From positions 29,420,821 through 29,484,820 of the forward strand of contig OY726563.1 of assembly GCA_963383645.1 (NCBI GenBank): a stretch of DNA of 64,000 nt, given 5' to 3'. Shown piece after piece: positions 1 to 64,000 of the stretch. The notes under the pieces were generated by a model. It saw only the letters and a program-made list of their open reading frames with translations. It did no database searches and had not been told where the DNA came from. The position numbers were made by a program, and so were the translations under genes. The DNA comes from Muscardinus avellanarius (taxonomy: Eukaryota; Chordata; Mammalia; Rodentia; Gliridae). The first letter of the stretch is position 1. The number at the start of each line of letters is the position of its first letter.

Positions 1-35
1 GTTAAAATTATGTTCAATTTGATTTAATTATTTAC

Positions 36-190
36 ACAGCTGTGTGGTGCACACCTACAATCTTAGCAACCTAAAAGGCTGAATCAGGAGGATGGCTAGT
101 TTAAAGCCAGCTCGGTCAATTTAGTGAGACTCTGTCTCAATATAAGAAATAAAAAGGACTGAAGATATATCTAAAAGTTAAAGTGCCACT
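36..190 (+). mobile_element. Old B1-dID SINE, partial
   Basis: This is a diverged left (B1-like) half: a gtggtgcacacc box, a ggaggat box and a gtgagactctgtctca end. It is followed by only the start of the tRNA-like half. Divergence and truncation mark it as old. Confidence 0.65.
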
Positions 191-373
191 GAATTTAATC
201 TCCCTTACTATATACACAAAAAAATGTTGTATTAAAGATTTTTATTGAATTATTTTATTTTTCATTTTGAAAAAAATTTGTTTGTATTAAGATTTATATT
301 TTGGAACCCTAAAAGTAATGAATAGCTTTAAAATACACTGTATTATTTAACTCATACTCCTTTTTTTTCTCAG

Positions 374-445
374 AGTGCAAGGATACAACACAGACTGAGG
401 GAAGACATGGATGAAGCCGAACAGGAATGGAAGATTCCGAATTGA
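374..445 (+). other. Possible terminal coding exon of an unidentified host gene
   Basis: A strong splice-acceptor-like sequence, a run of pyrimidines ending in ctcag at 361-373, precedes an open segment of 23 codons ending in TGA at 443-445. Its C-terminus reads DEAEQEWKIPN and is rich in charged residues, and no repeat that I recognise covers these 72 bases. If the exon is real, transcription would run into the LTR that follows, whose AATAAA at 768-773 could supply the polyadenylation signal. I do not recognise the peptide. The alternative is chance: an acceptor-like run followed by a short open frame is not rare. No upstream exon lies in the window to confirm it. Confidence 0.25.
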
Positions 446-474
446 GTCTCAACAGAGAGCATGACAAAAGGTCA

Positions 475-861
475 TGTTACAGTCTGGACTCTGGGAAAAT
501 TCAATGTTCTTCCCTCCACCCTTGTTTATTGGCTTGCAGTGGGAACGTGCTTCTGATTATATCTATGTTTCTGACATAACTTGAGTTTGTTTGTCCTTGC
601 CTCAAAAATAACCTGCAGGAAAGTAATGTATCCTATCTGATGATCATTGCAAGTGCTCTATATGTTTTAATGTACTCATAAAATATGCTTTGTTCTGTAA
701 ACTCAGTTAACCTTGTAGAATGTTACGAGAGGCATGTAGCATATAGTACAAAAGGGCTGTGTCTCTGAATAAAGATTGTCAGTTGCTAAAGGAGCAATTG
801 TCCATGTCCTTCTTCCAGGTCTTTCTCTCCCAAGTCTGGGGGACTCAGATCCCAGACAACA
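475..861 (+). mobile_element. LTR, probably a degraded solo LTR
   Basis: The segment starts with TG and ends with CA (cccagacaaca). It carries AATAAA at 768-773, followed about 60 bases later by a pyrimidine-rich U5-like end (tctttctctcccaag). Related U5-like sequence occurs near 10640-10686 and, reversed, at 62122-62190. I could not find matching target duplications, so the left boundary is uncertain and the copy is probably old. Confidence 0.5.
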
Positions 862-865
862 GACC

Positions 866-920
866 ATCATGTATCCTAGGCAAGCTCTCTCTACTAGTGA
901 GATATAATCTCAGCCCTATT
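866..920 (-). mobile_element. ID-type SINE fragment with the middle segment retained
   Basis: On the minus strand this reads as an ID head (gggctgagat, then a degenerate A box) that still has the gagcttgcctagg stretch. The dimeric SINEs of this window lack that stretch. It is therefore a monomeric ID relative and not a broken B1-dID. Confidence 0.55.
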
Positions 921-1578
921 TTTATTTCTGATGGGTGAATATATTTGATTTTAATAAATAAATTTCTCCTCTTATACTTTAATAAAGAAAGATTTCTTTT
1001 TAGTATCTTAAAATAATAAATATTCTATCTTGCTAGTTATTCAAATATTTTTCCTTTTGGTATTTTATATGATTATAGACAATATTCTGGAGCTCTAGAT
1101 GTTGTATGGAAGCCATAATTATCCTGGGTGTGCAAAGGATTATTTCACCATGGAAACATAATATAATTAAAACTTTTGGTTTTGCAGAAAATAATTTACT
1201 CAGTTTAGTCATGAAGTTGTCTACCCAGGTTCTTACTGCAGCATGTCCATTTATAGACTCTTCTGTGCCATGTAAAATTTACCTTCCAACCTAGGAGCTT
1301 TAAACAGCCAACATTTATTATCTCACACTTTCTGTGGCTCAGCAATCTGAAAATTGCTGAGATGTTTCTGGCTTATAAACTGAGGAAGTTGCATACTAAG
1401 ACTCCTGGCCTAGATCTGGAGAATCTGATTCAAATTAATGTCTATAGCTATTGGCACAAGACTTCAGCTGTTTATAACATGAACTTCTCATTTTTATATT
1501 TATTATTGTCATTATTTTTCATTTAACAAATAAAAATTTATATTGTATATTACATTCATTTTGTCATAAATTACAGAA
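921..1578. other. AT-rich DNA with no recognised feature
   Basis: No coding frame, splice structure or recognisable repeat is seen. The only notable tract is a (TA)n run at 1579-1602, just beyond its right edge. Confidence 0.5.
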
Positions 1579-1602
1579 TATATATATATATATATATATA
1601 TG
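1579..1602. repeat. (TA)n microsatellite
   Basis: This is an uninterrupted TA run of about 24 bases. Confidence 0.9.
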
Positions 1603-1619
1603 TATATGTCTATAAAGAA

Positions 1620-2020
1620 TATATTGGTGCATTGTTTTCATATATTATAATAAAGTTTATAGTAGTGAGGAGAGACATACACACACAGAGAACTTGGTGA
1701 GCTTCTCTCTGACTCCCTCTTCACTCCCTTCTCTTCCCCATATACAATATTGAGATTGGCAGTGATAATTTTGTATATGAACTTAATGTCAATTTAAATG
1801 TTTCCCTCATCAAGTCTTCCTTGTAGACAACCTCTATTACTCCACTGGAGATTCTCCTCCTTTGTCTGGAGTTGCTTTTGTAATCCAATTTCTTCCTAGC
1901 TTCCACATATGAGAAAAAACATATTACCTTTCATTATTTGTGACTGGTTAATATGACTTAGCATAATATTCTCTAGTTTTGCCCATTTTCTTGCAAGTGA
2001 TATAATTTAATTCTTAAAGC
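1620..2020 (-). pseudogene. L1 3' part: end of ORF2 and 3' UTR, decayed
   Basis: On the minus strand this aligns by eye with the ORF2 C-terminal coding region and 3' UTR of the better L1 copy at 3430-3560. It shares the ttgtgactgg...cttagcataat and ccatataagagaaa-type boxes. Stop codons and indels break the frame. It abuts a plus-strand ORF2 piece at 2030-2260, which suggests a single inverted insertion. Confidence 0.65.
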
Positions 2021-2029
2021 ATAAAGAAA

Positions 2030-2265
2030 TAAAACAAGATTAATTAGTGAAATGGCATTAAATTTAATAGCTTCTGTGTAACAAAGGAAACTATGAAAAA
2101 TCTTGAGAACCAAGAGAATGGGAGAATATCTTTGCAAACTATTCCTCTGAGAGAAGTATAAAATCTAGAATACACAAAGAACTTAAAAATAAAATACTGA
2201 AACAATGAAACAACTCAATAAAAATGGACAAATGAACTAAACACACTGAAATTTGGTTTCTGTGA
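2030..2265 (+). pseudogene. L1 ORF2 fragment in inverted orientation
   Basis: On the plus strand it encodes a decayed stretch of the ORF2 C-terminal third: aaaggaaactat, gagaatgggagaatatctttgcaaacta and an acttaaaaat region. This stretch lies upstream, in L1 order, of the minus-strand piece to its left. Head-to-head 5' and 3' parts are the usual product of twin-primed reverse transcription. Confidence 0.6.
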
Positions 2266-2548
2266 CTTCAAACATCTGTGTTGCTTTTTCCAAGTATAAT
2301 CTATTTTTTAATCTCCCTTTTCCCCCCATCAACCTATAAACTATCATAATTCTTTCAGAGGTAAGTTTCTCTGTATTTCATTTGTTTTTTAAAACATATA
2401 TGTCAAATAGAACACTTATTAAATTTCAATTATTTGCATAATTTTCTATTTCATTAAAACACAAAATAACTTTTTAGAAAGAAATTATTTATTTTTCAGT
2501 GGATAATCTAGTTTAATGATCATTTAAAATAGGCATTTAATGAGTAGT

Positions 2549-2731
2549 GCTAGCTGGGCATGGTGGCGTACTCTTGTAATACCCATGCTTGGGAGGCAGA
2601 GACAGGAGGGAAGCACAGGTTCAAAACCAGCCTCTCTGGTTTAAGAGACCCTGTTTCCAAATAAAATAAAAAATACCTCTGGGAGTGTAGCCCAGAGGTA
2701 TAAGGCCCCTGGGATCCATACCCGTACCACC
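2549..2731 (+). mobile_element. B1-dID SINE
   Basis: Both halves are present. The B1-like half starts ctgggcatggtgg, and the dID half has an A-box-like tgtagcccagaggt and a B-box-like end. A (GAAA)n tail follows at 2732-2783. A short tagtgct repeat on both sides is a possible target duplication. Confidence 0.85.
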
Positions 2732-2733
2732 GA

Positions 2734-2781
<48 letters not shown>

Positions 2782-2783
2782 AA
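2732..2783. repeat. (GAAA)n microsatellite from a SINE tail
   Basis: About twelve GAAA units continue the A-rich tail of the SINE. Confidence 0.9.
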
Positions 2784-3104
2784 TAGTGCTGGGTTGAATT
2801 GAACTGATTCAAACTCCTTTATTATACGGTAAGATCTATCAGGGCCAAAACATGTGTCTTACTCAACTTTTCTCTTTCTCATTATTTAGCACTTGACTTT
2901 TATATGAAAGATACTTGCCAAATAAATAATAAATTATCTTTAAAACTTAAATAATTGATCTAAAATTGAGAATATTTAAGATATTTATTAATACTAAGTA
3001 TAAACTATGATACATATTAGATTAATTCTAATCCTCAGAAATGTTCTTAAGAATATTTAAGCTAATTTAGATAATAGGTTCACTATTAATAAATCAATTG
3101 ATGT

Positions 3105-6100
3105 GCATATATCTTTTTTTGTTTGTTTTTGTTTTTTTAAATTTTTATTGGTACATTATATTCATACATCACATTGGGGTAAAAAAAAAACTTGTGTGTG
3201 CATACATGTACACATCACTGATTTAACCCCTACCCAATTCCCACCCCATTCCCTCCCCATCCCTCCTTCCCTTGCTTGCCTTAGTGGTTGACTTAGATAT
3301 GTTTAAGTACATTGTGTGTTTTAGAGATTTTCCTCTTTCCCCATGCTTTCTCCTCCTTTAGGTTACCTTGTTTGCTCCTCTATAGGATTTCCTTTTTCAT
3401 CTAGAGTTCCTCCTATGACCCATTTCTCCCTAACTCTCACATATTAGGGAAAGCATCTGATTTCTTATTTTTTGTGACTGACTAATCTCACTTAGCATAA
3501 TGTCCTCCAGTTCCATCCATTTCCCTGAAAATGATGTAATTGAGTTTTTTTTAATGGCTGAATAAAATTCCATTGTGTTCATATCCCAGAGTTTTGTAAT
3601 CCATTCATCTGTTGATGGACATCTTGGCTGGTTCCATGGTTTGGCTATAGTGATTTGTGCAGCTATGAACATAGATATATATGCATTAGTTTGGTAGTTT
3701 GGTTTCCTTTCTTTTGGGTAGATACCCAGAAGTGGTATTGCTGGATCAAATGGTAGATTTGTTCCCATTCTTCTGAGAATTCTCCATTCTGTTTTGCAAA
3801 GTGGTTGCACTAATTTGCAATCCCACCAACAATGTCTTAGAGTTTCCACTTCTCCACATCCTCGCTAGCATCTGTTGTTGTTTGTGTTTTGAATGATTGC
3901 CATTCTAGTTGGAGTTAGGTGAAATCTCAGGGTACTTTTGATTTGCAACTCTCTGATTGCCAGTGATGTTGAGCATTTTTCCATGCATTTACTGGCCATT
4001 TGAATTTCTTCTTTTGTGAAGTGTCTATTTAGTCCATTTGCCCATTTTGTTATTGGATGCTTTGTTTTCTTAGAGTTGAGTTTCTTGAGTTCTCTGTATA
4101 TTCTAGATATTAGTCCTCTATTGGTGGTGTAAGTGGCAAAAATCTCCCATTCTGTTGGCTCTCGATTGAGGGTCTTGATAGTTTCCTTTGCTGAACAGAA
4201 GCTCTTCAGTTTCAAGCAATCCCACGGATTGATTTCCCTTTTAATTTGTTGTGCCTTTGGGATCTTATTGAGGAAATGTTTATCTGTGCCTATGTGTTGC
4301 AGTGTTGGACCTATGCCCTCTTCAAGGAGCTTCAAGGTCTCTGGTTTTATTTCCAGGTCTTTGATTCATCTTGAATTGACTTTTGTACAGGGTGAGAAAG
4401 TGGGATAAATTTCCAATTCTCTGCATATGGTTAACCAGTTTTGCCAACACCATTTGTTGAACATGCTATCTTTTCTCCAGTGTAGGTTTTTGGCCCCTTT
4501 GTCAAAAATCAATTGGCTGAAAGTGTGTGGACTGTTTCTGGGTCTTCTATTCTGCCCCATTAGTCTATGTATCTGTTTTTTGGGCAGTACCATGCTGTTT
4601 CTATTACAATGGCTATGTAGTATAGTTTAAAGTCAGGTATTGTGATTCCTCCTGCATGGTTTCTGTTGCTGAGAACTACCTTGACTATTCTGGGCTTTTT
4701 GTTATTCCAGATAAATTTATGATTTTTATGTGTCTGTGAGGAATGATCTTGGTAGTTTAATGGGCATTGTGTTAAATCTGTAGACCACTTTTGGAAGGAT
4801 GGCCATTTTAATGATATTTATTCTGCCTATCCATGAACATGGAAGGTCCTTCCATCTTCTAATATCTTCTTCGATTTCTTTTTTCAGTGTTTTATAATTT
4901 TCTTTGTAGAGATCTTTTACCTCCTTGGTCAAGTTTATTCCCAAGTATTTTATTTTTTTTGTGGGAGATCCTGAATGGAACTGTTTTCTGAATTTCTTTT
5001 TCAGTGGATTTATGGTTGATGTAGAGGAAAGCTTATGATTTTTTAAGATTGATTTTGTATCCAGATACTTTGCTGAATCTGTTGATAAGTTCTATAAGCC
5101 TTTTGGTTGAGTTTGTTGGGTTTTCTAAATATAGTATCATGTCATCTGCAAATAGTGAAAGCTTGAGTTCTTCTTTTCCTATTTGTACTCCTTTGATTTC
5201 CTTTTCTTGCCTTATTGCTCTGGCTAGAGGCTCTAGTACTATATGAAGAGAAGTGGTGATAATGGACATCCTTGTCTCATTCCTGTTTTTAGGGGGAATT
5301 CTTGAAGTTTTTCCCCATTTAATATGATGTTGGCGGTGGGCATATTGTAGATTGCTTTAATAATGTTGAGATATGTTCGTTTTATTCCAGTTCTCTGCAG
5401 TGTTTTTATCATAAATGGATGTTGAATTTTATCAAATGGTTTTTCAGCATCTATTGAAATGATCATGTGATTTTTGTCCTTGTTTCTGTTTATATGGTGA
5501 ATTACAGGGATTGATTTTGTATGTTGAACCAGCCTTTCATCCCTGGGATGAACCCTACCTGGTCATGGTGTATGATTTCCTTTGTGTGGTTTTGAATGTT
5601 TGTTGTGAGTATTTTGTTTAATAGTTTTGCATCCAAGTTCATCAAAGATATAGGCCTGTAGTTTTCCTTCCTTGAGCTGTCTTTATTCGGTTTTGGTATT
5701 AGTGTGATGCTGGCTTCTTAGAATGTATTTGGGAGAGTTCCAGTTTTTTCTATTTCACGAAATAGTTTGAGGACTATTGGGGTTAGCTCTTCTATAAAGG
5801 TTTTATATAATTCACTTGGGAAAACATCGGGTCCTGGACTTTTCTTTGATGGTAAGCTCTTTATAGCTGTTTCAATCTCTTTGATTGTTATTGGTTTGTT
5901 TAAGTGTTCTATATCTTATTGACTCAGTTTAGAAAGGCTGTATTTATCTAGGAAGTTGTCAATTTCCTCCAGATTTTCCATTTTGTTGGAGAATAGTTTT
6001 TCAAAGTAGTTTTTGATAATCCTCTGGATTTCTACACTGTGAGTAGTAATTTCTCCTTTTTCATCCCTTATCTTCATAATTTGGGTTGATTCTCTCTTTT

Positions 6101-6625
6101 TTTCAGTTAGGTTGGCTAGTGGTTTAACTATCTTGTTAATATTTTCAAAAAAACAGCTTTTGGTTTTGTTGATTTTCTGTATTTTTTTATTCTCTATTTT
6201 GTTAATTTCTGCTCTAATTTAATAATTTCCCATCTTCTACTGGCTTTGGGGTTCAATTGTTCCTGCTTTTCAAGGGCTTTGAGGTGTATGGTTAGGTTAT
6301 ATATTTGAAGATTTTCTGTTTTTCTTATGTGAGCACTCAGTGCTATAATTTTTCCTCTTAATACTGCCTTCAAAGTGTCCCAGAGGTTTTGATATGTTGT
6401 ATCTTTATTTTCATTTGTTTCTAGAAATTTCTTGATTTCACTTCTTACATCTTCTATGACCCATTCTTCATTCAGAAGTGTGGTGTTCAGTCTCAACATG
6501 TTTATGTTGTTTCTGTGGGTCTTCTTATAGTTGATTTCTAGTTTCATTCCATTATAGTCTGACATAGGGAAATGATACAGGAAAGTATGTAACATTTTTA
6601 AAATTTTCTAGTGCTTATTTTGATG
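3105..6625 (-). pseudogene. 5'-truncated L1 with broken ORF2
   Basis: This is a non-LTR retrotransposon of the L1 family. In element order it begins inside ORF2 just after the endonuclease (about 6595-6194), continues through the reverse transcriptase with its FADD catalytic box (5033-5269), and reaches the cysteine/histidine region at the ORF2 C-terminus (3849-3430). The 3' UTR ends near 3130. ORF2 is split by stops and shifts into at least six frames, so it cannot make an active enzyme. ORF1, the 5' UTR and the endonuclease are missing. It is the longest L1 in the window and serves here as the reference for the others. Confidence 0.9.
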
Positions 6626-6970
6626 GCAATATACACTCTTTTTGTCAAACTATACTGGAAATAAATTGTGTATATCATAAGTGAATGTGTGTTGAGACTT
6701 TTCTTTACATTGCTATATAAATGGTAAAACAAACCAATACAGGTGTGCATATTTACATACATAAATGAATATATAGTGTGCATGTCTATAAATTTTGTTT
6801 AGAGTCAACTGGTAAAGACAGAGGTCTATTGGCTCAGCATTAGATATAAATTTTCTGATTTTATTCTAATCTCTTTGTATCATACAGAGTGGAATTCTCA
6901 GACATTTTCAGAGTACCTTGTATGAACCTGGCATAATTAAGAAAGGCTTATATTCAAATTTTATGTAATA
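6626..6970. other. AT-rich DNA with no recognised feature
   Basis: No repeat or open frame of note is seen between the truncated 5' end of the L1 and the next SINE. Confidence 0.45.
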
Positions 6971-6972
6971 TT

Positions 6973-7184
6973 AGCTGGGTGTGGTGGCACACGCTTATCA
7001 TTTCAGGTTTTGGGAGGCCAAGATAGGAGGTTTCAGGTTTAGAATAGCCTCAGCTAGTACTTAGTGAGGTCTTTTGCAACTCAGTGAGACCCTGTTTCAA
7101 AATAAAGAATAAAATATAGTGTTCAGAGTGTAGTGCGGAGGCAGAACGCCCCTGCATTCCATCCCTATTACCACAAAAATATGT
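6973..7184 (+). mobile_element. B1-dID SINE
   Basis: A B1-like half (ctgggtgtggtggcacacgc) is joined to a dID half that ends ccctattaccac plus a short A tail. Several substitutions mark a mid-aged copy. Confidence 0.85.
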
Positions 7185-8007
7185 AATATTCATAATAAAT
7201 CTTTTGAAATAACTATGCTATATACATTTAAGGGAAAAGTAAAGATTTACAGTAGTTGCATGTTTTATCTGATAAAAAAGACCAAGGAAAGGGTATTTAT
7301 TTTAACTTCTAAAAGGTTCCACTAAGTTTTAAATGTTTGTACAAATTATTCTACTAAAAGTTTTTAGTTCTCAGGAACAAGAATCATGCAGGAGGAATTA
7401 CAATATCTGATTAAAACTATATCAGAAAATCACAGTAATAAAAAAAGAATTATTTTGACACAAAAAACAATACATAGACCAATGGAATAAAACAGAAGAC
7501 TCAGAAACACATTTACATATTTATAGTAATTTAATTTTTGACAAAAGACCAAAAAAAACATACACTGGAAAAAATAGCCTCTTTAACAAATAATATCGGC
7601 AAAACTGGTTAACCATGTTTAGAAAAATGAAAATAAAATCCACTTTCTCACCCTGCACAAGAGTCAATTCAAGATAGATCAAAGACCTGGAAATGAGACC
7701 AGAGATCTTGCAGGTATTTGAAGAGGTCATAGTTCTACATTTCAACACAAAAGCACAGGTAAAAACTTTTGCCAAAAGGCACAAGAAATTAAAAGTAGGA
7801 TAAATACCTGGTATAATATTAAACGGAAAAGCTACTGTGCAGTTTGCAGCAAAGCATACTGTCAAGAACCTTAACAAAGAGAAGATAGAATGAGCTAAGG
7901 TTTTTGCCAGCTGTTCCTTTGATAGAAGACTAATATCTAGACTATACGGGAAATTCAAGAAACTCACTGCTAAGAAAACAACCCAATAAAAATGAGTAAG
8001 TAAAGAG

Positions 8008-8242
8008 AGCCTGGCATGATGGTGCACACTTGTAATCTCAGCATTTGGGAAGCAGAGACCAGAGAATCACAGACAGCCTCAGCTGGGACAGAAGGATTAT
8101 AGGTTCGCGCCCAGCCTCAGCTACTTAGTGAGGCCCTTTGCAACTTAGTGAAATCCTGTCTCAAAATAAAGAATAAAATATAGGGCTGGGGATATATAGC
8201 TCGGAAGTAGAATACCCCTGGGTTCCATCCCCAGTACCGCAA

Positions 8243-8289
<47 letters not shown>

Positions 8290-8373
8290 ATATAAAAAGA
8301 CTAAAAAATAGGGCTGGGAGTGTAGCTCGGAGGTAGAATGCCCCTGAGTTCCAGCCCTAGTACCACAAAAAAA
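8008..8373 (+). mobile_element. B1-dID SINE with an extra right-half unit
   Basis: A dimeric SINE (8008-8240) has an (AATA)n tail (8241-8292) and is followed by a second, separate dID unit (about 8300-8360) with its own A tail. There is also extra sequence inside the left half (about 8075-8110). The result is a B1-dID-dID array inside the host L1. Confidence 0.75.
8241..8292. repeat. (AATA)n microsatellite
   Basis: Thirteen AATA units form the tail between the two dID units. Confidence 0.9.
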
Positions 8374-9072
8374 AGAGTAAGTAAACTAAATAGACACCTC
8401 ACAAAAGAAGAAATTTAAATGGCCAGTAATATTATGTAAAAACATTCAACATCATTAGCAATTAGAGAGAGAGAAATCAAAACTGCCCTGAGATTTCACA
8501 TAACCTCAATTATAATGGCAATCATTAAAACCATAAACAATTGCAAAGAATGTGGAGAAGTGGGAACTCTAATACATTATTTGTGGGATTGCAAATTAGT
8601 GCAACCACTTTGTAAGACTGTCTGAAGAATCACCAGAAGAATGGGAATGAACCTATTATATGATCCAGCAATACCACTTTTGAGTATCTACCCCAAAAAA
8701 TGGAAACCAAACTACAAAACTAACACATGAGTATATGTGTTCATAGCCACACAATACACAATTACCAAATGATAGAACCAGCCAGGATGCCATCCAACAC
8801 ATGAATAGATTGTAAAACTATGGGATATGTACACAATGGAATTTTACTCAGCCACAAAGAAAACAAAATTACATTATTTGTGGGTAAATGGGTGGAACTG
8901 CAGAATATTATGCTACATCAGATTAGCCATTCACAAAAAGTGAGAAGTTGAATGTTCTCCCTAATATGTCGAAACTACAGAGAAAATGGGACATACTCAG
9001 GACTCTAGACAAGAAGAAGAGACCTTAGATGAGTAAAGAAGGCAAACTAACTGAAGATGGGAGGGGGAAAAG

Positions 9073-10842
9073 TGCCACTGCCTTGTTTTCCTCGGTGTCT
9101 GCGCATGTCACCCTGCGCGCATGACATGGCACATGTTTAACGAAAGCAGCTCCAAGGGGACATTTTCTCTGGCCAGAGTACTCCTTGCTCTTAGATATTC
9201 TTTTATAAGCTATTGTTCTTTTGGTAATGATTCTATACTAATGGCTCCAGTGATGTAAAACCGGGTCCCAAAGATTAGGACTGTGGGAAAAACTGAGTCC
9301 GTGGAAGATAAATTTTCTAGTAATATGTCTGGGCCTTTAGATGCCCCCCTTGCCTTGCTCCAAGCTCTAATAAAATCTAGTCAGAGTTTGAGTGCTGTAA
9401 AAATATTCAAGCTGCAGCAATTACAATGCAGAATTCCTCCCTATCTTTGACCTTCATTCTAATCATTAAACTATAGTAAAAGCCTTAGGAGACAGCTGAA
9501 GCCATTAGCCCTAAAAACTGCAAGGGAGGCAACTGGTGCCTCTGTTTACCTCCTCTCCTCTGGGATCCGGCTTGGCCATAAGAAAGGTAAACTTTGTGTG
9601 CGGCTTTAAAGCACCCTAGTTAATGAGCAACTAATATTGCCCAACAAAATAGAGCCAAAGGCTAGGAAGATTCTTGACCTCTGCACCTAGTATGTGCACT
9701 GCCTGGAGACAGGGAGGTGCTACCTGGTTAAGAAATGGTTATGTCAGAACAAAAGACAGATATAATAAGTGTGCAGGTATGGAGTTTTGATGGAGATAAA
9801 GAAAGGAAATCTTGTGAGAATAAGAAAGCATTTTGTATGCAGAAAAGTTTATCCTAAGATTGTCCCAAATGGGAAAGAACCAGAATAAAAATCAGAAAGA
9901 TTAAAAGCAAGTTGCAGAAGGATTGTGATATGAAGATAGCTTATTAAAAGAGGAATAGGTTTCTAATAAGCCTACCGCTTGAGGAAAAGTGCTCAGCAGC
10001 TAGAGGAATACATCTGACAATTAAATCTAAAGACTCCAAAGTCTGCAATGATATTTATCAAAGAATAGTTATAGGAATCAACTGTGCTTTTTGGCCATAT
10101 CTGCTAAAAAAATATTTTAAGTATTGTCTCATGGGATTGGAGTTTTCAGGCATCAGACGGTGTTACAGACAGACATCTATCAAAGCCCTTTGGATGGCCA
10201 TAGAGACATACTCGCTCATCTGACTCCCTCACCATCCACCTGCATGCCTGTACCCTAAAGCCGGGGCCCCTGATTTCATCCTCGGCCAGCTTACTAGACA
10301 GAGGAGGACATTGGACTAAGCCCTAGGAATGGAAGGTTCTGAAAGGGTTAAAGGGGACTCTAAGAATTAAATTCCTCAAAGGACTCTGGGTGTGAAATAT
10401 GCCCTCTGAAGCACCCATCTACAAGGCCAGGGTGCTGGACTTGATCACAGGATCTGGGGCTAATCTTGAATGCCGGACCAGTGTCCTTTTACCTTGTTTG
10501 CATGTCCTTCACTATTGTCCTTTGGTGTTTACACTCTTCTACTATTAAGTTCACTGGGAAAAAAATATAAATAATCTTGGTTTTGGAAAATAAATTGTCA
10601 ATTGCATGAAAGGCAGTTGTCTGTGTCCAGTCATTTTCAGATTTCTCTCTCCCAAGCCCCCGGAGATGAATCCCCACGTTTAGCATTGTGAACAGTGACT
10701 TGAAGGAGTTTTATTTGATAAGGGAGAGGAATCGCTGCAGAAAAAAAGCCTCTGCAGAACTACAGCCAAAGTCTTTGCCCCACATTCCAGGAACTAATTC
10801 CCAAATGGGTTTCGGTGATCCGACAGAGCTGGTCCGTTGCAT
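9073..10842. mobile_element. LTR retrotransposon or long LTR inserted in an L1
   Basis: The insertion starts TG and ends CA and is flanked by gaaaag/taaaag, five of six bases matching, which fits the 6-bp duplications of class II (ERVK/IAP-like) elements. The L1 reads continuously across it. Blocks at 9720-10060 and 10555-10610 match, in reverse, 44060-44130 and 44635-44900 of the element at 43528-45268. AATAAA-like signals occur near 10590. A U5-like pyrimidine stretch ends at 10686, followed by 156 bases of unclear status. No intact gag, pol or env frame is present. Its sense strand and its LTR/internal boundary are unresolved. Confidence 0.65.
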
Positions 10843-11040
10843 AAAAGGGAATCACCCTAATGCACATGATGTACATTCACAAGCATCAAAATCAGTCATT
10901 CAGCTTAAGAGGAGAAGGAGTAAGGGGGGAGAGAATGTGTTGGAAATTGGAGAAGAGCTAAATTAGTAATGTGTGTATTTATGAATCTACTATTCTGTAG
11001 CTCATAATGATGCACCAGTAAAATTTTATAAAATGAAGGG

Positions 11041-11491
11041 TATTTTTTAACATTATAATTTTGCTATTTTTTTTTTAATGTCTATGATTCAAGATTCATG
11101 ATATAAATTCTGATCACTCATTGCTAAGAAACCAGAGACTTCCTTTTGTTTAAATAATTTTAATTACATAGCATTTTAGTTTTCTATGTTTACAATTAGC
11201 ACAAGCAAAGGTCTTTTACGGAACAATTAATGACATAATACTTTATAGAATGAGCATGGATCTTCATCCTGAGAGGCATATCCCTGCTAACTGGACTTTG
11301 TGTTCTAGGCTCCAGATTATCACTTTGCCTTGAAACTCAATAGCCTTCGAGGTATATGTCCCTCCTTTATAAACTCCTCCTTGCAGGTTATATAAAGTGG
11401 GGACAGTGCAGGTGGCATAGGTTCAACATAAGCTTACATATTCCTAAAGTATTAAAAAAATTTTAGTAAATAAGAGTTTACTAAAATAAAA
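11041..11491. other. AT-rich DNA with no recognised feature
   Basis: Nothing recognisable is seen between two L1 copies. Confidence 0.4.
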
Positions 11492-11506
11492 TAAGAATAG
11501 TATCTT

Positions 11507-13125
11507 TTTAAAATTTCATTGGTGCATTGTATTCATACATCTTAATGGGATACAAGACTTGTGTAGACATATATGCATATATCACCCAATTAGCCCCTAC
11601 CCAATTACCGCCCCATTTCCTCCCCATCCCTTCTTCCCATGCTTGGATTAGTGATTGACTTTGATATGTTTAAGTACATCATGTGCTTTACAGAGTATCC
11701 TTCTTCCCCCCTCCCATCCCTTCAGTTAGGTCACCTTATTTGCTCCTTTATATCATCTTCTTCATCTAGAGTTCATCCTGTTACTCATTTCTCCTTAGCT
11801 TTTGGATATTCGGGAAAGCATCTAATTTCTTCTTTTTTTGTGGAACATACTGAAAATGGCATACATTCAGACTATGTTTGGTACCCTCCCCTCTTCACCA
11901 TCCCCCTCCCCAAAATAAGTATCCAGGTAACCATGATATATTTATATTTTTACACACATTCGGGTATAGATCCTTCATTAATCAACCTTAGAATTCTTCC
12001 TCTCCTATCCTTCCATTCAAGCTTTGATGAGGTTTTTCCTCCATTGTCTGGAGTCCCTCTGGTATACCTCATACTCCCTAGTTTGGGCATATTAGAGAAA
12101 ACATAAGTCCCTTCTCTTTCTATGCTTGGCTGATCTTGCTTAACATAATGTTCTCCAGGTCTTTCAATCTTCTTGCAAATGACATGATTTTGTTCTTTTT
12201 TATTGCTGAACAGAATTCCATTGTGTGTAATTCCCATAATTTTGCAATTCATTCATCTGTTGATAGAGACCTAGATTGATTCGATAATTTAGATATTATG
12301 AACTGTGCTGCTATGAATATGGTATGCATATGTTACTGTAGTTCTCTTATTTTAACACCTTTGGAATGATACCCAGGAGTGGTAAAGCTGGATCATATGG
12401 TGGGTCCATTCCCAATTTTCTAAGGAATCTCCACACTGAGTACCATAGCAACTGAACTAGTTTGCACTCCCATCAACAGTGTGAAAGAGTTCCTCTTTCC
12501 GCACACCCCTGCCAGCATTTGTTGTTATTTGAGTTCTTCATGCTTGCAACTCTGATTGGGGTTAGATGGAATCTCAGCATAGTTTTGATTTGCATCTCCC
12601 TGATGGCTAATGATGTTGAACATCTTTTCATGTACCTATTGGCCATTTGTGTCTCTTTTTTGTGAAGTGTCTATTAAGTTCAGTTGCCCATTTCTTGATT
12701 GGGTTGTTTGTTTTGCTAGTGTAGAGTATTTTGAGCTCTTTGTATATTCTGGATATTAGCCCCCTATCAGAATGGTGGCTGGTACAGATCTTCTTCCACT
12801 CTGTAATCTTTCTCTTTAGGTTCTTGATGGTGTCCTTTGATGAGAAGAAACGTTTTAGTTTGATGACATCCCATTTATTAATTCTTGCTTTAATTTCTTG
12901 CGCTTTGGAGGTCTTGTTGAGAAAGTTACTGCCTTTCTGATCTTACACACTCATCGTTCAATAGTGTATCATTCAATTTCCATGCATTTAAATAGTTTAT
13001 TTGGGGTTTCCTCTTGTTGATTTCTACTTTCGAAAATTCCATTATGGTCTATAAAGATGCCAGGAATTATATTAAATCTTTTGAATTTGCTGGTGCTTGC
13101 TTTGTGTCCCAGGATGTGATGTATT
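11507..13125 (-). pseudogene. L1 with an internal deletion
   Basis: The L1 3' UTR and the C-terminal part of ORF2 run on the minus strand to about 12945, then the sequence jumps to a region just after the endonuclease (12980-13125). Most of the reverse transcriptase is therefore missing. The element lies between near-identical 15-base repeats, taagaatagtatctt at 11492-11506 and taagagtagtatctt at 13126-13140, which I read as its target duplication. This makes it a single insertion. The ORF2 frame is decayed. Confidence 0.75.
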
Positions 13126-13140
13126 TAAGAGTAGTATCTT

Positions 13141-14157
13141 AAGGAAGATAGGATTTATTTTTTACCTGTGTAATAGTCCAGGTATAAGCAGTCCATGACA
13201 AATACTGCTGCTCAGTACCAGAGATTCTGGCTTTTTCTGTCTTGTTGTTGAAATATCTGTAATATTTGACTTCCACCTATATTCTAAGATGAATTGTCCA
13301 GATCTAGCCATCCCATTTATAATCCAGCAAGCAGAAAGGGTAAAAAAAAAGGCAAGAGAAAGCTACATGCATTACACTTGAGAACAAAGTGCAAAAATTA
13401 TAGCCAATGCCTCTGTTTATATCCACTGGCCCAAATATAGTCACCTTGATAAACTATACTGGAAAAAGTGACAGTTATACTCTTTGTTAGGAAATTTTTT
13501 TTTATATAAGGTAGAGCAAAAACTGGGTGCAACGAGCAGTCTCTGCAAAACATGTTTCATGGGAAAGCTGTTTCAGTTCACACAAGTAGCTTTCTCTTGG
13601 GTTAAAGAAGCTATTCGAGGGTGACCAAGTCAAATGCACATGAGTACCAGTTTCCATGCCACAACTGGAACCCATATTGAAACCCCATTCTTGGTCTCCT
13701 CATACAAATAATCCCTTCTCAAAGTTTCCACAGTCCTCATAATTTGGCTCACCTGTAGTCATTCTAGTCCTTCATAAATATCTGTATATTGTATAATTAA
13801 TTTTTATTAAATTTGAGAAATCTTTTACTCGTAGAAATTCTTTATGACTTATGTAAATCAGAGTAAATAGATATTTTTAAATTTTTTAACAAAATTAAAT
13901 GTGTTAATTACTTGCTTTTCTAAGCGCTTGGTAAATATTACCTCATTTAACCCTTATGCTACCTATGAGGTAAAAAAAATGAGGTAAATGTATGTGGTTC
14001 ATATAAACATAAAAAGCAGAAAAAAGAATTTTACATGAAGAAAGAAAAAAAAAAGGTTTTAGTAAAATTATGTAATGAATATTAGATTTAGGAGAGAATA
14101 ATTTTTTATGCCCTGACATCTGACAAGTATCTTTGTCTCTGCTGCTATAATAAAATA
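13141..14157. other. Mostly unique AT-rich DNA with a MIR-like patch
   Basis: No gene is seen. At 13915-13985 a short stretch (aagcgcttggtaaatattacctcatttaacc...) looks like the tail of an ancient MIR SINE in reverse orientation. The right end (from about 14100) is the first part of an ancient interspersed repeat that is interrupted by the composite element and resumes at 16901. Confidence 0.45.
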
Positions 14158-14174
14158 CACTAAATAATTTTTAA
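14158..14174. repeat. Target-site duplication, left copy
   Basis: The sequence cactaaataatttttaa is repeated exactly at 16884-16900. Removing one copy and the DNA between restores a continuous ancient repeat (…ataataaaatacactaaataatttttaaataatagaaa, written in parts), which confirms the insertion boundaries. Confidence 0.85.
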
Positions 14175-14204
14175 CCATGCATCAATGTCTTTATTGTGTA
14201 TTTT

Positions 14205-14580
14205 TTTAATTTTTATTTTAATTTTTAATATATATATATATGTGCATTGTAGTCATACATCACAATGGAATACAAGACTTGTAAGGATATACAAGCACAC
14301 ATCATCCAGTTAGCTTTTATCCAATCTACATGCTATTCCTTCCCCCTCCCTCAATCCCATGCTTGATTGATGATTAACTTTGATACATCTCTTTACGTAC
14401 ATCATGAGTTTTAAAGAGATTCTATCCTCCCCCATCCTATCCACTCCAACTGGTAACCTTAATTACTTATCTATAGGGTCTTTCTTCAACTGAAACTCCT
14501 CCTATTGCCCATTTCTTCCTAGTTTTTGCATATTAGGGAAAGCATCTGGTTATTTATTTTCTGTGATATTTATTTGTGTA
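14205..14580 (-). mobile_element. L1 3' end module of the composite element (copy 1)
   Basis: On the minus strand it matches the L1 end at 3130-3480: the tgcattgtagtcatacatcac end, the ctccctcaatcccatgcttg box, and the gggaaagcatctgg end of ORF2. Only the last few ORF2 codons and the 3' UTR are kept. The switch to VNTR sequence occurs at about 14580. Confidence 0.8.
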
Positions 14581-14590
14581 TGCCGCTTTG

Positions 14591-16035
14591 CAAGTTCTGA
14601 TCCCACTCTTGATGGCCCCAGCCCTGTCCTGGGCACCAAGCAGACTCTGATGCCAGCCTCGCTGGCTCCAGTATTGGCCTTGCCTCATGGCAGGCCCCGA
14701 TCCAGGGCTTGCTGGCCTTGGCACCAGCCTCACCCCTCAGCAGGCTCCCATTTTGACCTGGGAGGCCCCAGCACTGGCCTTGCATCAGAGCAGGCTCCAA
14801 TCCCGGTCTCGCTGGCCCTGACACCGGCCTAAACCCTCAGCAGTTTCTGACACCAGCCTCAGAGGCCCCAGCACTGGCCTTGCCTCACTGCAGGCTCCGA
14901 TTCCGGCCTTGCTGGTTCCAGCACTGGCCTAAATCCTCTGCAGGTCTGATCCAGGCCTCGGAGGCCCCAGCACCGGTCTTGCCTCATGGAAGCCTCCAAT
15001 CTCAGCCTCGCTGGCTCTGGCACCTGGCTAACCCCTTGGCAGACTCTGTTCCCGGCCTCACTGGCCCCGGCACTGGCCTAATCCCTCATCAGGCTCTGAT
15101 CCTGGCCTAGGAGGCCCCAGCCCCGGCCTTGGCTCATGGCAGGCTCGAAGCTCAGACTCCCTGGCCCCAGCACCAGCCTAATCCTTCAGCAGACTCCGAT
15201 CTCGCTGGCCCAGGCACCAGCCTAACCCCTTGGCAGGTTCCTATCCCGGCCTCGAAGGCCCCAGCAATGGCCTTGCATCAGGGCAGGCTCCAATCCTGGC
15301 CTCGCTGGCCCCAGCACTGGCCTCACCCCTTGGTAGGCTCCTATCCGGGCCTCGGAGGCCCCAGCACCAGCCTTACCTCATGGCAGGCTTAGATCCCAGC
15401 CTTGCTGGTTCCAGCTCCAGCCTAACCCATGGGTAGGCTCCGATCCCAGCCTCAGAGGCTCCAGCCCCAGCCTTGCCTCACGGCAGGCTCCGATCCTGAT
15501 CTCGCTGGCCCTGACACCCACCTAAACCCTCGGCGGGTTCCAATCCCGGCCTCGGAGGCCCCAGAACCGGCCTTGCCTCAGGGCAGGCTCAGATCCCGGC
15601 CTTGCTGGTTCCGGCTCTGGCCTAACCCCTCAGCAGGCTGCAATCCCGGCTTCAGAGGCTCCAGCCCCAGCCTTGCCTCACAGCAGGCTCTGATCCCGAC
15701 CTCGCTGGTTCCAGCACAGTCCTCACCCCTCAGCAGGCTCCAATCCCAGCCTCGAAGGCCCCAGCACAGGCCATGCACGGTAGGTTCCGATCCTGGACTG
15801 GCTGGTTCAAGCACAGGCCTCACCCCTCTTCAGGCTCCAATCCTGGCCTCGGAGGCCCCAGCACCAGCCTTGCCTCACAGAAGACTCTGATCTCGGCCTT
15901 GATGGCCCCGGCACTGGCCCAACCCCTGGGCAGGCTCTGATCCTGGCCTCAGAGATCCCACCACCAGACTAGCCTCACGGCAGGCTCTGATCCCGGCCTC
16001 ACTGTCCCTGGCACCGGCCTCACCCCTCGGCAGGC
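14591..16035 (-). repeat. VNTR of 50-bp units (copy 1)
   Basis: About 29 units of exactly 50 bp start at 14591, 14641, 14691 and so on. Two types tend to alternate, giving a 100-bp higher order. One has ctcgctggcccc...cctaacccctcggc and the other ctcggaggcccc...ccttgcctcacggc; both share caggctccgatcccggcct. GC content is far above the flanks. Because 50 is not a multiple of 3, open frames here are periodic artefacts. Confidence 0.9.
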
Positions 16036-16039
16036 TTGG

Positions 16040-16560
16040 ATCCAAGCACCCTTTTCAAAACACAGCATGTTGTCCCAAGTTCCCAAGAGTGCATGGTGGT
16101 AGCATTCTGTCTCTGGGGTTATTTCTTCAAAAGATCCAGGTGTATTGCATCAGATCTCTGACTCTCCTAAGTACTGGCCGCTGCTATCGCTGCTACCTCC
16201 ACCATCTCAATTCTTTCCCAATATCTTTTCCCACACTGCATGTTGTCCAGTATTCCTGAGCATGTGCGACGGTAGCATTCCACCTTTGGGGCAATTTCTT
16301 CAGAATATCAGGGTGGGTTGGATCAGATTTCTGCTTCTCCCAAATACAAGCCTCCACCACCACCGCAGCCACCGCTACCAACACCACATTCCTCCTAGGT
16401 CTCCACTGACCTCCCTCCTTACAGATGATGTCCAGGATTCTTAAGCATGTAAGGAAGAAGCAATCCCCCTTCACGGGGAATTTTTCCAAAAGTTCCGGGA
16501 CAATTGGATATATTTTGTCTGCATCTCCAAATCCTGACAGCCGCGGCCATCTTGATCCCT
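16040..16560 (-). repeat. Three ~170-bp promoter-like units (copy 1)
   Basis: On the minus strand three degenerate repeats follow each other. Each has a gatggtgg/agatggcc-like start, a gagatctgat-like box, a gaacttttgaa box with aaattaccccagagg, and a gaatgctacc...catgc...ggaat box. The best YY1-like site is at the far 5' end (16541-16556). In layout they recall the tandem promoter monomers of mouse L1 5' UTRs, but I see no sequence match. Promoter function is inferred. Confidence 0.65.
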
Positions 16561-16900
16561 CTCCAATTTTTTATCTTTTTTTTCTTTCTTTTTTTTAAAT
16601 AATAGAAGACTGCTTGTGTGGTTTGAAGAGGTTATGGGATCAGGCACTTGGTAGCAATGAATTTTTTCTTTCTTCCCAAAGCGGAGTCCCACAGCCCCAC
16701 CGCGCAGAGCAGGATCTGCTGTTCTAAGCACATTACAGCCCGGCGCAGCACAGCAGGGCTGAGTTCCTCGGTACCCGCGGCTTGGCCTCCCACCCGGCTC
16801 CAGGCCTTCCCAGGAGTGGACCGGCCGCCCGCCCCCAGTCTGGCTCCGGGCTTTCCTGGGAGCAGGCCAGGCCACCCACCTCCCACTAAATAATTTTTAA

Positions 16901-17185
16901 ATAATAGAAATTTATTTCTCTCAATTTTTAGGCTTGGGAAATCCAAGATAAAGTTACCAGAATATTTAGTATCTGGTGATTTATGATGCATATATCATGC
17001 CTCTTGATGGATTTCAAATAGCAAAATGTGGCAGGAGAAACATGTGGTCCTTTCAACCTCTTATAAAAATACTATTCCCATTCTTGTCAAAAAAATTCCC
17101 ATACTCAATTATATCCTATATGACCCCCATCTTAATGCTATCACATTGGATATTTGAGTTCCAACATGTGAATTTGGGAAAGAGT
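16901..17185. mobile_element. Ancient interspersed repeat, right part
   Basis: The stretch tagaaatttatttctc...ggcttgggaaatccaagat...atctggtgat belongs to a common old mammalian repeat. It continues 14100-14174 once the composite insertion is removed. I do not name the family with certainty. Confidence 0.5.
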
Positions 17186-17740
17186 AATGGTTAATTCTAG
17201 GTATTAACTTGAGTGGATTAGAGATACCCAGATACTTGTAAAATGCTATTTACAAGTATGTCTCTGAAGATGTTTCCAAAATAGATTATCATTTGAATCA
17301 GTAAACTGAGTAAGAAAGATTCAGCCATCCTCAGTCAACATGAATGGAAACCTTCCCATTATCTGAGTGTCAAGAGAAAACAAAAAGAAGAGGAAAGGCA
17401 AATTCTTTCTCCCTTCTAGACCTGGATAACAGAATTCAAGATTCTTTAACCTTTTGATTTAAGAACTTATATTAGTGGCCCCAAGATTCTCAGACCTTCA
17501 GCTTGAAACTGAATATTATACCATTACCCTTTTCTCATTCTGAGGCCTTTGGACTTAGGCTAAGCCATGCTATAGGTTTCTGTTTTTCTGAGTGCAAACA
17601 GCCTATTCTGAGACTTTTCAATCTTCAAAATCACCTGAGTCAATTACCCTAAGATAAATCTCTCCCAATATTATACATGCATGTACCTCTAATTGTTTTT
17701 TTCTCTCTGAGGAACTCCGACTAATACAGGGTTTCCATAT
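17186..17740 (+). mobile_element. Ancient LTR-like mammalian repeat
   Basis: A recognisable old repeat starts with gttaattctaggtattaacttgagtgg, here highly diverged, and ends with ctctctgaggaactccgactaatacag. Internal boxes (atttgaatcagtaaactgagtaagaaagat) fit a widely distributed mammalian LTR-like family. Exact family assignment needs a repeat library. Confidence 0.5.
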
Positions 17741-17788
17741 TCAGATCATACCAATAAATATTATAAATTTAATAAATACATATATAAT

Positions 17789-17804
17789 ACATTATTATAT
17801 TTTT
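17789..17804. repeat. Target-site duplication, left copy
   Basis: The sequence acattattatattttt recurs exactly at 20567-20582 and brackets the L1-like element between them. Part of its T-run merges with the reversed poly-A tail. Confidence 0.75.
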
Positions 17805-18119
17805 TTCTTTTTTTTTATTAGTGCACTGTATTCATACATCATAGTAGGATACATACTTTTGTAGACATACTTGCACACTTTTCCCAGTCAGCCCCCACCC
17901 AATCCCCACCCCATTCTCTCCCTATCCCTCCCTTCCATGCTTGGCTTAGTAGTTGACATCTAGTATTATGGCAATTTATCTAAAATTAAAAATGGTAATC
18001 TCACATAACAGTTTCATTTGTCTGATACCAAGCTTTTGATGACTAAAAGATGACATTTCAATATTTCTTTTTGCTTTCTTTCTTACCAGAGAATTCTTTT
18101 TTCTATTTTTTAGGTGGAA

Positions 18120-18850
18120 CTATCATATATTTATATATTTATTTTTCAGAAAAAAATCTATCCTAATATGGAATATGGACTCTAGGTACCCAAAACGATC
18201 TTGAAAAATAACAAAGCTAGAAGATATATATTTTCTGATTTCAAACCATATAAAGCTACAATAATTGAAACAGTGTAGTACTATTCTAAAGGCAGATATA
18301 TAAACCATTGGAGTTAAAAAAAAGCCTAGAGCTAAATTCTTCCCTATATTGTCAAGTTATCTTTGACAAGGTTTCCACGAACATTTGGTGGTGGAAATAA
18401 TAATCTTTTAACTGAATATTGTTGAAACATAATAATTACATGGAAAAGAATAAAGTTGGACCCTTACCTAATCCCATATACAAATATTAACTCAAAATAG
18501 ATAAAAGACCTAAATATAAATCTTAAGACTATAAACTTTTAGGAGAAAATCTGGGTCATTAAACCTCACAACATTGAAATTGGCAGTGATTTCTTGGTTA
18601 TGATTTCAATGGCACAGGCAACAGAACCGTATACAAACTCCCTAAAAAATAAAAAAAATATTGTATATCCAAAGACAATGTAAACAGAGTTAACAGTTAC
18701 TAATAGAATGGGATAAAATATTTCCAAATGCTATATCTGAAGGTATATTAATATTCCAACTAGAAATCCTAAAAATTAACAACAATAAAGGCAAACAATA
18801 CCCTTTAGAGATAGGTAAAAGACTAACATAAATAATGAATCTCCACAGAT
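18120..18850 (+). pseudogene. Old L1 ORF2 fragment, antisense inside the ORF1-only element
   Basis: The plus strand has decayed ORF2 C-terminal coding sequence of an ancient L1 type: ttctgatttcaaaccatataaagctac, tcaaaatagataaaagacctaaatataa and tgatttcaatggcacaggcaac. It lies opposite to the surrounding element, between ORF1 and the 3' UTR. It is much more diverged than ORF1, so it was probably picked up and did not decay in place. Confidence 0.65.
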
Positions 18851-18891
18851 AACCAATCTTAGTTGTCTGTTGGATGGAAAATCTTGTTTCT

Positions 18892-19821
18892 CTAGTTCTG
18901 GTGTGTGTTACCTATTTCTTCTTTGTAGTTAATCTCTTTGAGTATTTTCTCTAGCGCTGGTTTTGAAGACATAAATTCCTTCAGTTTCTGTTTGTCATGG
19001 AAGCTTCTTATTTCTCCATCTAATTTGATAGAAAGTTTTGCTGGGTAGGAAATTTTTGGCTGGAAGTTGTTTTCTTTCAGAATTGGGAATATGTTACTCC
19101 AAGCCCTTCTGGCTCTCATAACTTGGTTTGGGAAGTCTGGAGTGATTCTAATTGGTTTGCCTCTGAATGTCACTTGGCCCTTTGCTTTTGTTGCCTTTAA
19201 GATTCTCTGCTTGGCTTCCACATTGGTCATTTTGACAATTATGTGGCGTGGGGATCCTCTTCTCCGATCCTGTCTAAAGGGAGTTCTGTAAGTTTCCTGG
19301 ACCTGTGTATCGGCCTCTTGCTCGATGTCTGGAAAATTTTCTGCTATTACTTCCTTGAAGAGATTGTTGATCCCTTTGGTTTCACTTTCTTTTCCCTCCT
19401 CTATTCCAATTATTCTTAGGTTAGCTCTCTTAAAATGGGCCCATATTTCTTCAATATCAGATTCCTGCTGTCGGATATTTTTTCCTAGATTAGAAACTAT
19501 GCGTTCATTTTTGGAATGATCATCTTCTAAGAGCGAGATTCTGTTCTCCATGTGTTCTAATCGGTTGTTTGTGCTTTGAATTGAGGCCTTTACTTCATTA
19601 ATTGCATCCTTTATCTCTTTTTGGCTCTCTCTGAGTTCTTTTCGAAGCACCTCTATTATTTCTACAGTTATTTTCCTGATTTGATCTTCTAGAAATCTCT
19701 GATTTTCAGTTTTATTGGGTTCTGATGTTGTGGAGTTGTGTGCATTCATTGCTCCAGTATTATTCCTCTTTCCCATGATTTCGGATGTTTGTGCCTTCTC
19801 TGGGTTCTTCCCTTGGGTCAC
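18892..19821 (-). CDS. L1 ORF1 protein, intact reading frame
   Basis: The frame is 309 codons, ATG to stop, without interruption. ORF1p of L1 is a trimeric RNA-binding chaperone that coats L1 RNA in the cytoplasm. The N-terminal ~40 residues are polar. Residues ~41-130 are heptad-like and charged, forming the coiled coil. Residues ~133-225 form the RRM, with LRIIGI at 135-140 and RHIIVKM at 192-198 as its core strands. The C-terminal domain (~226-292) holds the conserved RARR at 236-239 and PKISYPAKLS at 255-264. Human ORF1p is 338 residues, and the difference lies mostly in the N-terminal part. The start has the correct spacing after a GC-rich 5' UTR. No ORF2 follows. Whether it is expressed is unknown. 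Confidence 0.9.
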   Translation of the reverse strand: MTQGKNPEKAQTSEIMGKRNNTGAMNAHNSTTSEPNKTENQRFLEDQIRKITVEIIEVLRKELRESQKEIKDAINEVKASIQSTNNRLEHMENRISLLEDDHSKNERIVSNLGKNIRQQESDIEEIWAHFKRANLRIIGIEEGKESETKGINNLFKEVIAENFPDIEQEADTQVQETYRTPFRQDRRRGSPRHIIVKMTNVEAKQRILKATKAKGQVTFRGKPIRITPDFPNQVMRARRAWSNIFPILKENNFQPKISYPAKLSIKLDGEIRSFHDKQKLKEFMSSKPALEKILKEINYKEEIGNTHQN

Positions 19822-20566
19822 TATGACTTCACTTAAGGTGTTCTGGATCTCGAGTCATTAGTATCTCAGACCCCACTACTCCTTTACTGGGTTTTATCAC
19901 AGAGTCTCCGACCCAGAGAGTCGATACGGCTGCTTTAGACTGTGGGGGGTGCCAGGTTGCACGTTCTCCTATGGTGTGATATCTCTGCCACCGCCCCTCC
20001 CCCACTGGGTCAAGTCCCAGGGAGTACAGTACTGGGATTTCTCCTCTGTGGCCCGCAATTTGACTCACTGTTCTTGAGTGCGCAGATGTAGCTGTACTGG
20101 CCTCGCTGAATTCGGTGCTGCTGCCGCCGGTGGCAATATGGCGCCGCTGCTACACCCTCGGCTGTGGGGCTGTTTTTCTTCTTGGTTTTGATTTCGACTC
20201 TGAATCCCTGCAGCGTGTGCTGAGCTCAGCCACTGGGAGCTTTAGACGCTCTCTGCTTGGAGAACTCCCGCCTGGCTGTTCTGCAGTGGCTCACCTCGGC
20301 TTGCTGTAGCCGTCCCGTGAGTTTGCCGGTGCTGCCGGCAGTATGGCACTGCTGCCGCGTCTGCCGCGTCCTCGGGCGCAAGGCCGGTTATCTCCTCTGT
20401 GGCTCTGTTCTCAGTCCGCTTTCTCTCTGGAGCCTGGTGATTTTTTGTTTCACTGGTGATGGTGTTTTCTGGCTATGAAAGGTGCTGATTTTGTGGTAAT
20501 GGAGATTTGTTGTTAGCGGGGCTCTTAAGCCCCACTTTTCTCGGTCGCCATCTTCCCGGAAGTCCC
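19822..20566 (-). promoter_or_regulatory. L1 5' UTR / internal promoter
   Basis: About 745 bases of CpG-rich leader precede ORF1. The first bases in element order (gggacttccgggaagatggcg, 20566-20546) combine an ETS-like cttccgg and a YY1-like aagatggcg. Known L1 promoters carry a YY1 site at the same place, where it sets the transcription start. Other gcgccatattg and ggcggtggc boxes occur inside. Promoter activity is inferred from position. Confidence 0.75.
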
Positions 20567-20582
20567 ACATTATTATATTTTT

Positions 20583-21276
20583 AAATTTATTTCTCTTGAT
20601 TTTTGTTTATCATTTCCCTTTTAATATAAAATAGTACATATTTAAGATACACAGTGTACAGTGAATTTTGTTGAGTGAAGGGTCTTGGTGTCCTCAGATT
20701 ATAATACACCTTTTACAACTGAACTGTGAATTGTGTACTTTTCTAAGAAATTTAAGTAATGTTGATATTCTGGATCTAAAATGAATGATACCCAAATAAG
20801 AGAAAGACTAGTAGAAAATTATTATAAATGTCAAGGATTTGTGAAGGGTTTTTTATTTGAAGATAGTTATTGCTTTCTTAAGTCTAACCCCATAGTTCGT
20901 CATAGTACCCCCTTGTACCACTGTCAACACTCTAATGACACTCATTTTAAGACTGTCTAGGGCATTGAGTCTCTCTGAGGGAAGTACAAGTGATGTTTTA
21001 AACTAGGCCTCCTGTCAAAGCTCATTCTTTCTTCTTGCATCAGAATTCCCTGTATTGTTGTAGAATGATGTTGTATTGCCAGTTGTTTATCATTTCTATA
21101 GCAAATAGTTTAAAGTTTAAAATAATGATTTAATAAAAATTATCAATATAAATTATGAGTCACATCTTAAAATCTTACTTGATGTATTATCTCAATCACA
21201 TTCTTTTATATATCTCAAAACTACAGAATTGACTTACAAGTATTTGCATACAGAGTTATCTTCAAAATATTACTCT
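20583..21276. other. AT-rich DNA with no recognised feature
   Basis: No gene or clear repeat is seen. A T/A-rich right flank of the preceding element passes into unremarkable sequence. Confidence 0.4.
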
Positions 21277-21465
21277 TTTTTGTGGTACTAGACATTGAAC
21301 CCAGGGGAATTCTACCTCTGAGCTACACTCCAGCTCTATTTTTTAATATTTTAATTTTGAACTAGGGTCTCACTAAGTTGTGGAGGGCCTAAGTTGCTGT
21401 GATCCTCCTGCTTCAGCCACCCAGGTATTGGGATTACAAGTGTGTGTCACCATGCCTGTCTTTCA
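21277..21465 (-). mobile_element. B1-dID SINE
   Basis: Reversed order is clear: a dID half (tctacctctgagctacactcc) and then a B1 half ending caccatgcctg. Divergence is moderate. Confidence 0.85.
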
Positions 21466-21497
21466 AAATATTATTATAATGAAAATACAATTTCTAC

Positions 21498-21684
21498 GCT
21501 GGGTGTGGTGGCACACACTTGTAATCCCCGCACTTGAGAGACGGAGACAGGAGGATCACACAGGTTCAAAGCCAGCCTTGCCTGCTTAAGAGACCATGTT
21601 TCCAAATTAAAAAAAAAAAAAGTATAAAAATAGGTCTGGTCGTGTAGCCTGGAGGTAGAAGGGTTTCCAGGAACCCCAGTACCA

Positions 21685-21686
<2 letters not shown>
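21498..21686 (+). mobile_element. B1-dID SINE with a TA-rich tail
   Basis: The B1 half (gctgggtgtggtggcacaca) and a dID half (gtgtagcctggaggtagaag) end in agtaccacc and run directly into a (TA)n tract. Confidence 0.85.

Positions 21687-21734
<48 letters not shown>
21687..21734. repeat. (TA)n microsatellite
   Basis: About 24 TA units form the tail of the SINE at 21498. Twenty-three bases later there is a (TG)n tract. Confidence 0.95.
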
Positions 21735-21736
<2 letters not shown>

Positions 21737-21756
21737 CGTTTTGAAATTCCTAACCT

Positions 21757-21757
<1 letters not shown>

Positions 21758-21798
<41 letters not shown>
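21758..21798. repeat. (TG)n microsatellite
   Basis: About 20 TG units pass into a cgcacgcgcg tract and then into a reversed ID fragment. Confidence 0.95.
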
Positions 21799-21799
<1 letters not shown>

Positions 21800-21878
21800 A
21801 CGCACGCGCGCTAAGGATCAAAACCAGGACATAGTCCATGATACACAAGCACCCTACCCTTCAGCTACATTCCCAGCT
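21799..21878 (-). mobile_element. ID-type SINE fragment
   Basis: On the minus strand it starts agctgggaatgtagctgaag and retains a gggtgcttgtgtatcatggac middle segment, which the dimeric SINEs lack. It is therefore a monomeric ID relative. Confidence 0.55.
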
Positions 21879-23435
21879 TTGAAATTCTTGTAGGATATTC
21901 TACTTTTAGATTTTCCATCTTAGGCAAAAATTCAAGGGAGGAAAATTTATGCCTCAAATTATACCAGTTAAATAAAATCATTACATTTCCATTTCTTATT
22001 ATTGGTGGGCAACCTAGCCTTCATTCAAGTCATGTCTCATCTGTCATTCTTCTCAATCTACCTTTACATATGACTTTTAGGGAGATCCCTTAGAATTTTC
22101 ACTTTACTGACTTTATGTCTTCTTCTAGGAAGTTCTAAAAATTCATGGTATTCCAAGAAACATACCACACAAAGGACAAACAAAAGAGTGTATCAAGATA
22201 CCAGAAATAAGTCATAGATAATAAACATCCTCTATTAGATATACTCTGGAAATTCAGCATGGCTTGTAAAAGCCTAGGGTAAGTTGATAGTAGTAATAGC
22301 CATCATATGAGAGATTAATTTTCTCTAATGGGGAAGCCTAAAAACCAACAAAATAAGCCTGGAATAGTATATCTGCTCTGAGGTACTGCTTATTTTTCTT
22401 CTCTATTTTCTTTCTGTTAAATATTAAATGTTAGTTCCTGAAGCTCTGCCTTTGCTACCAACCAGTGGACTATCCATTTAATTCTGATCAGCTAATTCTA
22501 ATATGCAATGGACTTGTAATCTAACTCTCTAGTTTGTAAAAAGAAAAGGGTATACTTAAAATAAAAGGAGGATTGATTTTGAGAAAGAGCATGATGGATT
22601 TTCTTCTAAGATAAAGTGCATGAATTTTGGAACATCTATTTTTGTTTCTGCAGTAATTCATTTCTATCAGCTTTCCAATTATATTTAACATTGTATAGGA
22701 TACACTGTAGGTGACCTTTAGCTAAGAGACATATTGTTATTATTCTTTTGTGAGATGACCTTTATAGGTTAAAATTAGACACACATGCATGTTCACATGT
22801 CTTTATCTGTTTCTATGTATAAGTAGGAATATATGGGATGTATATGTATGTATATGGTATATATCCCCACTTAGATATGCAAATTCATGTATAATAGAAA
22901 TCATTCTCATTAATTTTATATTTTCCTCAATAAACTCAGAGAATATGACTCTGTTTCAACAGTTGCACAAATTAACTTGAACAATTGACACAATTGTATA
23001 TAGATCACAGACCTAATGAATCTTTAGCAGGGCTCTTATTCTTATCCAAACTCAAATTTTAACAAGGAAAAAAATTTATAACATTCTATAACCTACAATA
23101 ATTTTTGTCTTTGGATACAGAAATATCTCACTTGAATAGTATTTGTCTAAGTAATTGTTAATATTTGATACCACAATTTAGATATATTGAGATCCCTATC
23201 TTAATAAATCCCTCCAAACACTAGAATATATTATTTCTATTGTTTCTTGTGTCTGTCTTTATGCATATACCATGGAGTTAAAACACTTGTCCATAGAGAT
23301 TCAGCAAATAATTGGTACTGCTGGATTTAGAACACATGTTCACAGTCCTGCCTTAAAATAAGACGGGGGTATTTGATAAGGAATACTTGTTAGGGACCCA
23401 GTGATATTGGAGAATTCTTGTATTATAATGGAATT
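21879..23435. other. Unique AT-rich DNA
   Basis: No supported gene is seen in about 1.5 kb. A short MIR-like stretch (cttgtccatagagattcagcaaataattgg) lies near 23285-23350. Confidence 0.4.
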
Positions 23436-23446
23436 ATCTCTGAGGT

Positions 23447-23450
23447 GTTT

Positions 23451-23485
<35 letters not shown>

Positions 23486-23669
23486 TGTGTGGTACTGGGA
23501 TTCCTGAAAGCCCTTCTACCTCTGGGCTACACTCCAAGATCTATTTTTTACTTTTTTATTTTTGGAAACAGGATCTCTTAAGCCAGTGGGGCTGGCTTCG
23601 AACCTGCATGATCCTCCTGTCTCCTCCTCCCAAGCCCAGGGATTAAAAACGTGCACCACCACACCCGGC
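23447..23669 (-). mobile_element. B1-dID SINE with clear target duplication
   Basis: Poly-T at 23448-23472 and a (GT)n run precede a reversed dimeric SINE ending cacacccggc. The 11-base duplication atctctgaggt occurs at 23436-23446 and 23670-23680, so this copy is fairly recent. Confidence 0.9.
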
Positions 23670-23781
23670 ATCTCTGAGGTTTTTATAGAACTAATGTGAA
23701 ATAGCTAGTCACTAGTATAATCAAATGATGTGTATTTCTGGATCTAAATATATTCATCTATCAAATGAAAGGGTGGGAATA

Positions 23782-24215
23782 GTAAAATTCCACCATGTAC
23801 ATATCCCACAGTTTTGTAATCCATTCATCTGTTGATGGACATCTTAGCTGGTTTCATAGTTTGGCAATGATGAATTGTGCAGCTATGAACATAGATACAC
23901 ATGCATTAGTTTGGTAGTTTGGTTTCCTTTCTTTTTGGTAAATACACAGAATGGTATTGCTGGATCAAATGATAAATTCATTCCCATTCTTCTGAGGATC
24001 CTCCATACTGTTTTCCAAAGTGACTGCACTAATTTGCAATCCCACCAACAATGTTTTAGAGTTCCTACTTCTCCGCATCCTTGCCAGCATTTGTTGTTGT
24101 TTGTGTTTTGAATGATTGCCATTCTGGTTGGAATTAGGTAAAAATCTCAGGGCAGTTTTTATTTGCATCTCTATTATTGATAATGATGTTTAGCATTTTT
24201 TCATCCATTCATTGG
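23782..24215 (-). pseudogene. L1 ORF2 C-terminal fragment
   Basis: On the minus strand it matches the L1 region at 3570-4020, including the cysteine/tryptophan stretch at the end of ORF2. Both ends are missing and the frame is broken. Confidence 0.75.
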
Positions 24216-26040
24216 ACACTTACATAGTTTTATTAGACCACTTCCCTGGGTCCACTGGAGTTTCTCTTCCATTATCGAAAGTTGTCTTATATCCTGATTA
24301 CACCCTAATTTCCACATATGAGAGAAAACATGTGAACCTTTACTTTTCTGTGACTGGCTAATCTCAGTTAACATCATGTTCTCCAGGTCCACCCATTTTC
24401 CAGTAAATGATATAATTTTGTTTTTCTTTATTGCTGAGTAGAATTCCATTTTGTGTATATCACATAATTTGTAATCTATTCATCTTTGGTGGACATCTGG
24501 GTTGGTTTTATAATTTGACTATTATGAATTGTGCTCCTATAACCATGTATATGCATGTATTAGTATAATTTGATTTCAGTTCCTTTGAAATTATATACAA
24601 CCCGGGTATGGTGGTGCATGCTTGTAATCCCTGTGCTTGGGAGGCTAAGACAGGAGGATCACACAGGTTCGAAGGCAGCCTCAGCTACTTAGTGAGGCTC
24701 TCAGCAACTTAGTGAAAACCTGTTTCCAAATAAAGTATAAAATAGGTCTGGGAGTATAGCCCGAAGGTAGAAAGCCCCTGGATTCCACCTCTAGTACCAC
24801 ACACAAATAAAGAAAATATATCCAAGAGTGGTATAACTGGATATATGGGGGATCCACTCCCAATTTTCTAAGGTATCTCCACACTGATATCCATAGTGGC
24901 TGCAACTAATAATTTGCAATCCCACCAAAAGTGTAGAAGAGTTTCTACTTCCTCATGTCCTCACCAGCATTTACTATTGTTGGAATTCTTGGTGATTGAC
25001 ATTTTAATTCTTGATGATTGACAATCTAATTGGGTTTAGATGGAATCTCATTGTAGTTTTAATTTTTATCTCCCTGATTGCTAATAATGTTTAACATTTT
25101 TCATGCATTCATTGGCCATTTGTATTTCTTCTTTTGTGAAGTGTCTACTTAGCTCAATTGGCCATTACTTAATTGGGTTATATTCTTAGTGTTGTCTTTT
25201 ACATAATTTGAATAGTTTAGATATTAGTTCTCTATTAGAGGAATAGTTGGCAAAATCTTCAATTATTTAGGCTCTCTCTTTAGATTGTTGATTCATATAA
25301 TGAGCAGAATATTTTTAGTTTGATGTCATACCATTTATTAATTGTTGTTTTAATTCCCTGAGTATTGGGGGTCTTATTGAGGAAAATTCTACCTGTTTCT
25401 ATATATTGGAGTGTTGAACCTAGGGCCTCCTCTGGTAATTTCAGTCTATGGTCTAATATTCAGGTATTTGATCGCTCTGAGATGACTCTACTGCAGGGTG
25501 AGAGGTAGGAATTTAATTGCATTTTTCTACAAAAAAACTGATTTTCCTAATGCCATTTGTTGTAAAGGCTGTCTTTTCTCCACCATATGTTTTGGTATTT
25601 TTGTTAAAATTAATTGACTATAAGAGTGTGAATTTGTTTCTGTTTCTTATATTAGTTTCTCTTGGTTTATATGCCTGTTTTGTGCCATTACCATGCTGTT
25701 TTTATTACTATAGCTCTGTAGTATAATTTGAAGTCAGGTATTGGGATGTCTTTGGCATCGTTCTTATTGCTGAGAATTAGTTTGGCTATTTTGGGTTTTT
25801 TTTTTTGCTTATTCATATAAAACTCAGGACTAATTTTTCTAGTTCTGAGAATGTCATTGATATTTTGATAGAAATTGCATTGACTCTGTAGATCACTTTT
25901 GGTAGAATGGTCATTTTGATAATATTTATTCTGCTTATTTAAGAGCAATGGAGATCTTTCTCTCTTCTGAGATCTTCACTTTCTTTCTTTAGTGCTTTAT
26001 GATTTTACTTCTAGAGGTCTTTGACCTTATAATGATAATT
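24216..26040 (-). pseudogene. Older L1 ORF2 fragment, split by a SINE
   Basis: A second, more diverged L1 fragment on the minus strand runs from ORF2 C-terminal coding sequence (24300) to the region just after the FADD box (about 26000). A SINE at 24603-24815 interrupts it. Many stops and indels are present. Confidence 0.7.
24603..24815 (+). mobile_element. B1-dID SINE inside an L1
   Basis: It has a B1 half (gggtatggtggtgcatgc) and a dID half (gtatagcccgaaggtagaaa) with an acacaaataaag tail. L1 coding sequence continues on both sides. Confidence 0.85.
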
Positions 26041-26074
26041 TACTGCCATTAAAACACCAATACACATTTTGTGT

Positions 26075-26258
26075 ATTTTTTTCTGGGGTTTGAATTCACA
26101 GGCATTCTACTCCCAGTCCTTTAAATTTTTGTTTTGAAACAAGGTCCCTATATGTTTCTGATGGACTTGCTAAATTGCTGAGGCTGGTCTAAAACTTGCA
26201 GTCTTCCTGTCTCTGTCTCGCAAGTACTGATCTTAGAGATGTGCAACACCATGCCACG
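26075..26258 (-). mobile_element. Old B1-dID SINE
   Basis: A heavily diverged reversed copy: ggcattctactcccagtcc, then gaggctggtctaaaacttgc, ending accatgccac. Confidence 0.65.
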
Positions 26259-26701
26259 ATAAAAACACGAATACACTATCATTTTTAAACTGAAATACTT
26301 TTTAGTCACAGGGGCTGAAAAGGTGGCAAAACAAATGCATTTGGGCAGCTACAAGAATCCTGCAGTATTTGCTGAGGAATATTTGCAAACTTGGCAGGGA
26401 TATGCTCAAAAGTACACACCTTGTGTTTTTTCCTCTGCAAGTAACATCACAGAAACCAAGCTTAGAAGATACTCTCTTTAGATATTTGTATTGCTACAGT
26501 CTGTTCTAACCTGCTTAAAACTATTTTTCTGCTAGTACTTTTTTCATTTATTTTTGTTTCATTTTGTTTTTTACTTATTGCTTATTTTTATTTTTTATTT
26601 CTCATTTTCAATTGGGTAATAAGAAGAGTACCAATAAATTATATCTGCTTATAATTCTTTATCCCCTTCTGTAGACTATAAAAATATAGAAATTAGAGTC
26701 T

Positions 26702-26916
26702 ATTTTTTTTTTTTTTGCGGGTCTGGGGATGGAACCCAGGGGTATTCGACCTCCGAGCTACACTCCCTACCCTATTTTTTATTCTTTATTTTTGAAACCA
26801 GGTCTCACTAAGTTGCAGAGGGTCTCACTAAGTAGCTGAGGCTGTCCGGGAACCGCGATCCTCTGGTCTCAGCCTCCCAAATGCTGGGATTACAAGCGTG
26901 AGCCACCATACCTGGC
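26702..26916 (-). mobile_element. B1-dID SINE, young type
   Basis: Poly-T (26703-26716) is followed by a well-preserved reversed dID half (gacctccgagctacactccc) and a B1 half ending accatacctggc. The flanks share tctattttt. Confidence 0.88.
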
Positions 26917-26944
26917 TCTATTTTTTCTTTTTAAGGAAGATTGC

Positions 26945-27240
26945 ATTTCAGTGCCTAGCACAGAGTCTGCACTTAATGGATATTAAATAAATGTTAAGCC
27001 GGGTGGTGGCACACGCTTGTAATCACAGCATTTGGGAGGCTGAGACCGGAGGATCGCGGTTCCCGGACAGTCTCAGCTACTTAGTGAGGCCCTCCGCAAC
27101 TCAGTGAGACCCTGTTTCAAAATAAAGAATAAAAAATTGGGCAGGGGTAGTAGTAGCTCGGAGGTCAAATGCCTCTGTGTTCCATCCCCAGACCCGCAAA
27201 AAAAAAAAAAAAAGAAAGAAAGAAAATAAATGTTAAATAT
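26945..27240 (+). mobile_element. L2/MIR-like remnant split by a B1-dID SINE
   Basis: An old repeat end (agtgcctagcacagagtctg...ggatattaaataaatgttaa) is split by a young SINE at 26998-27223. The sequence aaataaatgttaa occurs on both sides (26985-26997 and about 27224-27236) as the SINE's target duplication. The SINE has complete B1 and dID halves and an A-rich tail with GAAA units. Confidence 0.75.
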
Positions 27241-27329
27241 ACAAATTTTTCACCATTCCTCACTTCTAAAAACATTAATAATATTGTTTGAAAATTTCAG
27301 CATGATTGCAATAAGTATAGAATCTCCTA

Positions 27330-27429
27330 TGATAACTCTCTGCTAAAAACTGAATGTTTGTGGCCACTGTCCACCAGGATCACCAATGTGTAGCCCTCAT
27401 GAATGATATTAGTGTCCTTATAAGGAGAT

Positions 27430-27498
<69 letters not shown>

Positions 27499-27720
27499 TT
27501 CTCCATCTATCCCTTCTCCATCTCCCCCTTATATTTGATGATACAATGAAGTGATAGCTTTCTGCCAACCAGAAGAGATGCTTCAGCAGACACCAGATAT
27601 CTGCTGGTACCTTAATTTTGAATATCCCAGCCTCCATAGCTGTGTAAAATAAGTTTCAGTTGTTCAGACCACCAAGTCCATGGTATTTTTACAGCATCCC
27701 AAACTAAAACACATTTATGA
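27330..27720 (+). mobile_element. Old MLT/MaLR-like LTR with an expanded (TC)n
   Basis: The 3' half (cccagcctccatagctgtgtaaaataagtttcagttgttcagaccaccaag, read in parts) and the cttataaggagat box fit an old mammalian MaLR-type LTR. A (TC)n tract interrupts its middle. Confidence 0.5.
27435..27497. repeat. (TC)n microsatellite
   Basis: About 31 TC units without interruption. Confidence 0.95.
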
Positions 27721-27724
27721 AAAA

Positions 27725-29085
27725 ACATTTATTTAGAAAATTTTTGGAATGCTTGTCATTGAAATGCAATAATGCTATTTTACTGTTTTCCATGATATGA
27801 CATGTCATGATTTGAACTGATACTTGTTTAGTAATCATTTAAAAACATAAGAAAATGTTTTTGTAAATTTCTATTTAAAATAGAATATTTTGAACATAAT
27901 TAAATTATGTTAATAACACAGAGGAACACTAAAGCTAATTATTAAGATTTGGGGAACACAACTGAGTCCTACTTTATTTATTCTAACAAAGGCATCGGGA
28001 CATATGCATATGTCCTGGTATGAAACATCTGGAACCCCCAAATTGAGGGCACAGCTTACCATGTGGTATTAGAATAATACTGAAGAAATGATATTATTAA
28101 TTCTGGGACACACATATATGTAGCAATTCATTAGGGAAGAAAACCCTAGCCAACACATATGCATATTTCAGTAGTTAATGTTACTTATATTTCCCCAGTT
28201 CTTCATAGAGTAGTAATGATAAAAGACTTAAAGGTAAATCATTTTCCTTCAAGTTCCAAATCAAACATGATATTTTAAGAGAAGTCCTTGCAAAATTCCT
28301 ATAGGGCAATTTGATTTCCTGGTAATCTCCCATTGTATGTCTTTAGAACTGTACTAGAATACCAGTAACATTACCACATTGTATTCAACACATGCCTACA
28401 TTTCACACTTCTTCAAATTCCAATACCAACTAGCTTCTTAAACACAGGATGTGGAGAACAGTCATCTCAGTGTCCCCAGTGTGTGTCAAGCAATTCCAGC
28501 ACAAATTTAGAGAAGTAAATAATTTTAAAAAATCAGACAAATGATTGAAGGGAAGGCAAGCGAATGCAAACAGACTTAAAAGTACGTTCTGAATAATGTA
28601 GCACAAATCTTTACTTATGGTTTCTAGTCTGTCACATATGGAGCTTGGAAATTGTTACACTATCTAAAAAATAAACAAAAGCTTCAAAAATAACAACACT
28701 TATTAGATCTATCAGGGAATAGATATCACAGGGCAAAACTCTGACCTCAAAATTTTCAAGACAGATAATTAAATACAGAAAATCTTTACTTACTAGTGCA
28801 GAAATACAAGAGAAGAACCCTCCAGGGGAACTAGTGTTGTTGTAGGAAGGCCCAAACTAGATAAATAAACTGTAAGAAACTCAATGAGAACAAGTCATAG
28901 AACTAAAAACTCCAGAGTTCCTAGATGGGGGTCGTAGGGCATACTTTTGAGAGTTTTAACCCCAAGATATTGACCAGGCTCTCAAAGTGAGTAACTCTAA
29001 AAATCCTCTTTTTCTTTCAATAGGAAAAGAAGCAAAATAGTCAGTTTTAAATACACAAGAGTACTCTTCTTCTAAAGAAGGGCTG
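27725..29085. other. Unique AT-rich DNA
   Basis: No gene or repeat family that I can name is present in about 1.3 kb. Confidence 0.4.
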
Positions 29086-29087
29086 TA

Positions 29088-29284
29088 CTAGTTAGGCATC
29101 ATGGTGCTCGACTGTAATGCCAGTACTTGTGATGCTAAGAAAGGAAGATAGCATATCTCAGGGCAGCCTCCACAACTTGTAACTTAGAATAACTTTGTTT
29201 TAAAATAAAAAGTAAAACAGGCTGGGGGTGTAGTTATGTTGTAAAATTCTCCTGGCTTCAATTCTCAGTATATATATATATATA
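29088..29284 (+). mobile_element. Old B1-dID SINE
   Basis: A diverged dimeric copy ends in a short (TA)n tract. The dID half starts ggctgggggtgtag. Confidence 0.7.
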
Positions 29285-29574
29285 TGCAAAGACTTCCCTC
29301 AAGGAAAAAAATCGTTTCCCAGAGCTTATTCTATTGAGGTCTTATCAGAGACTAATCAACTTGAGGGAAAGGAAATACTCAACCCCAGCTCTCTCTCTAG
29401 CTATCTAATCCTACCTAAAGAAGGGGATATCTAAGAATTACCTGTAAAGTTTACAGTACCAAGAAACAGGATCACAAAAAGTCTGAAACTTAATCATGAG
29501 ATTATAGATCTTTTACCCAACCCATATTTTTTACTTAAAACCATATTGCTAAAGAATTCTAAGGTAAAAAACAC

Positions 29575-29842
29575 AGTTTAAAGAAGGAAAAACTATAGAT
29601 AAGTAAATAATGTGATATAACTAAGGGGAGTAAAGGGGGGAAGAGGGAAATTTCTTAATGTACATGATGTACATTCACAAACATATCAAAATCAATCACT
29701 AAGCCAAATATGAGAAGGAGGGAGGAGAGGGAATGGGATGGGAATACGGTAAGGGCTAATTGGATGATGTGTGCATATATCCCTCTATTATCTTGTACTC
29801 CATTAAGATGTACTACTACAATGCACCAATAAAAAAAGGAAA
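29575..29842 (+). mobile_element. L1 3' UTR fragment
   Basis: The plus strand carries the typical local L1 tail: aatgtacatgatgtacattcacaaaca, a purine-rich gagggaatgggatggg tract, and an end at ctacaatgcaccaataaaaaaag. The 5' side is truncated. Confidence 0.8.
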
Positions 29843-29844
29843 AA

Positions 29845-30770
29845 CAGATTGAGCAGTAGAATCATACGCAGATATATGAAATATATCATAATTATCAAAA
29901 CATAAATTTAAGATAATCATAATTAGTATTTTATCATTTTATTGGAGAAAATAGACAGCATGTAAAAATAAATACACAATGTAAGGAGAGTAAAAAATTT
30001 ATAAAAGAATAAAAATAAATGGTAGTAATCAGCACTGTAATAGCAATAAAGAATGTCTTGATGGACTAACTAATACACTGGGCATAGTTGATAAAATATC
30101 TGAACTTGAGGATATATTGATAGAAATTTCCAAAATGAAAAAGCAAATTATAGCAAAATATTGGAAGGCAGAAAAAATTCAAAATGGTATAAAAACTACA
30201 AAAGTTAATATTAATAATAGAAATAGAGAAAAGAAGAGAGAACGAGAAAGAATAGTTGCAATAATACCTCCAAATCTTTTTCAAATTATCAGGCACTAAC
30301 TACAAATGTTGGATGCTTGAAAAATATTAAGTAGGAATGATGAAAAAATAAACAAACATTTAATTTTATCAAGGCATATTATATTTAAATTATAGAAAAT
30401 CAAAGATAAAAATTGTTGAATGAAGACAGAGGGGAGTTACCTTATTCATAGAGGAGCAAGGACACATCTGACTGCAAAGAAACCATGCATACAAGATGAG
30501 AGTGGAATGAAATATTTAATTGTTTTGAGAAAAAACATGCAACTTAGAATTTTATACTCTGACAAAGTATGCATCACAAGTTAGAAAAAAAATTAAGACT
30601 TCTTAGACAAAAAGATACTGAGAGGATCTGATGTCATCACCTTGCAAGAAATTGTTACAGAAAGTTTTTCAGAAAGAAATTCATGTTGGTCAAAAACTGA
30701 ATGTATATATAAAACTAAAGAGAATTAGTGAAGGCAAAATTAAAAATAGATATTTGATATAAAAATGTGT
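29845..30770 (+). pseudogene. Ancient HAL1/L1 ORF1-type remnant
   Basis: Diverged sequence contains boxes typical of ancient HAL1/L1 ORF1 3' regions: cattcatagaggagcaaggac, gagagtggaatgaaatattt, cttagaattttatactctgac and ccttgcaagaaattgttacag. Reading frames are lost. A related remnant flanks the LTR element at 46132-47494. Confidence 0.55.
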
Positions 30771-30776
30771 TCCAAG

Positions 30777-30987
30777 ATGGGTGTGGTGACACATGCTTGT
30801 AATCCCAGCATCCCAGTATTTGTGAGTCTGAGACAGGAGGATAATGGTTTCCTGACAGCCTCAACTACTTAGTGAGGCCCTTTGCAACTCAGTGAGACCA
30901 TGCTTCAAAATAAAGAATAAAAGATAGGGCTGAGATTGTGGCTTGGAGGTAGAATGTCCCTGGCTTCCATCCGCAGTACCCCAAAAA
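30777..30987 (+). mobile_element. B1-dID SINE
   Basis: A dimeric copy with a gggtgtggtgacacatgc start and a gtggcttggaggtagaatg A box. Short flanking gtgttc repeats are possible target duplications. Confidence 0.85.
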
Positions 30988-31087
30988 AGTGTTCAAAATA
31001 ATAATTATAATAGCATAGCAATATCTGTAGGTGCTCACATAGACTTCTGTAAAAGTGAATAAACTGCAGTACACACACACAATGAAT

Positions 31088-31500
31088 ATTTTTCAGTGCT
31101 AAAATAAAGTGAGGTATAAAACCATATTAAGATAAAAATAAGTCTTAAGTGAATTTTCCTAAATGGAAGAAGTCAATCTGAAAAAGCTAATTATTATATG
31201 CTTCTAATTATATAACATTATGTAAAAGTAAAAAATAAGATAGTAAAGGTTTCAATGGATAACAAGGGCTTTGGAGGGTATGGATGGATACTTGCAACAC
31301 ATAAATTTTAGGGCAGTGAAACTTCTCTGTTGATACTACCATAGTATATAAATGGTATTGTAGATTTGTGAAACCCATACACTCTGAAATACTACAATGG
31401 AAAGCTAATATAATCAATGTACTTTGGGTGATAATAGTGTATCGATGTAGGTTCATTTGCTATAACAAACTCTGGTAAGGGATTTTAGTAGCGGGGTAGT
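31088..31500 (+). mobile_element. Ancient L1M 3' UTR
   Basis: The sequence tactttgggtgataatagtg...gtaggttcatttgctataac is the signature end of ancient mammalian L1M 3' UTRs. It is highly diverged. Confidence 0.6.
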
Positions 31501-32395
31501 TTATGCTTATAGGGAGAAAGAGGTGTACATGAAATCTTTATTTCTTCTTCTCAAGTTTGCTGTGACCTTAAGATTGCAACCACAATTTATTAAATAAGGT
31601 CTATTAACTACATTATGGCGAGAGACTATAATATACCAATAAAATTATAATAAAATAAATAAATAAGGTCTATTGAAAATGATCATTAGCCAGGTGTTAT
31701 GGCATGTACCTCTGGTCCCAGTCACTTTGAAGGATGAAGTGGGATGATCACTTCAGCCTCAGAGTCTGGGGTACATAGTGATACTCATCTCAAAAAATTA
31801 TTTTTATCTAAAATCCTAAAAGTGTTTTGAATTAGTACGTGAAGGGCATTTAAGGGACAAAAGAGGATAGGAATTCTATACTATTTATTGGGGTATAATG
31901 AAGTTTCTCTTCAAAAAATATAAAGGTTATCCAGGTAAGAAATTCCCTTTGAAATATTTAGTTTAATTAAAATTAAATATGGACCACACTGGGAAAATAG
32001 CTGAGTAGTGTGAGTGTATTGATGTGACCATTTTTATTTACATAAACTTTACCTCAGATGTAACCTTCTGGGCTCAAGAATAAATTCTTATTATAAAATG
32101 TCTCAGTCTCTTATTCAATAATGTTCTCCCTTACTATATACACCGCTAAAACGATTATTATGTTAGCATTAGCCCCTTCTTTTGCAAAATGGTTGCATTG
32201 TACATTCCAATTAAATGCTGAGTAATGTAAGATACAACATGACAGTATACTAATCTGATGAAGGTTACATGTGGCTTAATAAGTGACTTGCTATTTGACA
32301 GAGACCTCAAGTGTCAGAAGGTATTGTCAGATGGTATTGAATTACTTTAAATATACCCTTTGGAATTTTCCTCCTTTAAAAACCCTGCACAGAAC
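31501..32395. other. AT-rich DNA with one B1-like monomer
   Basis: A lone B1-like monomer without a dID half lies at 31687-31798 on the plus strand (gccaggtgttatggcatgta...atactcatctca). The rest shows nothing recognisable. Confidence 0.45.
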
Positions 32396-32589
32396 CTGGT
32401 GTGGTGGCACACGCTTGTGATCCCCGTGGTTGGGGCTGAGACAGGAGGATTGCACAGGTTCGAAACCAGCTTCAGCCACTTAGTGAGGCTCTCAGCAACT
32501 TAGTGAGACCCTGTTTCCAGATAAAATATAAAAATAGGTCTGGGGGTATACCCCAGAGGTAGAAAGCCTTTGAATTACACCCCCAGTAC

Positions 32590-32632
<43 letters not shown>
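32396..32632 (+). mobile_element. B1-dID SINE with an (AAT)n tail
   Basis: Complete B1 and dID halves. The tail is a perfect (AAT)n run at 32588-32632 of about 15 units. Confidence 0.9.
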
Positions 32633-33307
32633 TATCTCTGAACAGAAAAAAGAGATAAAAATGAAGACAAGAAACATACATTCAAAGAAAGAGCAAAAAA
32701 ACATTACAGTTGCATAAAAGCAAATAGAATTGTGTTGACCAGGAATTGCTTTTAAAGAGATGAGTATATTTTTATTGACTATGTAAACATGCATTTTAAA
32801 TTATAGTTTCTAACAGGAATAGTTAGTTCATGATCATTGTGAATACAGAAATAGATTGTGCATTAAAGACAAGAAACCACATTTCTCATATGACTAATAA
32901 GTTGATTTTCACCAGTTCTGAAATGTCATTTCCACATTATAGATACGTCAATAATAACAAGATTCTTACACATCTCAAACTAAACAAAATGGAAAGAAGA
33001 AACATTTATTAAGCAAAATGAAGTAAATTAATTTGTTAGCATAAATTTACATATATTTTAGTTTAATACATGAATCAAATTCATATTTGAAAAATATAAT
33101 CATTTTAATTGTTAATTCTAAACATTTATTTAAAACTTATTTGTTGAAACATGAAGAAAATTATTGCCCTCAAAACAATATAATTTAGATATTTTCTTAA
33201 TTCTGTCGAATGTGGTATGATAATATCCAATATTGATGACTAACGAAATAGTTTAAATATATATGTACTTACCTGGTTTATATATTTCTTCACAAAGTAA
33301 GCTGATT
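32633..33307. other. Unique AT-rich DNA
   Basis: No feature recognised. Confidence 0.4.
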
Positions 33308-33321
33308 TCAAGTTGATTTTT

Positions 33322-33751
33322 GTTGTTGGTGGTGGTGGTACTGGGGATTGAACTCAGGGTCATTTCCTCCAAAATACACTCCCTGCCCTATTTTTATTAT
33401 TATTATTTATTTTATTTTATTTTATCTTATTTTATTTTATTGGTGGTACTGGGGTTCCTGGAAACCCTTCTATCTCTGGGCTACACTTCCAGACCTGTTT
33501 TTATATTTTATTTGGAAACAGGGTCTCTTAAGCTGGCACGGCTGGCTTCAAACCTGTGTGATTCTCCTGTCTCCACCTCCCTAGTATTGGGATTACAAAC
33601 CTGCACCACGATGCCCGGCCTTATTATTTATTTTTGAAACAAGGTCTCACTAATTTGCACAGGACCTCATTAATTAGCTGAGGCTGGCTGTGAACCTGCA
33701 AATTTACTGTCTCAGCTTTCCAAGTATGGGGATTACAAGTGTGTACTGGGC
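33322..33751 (-). mobile_element. B1-dID SINE split by a second B1-dID SINE
   Basis: The outer copy is enclosed by the 14-base duplication tcaagttgattttt (33308-33321 and 33752-33765). Its A/T-rich middle has taken up an inner reversed copy at about 33440-33624, which starts tggtggtactggggttcc and ends gatgcccggcc. Outer B1 sequence resumes after it with gaaacaaggtctcac. Both are on the minus strand. Confidence 0.85.
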
Positions 33752-33769
33752 TCAAGTTGATTTTTATTA

Positions 33770-34373
33770 ATATAATCTTATTATGTTTGTTTCCATTATA
33801 TTTTCTGAATTAAATTCTAAATGGAAATGAAAACTATGATTATAGTTTCACATCTAAGTATGTAACTATCATTTGAAAGATTTCTTTCAAACGTACTAGG
33901 AATAATGTCATATGAATAATTTTAGGAAATACTTATTTTTGAATATAACTCATTATTTACTAGTATAAAATTTTCCAGTGATACAAAGGCATCACAATAA
34001 ACACAGAATTTTCTTCTGATTTTTAAAATCTTTGATGGTAACAACACTATATCAAAATCTTTGTTTCAAAACAAACATTGCTAATTGTTTTTCCTTCCTC
34101 ATTAACTATTCTTTAAGAGTCAAATAATATTGTATGACTATTGTTTGAAAGAAACCAAGGGACATGTAAAAACTTGAAAACAGTAATAGAGATGAAGAAT
34201 GCCTTTAATGTTCTCATCAGTAGACTGGGCATGGCTAAGGAATGAAACAGTAAACTTAAAGCTATGCCAGTATAAATTTCCAAACCTGAAATGTGAAGAT
34301 AAAAATAATAAAAACAGAAAGAGAATATCCACAATTTATGAGACAATTATTAATGTATAACACATATTAAAAT
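33770..34373. other. Unique AT-rich DNA
   Basis: No feature recognised. Confidence 0.4.
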
Positions 34374-34385
34374 GGCACTACCAGA

Positions 34386-34588
34386 GCCAGGCATGGTGGA
34401 GCACACTTGTAATCCCAGCATTCAGGACGCTGAGACCTAAGACAGCCTCAGCTACTTTGTGAGGCCCTCTGTAACTGAGTGAGATCCTGTTTCAAAATAA
34501 AGAATAAAAAATAGTACAGGGGTATAGCTTGGAGGTCAAATGCCTCTGGGTTACATTCCAAGACCTGCCCAAAAAAAAAAAAAAAAAA
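34386..34588 (+). mobile_element. B1-dID SINE with target duplication
   Basis: A dimeric copy with an 18-base poly-A. The flanks ggcactaccaga (34374-34385) and ggcacgaccaga (34589-34600) match at 11 of 12 bases. Confidence 0.9.
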
Positions 34589-34600
34589 GGCACGACCAGA

Positions 34601-35062
34601 GGGGAAGAAAGAACAAATCCTGGAGGCATATTTGAAGTATTGATACTTGCTAATTTTCCACCATTAACGACAGACACAAATCCACTGTTTCAGAAAGTTT
34701 GAAGACCAGCAACAAGGAAACATGACTACAAATATATAGCTAGTTATTTTATATTCAAAAATAAAAATATCAAAGTGAAAATCTTCAAAGAAACCAAATA
34801 TTTGAGATCATATCATATAAATTTGGGAAGGGGGAGCACAAGTCAATGCATTGCAACTCATATAAAATGCTCAATTTAAACCAGAGTGAATCTTAAAAAG
34901 AGTGGAATACAAAAGTGCAACAAGCAAATACACCAAAAACCATAAAACAAGGGCAACAAGTAGAAAATACTGACAAATTTGATAGCCATTAATCCAAACA
35001 TAAACACCTTAAATGTGAGTTCTCTAAATAGATAAAAGACAGAAAAAAATCATTGTGAATAG
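34601..35062. other. Unique AT-rich DNA
   Basis: A-rich sequence with L1-like composition, but I cannot place it in any family. No open frame of note. Confidence 0.35.
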
Positions 35063-35099
35063 AAAAAGATAGGTTTTTTAATTTATTATTATTATTTTT

Positions 35100-35440
35100 T
35101 TGGTAATCATACATCACTTTGGAATACAAGACTTGAGAGGATATACAAGTACATATCATCCAATAAGCCTTCATCCAATCTCCATCCCATTCCCTTCCCC
35201 TCCCTCGATCCCATGCTTAATTGGTGATTATCTTTGATATAATTGTTTACGCACCTCATGAGTTTTAAACAGATTCCATCCTCCCCCATCCTCTCACCTC
35301 TGATTGGTCACCTTAATTGCTTTGCTATAGGGCCCTTTCTACTACTCGACCCCCTCCTGTTACCCCTTTTCTCTTAGTTCTTGCTAATTAGGGGAAGCAT
35401 CTGGAATTTATTTTCTGTTCTGTTTCTCTGTGCATGCTGC
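35100..35440 (-). mobile_element. L1 3' end module of the composite element (copy 2)
   Basis: It matches both copy 1 (14240-14580) and the independent L1 end at 3130-3480, including the ccctccctcgatcccatgctt and ggggaagcatctgg boxes. A-rich sequence with AAT units forms the tail at 35073-35100. Confidence 0.8.
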
Positions 35441-35454
35441 ATTGCAAGTTCCTA

Positions 35455-36355
35455 TCCCACTCTTGACAGCCCCAGTAGTGGCCTGGCCACCTGGAGGACT
35501 CTGATCCCGACCTCGCTGGCTCCAGCACTGGCCTTGCCTCATGGGAGGCCCCGATCCTGGCCTTGCTGGCACCTTCACCGAACTAACCCCTCCCTCAGCG
35601 GGCTCCTCTCCTGGCCTCAGAGGCCCCAGCACCAGCATAGCCTCACAACAGGCTCCGATCCTGGCCTCGCTGACCCTGGCATCAGCCTAACCCCTTGGCA
35701 GGCTACTATCCTGGTCTTGCAAGTCCCTGCTCCATCCTTAACTCACAGCAGTTTCTGATCCCAGCCTTGCTGGCCCCAGCACCGGCCTAACCCCTCAATG
35801 GCACTGATCCTTGCCTTGAAGGCCTCAGTAGCAGCCTTGCCTCACGGCAGGCTCTGGTCCCGGCCTCTTTGGCCCAGGCACTAACCTCACCCCTTGGCAG
35901 GCTCAGATCCCGAACTCGGAGGCCCCAGCCCCAGCCATACCTCAAGGTAGGCTCCGATCCCAGCCTCGCTTTTCAGGGCACTGGCCTAACCACTCAGCAG
36001 GCTCCTATCCAGGCCTCAGAGGCTCCAGCACTGGCCTGGCCTCACAGCAGGCTCCGATCCCAGCCTCAATGGCTCCAGCACTGGACTAACCCCTCGGCAG
36101 ACTCTGATTCCGGCCAGAGGCCTCAGAACTGGCCTTGCCTCGTGGCAGGCTCCAATCCCGGCCTCGCTGGCTCTGGCACTGGCCTAACATATCAGCTGGC
36201 TTCAATCCCAACTTCGGAGGCCCCAGCACCGACCTTGACTCAGGGCAGACTCCGATCCCAGCCTCATTGGCCCCGGCCCTGGCCTAACCCCTCGGCAGGC
36301 TCCAACCCCGGCCTTGCTGGCCCCAGCACTGGCCTCACCCCTCAGCAGGCTCTGA
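35455..36355 (-). repeat. VNTR of 50-bp units (copy 2)
   Basis: About 18 units of 50 bp show the same two alternating types as copy 1. A few units are shortened or lengthened by small indels (for example near 35580 and 36110), so this array is shorter and less regular. Confidence 0.9.
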
Positions 36356-36369
36356 TCCGAGCACCCTCT

Positions 36370-36880
36370 TCACTCAGCATGTTTTCCCACATTCCCAAGG
36401 GTGCATGGTGGTAGTATTCTGCCTCTGAGGTAATTTCTTCAAAAGTTCCAGGTATATTACGTCAGATCTCTGCCTCTCCTGAGTACCTGCCACTGCCAAT
36501 GCGACTGCTTCCACCATTTCAAATCTTTCCCAAGCTCTTTTCCCATACCACATAATGTCCAGTATTCCTAAGCATGCGCGACAGTAGCATTCGACCTTTG
36601 GGGTAATTTTTCAGAGGATCAAGGTGGGTTGGATCAGATGTCTGCCTCTCCCAAATCCAAGTCTCTACTGCCATCTCGGCCACTGCTACCACCATCGCCT
36701 TCCTCCTAGGTCTCCGCTAGACTGTCTCCTTACAGGTGATGTCCAGGATTCTTAACGATGTCGATAAGCAGCAGTCCTCCCTCACGGGGAATTTTTCCAA
36801 AAGTTCCAGTTCAGATGGATATATTGTGTCTGTATCTCCAATATTCTAGCTGCCACCGCGGCCATCTTAACCCCTCTCGA
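36370..36880 (-). repeat. Three ~170-bp promoter-like units (copy 2)
   Basis: The units start near 36880, 36710 and 36540 in element order. Shared boxes are gagatctga, ggaacttttg, aaattccccgtgagg/aaattaccccaaagg and gcatgcttaggaatactggac. They can be aligned with copy 1 over the full length. Confidence 0.65.
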
Positions 36881-37009
36881 ATATTTTTCTTTTTTCGTTT
36901 CCCTTTTTTTATTTTTATTTTTTAAACGAGAGAAGGGAGTATGTGTGGTTTGGGGAGGATGTGGGATCAGGCACTTGATAGGGATGAAATATTTTTTTTT
37001 CTTTCTGGG

Positions 37010-37353
37010 TGGGAGGGGGGTCTCCTAAGGGTGCCCCGCTCATGCTCGCCCATGGGCCAGGAGTTGGGGCCTTGCAGCCAGAACCTCTGAGCCCTTCCAG
37101 GTGGAGGGGGTTGCCTAAGGGTGCCCCGCCTGGGCCCGCCTACCCGCCCAGTTTTGGGGCCTTCTGGCCCGGACCTCTGGGGCTTTCTGGGTGGGAGGGG
37201 GTCGCCTAGGGTGCCCTGCCCATGCCCACCAACCCTCCCGGAATCGGGGCCATGCGGCCGGACTTCCGGGTGGGGGGGTCACCTAAGGGAGCCCCACCTG
37301 CACCTGCCCACCCTCCCTGGGGTTGGAGCCATGCTGCTCAGACCTACGGGGCC
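37010..37353 (-). repeat. GC-rich 5' tandem module of composite copy 2
   Basis: Four degenerate units of about 80-93 bp repeat gggtgggaggggg, gcctaagggtgcccc and ggggcc...ggacctctgg. This module is absent from copy 1, which has a different GC-rich 5' block at 16670-16883. Confidence 0.75.
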
Positions 37354-37385
37354 AAAAAAGATAGTTTTAATACAAATTAATAAAT

Positions 37386-37622
37386 ATAACATAGCCGGCC
37401 ATGGTGGCACACACTTGTAATTATAGTGGCACACACTTGTAATTTTAATACTTGAAAGGCTGAAATAAGAGGATTGCAGGTTAATGGGCAGTTTGAGCAA
37501 CATAGTGAGATCCTGTTTCAAATAAAAAATAAAATAAGTCTGGGGTTATAACCCGGAAGTAGAAAGCCCCTGGTTTTCATTCCTAGCGCCACATAAATGA
37601 ATGGATGAATAAGTAAAAATAA
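37386..37622 (+). mobile_element. B1-dID SINE with an internal duplication
   Basis: The left end contains gtggcacacacttgtaatt twice in tandem (37405-37445). The rest is a standard B1 plus dID with a tail of ATGA/AATA units. Confidence 0.8.
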
Positions 37623-37931
37623 ATAAATAAAACCTAGAATAAAATGGAAAACAATATTTTACTTTCAAGGGTGTTGCAAGTATTAGATATGAGATAAATG
37701 AATACTGCCTTGTACACAGTAGGAACATTATTATAGTAATTAGCACAACAAAAAGCTTAATGAAAAGCAGCTTAATTTACAAATTGGTCTTTACATATAA
37801 TAAGAAATGTTTATCCTCATTCTTCTGCCTTTTTTTCTCATTACTTGTATCTCAGGTTCACGAGAAGATAAAGAAATACATCTAGCATTGAGACTTTCAA
37901 ATAATTTTATTCTTTAAAATCACTAGTCCAA
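37623..37931. other. Short unique stretch with a MIR-like patch
   Basis: The stretch 37660-37740 (gtgttgcaagtattagatatgagataaatg...cagtaggaac) resembles the 3' part of an ancient MIR SINE on the plus strand. Confidence 0.4.
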
Positions 37932-38111
37932 GCTGGGTATGGTGGTGCATGCTTGTAATCCCCCCCGGCATGGGAGGCAGAGACAGGAGGATCGCTCAGG
38001 TTTGAAGCCAGCCTCACTGGTTTAAGACCCTGATTCCAAATAAAAAAATATAAAATAGGTCTTGGAGTGTAGCCTGAAGGTAGAAGAGTTTCCAGGAACT
38101 CCAGTACCACC

Positions 38112-38144
<33 letters not shown>

Positions 38145-38150
38145 AAAGAA
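37932..38150 (+). mobile_element. B1-dID SINE, first of two in tandem
   Basis: A complete dimeric copy with an A-rich tail. The target aaaatcactagtccaa stands before it, again between it and the next SINE, and (atcactagtacaa) after the second. Confidence 0.88.
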
Positions 38151-38166
38151 AAATCACTAGTCCAAG

Positions 38167-38368
38167 CCAGGCGTGGTAGCATATGTTTGTAATCCCAGCA
38201 TTCAGGAGGCTGAGACCAGAGGATTGTGGTTTGCGGACAGCTTCAGCTACTTAGTGATGCTCTCCACAATTTAGTGAGACCCTGTTTCAAGATAAAGAAT
38301 AAAAAATAGGGCAGGGGGTATAGCTCTGGGGTCAAATGTCCCTGGTTCTATCACCAGACCCTTAAAAA
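38167..38368 (+). mobile_element. B1-dID SINE, second of two in tandem
   Basis: This copy differs from its neighbour at many diagnostic bases (gaccagaggattgtggtttgcggac; ggtatagctctggggtcaaatg). The pair is therefore two independent insertions into the same target and not a local duplication. Confidence 0.88.
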
Positions 38369-38494
38369 ATAATCACTAGTACAACAATATGGGAAACAGG
38401 AATTTTATTAATTTTAGAGTAAAAATACTATGTTTCTTGGGAAAATAATCTATCAAATTAAAAAAAATATATTTGTGATATGCTAAAACTTTAG

Positions 38495-38865
38495 ATTCAT
38501 TTTGAGGCAATATCTTTAATGTCCCCCAAACACTCATATACTAAAGGCTTGGGGATCAGCCTGTGGCATAATTGGGAGCTGTTAGAAACTTAAGGGGGTG
38601 GTTCCTATGGGAAGAAAATTATGTCATTAGAGGCATGATATGGAAAGGGATACTGGAACCATAGCCCTTCCCTTTCTGTCTTTGCTTCCCAGGTGGCATA
38701 AGATGAGCAGCCTCCTCTACCACATGTTCCTACCACTGCCACCATGATGCTCTGCCTCAGCTCAAGTCCAACACAATGGAGTCGACTGAACAGAGAATGA
38801 AATCTCTAAAACTGTAAATCCAAATAAATCTTTTCTGCTTTAAGTTGTTTCTTTCAAGAATTTTT
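38495..38865 (+). mobile_element. MaLR-type LTR
   Basis: The order of boxes fits ERVL-MaLR LTRs: gtcccccaaacactcatatac, attgggagctgttagaaac, ctttgcttcccaggtggcataagatgagcagcc, and a polyadenylation region ccaaataaatcttttctgctttaagttg (read in parts). Coding internal sequence is absent. Confidence 0.6.
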
Positions 38866-39355
38866 TCCAAAAAATAGCAAACTATCAAAACCATATCATA
38901 AAAATGTATTTTATTAGAAATAAAAGCACCGTTATATAATGGAGTCATTCATAATTTGTTGGAGGGGACAAAACTGGGAAGCAACTCAATAAGTTAATGA
39001 AAATGATAGGATATCATTCTGAAGTATAGTATATTTATGCTATATATTTTTTGTGTGTGTGTGGCACTGGAGATTGACATATTGAGAAAGGATAGGGTAA
39101 TGGTGAAAACATACATAATTATGATGATAATAGCAGTCTAGATATGTTTACTTTTTTCTTTATCTTAACTGAGAAAAGCAATGTGTAGATGTATTTATGA
39201 GCATACTTACTGTTTTATTCAGAGATTCATATAGTTATAAATAATATGCTGCACATATACAAAATGTAACTCTGATGGGAAGTAAATATGTTAATTAGCT
39301 TGATAGCAATAATCATTTAATCATTTTAGACTGCATTTTCTTACTTCTATATTTG

Positions 39356-39560
39356 TTTTAGTCAGCTGTGTTCATCACCGTGACAAAATACCTGGAAAAA
39401 AATAACTTAAAAGAGTAAAGATTTATTTTGGCTCAAGCTTTCAGAGGTTTCAGTTTATGCTCAATTGCCTCCAATTTTTTGTGTGCAGAACACAGAACAC
39501 CCTTATGAGCTGTTAGGATGCTGGTGTTCATCCAGCAACTGCCTTCTGGACACTACATAA
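39356..39560 (-). mobile_element. MaLR-type LTR fragment
   Basis: The reverse complement ends ccaggtattttgtcac...agctgactaaaac, and has AATAAA-like sequence before it. This is the 3' end of a related LTR on the minus strand. Sequence to 40030 may be its degraded remainder; it contains an imperfect ~75-bp duplication (39833-39960). Confidence 0.5.
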
Positions 39561-40279
39561 GAGTAGCCCAAGCCATATGCCAAACTGCTTTTTCCCAAAG
39601 TCTACTCAGTCTTCCAGAATAGAGTGCAGATCACCCCTTGGGTCCCTGGTTGGCCTTGATGTCCAGCAGAGGCCTTGAGGTCACTACATGAGTGTGGCCT
39701 GGACCAAGTGACTTCAAATGCACACCACTTTCTCTCAAAGCCAACCTGGTAGAGAAAGAAAAGCTCCCAAATGGAGGGATTCCTAGAGAAAGTAACCATT
39801 CCCAGAAGCTTATATAGTTTATATTTCTCTGAGTCCTCTTTTAGTTGGGGTTTTAGAGGAAGTTCCTGAGATTTGCATAGTATATTTGCATAGGGTCTTT
39901 CTTTGAGTCTCCTTTTCTTAGTTGAGGTTCCAGAAGCTGTTTCTTGGATTCTCTGAGGAATTTTCCTGAGCGTGTTGATCAGCAAAACAGATAGTTTTGT
40001 GAACTCTGGTCACTCTTAGGAATTACATTGCAAGATACCCTCCTATATTCCTGTTACTCACTGAATTAAAATAACTCATTCACTTGTATACAAGAAAAGC
40101 TTTCATGACTTTTCTATCATCTCATTTCCCTTTTTAATTCTAATAAAAATAGATGACATTTAACATTCAAATGAAGTTTCATGATGTAAAAAGTAAAAAG
40201 TACCATTTATTTTTTGTCTGTGGGTTATATTGTTAAAATGTGTTATTTTGAAGTAGGAAAACCATATAAAAATTTAAAA

Positions 40280-40868
40280 AAGAACTACCAAACTAATGCA
40301 TGCATATTCTATGTTCATAGCAGCCCAATTAACAATTGCCAAACTATGGAACCAGCCAAGATGTCCATCAACAGATGAATGGATTACAAAACTATGGCAT
40401 ATTTACGCAATGAAATTTGACTCAGCCATAAAGAAAAACAAAATTATGCCATTTACAAGGAAATGGATGGAACCGGAGAACATTATGCTAAGTGAGATTA
40501 GTCCGTCACAAAAAATAAGAAATTGATGCTCTTTCTAATATGTGGAAGCTAGGGAGAAAATGGGTCATAGGAGAAACTCTATATAAAGAAGGAGAAACTA
40601 TAGATGAGCAAATAAGGCCACAAACTTGAGGATATGGGAGGGGGGAAAGAGGGAAACTTTCTAATTTCCTAATGTACATGATGCACATTCATAAATATAT
40701 CAAAGTCAATCACTAAGCCAAACATGAGAAGGGAGGAAGAGAAAGTGGGGACGGAATTGGGAAAGGGCTAACTGAATGATACGTGCATGTTTGCCTCTAC
40801 CATCTTGTAATCCATTAAGATTTACAACAACAATGCACTAATTTAAAAAATAAAGAAAAAATAAAAAG
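40280..40868 (+). pseudogene. L1 3' end: last part of ORF2 and 3' UTR
   Basis: The plus strand encodes the ORF2 C-terminal PSTDEW...NKIMPF region (frame 40296-40526, ending early) followed by the local L1 3' UTR to the A-rich tail at 40840-40868. It is 5'-truncated and among the better-preserved L1 ends. Confidence 0.85.
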
Positions 40869-40975
40869 AATGGCACTGGCTAACATTTTATTGCCTAGTA
40901 ACCAAAATTAAAGTAACAACATAAAAGGTATTCAGTGTTTTTGCTCCCTTATGGAATTCTAAGCAGTCGTTACTT

Positions 40976-41172
40976 TTTTTTTTTTTTTTTTTTTTTGGTG
41001 GTGGTATTGGAGATGGAACCCTTCTACCTCCAGGCTACACACCCAGACCTATTTTATATTTTATTTGGAAACAGGGTCTCTTAAGCCAGCAAGGCTGGCT
41101 TTGAACCTGAGTGATCCTCCTGTCTCCACCTCTAAAGCATGGGGATTACAAGCGTGTACCACCATGCCGGAT
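40976..41172 (-). mobile_element. B1-dID SINE with target duplication
   Basis: Poly-T of about 22 bases precedes a reversed dimeric SINE ending accatgccgg. The flanks tctaagcagtcgttacttt and tctaagcagtcattacttt differ at one base. Confidence 0.9.
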
Positions 41173-41724
41173 CTAAGCAGTCATTACTTTGAAGCATTAT
41201 AAGCATAGATTTTAATGAGAGATCCAGAAAAGAGTTGTATATAAATAATCTGAAAATAAAATTTATCTTAAAGATATATAGAGCACACATTTGCTTACAT
41301 ATTAATCAGAGGTATCCAGGGAAATGGCTTGCCCTTTGAAGCACCACTTTCATTTAAAAGTGAATAATGAACTTCTGGGTTTTAGGTTCACATGTTAAAA
41401 TCTTGAAAGTCAGCACTTTCATCCTTACAAGAAAAAAGTTAAACTCAAATCCAGTCACTTCCAGTCCCATCAGAGAATTGAGATCACAAGTCAAATCACC
41501 ATAGTGAAATCTGGAACAAATATCAAATATAAATTAGTTGAAATTGTTTGGAGCAGAAACCACTAGAATCATAAACTAGTAGAAAAGTGTAAATGGAAAT
41601 TCTGAAAAATTGCTGGAGACTTAGTATGGAGCTTGAGAATGAAAACTACTAGTAATTCAGTCTTGGGAGTGCCACCGCCACACTTTTATGGGCTTTACTT
41701 TCAGCAATCTTAGAGTCCCTTGGT
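41173..41724. other. Unique AT-rich DNA
   Basis: No feature recognised. Confidence 0.4.
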
Positions 41725-41938
41725 AGCTGGGCATGATTGTGCATGCTTGTAAACCCAGCACTTGGGAGGTTAGGACAGGAGGATCTTGCAGGTTTAAAGC
41801 CAGCCTCAGCTACCTAGTGAGGCTCTTAGAAACTTAGTGAGACCCTGTTTCCAAATAAAGTACAAAATAGGTCTGGAAGTATAGCCCGGGAGGAGAAAAG
41901 CCCTTGGGTTCCACCCCAAGTACCACACACACACAAAA
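41725..41938 (+). mobile_element. B1-dID SINE
   Basis: Complete halves (gctgggcatgattgtgcatgc; gtatagcccgggaggagaaa) with an (AC)-rich tail. Confidence 0.88.
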
Positions 41939-42353
41939 TATCCCTTGAAATTATGAACAGAAAAAAGGGAAGTAACTATTATGAAGTGATTCCACAATAA
42001 TCTCCAAAACAAAAGCCTACTACAACTAAGGGAAGCTACTTTAATAAATCCTTATATAAGTAGGATAATAAAAGTAACCAAATTCTATATTCAATAGATT
42101 TTCTGTCTTTTCAAAGGTGAGATAAAAGGAAGACAAAGAAACATTTGTCAAACATAGTTCCTAGTACCCAGTACACCATGTCCAGTTTTAAGAAAAAATA
42201 AGATAAGGCATGGTAAAATGAAAAAAAAAATACAATCGAGAAGACAAATCAGGCATCAGAACCAGAATAAAATATGGCATATATTTTTAAATTATCATCT
42301 GGAAAGTTAAAATGATTAACACATTAAAGGCTTAAAAACAAAACAACATAAAG
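41939..42353. other. Unique AT-rich DNA
   Basis: No feature recognised. Confidence 0.4.
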
Positions 42354-42542
42354 CGAGGTGTGGTGGTGCATACCTGTAATCTCTTTACTTGGAAAGCTGA
42401 GACAGGAGGTTGCAGGTTCAAGACCAGCCTCGGAAACTTAGTAAGGTCCTTAGAAAATTAGTGAGATCTTATTTCAAAATAAAATATATTAGGGTTGAAG
42501 CCGTAACTCAAAGGTAGAAGAACCAGGATTTAATTTCTAGTG

Positions 42543-42584
<42 letters not shown>
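42354..42584 (+). mobile_element. B1-dID SINE with an (AC)n tail
   Basis: A dimeric copy whose tail is (AC)20 at 42544-42584. The flanks share aacaacataaa as target duplication. Confidence 0.88.
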
Positions 42585-42588
<4 letters not shown>

Positions 42589-42840
42589 TAAACAACATAA
42601 AGGAATATATGGGTAATACAAGGAAAGTTGTAGAAATTTCAAGGAAGAAACACTAGGAAATTCTACAAAGTAAAAAAGTCTATAAAATATGTGATGGGAT
42701 CATTATTAGATTGGACAAATCTAAAGATATAATTTGTGAATGTATATTAATAGAAACGTTCTATATTGAAATGTCAAATAAAAAATAGAATAAAGTCAAG
42801 GAACATACTATACAAAAATGTTAAGATAGTTAAAAAGAGT

Positions 42841-43047
42841 CCTGCATGGTGGTGCACTCTTGTAATTCTGGTTCTTGGGAGGCTAAGACACGGGTATTTC
42901 AGGTTTGCGGCCAGCCTCAGCTGCTTAATGAGGCCCTTCAAATTTAGTAAGACCCTGTTTCAAAATGAAGAATAAAAAAATAGGCCTGAGAGTGTAGATT
43001 GGAGGTAGAATATCCCAGGGTTCAATCCCAAGTATCACAAAAAAATA
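42841..43047 (+). mobile_element. B1-dID SINE
   Basis: A dimeric copy (tgcatggtggtgcactcttg; gtgtagattggaggtagaat). The flanks share agttaaaaag. Confidence 0.85.
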
Positions 43048-43126
43048 GAGTTAAAAAGGTATAAGTGTGGATAATAGGCATGTCAGAAAAAAGAAACAAA
43101 GTAGCAGAAAAATAAATAATGATTAA

Positions 43127-45974
43127 GAATTTCCTATCTCTCTGATTGCTAAGATGTTGAGCATTTTAATACATTTATTGGCCATTTGAATTTCTTCTTT
43201 TGGAGGTGTCTTTTTAATTCACTTGCCCATTTTTGATAGAGTTCTTTTCCTAGTGTTCAATTTCTTGAGTTCTCTCTTTATTTCAGATATTAACCTTCGA
43301 TCAGAGGAATAGTTGGCAAAATTTTTCTCCCATTCTATTGGCTCTCTTTTGAAGTTTTTGATAGTTTCCTTTGCTTTACAAGAGCTCTTCAGTATAATGC
43401 AATCCCACATATTGATCTGCATTTTAGTTTCTTGTGCCTTTTGAGATTTCACCTAACTTCAACTAGAATGGCAATAATTTTAAAAGCACAAACAACAACA
43501 AATGCTGGCAAGGATGTGGAGAAGTGGTGCCGGAACCAGCCGGCAAAAGTACAGGTTCCAAAGAAAGGAGTGAGGATTAAAGAATTCAAGCATGGGAGGG
43601 CCACCAGTCACTTCTGAGACCCTGGAGTTTATTGTCTCATGGTTATTTATCCATTTTCTAGCTTCAGATTACACAGAAATGCAAGAAAGACAAGTACAAA
43701 GTACATACATTGTGGGCAAGCCAAACAATACCTTAGTATAACATAAGCCTAATCTTATCTAGCAGACAGAACAATAGTATCAATCATTCTGAAAGAATCT
43801 TAATTACTTTGAAACCCAAATGACTTCATACCTTGTTGACTCTGGGCCAAGAACAGTCAGAAGTACTCTTTTAAGTAAAGGTGAGACAAAATAAGGTGCT
43901 GAAAGCCAGCTAGTCCAATGGGGCGCGAGTTTGCTCGCGGTCGAGGGTCTCAGTAAAGGTGGGGAAGGACAGAGTGATTTTCTACAGATTCTTATCTGTA
44001 GCGGTTCTTTCCTAGGAAAATAATCCTATGATCGGCGCTTTTAAAAAGAACCTGACATGGATCGATGCTTCTTGTGCAATCAAACACTTTATTTTGGACA
44101 CAAGATTTTTTATATATTCCCCTCTCCCAGTGAGTTTCTAGTAAAAAGAAGTGCAAAACATCCAAGATACAAAAGAGAGATACGCATGCAAATTACCAAC
44201 CCTGAACAAGACAAAAGTAAAGCACGGGATATTCCAGGTCTTTGTGTTTGAAATCAGTCCCATTATCTCAGGTGGGCCTTGTGCTCGGGAGCCCAGCCCC
44301 CTTTGGCCTTGCAGCTGCAGAGGCTTCTATTTGGCTAAAAGTCACACCCAAAATCACTTGAAGAATTTAGTTTTTAAGATCACTCGAAGAATCCAGTTTT
44401 TAAGAGTTTTCATTCCTAGGGCTTAGTCCAATGTCCTCCTTTATATATAATGGGGGACTAAGTCCGAGATTCCAGCTTTCATAGAGTTATCTTAAGGAAA
44501 ATCCGTGTTCCTTCATGATGATCTAGGGAATTTCGATGAATGTCTGCTGGATTTTGTCTGCAATACTATCCGCTGTCTGAAAACTTAAACAAACTCATGA
44601 CACAGTTTAGCAGGTAAACACCAAGAAATAACATGAAGTCTTTAGATTTAGTTGTCAGATATATTTCTCTAGCAGCTGAGCATTTTCCTTCTTTTAATAA
44701 TCCATATTCCTATCACTAACCTTCTGCAACTTTCTTTTCTTTTCTGATTACCCTAATTCTCTCTTTCCCATTCGGGCCAATCTCAGGATAAGCTCTTCTT
44801 CATACAAAATACTTTCTTATTCTCACCATATTTTCTTTCTTTTCATCTTTACACATCTATTTTATCTGTCCTTTGTTTTGACATAGCTATTTTTAACCAG
44901 GTGGTGTCGCTGTATTGAAGGTCGAAGGTGGACTGGAATGCTGCTTCTAATTACCATTTGAACAAGGCTCATCTAATTACCATTTGAGCAAGGCTGAAAG
45001 TTTACTGGAAGGACATGGATTCTGTTTTCACTCACAGTCCTGATCTTTTTTCCACCGGAGCAATTTCAAGTGGAAAGTTAAAAGAATCATTACCAAAAGG
45101 ATAGTAGTTATGAAAGAATATCTAAGAGTGGAGGAGTTTTTTGGCCAGAGACGATGCCCTCTCTCGGGGCTAATCGCCGATGACTACATGGATTCTCACA
45201 CATGTAGATGCCGAGATGGAGTGGGCAGCAAAGTCTTGGCAATAAGGGGAAGACCTTAGTGGCTCCCCACAAAGTGGGAACTCTAATATATTGTTGGTGG
45301 GATTGTAAATTAGTACAACAACTTTGGAAAAGAGTAGGGAGGATCCTCAAAAGAATAAGGATAAACCTACCATATGATCCAGTCATACCACTTCTGGGTA
45401 TCTACCCAAAAGAATGGAAACCAAGCTACCAGACTAATGCATGTGTATCTATGTTCATAGCTACACAAATCACAATTGCTAAATTATGGAATCATCCAAG
45501 ATGTCCATCAACAGATGAATGATTACAAAACTATGTGATATGTACACAATGAAATTTTACTCAGCAATAAAGAACAAAATTATGTCATTTACAGGGAAAT
45601 GAATGGAACTGCAGATCATTAAGCTAAGTGAGATTGGTCAGTTGGAAAGAATAATAAATTGGATGCTCTCCCTAATATGTAGAATCTAGGAAGAAATGGG
45701 TCATAGGAGAAACTAGACAAAAAAAGGAGAAACTGTGGATGAGCAAATATGGTGACCTGAGAGGATGGGAAGAGAAGAGAAAAATTTCTTAAAGTACAGG
45801 ATGTACATTCAAGAACATATCAAAGTTGTTCAATAAGCCAAACGTGAGGAGGAGGGTGGGCAGAGGGAACGGGATGGGAATTGGGTAAAGGCTAAGTGAT
45901 GTGCATGTATGCCTCTACCAACTTATACTCCACTAAGATGTACGACTACAATGCACCAATAAAAAAATAAAAAA
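43127..45974 (+). pseudogene. Twin-primed L1, interrupted by an LTR element
   Basis: The left part (43127-43440) is ORF2 sequence on the minus strand. The right part (43441-43527 and 45269-45974) is the directly following ORF2 C-terminus and 3' UTR on the plus strand, ending in an A-rich tail. The two parts are contiguous in L1 order, which is the hallmark of twin priming. The flanks aagaatttcc (43117-43126) and aagaattttcc (45975-45985) look like the target duplication. The LTR element at 43528-45268 entered later. Confidence 0.75.
43528..45268. mobile_element. LTR retrotransposon or long LTR with 6-bp duplication
   Basis: The element begins TGCCGGAACC and ends CCCCACA, so it has TG...CA termini, and is enclosed by aagtgg at 43522-43527 and 45269-45274. 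L1 ORF2 reads through once it is removed. Six-base duplications fit class II (ERVK/IAP-like) integration. Internal blocks match the element at 9073-10842 in reverse orientation. On the minus strand AATAAA-type signals occur near 43630 and 44088 and the outer end reads tgtggggagcc, which favours minus as sense. No intact viral frame remains. Confidence 0.7.
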
Positions 45975-45985
45975 AAGAATTTTCC

Positions 45986-47740
45986 AAATCAATGGCAGAT
46001 ATCAAATCACAGATCCAGAAATCTCATAGAATATCAAGCAGCATAAATAACAACAAAAATTACAGTATCCATATTATACTAATACTGTAAACAATTATAG
46101 ACCCAATCTTAAAAGAAGTCAGAGAGAAAAGTGGCAAGGCCCAGGTCGCTCAAGCTCTTTGACAAGGTCCCAGCAAGAGGAGGACTCCTGCAAGGTGGGA
46201 AGATAGTGACTACAATCACATTGATCCTGTTTTGTATTCTGTGCTCTAATTGGATTATTAATCAAGCCAAAAGATCTGGGTGGTCTCAATGAGACATAGT
46301 GTTCTTTGCATATAAAGATGTTACAGGAAAGAGGGTATTAAGAAACCTGGGAATTGCTCCGAAATTCGTAAAATCCCAAATAGTAAGAATCTGACTAGTA
46401 GAGATTCAATTACATGTTGTTTATAGATGTTGAGTCTTTTAAGGAAAAGCCTGACATGATGCCTACAAAATTAATTGTGCTAGCTTATATTATTAAAGAG
46501 TGTCCATGGTTGCCATTTCAGGGGGCCAGAGCTAATCAATACATATGTCCCCACCATCCTTTATGGGAATAATAAGGATGGAGAATGGATAGTAAGGGTT
46601 AAGGGAAAATGGGTTTTGGCACGAAAATAGTAAAAGTCTATTTTTTATTTAGTTTGAGTTTGAGTAGGCAGGGATCTCCTTGGTGCCTGCTTACTAAAGC
46701 ACAAAAGAATGTTCTTAGTAAACAATATAAGTATTATAGAAAATTAGGTGTAGACATTGTATGTTAGATTATAGAATAAGTTTAGTGTGGGTTTGGTGCT
46801 CAGGTTAGAATAAGTTAATAACATATCTAGTGGTCAAAATACCAGATAAAATTAGAAGTTAATTTTAGAGGTAGAAACAGTGATTTTAGCACTTCGTAGT
46901 TAAGGATAAGTTTAAAGTTTATTATGTGTGACTGAGAGATAGGCCAGGCAAGACCTTCCCTTTTCAACAGAACTAAAAAATAAATTGTACACTTTGTCTT
47001 CTAAAATATGAAAAATAAAAGTAAAATGCCTTGTGCCCTTTAAAGAAATTTTATAATCTTTGTGTCCTTTCTAATGGAAAAGACCCTTGTATTTTCTGTA
47101 CTCTTGGTTTAGCCTTGGGTGTGAACGTGCTCTGCAGCTATTCAGTTACATTGTTAGGTTATTATTAGGATAGAATTGATTTTTGTGGCTAGGCAACCAG
47201 AATGAATTGTAGGATGTTAATTTGGATAGTTTCGGGTATTTTTTCAACTACAGTATTGGGATATGAGCTCATCGGGATAGGTGTGTGTTGAGGAATTTGT
47301 GTAAAAATAAGTGTTGCCAAAAGGTGTTAATACCAAATACTTCCATGTAAAAGCATACAAAAGTAAAGCATTGACTCCAAATGGCAAAGTCACACCTCCA
47401 GATCCTCCAAGAACAACTGTCTCTCATTCCCTCGAGGGCTGACTCCTCAACCACCTTTGAGAACCCCTGACTTAGCTGGAGCTGGTCTCCAGCAGAAAAG
47501 AGAAACACATTATCTATAGAGAAAAAAAGATAAATTGTTTTGAAATTTTCATAAAATTTTATAAAAGCAAGAGGCCACTGAAGTAAAATACTTAAAATAT
47601 TGAAAGAAAAATACAAAAATGACAAGTTGAACGCTATGTCTAGCAAAATTATCTTTCTAAAATAAAAGGAAAATGCATATTTTCTAAAACAAATAAATAT
47701 TGAGGAAATCAAACAACAATAAACTTGCCCTGCAATGTCA
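45986..47740 (+). pseudogene. Ancient HAL1/L1 remnant split by an LTR element
   Basis: The left part (about 46000-46131) and the right part (47495-47740) contain the same old boxes as the remnant at 29845-30770: agaagtcagagagaaaa, ttatctatagagaaaaaaag and ctagcaaaattatctttc. The LTR at 46132-47494 lies between. No frame survives. Confidence 0.5.
46132..47494. mobile_element. LTR retrotransposon or long LTR with 6-bp duplication
   Basis: It begins TGGCAAGGCC and ends CTCCAGCA, with gaaaag at 46126-46131 and 47495-47500. The interrupted old L1 remnant continues on both sides. One terminus (reverse complement tgctggagaccagct) resembles the termini at 43528 and 10842, suggesting related families. 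AATAAA-type signals near 46978 and 47020 favour plus as sense, weakly. No viral protein frame of useful length is intact. Confidence 0.65.
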
Positions 47741-49222
47741 CATGAAGCACAGAGATTTTAGTGTGCTTAAACTGTTCCACAGATCACTATAAGGGTACAG
47801 ATATGAGCTTATGCATTTGTCAAAACCTGCAGAAATTTCTACATAAATAGCAAAACTTAATGTTTGTAATTTTAGGAAATTAAGTGTTTGAGAGATCCCA
47901 AGATGTAATGCAGACTGTAAAAATATAATCAAATACATTTATAAATGTGTGGATCTGCAGATTTAAGTGATCTTAAAATTAATTCACTATGTAAGAATAA
48001 AGACAAAGTAATCTTACATAATATTATTATTATATATGTTTATCTCAGAATTATAATGCCCCTGGGCTCCAATCCCAATATTACAAAAAAAAAACATAAT
48101 TTGATCAATTTTACTCCTGAATGGACTCTTCTACCTTTGTCTTCTAATAATTGTTAGGTCACCTTTTTTAGAAAACAGATAAAACTGAACTTAAAATATC
48201 TAAGTAACAAATTTCAGATTTACTAAGGACTATTTTTGTAAGATGAGTAGTTAGTTCTAGATACTAGCATTACCTTGACTTGAAACTAAAATATAAATCC
48301 AATACTAAATTCTGGGAATTAGTTTCCACATTAAATCTGATTATAGTACAAAATAATTTACAGAAGGTTCAAGAAAATATTTTTCAAAAACTTAGCTAAA
48401 AGATAATTATTTCAAAAGCTTATTTGCAATAATTAAGAAGGGACAACTAATAAAATTGTAATAGCATTCAGTAGACTTATTGATAATAAATAATTTTATA
48501 GTCCTTCTAGAGTAATTTTATGTTTAATTCAGCTTTTAATTTTTTAAACTAATAATATCTATGCTGTTATGATATTTTGATATTCAGTTATGGATTTTCC
48601 TGTAAAACATTCATTATGCAAGGGATTATTATCATAAATGTTAATAAAAATTAGCAAATATATCTGCCTGATCTTGAATTTTTGACACTAAAACATCAAA
48701 ATCATCATTCTTTATCTGGAATTGTATACTAAGTTTGATTTATAGAGGATAAGTATTAATTTTTAAGTCAGAACTTATATAACTCTGGAGATGATGCTAA
48801 AATTGTCATTGAACACTCAATATCAGTTGACCATTAAACAGATCATTCCACACAATATTTTTTTTTAGTTTTTACTTGACAGTGATAGATGTACACTTCT
48901 AGGAGGTGTTTTTTTAAGAGTACAATATTCCTGGAGCAAGACTTTAAAAGTGTGCACAAGCTCAAGAGAATAAAAAGAAGCACTTGGCAAAATGCATCAC
49001 CACAAATGTCCCCAAAATGAGGACATTCTTGCCTATCTTATTCATGGATAAGATAGGCATCTCACAGAAGAAATCCGTCATTTGGCATTATTAGTATCAG
49101 AGTGGCTATTAAATATTAGATCAAAATACAAATACTTCTGTGTTTACAGGTGATTTAAAGCTTATCCCACATGAGTAAACAAAATTCCTGAAAATTACCT
49201 ATTTTGAATCAAACAGTTTGTT

Positions 49223-49224
<2 letters not shown>
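47741..49224. other. Unique AT-rich DNA with a dID scrap and a hairpin
   Basis: A lone right-half fragment of the SINE occurs at 48030-48095. A perfect 11-bp inverted repeat with a 6-base loop lies at 49031-49058. No gene is seen. Confidence 0.4.
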
Positions 49225-49271
<47 letters not shown>

Positions 49272-49440
49272 GCTGGGATTGAACCCAGGGGTATTATATT
49301 GTATCTATTTTATTTTGAAAGAGTTTTGCTAGATTGCTGAGGGCCTCCCTAATACTGCTGATGCTGGTATTGAACCTGCAATCATCCTGTCTCAGCAGGC
49401 CAAGTACTAGGATTACGGGTTTATACTACCACACCCTGCT
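49225..49440 (-). mobile_element. Old B1-dID SINE with a (GT)n tail
   Basis: A (GT)n run at 49225-49268 leads into a diverged reversed copy ending accacaccctg. Confidence 0.75.
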
Positions 49441-49517
49441 CAGTTACTAGTATTTGACAACCTTAAAAATATCTCATAATAAGTCTATGACACTAGAAAT
49501 ATCCTACCTCCATAGAG

Positions 49518-49842
49518 ATTTTTTTTTTTTTTTTGGTGGTACTGGGGGTGGAACCCAGAGGCTTTCTACCTCTGGGCTATACTCCCAGACCTTTTTTATA
49601 TTTTATTTGGAAACGGGATCTCACTAAGTTGCTGAGAGCCTCACTAAGTAGCTGAGGCTGGCTTCGAACCTGTGCGATCCTCCTGTCTCAGCCTCCCAAG
49701 CGCGGTGATTACAAGCGTGCACCACCATACCCAGCGAAACAGGGTCTCTTAAGCCAGCGAGGCTGGCTTCAAATCTGTGCAATCCTCCTGTCTTCACCTC
49801 CCAAGCGCGGGAATTACAAGCGTGCGCCACCACGCTTGTAAT
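49518..49842 (-). mobile_element. B1-dID SINE joined to a second B1 half
   Basis: A complete reversed dimeric SINE (49518-49735) is followed at once by another left half (49736-49842) without its own dID half. The two left halves differ at several bases. The result is a B1-B1-dID trimer in element order. Confidence 0.8.
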
Positions 49843-50257
49843 CTTAGATTTTTAAGTCCATGACTATCTGTGACTCTTGTGATGAGCCTATTATAGTAAC
49901 AAATTTTATACTACAGCTTTTGACTTAGTTTAGAAAGTCACTTAAAATGATCAGTACTAGCATATTTTCAATACAGAATAGATTGGAATTTCAGACTGCA
50001 TCACATGTAATATAGATATCATTTCATAAAATTATTATCTATGTGGTATATGTGTTTGCCCTTACACAAACCTTTATGCTTGAAGAAAATACATATGTGC
50101 TGTTCTTTGGACAAATGTATGAAAATTTTTAGTAATAGTTATCTCTGAGATTATAGTTGTTGAGATATGCAAAGCTTTCACTTTTTGCTTCACATGTCTT
50201 TACTCTGTTTTTTTCTTTTAATAATAATTATGAAATACTGTTAAGCTTTTGAAAAAT

Positions 50258-50455
50258 ATTTTTTGCAGTACTTAGAATGGAACTCAGGGTTATTCTATTT
50301 CTGAGCTACACCCCATCCCTATTTTTTATTCTTTATTTTGAAACAGGGTCTCACTGAGTTGCAAAGGGCCTCATTAAGTAGCTGAGGCTGTCCTCGAACC
50401 ACGATCTCCTGTCTCAGCCTCTCAAATGCTGAGTGTGCCACCATGCCCGTGGTGT
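50258..50455 (-). mobile_element. B1-dID SINE
   Basis: A reversed dimeric copy with a short deletion near its B1 end (gctgagtgtgccaccatgcc). Confidence 0.8.
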
Positions 50456-50819
50456 ACATATAATTAACTATATTAAATCATCACACAATGTAAATATACT
50501 TCAAAAGTTCATGTTTATGAGAAAAATAAATACATTTTTTCTGTTAATTCAAATCTTTTAAAATAAGGAGGAATAAAACATTTTAAAACCCTACCAAATA
50601 ACTTATATTTGAAACAGAAAGATTTAAGAGAGTAGATTTGCTCTCCCTGGGACACTTGCTCCGTTTCACTCTGCCACAACCTCTGTCCTGTTACATTGCA
50701 GCATGGTCCTCACCAGATGCTTGTGCCATGCTCTTATACTTCTCAACCTCCAGAACCACTAGGTAAATAAATCACTAGTATTTATAAATTATCTAGTGTT
50801 ATTTAATGATGGGAATAAA

Positions 50820-51205
50820 AATGGATTAAGGAAAATGGCTATCCATATGCAAAAGGATGCAATTGTGCCCTTCTTTATGCCATATGCAAAAGGGATCTTA
50901 AAATGGAGTAAAGACTTAAACATAAGACCTGCAATCTTAAATACTCAAGAAAAAATTTTAGGATACAATTATTGACTTTGTCAATGATTTTCTGGATATG
51001 ATATCAAAAGCAGGCAACAAAAGAAAAATTAAAAAGTGGGCATATGATAAACTAAAAACATCTTCAGAGCAAGGTAAATCATAAGCAAAATGAATAAAAC
51101 AACATTCAAAATGAAAGAAAATATTTACAAACTATGTATCTGATATATAAGGAAGCTATAAAAATTCTTAGAGAAAAAATTACAATAATCCAATTAGAAT
51201 ATGGG
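50820..51205 (+). pseudogene. Ancient L1 ORF2 fragment
   Basis: The plus strand has old L1 ORF2 C-terminal sequence (ggagtaaagacttaaacataagacc; gattttctggatatgatatcaaaagcag). About 40 bases near 50870 are repeated (ccatatgcaaaagg occurs twice). The frame is lost. Confidence 0.65.
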
Positions 51206-51212
51206 TTAAGAA

Positions 51213-51390
51213 GCCAGGTATAGTGGCCATTGCCTATAATGTCAATAGAAAGATGCTGAGACAATGGGATCACAGGTTAGAGGCCAGTGCATGGTAACTT
51301 AGAAAGACTCTTTCAAAGTTAAAAATAAAAATGGCTTGAGATGCTCAGAGTTTAAGTGCCCCTGGATCTAATCCTCAGTATTACAAAAAA
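51213..51390 (+). mobile_element. Old B1-dID SINE
   Basis: A strongly diverged dimeric copy that still shows aagccaggtatagtgg and a taatcctcagtattac end. Confidence 0.65.
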
Positions 51391-52505
51391 ATTCTTCAAG
51401 TGGAAATATTTCATCAATATTTTAAAATATGATGGTTACTTATAATCAATAAATATTTAAATTAAATGTAAATAGTAGCAATAGCAAAGTGCTTTCATTT
51501 GAAATTATATTATTTTTCCCTCTTTTTCAACTTTCAGGTTCTTGATATAGCCAATCAATAATTGAGATTCCACTAATTAATATAATAGTACAATTGGCCA
51601 CCAGTAGCCATTAGTCTGGCATATCATCTGAGATAATGTAGACTAATTTAAGTGTGAATATTTGTACCACATTGACTATAATGGATGTATGTTCATTCTA
51701 TATGTGAGGATACATATATTTAAATTAACCTATCCTTTTTTCCAAAGATGAAGAATTAAAAATCTAGAAAGTTTAAGAATTTGAATTAAATAATCTTGGA
51801 CAATCTTCAAAGAGATTAAAAAGAAACAATTTAAATTCAATTGGATAAAATAAGTTAGAGAGCAATATTTCATTTAAAATAAGATGTTAAATAAACAATT
51901 GGCAAGGAAACTGAATGTTTGGAAATATTTGCTTCTGATGGAAAAGTCTGAATTTTGAACATTTATCAATATTCAAATAAAATGTACTTGGTAATGATAA
52001 GAGCAAAACTAGACCTAAAGTATGTGTTAATTCCCTCTTAATGGTTTGACTGCCAAGACCAAATAGGCAGTTCTCAAGCTGTTCATTTGCAAAGGGAAGT
52101 AGCTCCTCTTAGAAAGTGAGGAGAATAAATGCAATGGCTCAGTTCTTTTAGCATCAGCTACAGCAGCATAATGATGGACATCTTTCAGAAGTATGGAAGG
52201 ATGCAAAGAGAAGTGTATCAAGTGCTGTATGCATGTATGCTTGTATCACTTTGAATTTAACTCTAATATTTAATTATATTGAACTAAATGTATAAAAAGT
52301 AGCATGTAAGACATAAATATTAACAAGAAAAGTACCAAGGCATTGGAACTTGAGAAACGTAACAAATGAGAAGTGCTGTAAGTAGATAATAGAGCTCAAG
52401 AAATAATCCTCACTTGGAAAAAATTAACACAGAAAATGAGAATTGGGACTGTCATCTTTAGATGAGATATTCATAATTAAGTTGCTTAGTTCTATAATTA
52501 CATAT
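51391..52505. other. Unique AT-rich DNA
   Basis: No recognised gene or repeat in about 1.1 kb. Confidence 0.4.
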
Positions 52506-52509
52506 TCTT

Positions 52510-52728
52510 TGTGTGTGTGTGTGTGGGGGGGGTCTGTGGATGGAACCCGAGGCCTTCAACCTCCGAGCTACACACCCTGCCCTACTTTTTATTCTTTTTA
52601 ATTTGAAGCAGGGTCTCACTAAGTTGCAGAGGGCCTCACTAAGTAGCTGAGGCTGTCAGCTAAAAGCAATCCTCTCGTCTCAGCCTCTCAAATGCTGGGA
52701 TTGAAAGTGTGCACCACCATGCCCGGCT
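52510..52728 (-). mobile_element. B1-dID SINE, young type
   Basis: A reversed copy with a (GT)n and G-run at its tail. The dID half reads caacctccgagctacacacc. The flanks share ttacatattct/ttaacatattct. Confidence 0.88.
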
Positions 52729-52854
52729 TAACATATTCTCAATTTAAATATGTGATGTCTTATTTTCATAACATTAAATGATAAGTTAAAACAATATGTA
52801 TAAATCTACACATCCTACATAATTTGCGAACTTAATATATATTAAAAATAGGTA

Positions 52855-53170
52855 TTAGAAAAAAAGAATGATATGTCATTTGGAGGAAAATGGATGGAAC
52901 TGGAGATCATACTAAGGGAGATCAGTCAGACTCAGAAAATCAAAGACCATATGTTTTCTTTCATATGGGATAGCTAGAAAGAAAATAAAAAACAAAAGGG
53001 CATTAATGAAAATGAGAATTGAGACCAACAGAAGAGTGGAAGGGGTGAGGGAAAGAAAAAGAAAGGAAAAAAGGAGTTCAAGAAAGGAAACAGATAAAAT
53101 AATGTTACCTGCATATATGTATCACTATTAATCTATCATGTATAATTAAAATGTACCAATAAAAAGTTAA
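52855..53170 (+). pseudogene. L1 3' end fragment, distinct type
   Basis: The plus strand has the end of ORF2 (ggaggaaaatggatggaactggag...) and a purine-rich 3' UTR ending aaaatgtaccaataaaaag. Its 3' UTR differs from the local L1 ends at 29640 and 45790, so it belongs to another L1 subfamily. Confidence 0.7.
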
Positions 53171-53559
53171 AATCAATATAAGTAGAATGACTATTTTATT
53201 TTATATCATTTGAATATGCATATAAAATAAAAATAAGAAATCCTAATTAGTATTTCATATCTTATGGCTTGCTCTCAAGATTAAAAGTACACATTCTCTA
53301 CTTTCTTTATTCCAGTCCATTATAAACGTAGCATATAATTGCTTTCTCCAACTAAGTCTTTTACTGTGTATTGCAATTTTATCATTCCGAATAAATAGAA
53401 ATTAGGTAACCACTTGTAAAACTTTTAAAATGCCCTATATGAGGATAACAAGACCATATATTGTAAAACTACATAAAAATTAAATTAAATAATTATCCTT
53501 AGAAACAAAATAGATGAAAAAAGCCAATGGAGCTATTATAGGTCTATTTAGTAGTTTAA

Positions 53560-53789
53560 GTTTTTTTTTTTTTTTTCAGTACTGGGGGTGGAACCTAGGG
53601 GCAATCTACCTCTGAGCTACACTCCTGGTCCTATATTTTAGTCTCTTTTTATTTATTTATTTTTCAAAACAGGGTCTTACTGAGTTAGGAATGGCTGCGC
53701 TAAGTAGCTGAGGCTGTCAGCAAAATGAGATCTTCCAGTCTCCATTTCCTGAATGCTGGGATTACAAGTGTGAGCCACCACGCCCGGCT
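53560..53789 (-). mobile_element. B1-dID SINE
   Basis: Poly-T of about 19 bases leads into a reversed dimeric SINE ending caccacgcccggc. The flanks agtttaagttttt and aatttaagctttt are similar. Confidence 0.88.
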
Positions 53790-54456
53790 AATTTAAGCTT
53801 TTATTTATATTACATTTGAAAATGATCATCTTAGAATTATCCATCTAGTCTCTACATTCTTTTTCCAATGAAATATTGTCTTACTGTTTTATTTCTAAAC
53901 AACTGCCTATTTTAATTGGACATTTACTCTTGGTTTTTCAGTATTGTCAAAGAAACAAGCAGTTGGCTTCTCTACCATTGTTATAACAAATAATATAAAA
54001 CCCAGAAAACTGTCTACAATGAAACTTCAAACCAAATGCAGCAAATAATGATACAAAAGAAAAAAAGTGTATTTCTGAAAAATGATCGTTTACTTTCCAT
54101 CATACTAATATAAATATGCTTACATTGTTCTCCATATTATACTGAATAGTTGCTAAGGGCAATTTATTTAGAATGAAACAAATAAAAATTTGGCTATGGA
54201 GCTTGAGCTTGACAGAGTCATAGAAAACTTCTGTAATGATCTGAAAAAATATCACGTGTAGCAGAAAACTTGCAATGAGTAAAATTATCTCTCATCTTTA
54301 AGATACTGGTTGAAGGAATTTTTCAAGCTATCTGAAAAGACTGTTCGGAAAAATATAGTTTGAATAGTAAATAAATCTGTTAAGTTTCTTCAGTAACACA
54401 AGATTTTATTTTGACAAATAGTTATTTCTTTTGCTAAACATTCTGATTTTTTGACT
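53790..54456. other. Unique AT-rich DNA
   Basis: No feature recognised. Confidence 0.4.
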
Positions 54457-54640
54457 TTTTGTGGGTGCTGGAGAATGCATCCAGGGGCATTTTACCTCTG
54501 AGCTACACCCTCAGCTCTATCTCATTGTTTTATTTTGAAACAGAATCTTACTAAGTTATTGAAGCTAGCTGTGAGCTTGTGATTCTCCTGTCTAAGCCTC
54601 TGAAGTACTGGAATCACAAGCATCTGTTACCATGCCAAAC
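54457..54640 (-). mobile_element. Old B1-dID SINE
   Basis: A diverged reversed copy; the dID half reads tttacctctgagctacaccc. Confidence 0.75.
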
Positions 54641-54659
54641 TTGATTTTTTATATAAAAA

Positions 54660-54848
54660 TATATTTTAAGTGATGTACATTCACAAACATCAACAACAAT
54701 CACTAAGCCAACCATGAGAAGAAGGGAAGGGAGAGAGAACAGGGTGGAAATTGAGTAAGGGCTAAATGAGTGATGTGTGCATGCATTCCTCTATCAACTT
54801 TTACCCTACTAAGATGTATGACTACAATGCTCCAATAAAAAAATTGAC
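54660..54848 (+). mobile_element. L1 3' UTR fragment
   Basis: A local L1 tail: gtgatgtacattcacaaacatc, a purine-rich tract, and ctacaatgctccaataaaaaa. Confidence 0.8.
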
Positions 54849-54939
54849 TACTAAAACTGTAAGGTCTCATAAAAAATTAATAAACAAAAGTTACCTAGTA
54901 AATAAATAATATTTAAAGTTAGATACTGTATTTTGTGAA

Positions 54940-55350
54940 GCCGGGCGTGGTGGTGGCACAAGCTTTTTTTTTTTTTTTTTGGGGTGGTACTGGGGTTTTT
55001 GGAAGCCCATCTATCTCTGGGCTACACTCCCAGACCTATTTTATTTTTGGAAACAGGGTCTCCTAAGCCAGCGCGGCTGGCTTCCAACCTGTGCGATCCT
55101 CCTGTCTCTGCCTCCCAAGCGCGGGGATTACAAGCGTGCGCCACCACGCCCGGCCAGGCACAAGCTTTTAATCTCAGTACTTGGGAAACTGAAACAGGAG
55201 GATTTGGGTTTGTGGCCAGCCTCAGCTACTTAGTGAGGCCTTCTGCAACTTAGTGAGACCCTGCTTAAAAATGCAGAATAAAAATATAAGGCTGGGGGTG
55301 TAGCTCAGAGGTAGAATGCCCCTGGGTTCAATTTCCAGTACCTAAAAAAA
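54940..55350 (+). mobile_element. B1-dID SINE split by an antisense B1-dID SINE
   Basis: The outer plus-strand copy starts gccgggcgtggtgg, is interrupted after about 28 bases, and resumes at 55157 to end with an intact dID half (gctgggggtgtagctcagaggt). The inner reversed copy (54968-55156) is very well preserved. A perfect 13-base duplication ggcacaagctttt (54955-54967 and 55157-55169) marks its insertion. Confidence 0.92.
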
Positions 55351-55479
55351 ATTGTATGTTGTGTAATTCTCTACTATTCTATAAAATTTATATATCAAGA
55401 TTTAAGTATAAAGGCTGAGCACTGCAATCTTATATTAGTAATTTTGGGGGAAAATAAATACTGATCACTATTTCTGTTT

Positions 55480-55665
55480 GAAGTGTGCACAAAATTATTT
55501 TCATTCATTGTCTTAGCTAATCCTTGCAATAAACAAGTGAGTTAATTTTCCATTAGGCCTAATTTAATGTTGAGAAACCTGGGCTTAGAGAAGTTTGGAT
55601 GACTTACCAAGGTCTATGTATTTCCCTGGAATAGAGTATGAAAAGTTGCACATGAAGTAATGTCT
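55480..55665 (-). mobile_element. MIR ancient SINE
   Basis: The plus-strand text tcattgtcttagctaatccttgcaataaac...gttgagaaacctgggcttagagaagttt...accaaggtc matches the familiar MIR core and tail. Confidence 0.6.
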
Positions 55666-56985
55666 GAATATCACCAAATCTACTGCAGAATAAATAAGCT
55701 TTAGATGGGAAAAATAGCAAAGTCATTCACATGGTGCAAAGGATTTCTCACTGGTCAACCTAAACTATTTCATACAGCAGAGAATCTTCAAAAGTCAGTT
55801 TCCTTGGCAACCAGTAAATCTAGCAAGGTCTCTGCTGCCTTTGCACTTGGTTCTCTCACACCCACCCTCCTCCCTGCACTGGCTTCGTGCCTCACCACTC
55901 TGTATTGTTAAGAGGAATGCTCTGAAGGAAAATCTCTGTATGGCTGAGATTATATCCACTTGTGTATTTCTTGAAGATTCATTAATTCTGTCAAGAAGAT
56001 TTCTTTTTTGGATAAGTATTTGCTCTCTGTACATTATATTATACAAGATCAAATGGATTTTAATAAAATTGTGTTTCTTTAATACTATATTACTCTATAC
56101 ATTCAGAGGAGCTGAAGAAGAAGCCTGATGGGTCCTACAAATCCTTCTCTAATCCTTTTTCTTTTATCATTTTACTACCTTCCTCCTTCTTGTCTCTCTT
56201 CATCTTCTTTCTCTATATTTTAACCTCATTTATAACTCACTCTCTTTCATTTATGTCCCCTGCAGTAGGGGATCAAAAGATAATGTGAAGGAAAAGAAAT
56301 TACATGGATGCTAGAAAACATATAGAGAAACCTAGTGTGTGCCATTTGTCTTTACTTTGTGTTGTACATCTCCTGCTAGTTTTATACTCACAGTTTCTCT
56401 GGAAAAAAAGTTTGTAATTGTCTTAGGAAAATTCTTTCCACTGCTCAACAAAATCTGATATATACATATATGTATACATATACATATATAAAGAGATGAT
56501 GGATTATACATAGATGATTAATAGATGATAGATAATAAATAGATGATAGATAGCCTTCCTGAGGATAATGTTTAGTTGACATACCATGGTAAAAACAATT
56601 AAAAAATTGAAAAATGTTAGTATCATTTATCTGTATCACAAAGATAGAGCCTCATTCATGGTGCCTTTGTGAACATCCTGGGAAGCACATGAGATGTGTC
56701 AATGTCTAGAATCCGAGTAGCTCACTTTGGTACCCTCAAGTATAATTTTTTAGAGTTTCCTTCTTCATTTAAACTTTATTCTTTGAACTGGTTGTTCATT
56801 CTATACCACATTCTTAACATGAAAATAAGAGAAAGTTCTATATATAATAGAACAGGATCTTAAAAATCTAAAGGATTTAGAGTTCTTATAGAGAAGAGGT
56901 ATGTTTTTGCTTTAGAAATAAAAGAATAGGATTTTATTACTGGAGCAAAATACCAAAGCAGCAATTGTTCAAGATCCTATTGAAA
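55666..56985. other. Unique DNA, no supported gene
   Basis: Moderately AT-rich sequence. The short open frames near 55705-56128 overlap on both strands and show no recognisable protein. A TATA/GATA-rich simple stretch lies at 56455-56550. Confidence 0.4.
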
Positions 56986-56989
56986 CTAC

Positions 56990-57230
56990 ATTTTTAAAAT
57001 CTATATAAGTTAGTCTTTGTCAAAATTAAAAGCTTCTTTCCAAAACACACAGTTAAAAGAATTCAATGACAAGACAAACTGGGGGAAAATATTTGGAAAA
57101 CATATACCAGATAAAGGATTAATACAATAAATACATAAAATTTTGAAACTTAGCATGAAAAACAATAAAAATTGAGAAATATTTGAGCAAATGTTTTACC
57201 AAAGAATATTAATATATAAAAATAAACATG
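56990..57230 (+). pseudogene. Ancient L1 ORF2 fragment
   Basis: An old ORF2 C-terminal stretch (gtcaaaattaaaagcttctttcc; ggaaaatatttggaaaacatat) with no frame left. Confidence 0.55.
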
Positions 57231-57253
57231 ATTCTCAACATCATTATATTGTT

Positions 57254-57449
57254 GGGGTTTTTTTTTTTGGTGGTACTGGGGTTCCTGGAAACCCTTCTAC
57301 CTCTCGGCTCCACTCCCAGACCTATTTTTATACTTTTTTAAAAAATATGGAAACAGGGTCTCTTAAGCCAGCGTGTCTGGCTTCAAACCTTCACGATCCT
57401 CCTGTCTCTGCCTCCCAAGCGCAGGGATTACGAGCATGCGCCACCACAT
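57254..57449 (-). mobile_element. B1-dID SINE
   Basis: A reversed, well-preserved copy with poly-T at its left end; the B1 half ends gcatgcgccaccaca. Confidence 0.85.
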
Positions 57450-57587
57450 GTAAACCACAATATAAAGTGGGTGTGGTGTCTCATGCTTGTAATCCCAATA
57501 TTTCAGAGCTGTGACAGGAAGATCACAGGTTTTTAACCAGCGTCAGCAACTTATTGAGGTCTTCTGCAACTTAATGAGAGCTTGTTT

Positions 57588-59334
57588 TGTTAGGATCTGA
57601 GAATCACCCCCTTACCCAAATAACGAAGAACACACCAAGGATGTAACACACAGGCAGGGTTTATTGTGCTGCAGCTCTTTACTGGCTAGCCAGTGGTCGA
57701 AATTCCTTCACTAGCTTGACTGTCAGTTGAGGAATTGCCCAGCAGCTACCAGAGTGAGATTCTGGCCAAGCTAGTGTTAGCTTCAGTAGACAGCAAGGAA
57801 AGCAGTCGGAATTCAATCGAGAGCTCACTTCAGGGTCTGGATTTACAGCCCCAGGAGGAAGTGGATACACATGTCAGAGCCCACCAACCTTAGAATACAA
57901 CCAATCAGATACAAGGACAAACAAGTACAACCAATAATTTTGAGCCCGCCAGAAGTCAGAACCCGCCAAGAGTCCGAGCCCGCCAAAGACTGCTTATCTC
58001 CCTTATGGTATGTGCTCGTTCACTAGGGCTGCCTCTGGCCAATTTTGTGGAATGCAGATGTTTCCAGGTAGATACAGGCTTGTAACTCAGACAGAACTAC
58101 TTTTACATTCTAAAGCACTTAAAAGCAATTCCTAAAAAGCAATTTCTAATATTCTTTAAACATCAAGCAAGTCTAAAATAAAAAAGACTATTACCGAACA
58201 GATGTTGAACATATACATAAGCAGTTGTACAGAAGCCAGAACTTGAGCAGACAGTTATTAAAGAAAGACCTGGACTTACAAGTTGACTAGATTCTGAATC
58301 CTAAATCCCAATGTCTTAATTCTCTAAAGCCATACTTAACAGTACCAGGGAAGCCTGGCCAGAGGTCAGGGGTCAGGCCTGAGGCTGTGGCCCATGGTGG
58401 ACTGCAGGGGTCCCTGTCTTGTGCCTTCAGAGGAGTAATGCAAGGGCGAGGCCAGGCAGTCCTGACCTGCAGCCTGCTCCACTCCATGGGCTCCTGCAGG
58501 CCCGCTGTCCTAGAACTGACTGGCCCTTCCCTTCTACCCCCTTCTCTTCCTAACCCCTCAGACTTGCCCTGCAGCCGGGCTCTGGACTCCGTTCCTGTGA
58601 GCCAGAAATATTCGTATCCATCCTGCTGCCCACACCGGCCTCAGCATCCAGATCCCTCCAGAGGGTCCTCTTGGGCCCTGGCACTGCAGGGGAGGAGTAC
58701 CTCTCCAAACATTGCCCTGCGGCCACCCTGGGCACAGCCGGGAGCCGCTCAGTCCCCGCACAGGGCCTTACGCGGTGGTATGACTGTCGAAAGCCCCTGG
58801 CCTTCCCGCGGGGATCTGCGGAGGACCTGCAGAACATTACAAGGATGAGAGCAAGCGAGGAAGACACACATGTGGCCTCCTGTCCTCATTCTGAATTCTC
58901 CGCATAAACCAGACCCGGCCTGAGTGAAAGTGCTTGTAAAATGTTCTTTGGACTGGAAAATCCCCGTCCGAGGAGGGGCTGCCTTTCCCATTTACCTTGG
59001 CTGGGCCAGGCTTATCTCTGCGCTGAGGAACCTGTCTGGGGAGCAAATTAGAATGGCCTTGTTCCAGAGGCCGGAGGGAGAGGGTTGATCTAGCTCAGAG
59101 ATTTGGGGCCCATGTTGCTCGCAGCTGTGGGGGTGGGGGGCAGCGCAGGGAGGACAGAGACCTTGTCCAACAAGCTGGAGGGGCCCTTCTGGGCATCTGG
59201 GTTTACAGATCTTCATTCTGTTTCCAATCTTACCTTACTTCTATGTCTTAACTCTATATTCAAATATCTTATTTCTACAAGGATCCTACCTTAATTCTAT
59301 AATATGAGGGGGTTATTACCCCAGTATCCCTACA
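57588..59334 (-). mobile_element. LTR element with a 4-bp duplication carrying a GC-rich insert
   Basis: TG...CA termini (tgttaggatc; atccctaca) are flanked by gttt on both sides (57584-57587 and 59335-59338). Four-base duplications fit class I (gammaretrovirus-like) elements. On the minus strand AATAAA (57665-57660) precedes a ~75-base R/U5-like end. Repeated ggcgggct-type boxes and CCAAT-like sequences occur at 57895-57990. Outer AT-rich LTR-like parts (57588-58340 and 59210-59334) enclose a GC-rich core at 58345-59205. No gag, pol or env frame is recognisable. It may be a solo LTR that captured DNA, or a short non-autonomous provirus. Confidence 0.65.
58345..59205. other. GC- and CpG-rich core of unknown origin inside the LTR element
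   Basis: About 860 bases differ sharply in base composition from both sides. A splice-acceptor-like run (cttctcttcctaacccctcag) ends at 58560. An open frame without stops follows from 58562 to 58904 on the plus strand (about 113 codons, ending PHSEFSA), and other frames are open too, as expected at high GC. I do not recognise the peptide. Captured host exon/intron DNA is one explanation, unusual LTR sequence another. Confidence 0.45.
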
Positions 59335-59422
59335 GTTTTAAAATTTAAAATAAATTAGGGCTGAGGGATATAGCTCAAAGTTAGAATTCTTTGGGTGTCA
59401 ATCCCAAGTACAAAAAAAAAAA

Positions 59423-59984
59423 AACCTGACTACACTAAGTATGTTCAAGGATGTGGAAGAATGGGAGCTCTCATACATTTTTGGTGGGAGTTAAAAACAG
59501 GGCACACTTGGAAAATTGCCTGCCGTTTTGATGCAGGCTAGGTGGGTTCTTATGCTCTTCATCAGCAGAATCAGAATCACAACTGTGACAGACTCAATAT
59601 TCTTTATTGGGACTTACTGCTGGAACATATGAGAAGCAAAGCACTGACCTAGAGAATGTTAGGCTTGCTCAGAATACAGAAGAAAAAACTAGTTTTATTT
59701 ATCCAAAAGGGAGATAGGGGTGGGATAGAGTTCAGAACATTAATTGGCTTTAGGTACATTACAAAAATGTTTTGTTTTGTTTGATTTTCCTGAAAAACAC
59801 TAAATTCTGAAAAATACAAGGTCAGTTAGTCAGCCTGTACCAAATATAATATTTTCATATCCATGTCACATTCTATATAAACAGCTCTACTTTGTGATAA
59901 AGATGAGTTACTACAGTTAAGAGAACACTTAGGTATAGAGTAGAAGAAAGTACAAATCTCTGCAATTAACAATTTAAAGTCATG
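59423..59984. other. Short L1 scrap and unique DNA
   Basis: The stretch 59440-59515 (ggatgtggaagaatgggagctctcatacattt) resembles L1 ORF2 C-terminal sequence on the plus strand. The remainder shows nothing recognisable. Confidence 0.4.
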
Positions 59985-60172
59985 AATGTTCATGCCTGTA
60001 TTTAAGTACTGGTGAGGCTTAGACAGGAGGATCACAGGTTCAAGGACAGCCTCAGCAACTTAGAGAGATCCTGTTTCAAAATAAAAAAACAAAAAGCACT
60101 GGGGGTGTAGGTAGGAGATAGAATGCCCTTGCCTGGGATTCAATCTTTAGTTCCCAGTACTATAAAAACAAA
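59985..60172 (+). mobile_element. Old B1-dID SINE
   Basis: It lacks the first bases and has a diverged dID half (gggggtgtaggtaggagatagaatg). A cccttgcctggg stretch remains, so part of the ID middle segment may be kept. Confidence 0.7.
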
Positions 60173-60316
60173 AAGATGAAGAAAGGAAGGAAATAAGGAA
60201 GGAAGGGATAAAAAAACATCCTGAGAGTTTACTTTTTTGATGATGGCAAGTAAGCCTTGGATGCAATTGGCCTTTGTCCCTGTCCTCATTTCTTTAAAAG
60301 TTAAACATGTGCATAT

Positions 60317-60656
60317 TGTTAGATGGCCAGAGCAAAAGCAACTTCATTTTGTGAAACTGCCGTTTCACAAGGCCCTCTGATAACTGAAAAGTCCCCATAT
60401 CTTGCTTACTGGAATGCCCCATATCTTTCTTGGCACAAAACTTGGAACCCTTAGATAACCCATTAGTAACTGCCAACCACCACATTTTGGCCTTAAGAAC
60501 TTCCTATTTCCACTTTCAGAACTACCTGGCAAAATTTGAAATTCCCTCCAAAATAGCCTATATAAAAACTCAGAAAATAAGCAAACATGGGCACCATCCT
60601 TTATTAGAGATCCTCTCCATAAGTTTTATCTCAATAAAGCCTGTTCTTCCATATAG

Positions 60657-60729
<73 letters not shown>

Positions 60730-60812
60730 CTCCTTTCCCTTCCCTTCCCTCCTCCAACTCTTCACATACCATCTCATCCAGGCATTTTACTTAGAGCTTT
60801 TTCTTAATCACA
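60317..60812 (+). mobile_element. Solo LTR, class I-like, with (CT)n in its 3' part
   Basis: The start TGTTAGATGG and the end aatcaca are LTR-like. A TATA box (tataaaa, 60561-60567) and AATAAA (60633-60638) are about 70 bases apart, which is typical LTR spacing. A long (CT)n tract follows the polyadenylation signal in the U5-like part. Matching target duplications were not found. Confidence 0.6.
60658..60724. repeat. (CT)n microsatellite
   Basis: About 33 CT units lie inside the LTR, just 3' of its polyadenylation signal. Confidence 0.95.
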
Positions 60813-60919
60813 GGTAGTTGGAAGCATGTCTTTGAAAAAATTATTTGTTTGTTTATAGCGAGATGTACATAGCAAATTTATTTGAAATTGTCAAAATTGG
60901 AAACAAATAAAATGTCTTT

Positions 60920-61165
60920 CAACAAGTAAATTAATAAATAAATTTCAGCATATAAATACCACAGAATTCTGAATAGCAACAAAAGAAATGAACAATTAAT
61001 GTACATGATTTGTAAATTAATCTGAAAATAATTATCTTGAATAAAATAAACCAGACCAAATACGATATGTTTCCAGTTACATAAAATTTTAGAAAATCAT
61101 ACTTGGTGATAGATAACAGATCATTGCTTACTAAAAAAAGGGCACATTTGACATGAAGGCAAGGG
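60920..61165 (+). pseudogene. Ancient L1 3' fragment
   Basis: The series aacaaaagaaatgaacaatta...accagaccaaatacgatatg...gtgatagataacagatc resembles the end of ORF2 in old L1M-type elements. It is highly diverged. Confidence 0.45.
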
Positions 61166-61594
61166 AAAATCAATGGACACAAAAGACTTTTTAAATTGAT
61201 TTTTATTTAAATTGATTTTTTATAATTTTTAAATTGTTTAGACTTGCTAATCCTAGGGAAGAATTACTGAGAAGGATAACCACAATAATTGAGATGAGTC
61301 ACCCAGCAATGGAGACACAGCAAAAATGGGGTATAAATGGAACTTACAGCCACTTGTAGATATTTTCCAGCATCATCCATGGCATATGCAAGATAATCAA
61401 TGCATAATAATTAATAAAGCCTCCATATTTAAATACTTAGAAGAATTTTAAATCTTTACTACTCTCAACCTGTCTTCATTCATCAACACTCTCAGATATG
61501 TTTGTCAGATATGTTTCAGTCAAATATGTTTGACTGGTTTCAAATGTAATTGTGAGCTGGGTCTGCAAATGAATGAGTATATATAATTGTGTTA

Positions 61595-61795
61595 CTGTGG
61601 AGTGTTTGCATATGCTTTTAATCATGGTACTTGGAGGCTGAGACAAGATAAGACTGTTCAAGAACAGTCTTAGAAAAGTAGCAAGACTCTCAACAACCCA
61701 GTGAGACCCTTTTTCAAAAACAAAAAATAAAAAGTGCTGGAGGTATAGTTTGGAGGTAGAATGTCCCTGGGTTCAATCCCCAATACCAATAAAAA
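61595..61795 (+). mobile_element. Old B1-dID SINE
   Basis: A diverged left half with a preserved dID half (ggaggtatagtttggaggtagaatg...gggttcaatcccc). Confidence 0.8.
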
Positions 61796-62120
61796 AGATG
61801 TAGTTGTGTTAATCTAATTAGACACATTGTACTCTGAATATGATTTCATGATTCTATGTAAACCTTTCAATTTTAAAGTTTCAGAAGTACTGAAGGATCG
61901 TCTAACTCAAAATATTCAATAGTCTGTGTTTGATTCTTTACATATCAGAGAAGCATTTTTGGAGGATGTTTGGATTTTATGTTTTTTTTAATAATGATGT
62001 TTGAATAAAAAAGCTTATAATAACCTATATATAATATTCTTATGTAAATATCTCATAGAAAATTTTGTTAAAGCCTATTAGATATTAAATTAATTAAAAT
62101 ATAAATAATTCCTCACATCA
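61796..62120. other. Unique AT-rich DNA
   Basis: No feature recognised. Confidence 0.4.
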
Positions 62121-62121
62121 T

Positions 62122-62333
62122 ATGTGGAGATTCCTCTCCGAGACCTGGGAGGGAGAGACCTGAAATGAAGGACCCAGACAATTGCTGCCACGGCCCTGCT
62201 TTCCTTGGAGTCTGCTGTGCTCCCACACGCATGACATGGCATAAGTATTAGCTGAGGCTGTCCGTGAACCGCGATCCTCCTGTCTTAGCCTCCCAAATGC
62301 TGAGATTAAAAGTGTGCACCACCAAGCCTGAGT
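62122..62333 (-). mobile_element. LTR fragment abutting a partial SINE
   Basis: 62122-62190 resembles in reverse the U5-like end at 10610-10686. 62184-62250 resembles 9073-9148 of the same element (catgacatggcay). From 62252 it changes into a reversed B1 half-SINE (gctgaggctgtccgtgaacc) ending at about 62333. The LTR piece and the SINE piece are both incomplete, so the junction is a rearrangement. Confidence 0.5.
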
Positions 62334-62700
62334 CACTGAGTAGATTTTTAAATTATTTACAAATAATTTTTTAAACACATTGTTCCTTTCATTCAATATT
62401 AAATAATTATCTGCTGCTATAGCCAGGTATGTATCTGGAGGCCAATGCTGGCCTAACAGACAAAGTTCAGATCATCTTGTTTAAGACAGAAAAAATGCAA
62501 TATCACCTATCATTTGTCTATTAATACTAATTAATTTATCAATAGGTATTCACCTAAATTGGAGATGGGGCTGGAATTAATATGTATCTTCAATTGAGAG
62601 AGAGAAAAAAATCTAGTGCTTACACACCCTGGAGGGTAGGACCACAAAAGTGGCTAAAGCTGCCAGGAACCAGCAGAGCTACCTTGGAAAAAGAGTTGTT
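62334..62700. other. Unique DNA
   Basis: No gene or named repeat recognised. Confidence 0.4.
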
Positions 62701-62702
62701 AG

Positions 62703-62724
62703 TTTTTTTTTTTTTTTTTTTTTT
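62703..62724. repeat. Poly-T directly before an L1 5' end
   Basis: Twenty-two T residues lie immediately upstream of the L1 5' UTR. It could be a T-rich insertion site or the reversed tail of another element whose body is lost. Confidence 0.8.
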
Positions 62725-64000
62725 CAAAATGGCGACTGAGGGACACAGCACCTCTCAGTAGCTGAAGTAAATAAAGTTTAAATACTGAGAAAGCAGTGTC
62801 TAAATCAACAAAACAAATACATACCAGGAACCAAAACACATCCTGTACCTCGGCGGAACCCTGAACGTGAACAAGAAGAACAAAGATCGGACACGGGACC
62901 TGCTCAGATACAATCTGACCGCGGACCGGAACGCTGAGCCGCGGGCTGCTTTGGCAGCTGTCCAAGGAGCTGCCTGCCCGATATTTCCATGGCAAGATAA
63001 TCCGGGAATAAAAACGGACTTAGGACCGCATCCTAAGCAGCGAGCAGCACCCACCAGAACTCTGTCTGTCCACCAGCGACCGGATCACATCGGCACAGAG
63101 ACTCACACGGATTCCTGCACCAAGACAGGTACCTGAGGGCGCCCTAGTAACTGGGGTCCTAGCGTGTGCGGAGTCGCAGTCTCAAACCCCCACCACGGGC
63201 TCAAGCCTCAGAGCACTCTCCTCGCGCATCCTGCCTGTCCCCTACTAGTAATCAGTGCCTGTACACTGCCCTCCTAAATTGGAGCCTGCTTCTGTGGCTA
63301 ACCCCTGCCACCTTGCCAGAGCCTACCCTCCAGGCTGCAAAAGCACTGGGAGACCCGGAAATCTCCTTGGGGCACCCCCAGCCTCTACGTCCCGCGGGAC
63401 GCAGAGACCATTGCTGGACACCGCACACTGGACCCTTGAGCACCTACCCTGCACCCCTGGCCCACCGCGGGGTATTCCCAACCTCCTGGTAGCCAGATGC
63501 TTAGTTCTAAGTGAGAACACAGCTCAATACACCTTGGAAGAACATACCAGCAGCAATAGACAGCTGCACCCACTCTCACTAGGGTCCAGTATTAACAGGG
63601 CATCCAGCCTGCATTCTTGGAATAGGCAGAGCTCTGGCAGTAAGTGTGGCCACCCAGGAACCAGCATTCATTTGCCCAGGGCACATCTTGGGACCACACC
63701 TGGCTAGCCCAGCTGGAATTTCCAGAGACACAAGAAAATCCATCGGGCCACAAAATCTGCTCAGGACCTCAGGGGGAAGTGCCAATTACACTTTAGTCAC
63801 TCTCCACCCCTGCTGTAGGGAAGCACAGGCTGGAGGCGAGGGTGGTGAGTGCAGATGTGCTGACCACAGGTTAGAATTTCGCAGAATCTGTGAACTGTAC
63901 AGAATCAAATAACAGTGAAACCAGACACCCGGACACATAAACCTAAAGCAGCTAAAGGAGAAAAAGGTGTCCAAACACCCAGAGTGACTTAAGAAGATAA
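62725..64000 (+). promoter_or_regulatory. L1 5' UTR, second type, running out of the window
   Basis: A CpG-rich leader of at least 1,276 bases starts with a YY1-like caaaatggcgactgaggg, the usual place of the YY1 site in L1 promoters. Typical leader boxes follow: ggacacgggacctgctc, caggtacctgagggcgccctag and acacccagagtgactt. It shares no obvious sequence with the 5' UTR at 19822-20566, so it represents a different L1 promoter lineage. No ORF1 start lies inside the window. The open frames within it are on both strands and are not credible proteins. Confidence 0.75.

Follow-up and report, generated by a model that had tools for sequence, protein, structure and literature searches.

According to the literature, the VNTR composite retrotransposons SVA, LAVA, PVA, and FVA occur specifically in hominoid primates (PMC4432496). 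These composites have in common a 5' region of CT hexamers and Alu-like sequence and a VNTR made of GC-rich repeats of 30-50 bp, and they differ in their 3' ends; SVA is reported to be moved in trans by L1 (PMC4432496).

The window considered here, the whole stretch of 64,000 nucleotides that was analysed, lies on the X chromosome of the hazel dormouse (Muscardinus avellanarius), so the composite described below falls outside the stated hominoid restriction. A reading made from the letters of the window alone (the sequence-only reading) had proposed that an SVA-like layout arose separately in a rodent lineage, with the 3' end of that lineage's own L1; the copies, module order, duplications, and L1-derived 3' end reported here support this proposal. 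Very probably the dormouse genome holds a large family of non-autonomous composite retrotransposons that are copied via RNA with L1 machinery and resemble SVA and LAVA in layout. In the open-licence literature, the top-ranked matches (titles and starts of abstracts) include no VNTR composite of a rodent or dormouse, and no paper combines Muscardinus with retrotransposons; the word "repeat" is absent from the main text of the hazel dormouse genome paper (PMC11190645).

Structure of the window element

The interval 14175-16883 of the window is one insertion, sense on the minus strand, with its 5' end at 16883. It is enclosed by a 17-bp target-site duplication, cactaaataatttttaa, whose copy on the 5' side of the element (16884-16900) matches the copy on the 3' side (14158-14174) exactly; the perfect duplication claimed from sequence is therefore confirmed. 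From 5' to 3' the modules, all on the minus strand, are a GC-rich module, an A/T linker, three units, a VNTR, an L1 3' end, and an A/T-rich tail, and every part named in the sequence-only reading is present.

The GC-rich 5' module (M5gc) occupies 16612-16883, and its consensus was built from 19 copies; in some other copies further GC repeats of about 90 bp lie upstream of it. The linker, A-rich on the sense strand, follows at 16556-16611. The three units are U3 (16395-16555), which begins ...AAGATGGCCGC, U2 (16220-16394), and U1 (16045-16219); an internal pattern of U2 served for the genome-wide count given below. The units are 161-176 bp long (about 170 bp had been claimed), their consensus sequences are mutually 64-69% alike, and they start with AAGATGGC-like sequence, the same as L1 5' ends.

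The GC-rich VNTR extends over 14600-16044. TRF reports an array at 14640-16043 with 28.3 copies of a 50-bp unit, close to the approximately 29 counted by the sequence-only reading; because a period of 100 bp (13.7 copies) scores better, the 50-bp units alternate in pairs, forming a 100-bp higher order.

The L1 3' end (L3, 14192-14599) consists of the end of ORF2 followed by a 3'UTR with a G-rich stretch and an A/T-rich close; the segment 14529-14566 shares 89% identity with the last part of another L1 ORF2 of the window. The tail of the element is A/T-rich rather than pure poly(A), with AATAAA at the border of its apparently copy-specific end (AATAAA at 14190-14195, tail end at 14175-14191). 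This end is reached by none of the 39 other places scored in the search with the 3' module, and a few A/T-rich alignments extend into its first bases; it is possibly a short 3' transduction or a tail variation. No ORF1 match was found within the composite, the stop-to-stop frames listed as touching it are at most 154 aa long, and Rfam gives nothing at gathering score within the window.

Copies elsewhere in the genome

The genome searched comprised 2.497 Gb in 104 contigs; the published count is 212 scaffolds (PMC11190645), the small ones probably being left out. A search with the 5' module returned 2499 first-look candidates, and the best 40, which were scored, are 77-86% identical in the main match, self excepted. 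Complete modules in the same order and the same orientation were found in 17 of 20 loci fetched with this module (about 8 kb each), counting L018, which has no linker match. The three exceptions are L011, with an inverted 5' part, L025, whose VNTR runs off the 8-kb piece, and L026, without U2 and U1. The corresponding search with the 3' module returned 4309 first-look candidates, of which the best 40 were scored; the VNTR lies directly upstream of the 3' module in all 10 loci fetched, the window copy included.

Patterns gave a wider count. A 33-base pattern from the 3' module is found at 2966 sites with at most two mismatches, and the U2 pattern, at the same tolerance, at 1367 sites genome-wide; the reversed-pattern control gave 0 sites in each case, so both counts exceed chance. 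Since the pattern would catch no more than roughly one half to three quarters of the copies at 5-8% divergence, some 4000-6000 copies of this type are expected, an estimate that presupposes even divergence.

Ten exact sites of the 3' pattern were hand-picked among 100 listed, all on contigs C1-C5. Seven are joined to a VNTR in sense orientation, two to an inverted VNTR (judged by eye from the sequence), and one is truncated at the junction; L1 ORF2 body was found at none of the ten. Conversely, 14 of the 82 exact U2 sites listed in the span common to both lists have a 3' site within 8 kb, which in every case shares the strand of the U2 site and lies downstream of it by 0.96-2.9 kb.

The VNTR varies widely in length, from 150 to at least 6194 bp with a median of 912 bp, among 21 elements with the layout of the window copies (layout A; both window copies and the hybrid L016 described below are counted), the spans having been entered by hand from module alignments. 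In L025 it occupies positions 1-6194 and, continuing past the end of the fetched piece, is at least 6.2 kb long.

The window itself holds a second, older copy on the minus strand at 35077-37354, recognised by TRF and module comparison as having the matching layout. Its A/T tail is followed by the L1 3' end to 35451, the VNTR to about 36362, and U1-U3 to 36868, beyond which lie the A/T linker and a GC module with tandem repeats of about 90 bp (TRF 37001-37251). Its target-site duplication, 14 bp with one mismatch, stands at 35063-35076 on the 3' side and 37355-37368 on the 5' side. K2P distance to the module consensus is 0.15-0.18 in this copy (four modules) versus 0.05-0.09 in the first (five modules).

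For the sampled A-type copies, the non-CpG K2P distance to the consensus ranges over 0.035-0.052 between modules, each represented by 15-18 copies. In the GC module the distance is 0.101 with CpG sites and 0.047 without them, as expected for decay of methylated CpG. Mammalian substitution rates are 2-4.5 per site per thousand million years, and on these rates the sampled A copies would be roughly 8-26 million years old; the sample consists of the best-scoring 20 copies, so its divergence understates that of the family, whose mean is older.

The L1-derived 3' end and a candidate partner

The L1 3' module of the window element is 73.5% identical to the L1 3' region at 11522-11836 of the window and 70% identical to that at 3114-3477; for the L3 consensus the corresponding values are 79% and 76%. 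A tree of 40 L3 copies and these two L1 3' ends places all the L3 copies in a single clade (support 0.996), separate from both L1s. Pfam gives no family for the L1 fragment at 3430-3861.

An ORF1-only L1 occupies about 17803-20566 of the window on the minus strand, with a 5'UTR, a 320-aa ORF1, and a 3' end with an A-rich tail; it is flanked on both sides by the duplication AAATATAATAATGT and has no ORF2 match. HAL1 elements are ORF1-only L1s, and we take this element to be of that type. The Pfam L1 ORF1 domains PF02994 and PF17490 score over the cut-off in it, and L3 is a relative of its 3' terminus. Over about 1161 bp, the 40 genomic copies scored, itself among them, show 98-100% identity, which indicates that the family was active recently.

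L1s that look intact, whose match is free of stops and whose open frame spans 1279 aa, are found at 29 of 150 listed endonuclease-domain places. In L043, the single L1 with such a frame whose 3' end was fetched, the 3'UTR has no L3 match at E 1e-4, which gives no support for an intact L1 lineage as the partner. A better candidate is probably a second L1 lineage, one whose 5'UTR resembles that of HAL1: on one strand, 3.8 kb separate a match to the ORF1/ORF2 junction of this lineage from a match to an L3-related L1 3' end (C8:71771362 and C8:71775200), and the two matches may belong together.

The L1 lineage with open ORF2 frames has a long 5'UTR that contains a stop-to-stop frame in the sense direction. 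This frame has 151 codons at 63252-63707 of the window and at 1209-1661 of L042, and a similar frame of 161 codons is found in L045.

Subfamily B and an A/B hybrid

A second subfamily, B, was found via a diverged U segment upstream of L016. The search gave 2963 first-look candidates, and the best 40, which were scored, are 88-91% identical in the main match, self excepted. With modules defined from L040, the B layout (L040 and L049-L052) consists of a GC module, an A/T linker, two U-like units, a second M5-like segment, a SINE in sense orientation directly before the VNTR, and then the L1 3' end. The SINE, identified by matches to SINE copies in fetched loci, is presumably of the B1-dID type. 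The start of L040 is 77% identical to the HAL1 5'UTR over 125 nt and 75-84% identical to L1 5' regions; L050 and L016/L041 start with another block, some 330-390 bp long and containing AAGATGG, which is 86% alike between them. The SINE and the presence of at least two different 5' starts imply that pieces were added in B.

L016 (positions 2251-8001) together with L041 makes up a 6.6-kb hybrid inside one 16-bp duplication. It contains, in order, a B 5' part, half a SINE, an A middle, a 3.6-kb VNTR, and a 3' end placed with B in the tree (support 0.987). An A element may have been inserted into a B element, after which the two arrays recombined; among the 40 scored places, L016 is alone in spanning this SINE-A junction.

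Origin of the middle modules

Eleven L1 5' regions from two lineages (L042 and L044-L047; L048 and L053-L057) were scanned for the composite's modules. In ten of them the GC module, U units, and VNTR have no match, among which L056, having no recognisable L1 5'UTR, counts for little. Linker matches in some L1 5' regions are A-rich simple sequence, and weak GC-only matches in L055 and L053 (E 0.15-0.19) were disregarded.

The sole match is in L053 (C9:113433700), where positions 1-660 hold a U unit, an M5-like segment, a short VNTR, and a linker directly upstream of the L1 5'UTR start. This block gave 3369 first-look candidates, the scored ones about 77-81% identical in the main match, self excepted. 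The junction between block and L1 is spanned at five of 40 scored places, namely L053 itself, C10:46107990, C23:29982415, C4:120041039, and C14:46233297, which points to a small set of L1s with a composite-like block in front; possibly these are L1s that captured the 5' end of a composite. Because even in L053 the middle modules are found only upstream of the L1 start, the composite does not, on these 11 L1 5' regions, resemble a plain L1 fragment, and an L1 5'UTR origin of these modules was rejected as unlikely.

The same evidence bears on the alternative that fares best, an internally deleted L1. Under this explanation a single extinct L1 carried the GC module, the AAGATGGC units, and the tandem array in its 5'UTR and lost ORF1 and most of ORF2; the family would still be mobilised by L1, as a deletion derivative rather than a patchwork. 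The likeness between unit starts and L1 5' ends and the start of L3 inside the end of ORF2 suit such an origin, which would also explain the composite-like block in front of the L1 5'UTR at five loci. It is nevertheless unlikely, since the one L1 5' region of 11 that matched (L053) did so upstream of the common L1 start, most other matches of the junction search start at or near that L1 start, and the pieces of B appear to have been added. A composite assembled from separate pieces is thus preferred. The sequence-only reading had it "built from local L1 parts": that description holds for the 3' end and, in B, for the 5' start of L040, and the 11 scanned L1 5' regions do not extend it to the GC module, the 170-bp units, or the VNTR.

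Relationship to the hominoid composites

Two features of the hominoid composites are present in the dormouse composite: a central GC-rich VNTR of variable length with units in the 30-50 bp range (here 50 bp) and a 3' end derived from a retroelement (here the L1 3' end). For the CT hexamer, no run of two or more CCCTCT/AGAGGG occurs in either window copy. For the Alu-like 5' region, a comparison with the SINE copies of the window gave no match to the GC module or the U units at E 1e-3; the SINE of B is in sense orientation and stands just before the VNTR.

That dormice carry a true relative of SVA or LAVA, received by descent or transfer, would account for the same kind of layout. This is very improbable on a comparison of features: the window copies contain no CT-hexamer run, their GC module and U units have no match among the window SINEs, and L1s of the dormouse's own genome match the 3' end. 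The composite instead appears to have been assembled independently of SVA and LAVA in apes.

Chromosomal distribution and insertion hallmarks

Copies are present on at least 22 of the 24 chromosome-size contigs (C1-C21 and C23 among the matches listed), the 2966 sites of the 3' pattern divide 1470 to 1496 between the strands, and the flanks are unlike among the 24 elements compared. Spread of one locus with an L1 fragment and a minisatellite, by segmental duplication or in a satellite-like manner, would fit a GC-rich tandem array in thousands of copies and is rejected as next to impossible in view of this distribution, the balanced orientations, the differing flanks, and the separate duplications that part of the elements carry.

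Insertion of individual RNA-derived copies, the preferred explanation, is reflected in the element ends. Wide-flank scans for target duplications were noisy, with control scores up to 20 and 32, and the count was taken from a narrower flank scan of 24 oriented elements at a threshold score of 9 or more. Direct flanking repeats reach this score in 9 of the 24 elements versus 33 of 552 mismatched pairs (6%). The other 15 have no target duplication at this score in the automatic test; several elements carry nested insertions or have uncertain 5' ends, and longer 5' ends add two duplications, in L016 (16 bp) and L050 (13 bp, one mismatch). Five of the nine duplications are preceded by TT, which fits cleavage by the L1 endonuclease, and five of seven are so once the doubtful L022 and L051 are dropped; the duplication of L022 lies in SINE-like flank and L051 has a different, longer candidate in the wider scan, so neither is leaned on.

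The tails are A/T-rich, many of them holding an AATAAA-like sequence, and the inverted 5' parts of L011, L059, and L061 fit twin priming; copies truncated at the 5' end occur as well. Such duplications, tails rich in A, and inverted 5' parts are typical marks of target-primed reverse transcription by L1, from which we infer that the family probably depends on L1. Dispersed copies that preserve the module order and have separate duplications, which the sequence-only reading had expected of a family, are therefore on hand, with their divergence measured; modules confined to the 5'UTR of full-length L1s, or flanks shared between copies, which it had listed as speaking against a family, were not found in this sample.

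Proposed mobilisation and implications

In the proposed mode of copying, transcription by RNA polymerase II would begin within the CpG-rich 5' module or close to it (in B, alternatively, within the 5' block that precedes it), and polyadenylation would take place at the L1 3' end. The L1 ORF2 protein would then nick TT/AAAA-like sites, with the A-rich tail serving for priming. Recruitment of L1 proteins by the RNA may be aided by the L1 3' end and perhaps also by the GC-rich VNTR, and recombination from array to array at the VNTR would alter its length and shuffle the parts on either side.

A broader reading is put forward tentatively and is, taken as a whole, somewhat doubtful. It holds that the L1s of mammals build up one type of passenger time and again, each time independently, with a GC-rich 5' module, a GC-rich VNTR of units of about 50 bp, in some cases a 7SL-type SINE, and a 3' end from a retroelement. 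Such repeated assembly would imply that the VNTR itself is functional, in that it turns an RNA into a good L1 substrate, and that array recombination drives the exchange of modules, even returning 5' ends to L1 (L053).

The rodent case can be regarded as a second experiment of nature beside the hominoid composites. The features common to both (VNTR, GC-rich 5' part, and retroelement 3' end) likely matter for copying by L1, and those that differ (CT hexamer and Alu-like part) likely do not; an independent rodent case makes the role of the VNTR directly testable. For annotation, pieces of the composite could be filed apart as L1 and minisatellites in dormouse genomes.

Comparison with known systems

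HAL1, like the dormouse composite, is a non-autonomous relative of L1, and the HAL1-type element of the window has a 3' terminus related to L3; HAL1 keeps ORF1, whereas the composite has no ORF1 match and contains a VNTR. The B1-dID SINE is carried by subfamily B, where it is only one part of the composite.

SVA resembles the dormouse composite in having a 5' module, a central VNTR, and a retroelement 3' end, and movement in trans by L1, described for SVA, is likely in the dormouse. The 3' end of SVA, in contrast, is retroviral (SINE-R), and the CT hexamer and Alu-like region of SVA were not found in the dormouse composite. LAVA of gibbons is likewise non-autonomous, with a central GC-rich VNTR, an L1 fragment at the 3' end, and subfamilies that differ in their parts (PMC4432496). 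It differs in its gibbon host, in a 5' end of CT hexamer and Alu-like sequence, and in a 3' end of AluSz and L1ME (PMC4432496), whereas the dormouse composite has a GC module and 170-bp units at its 5' end and takes its 3' end from an L1 related to those of the same genome. By its features, the dormouse composite would thus work like SVA and LAVA and is very probably not a member of their group, being without the CT hexamer and Alu-like 5' region and belonging to another host lineage.
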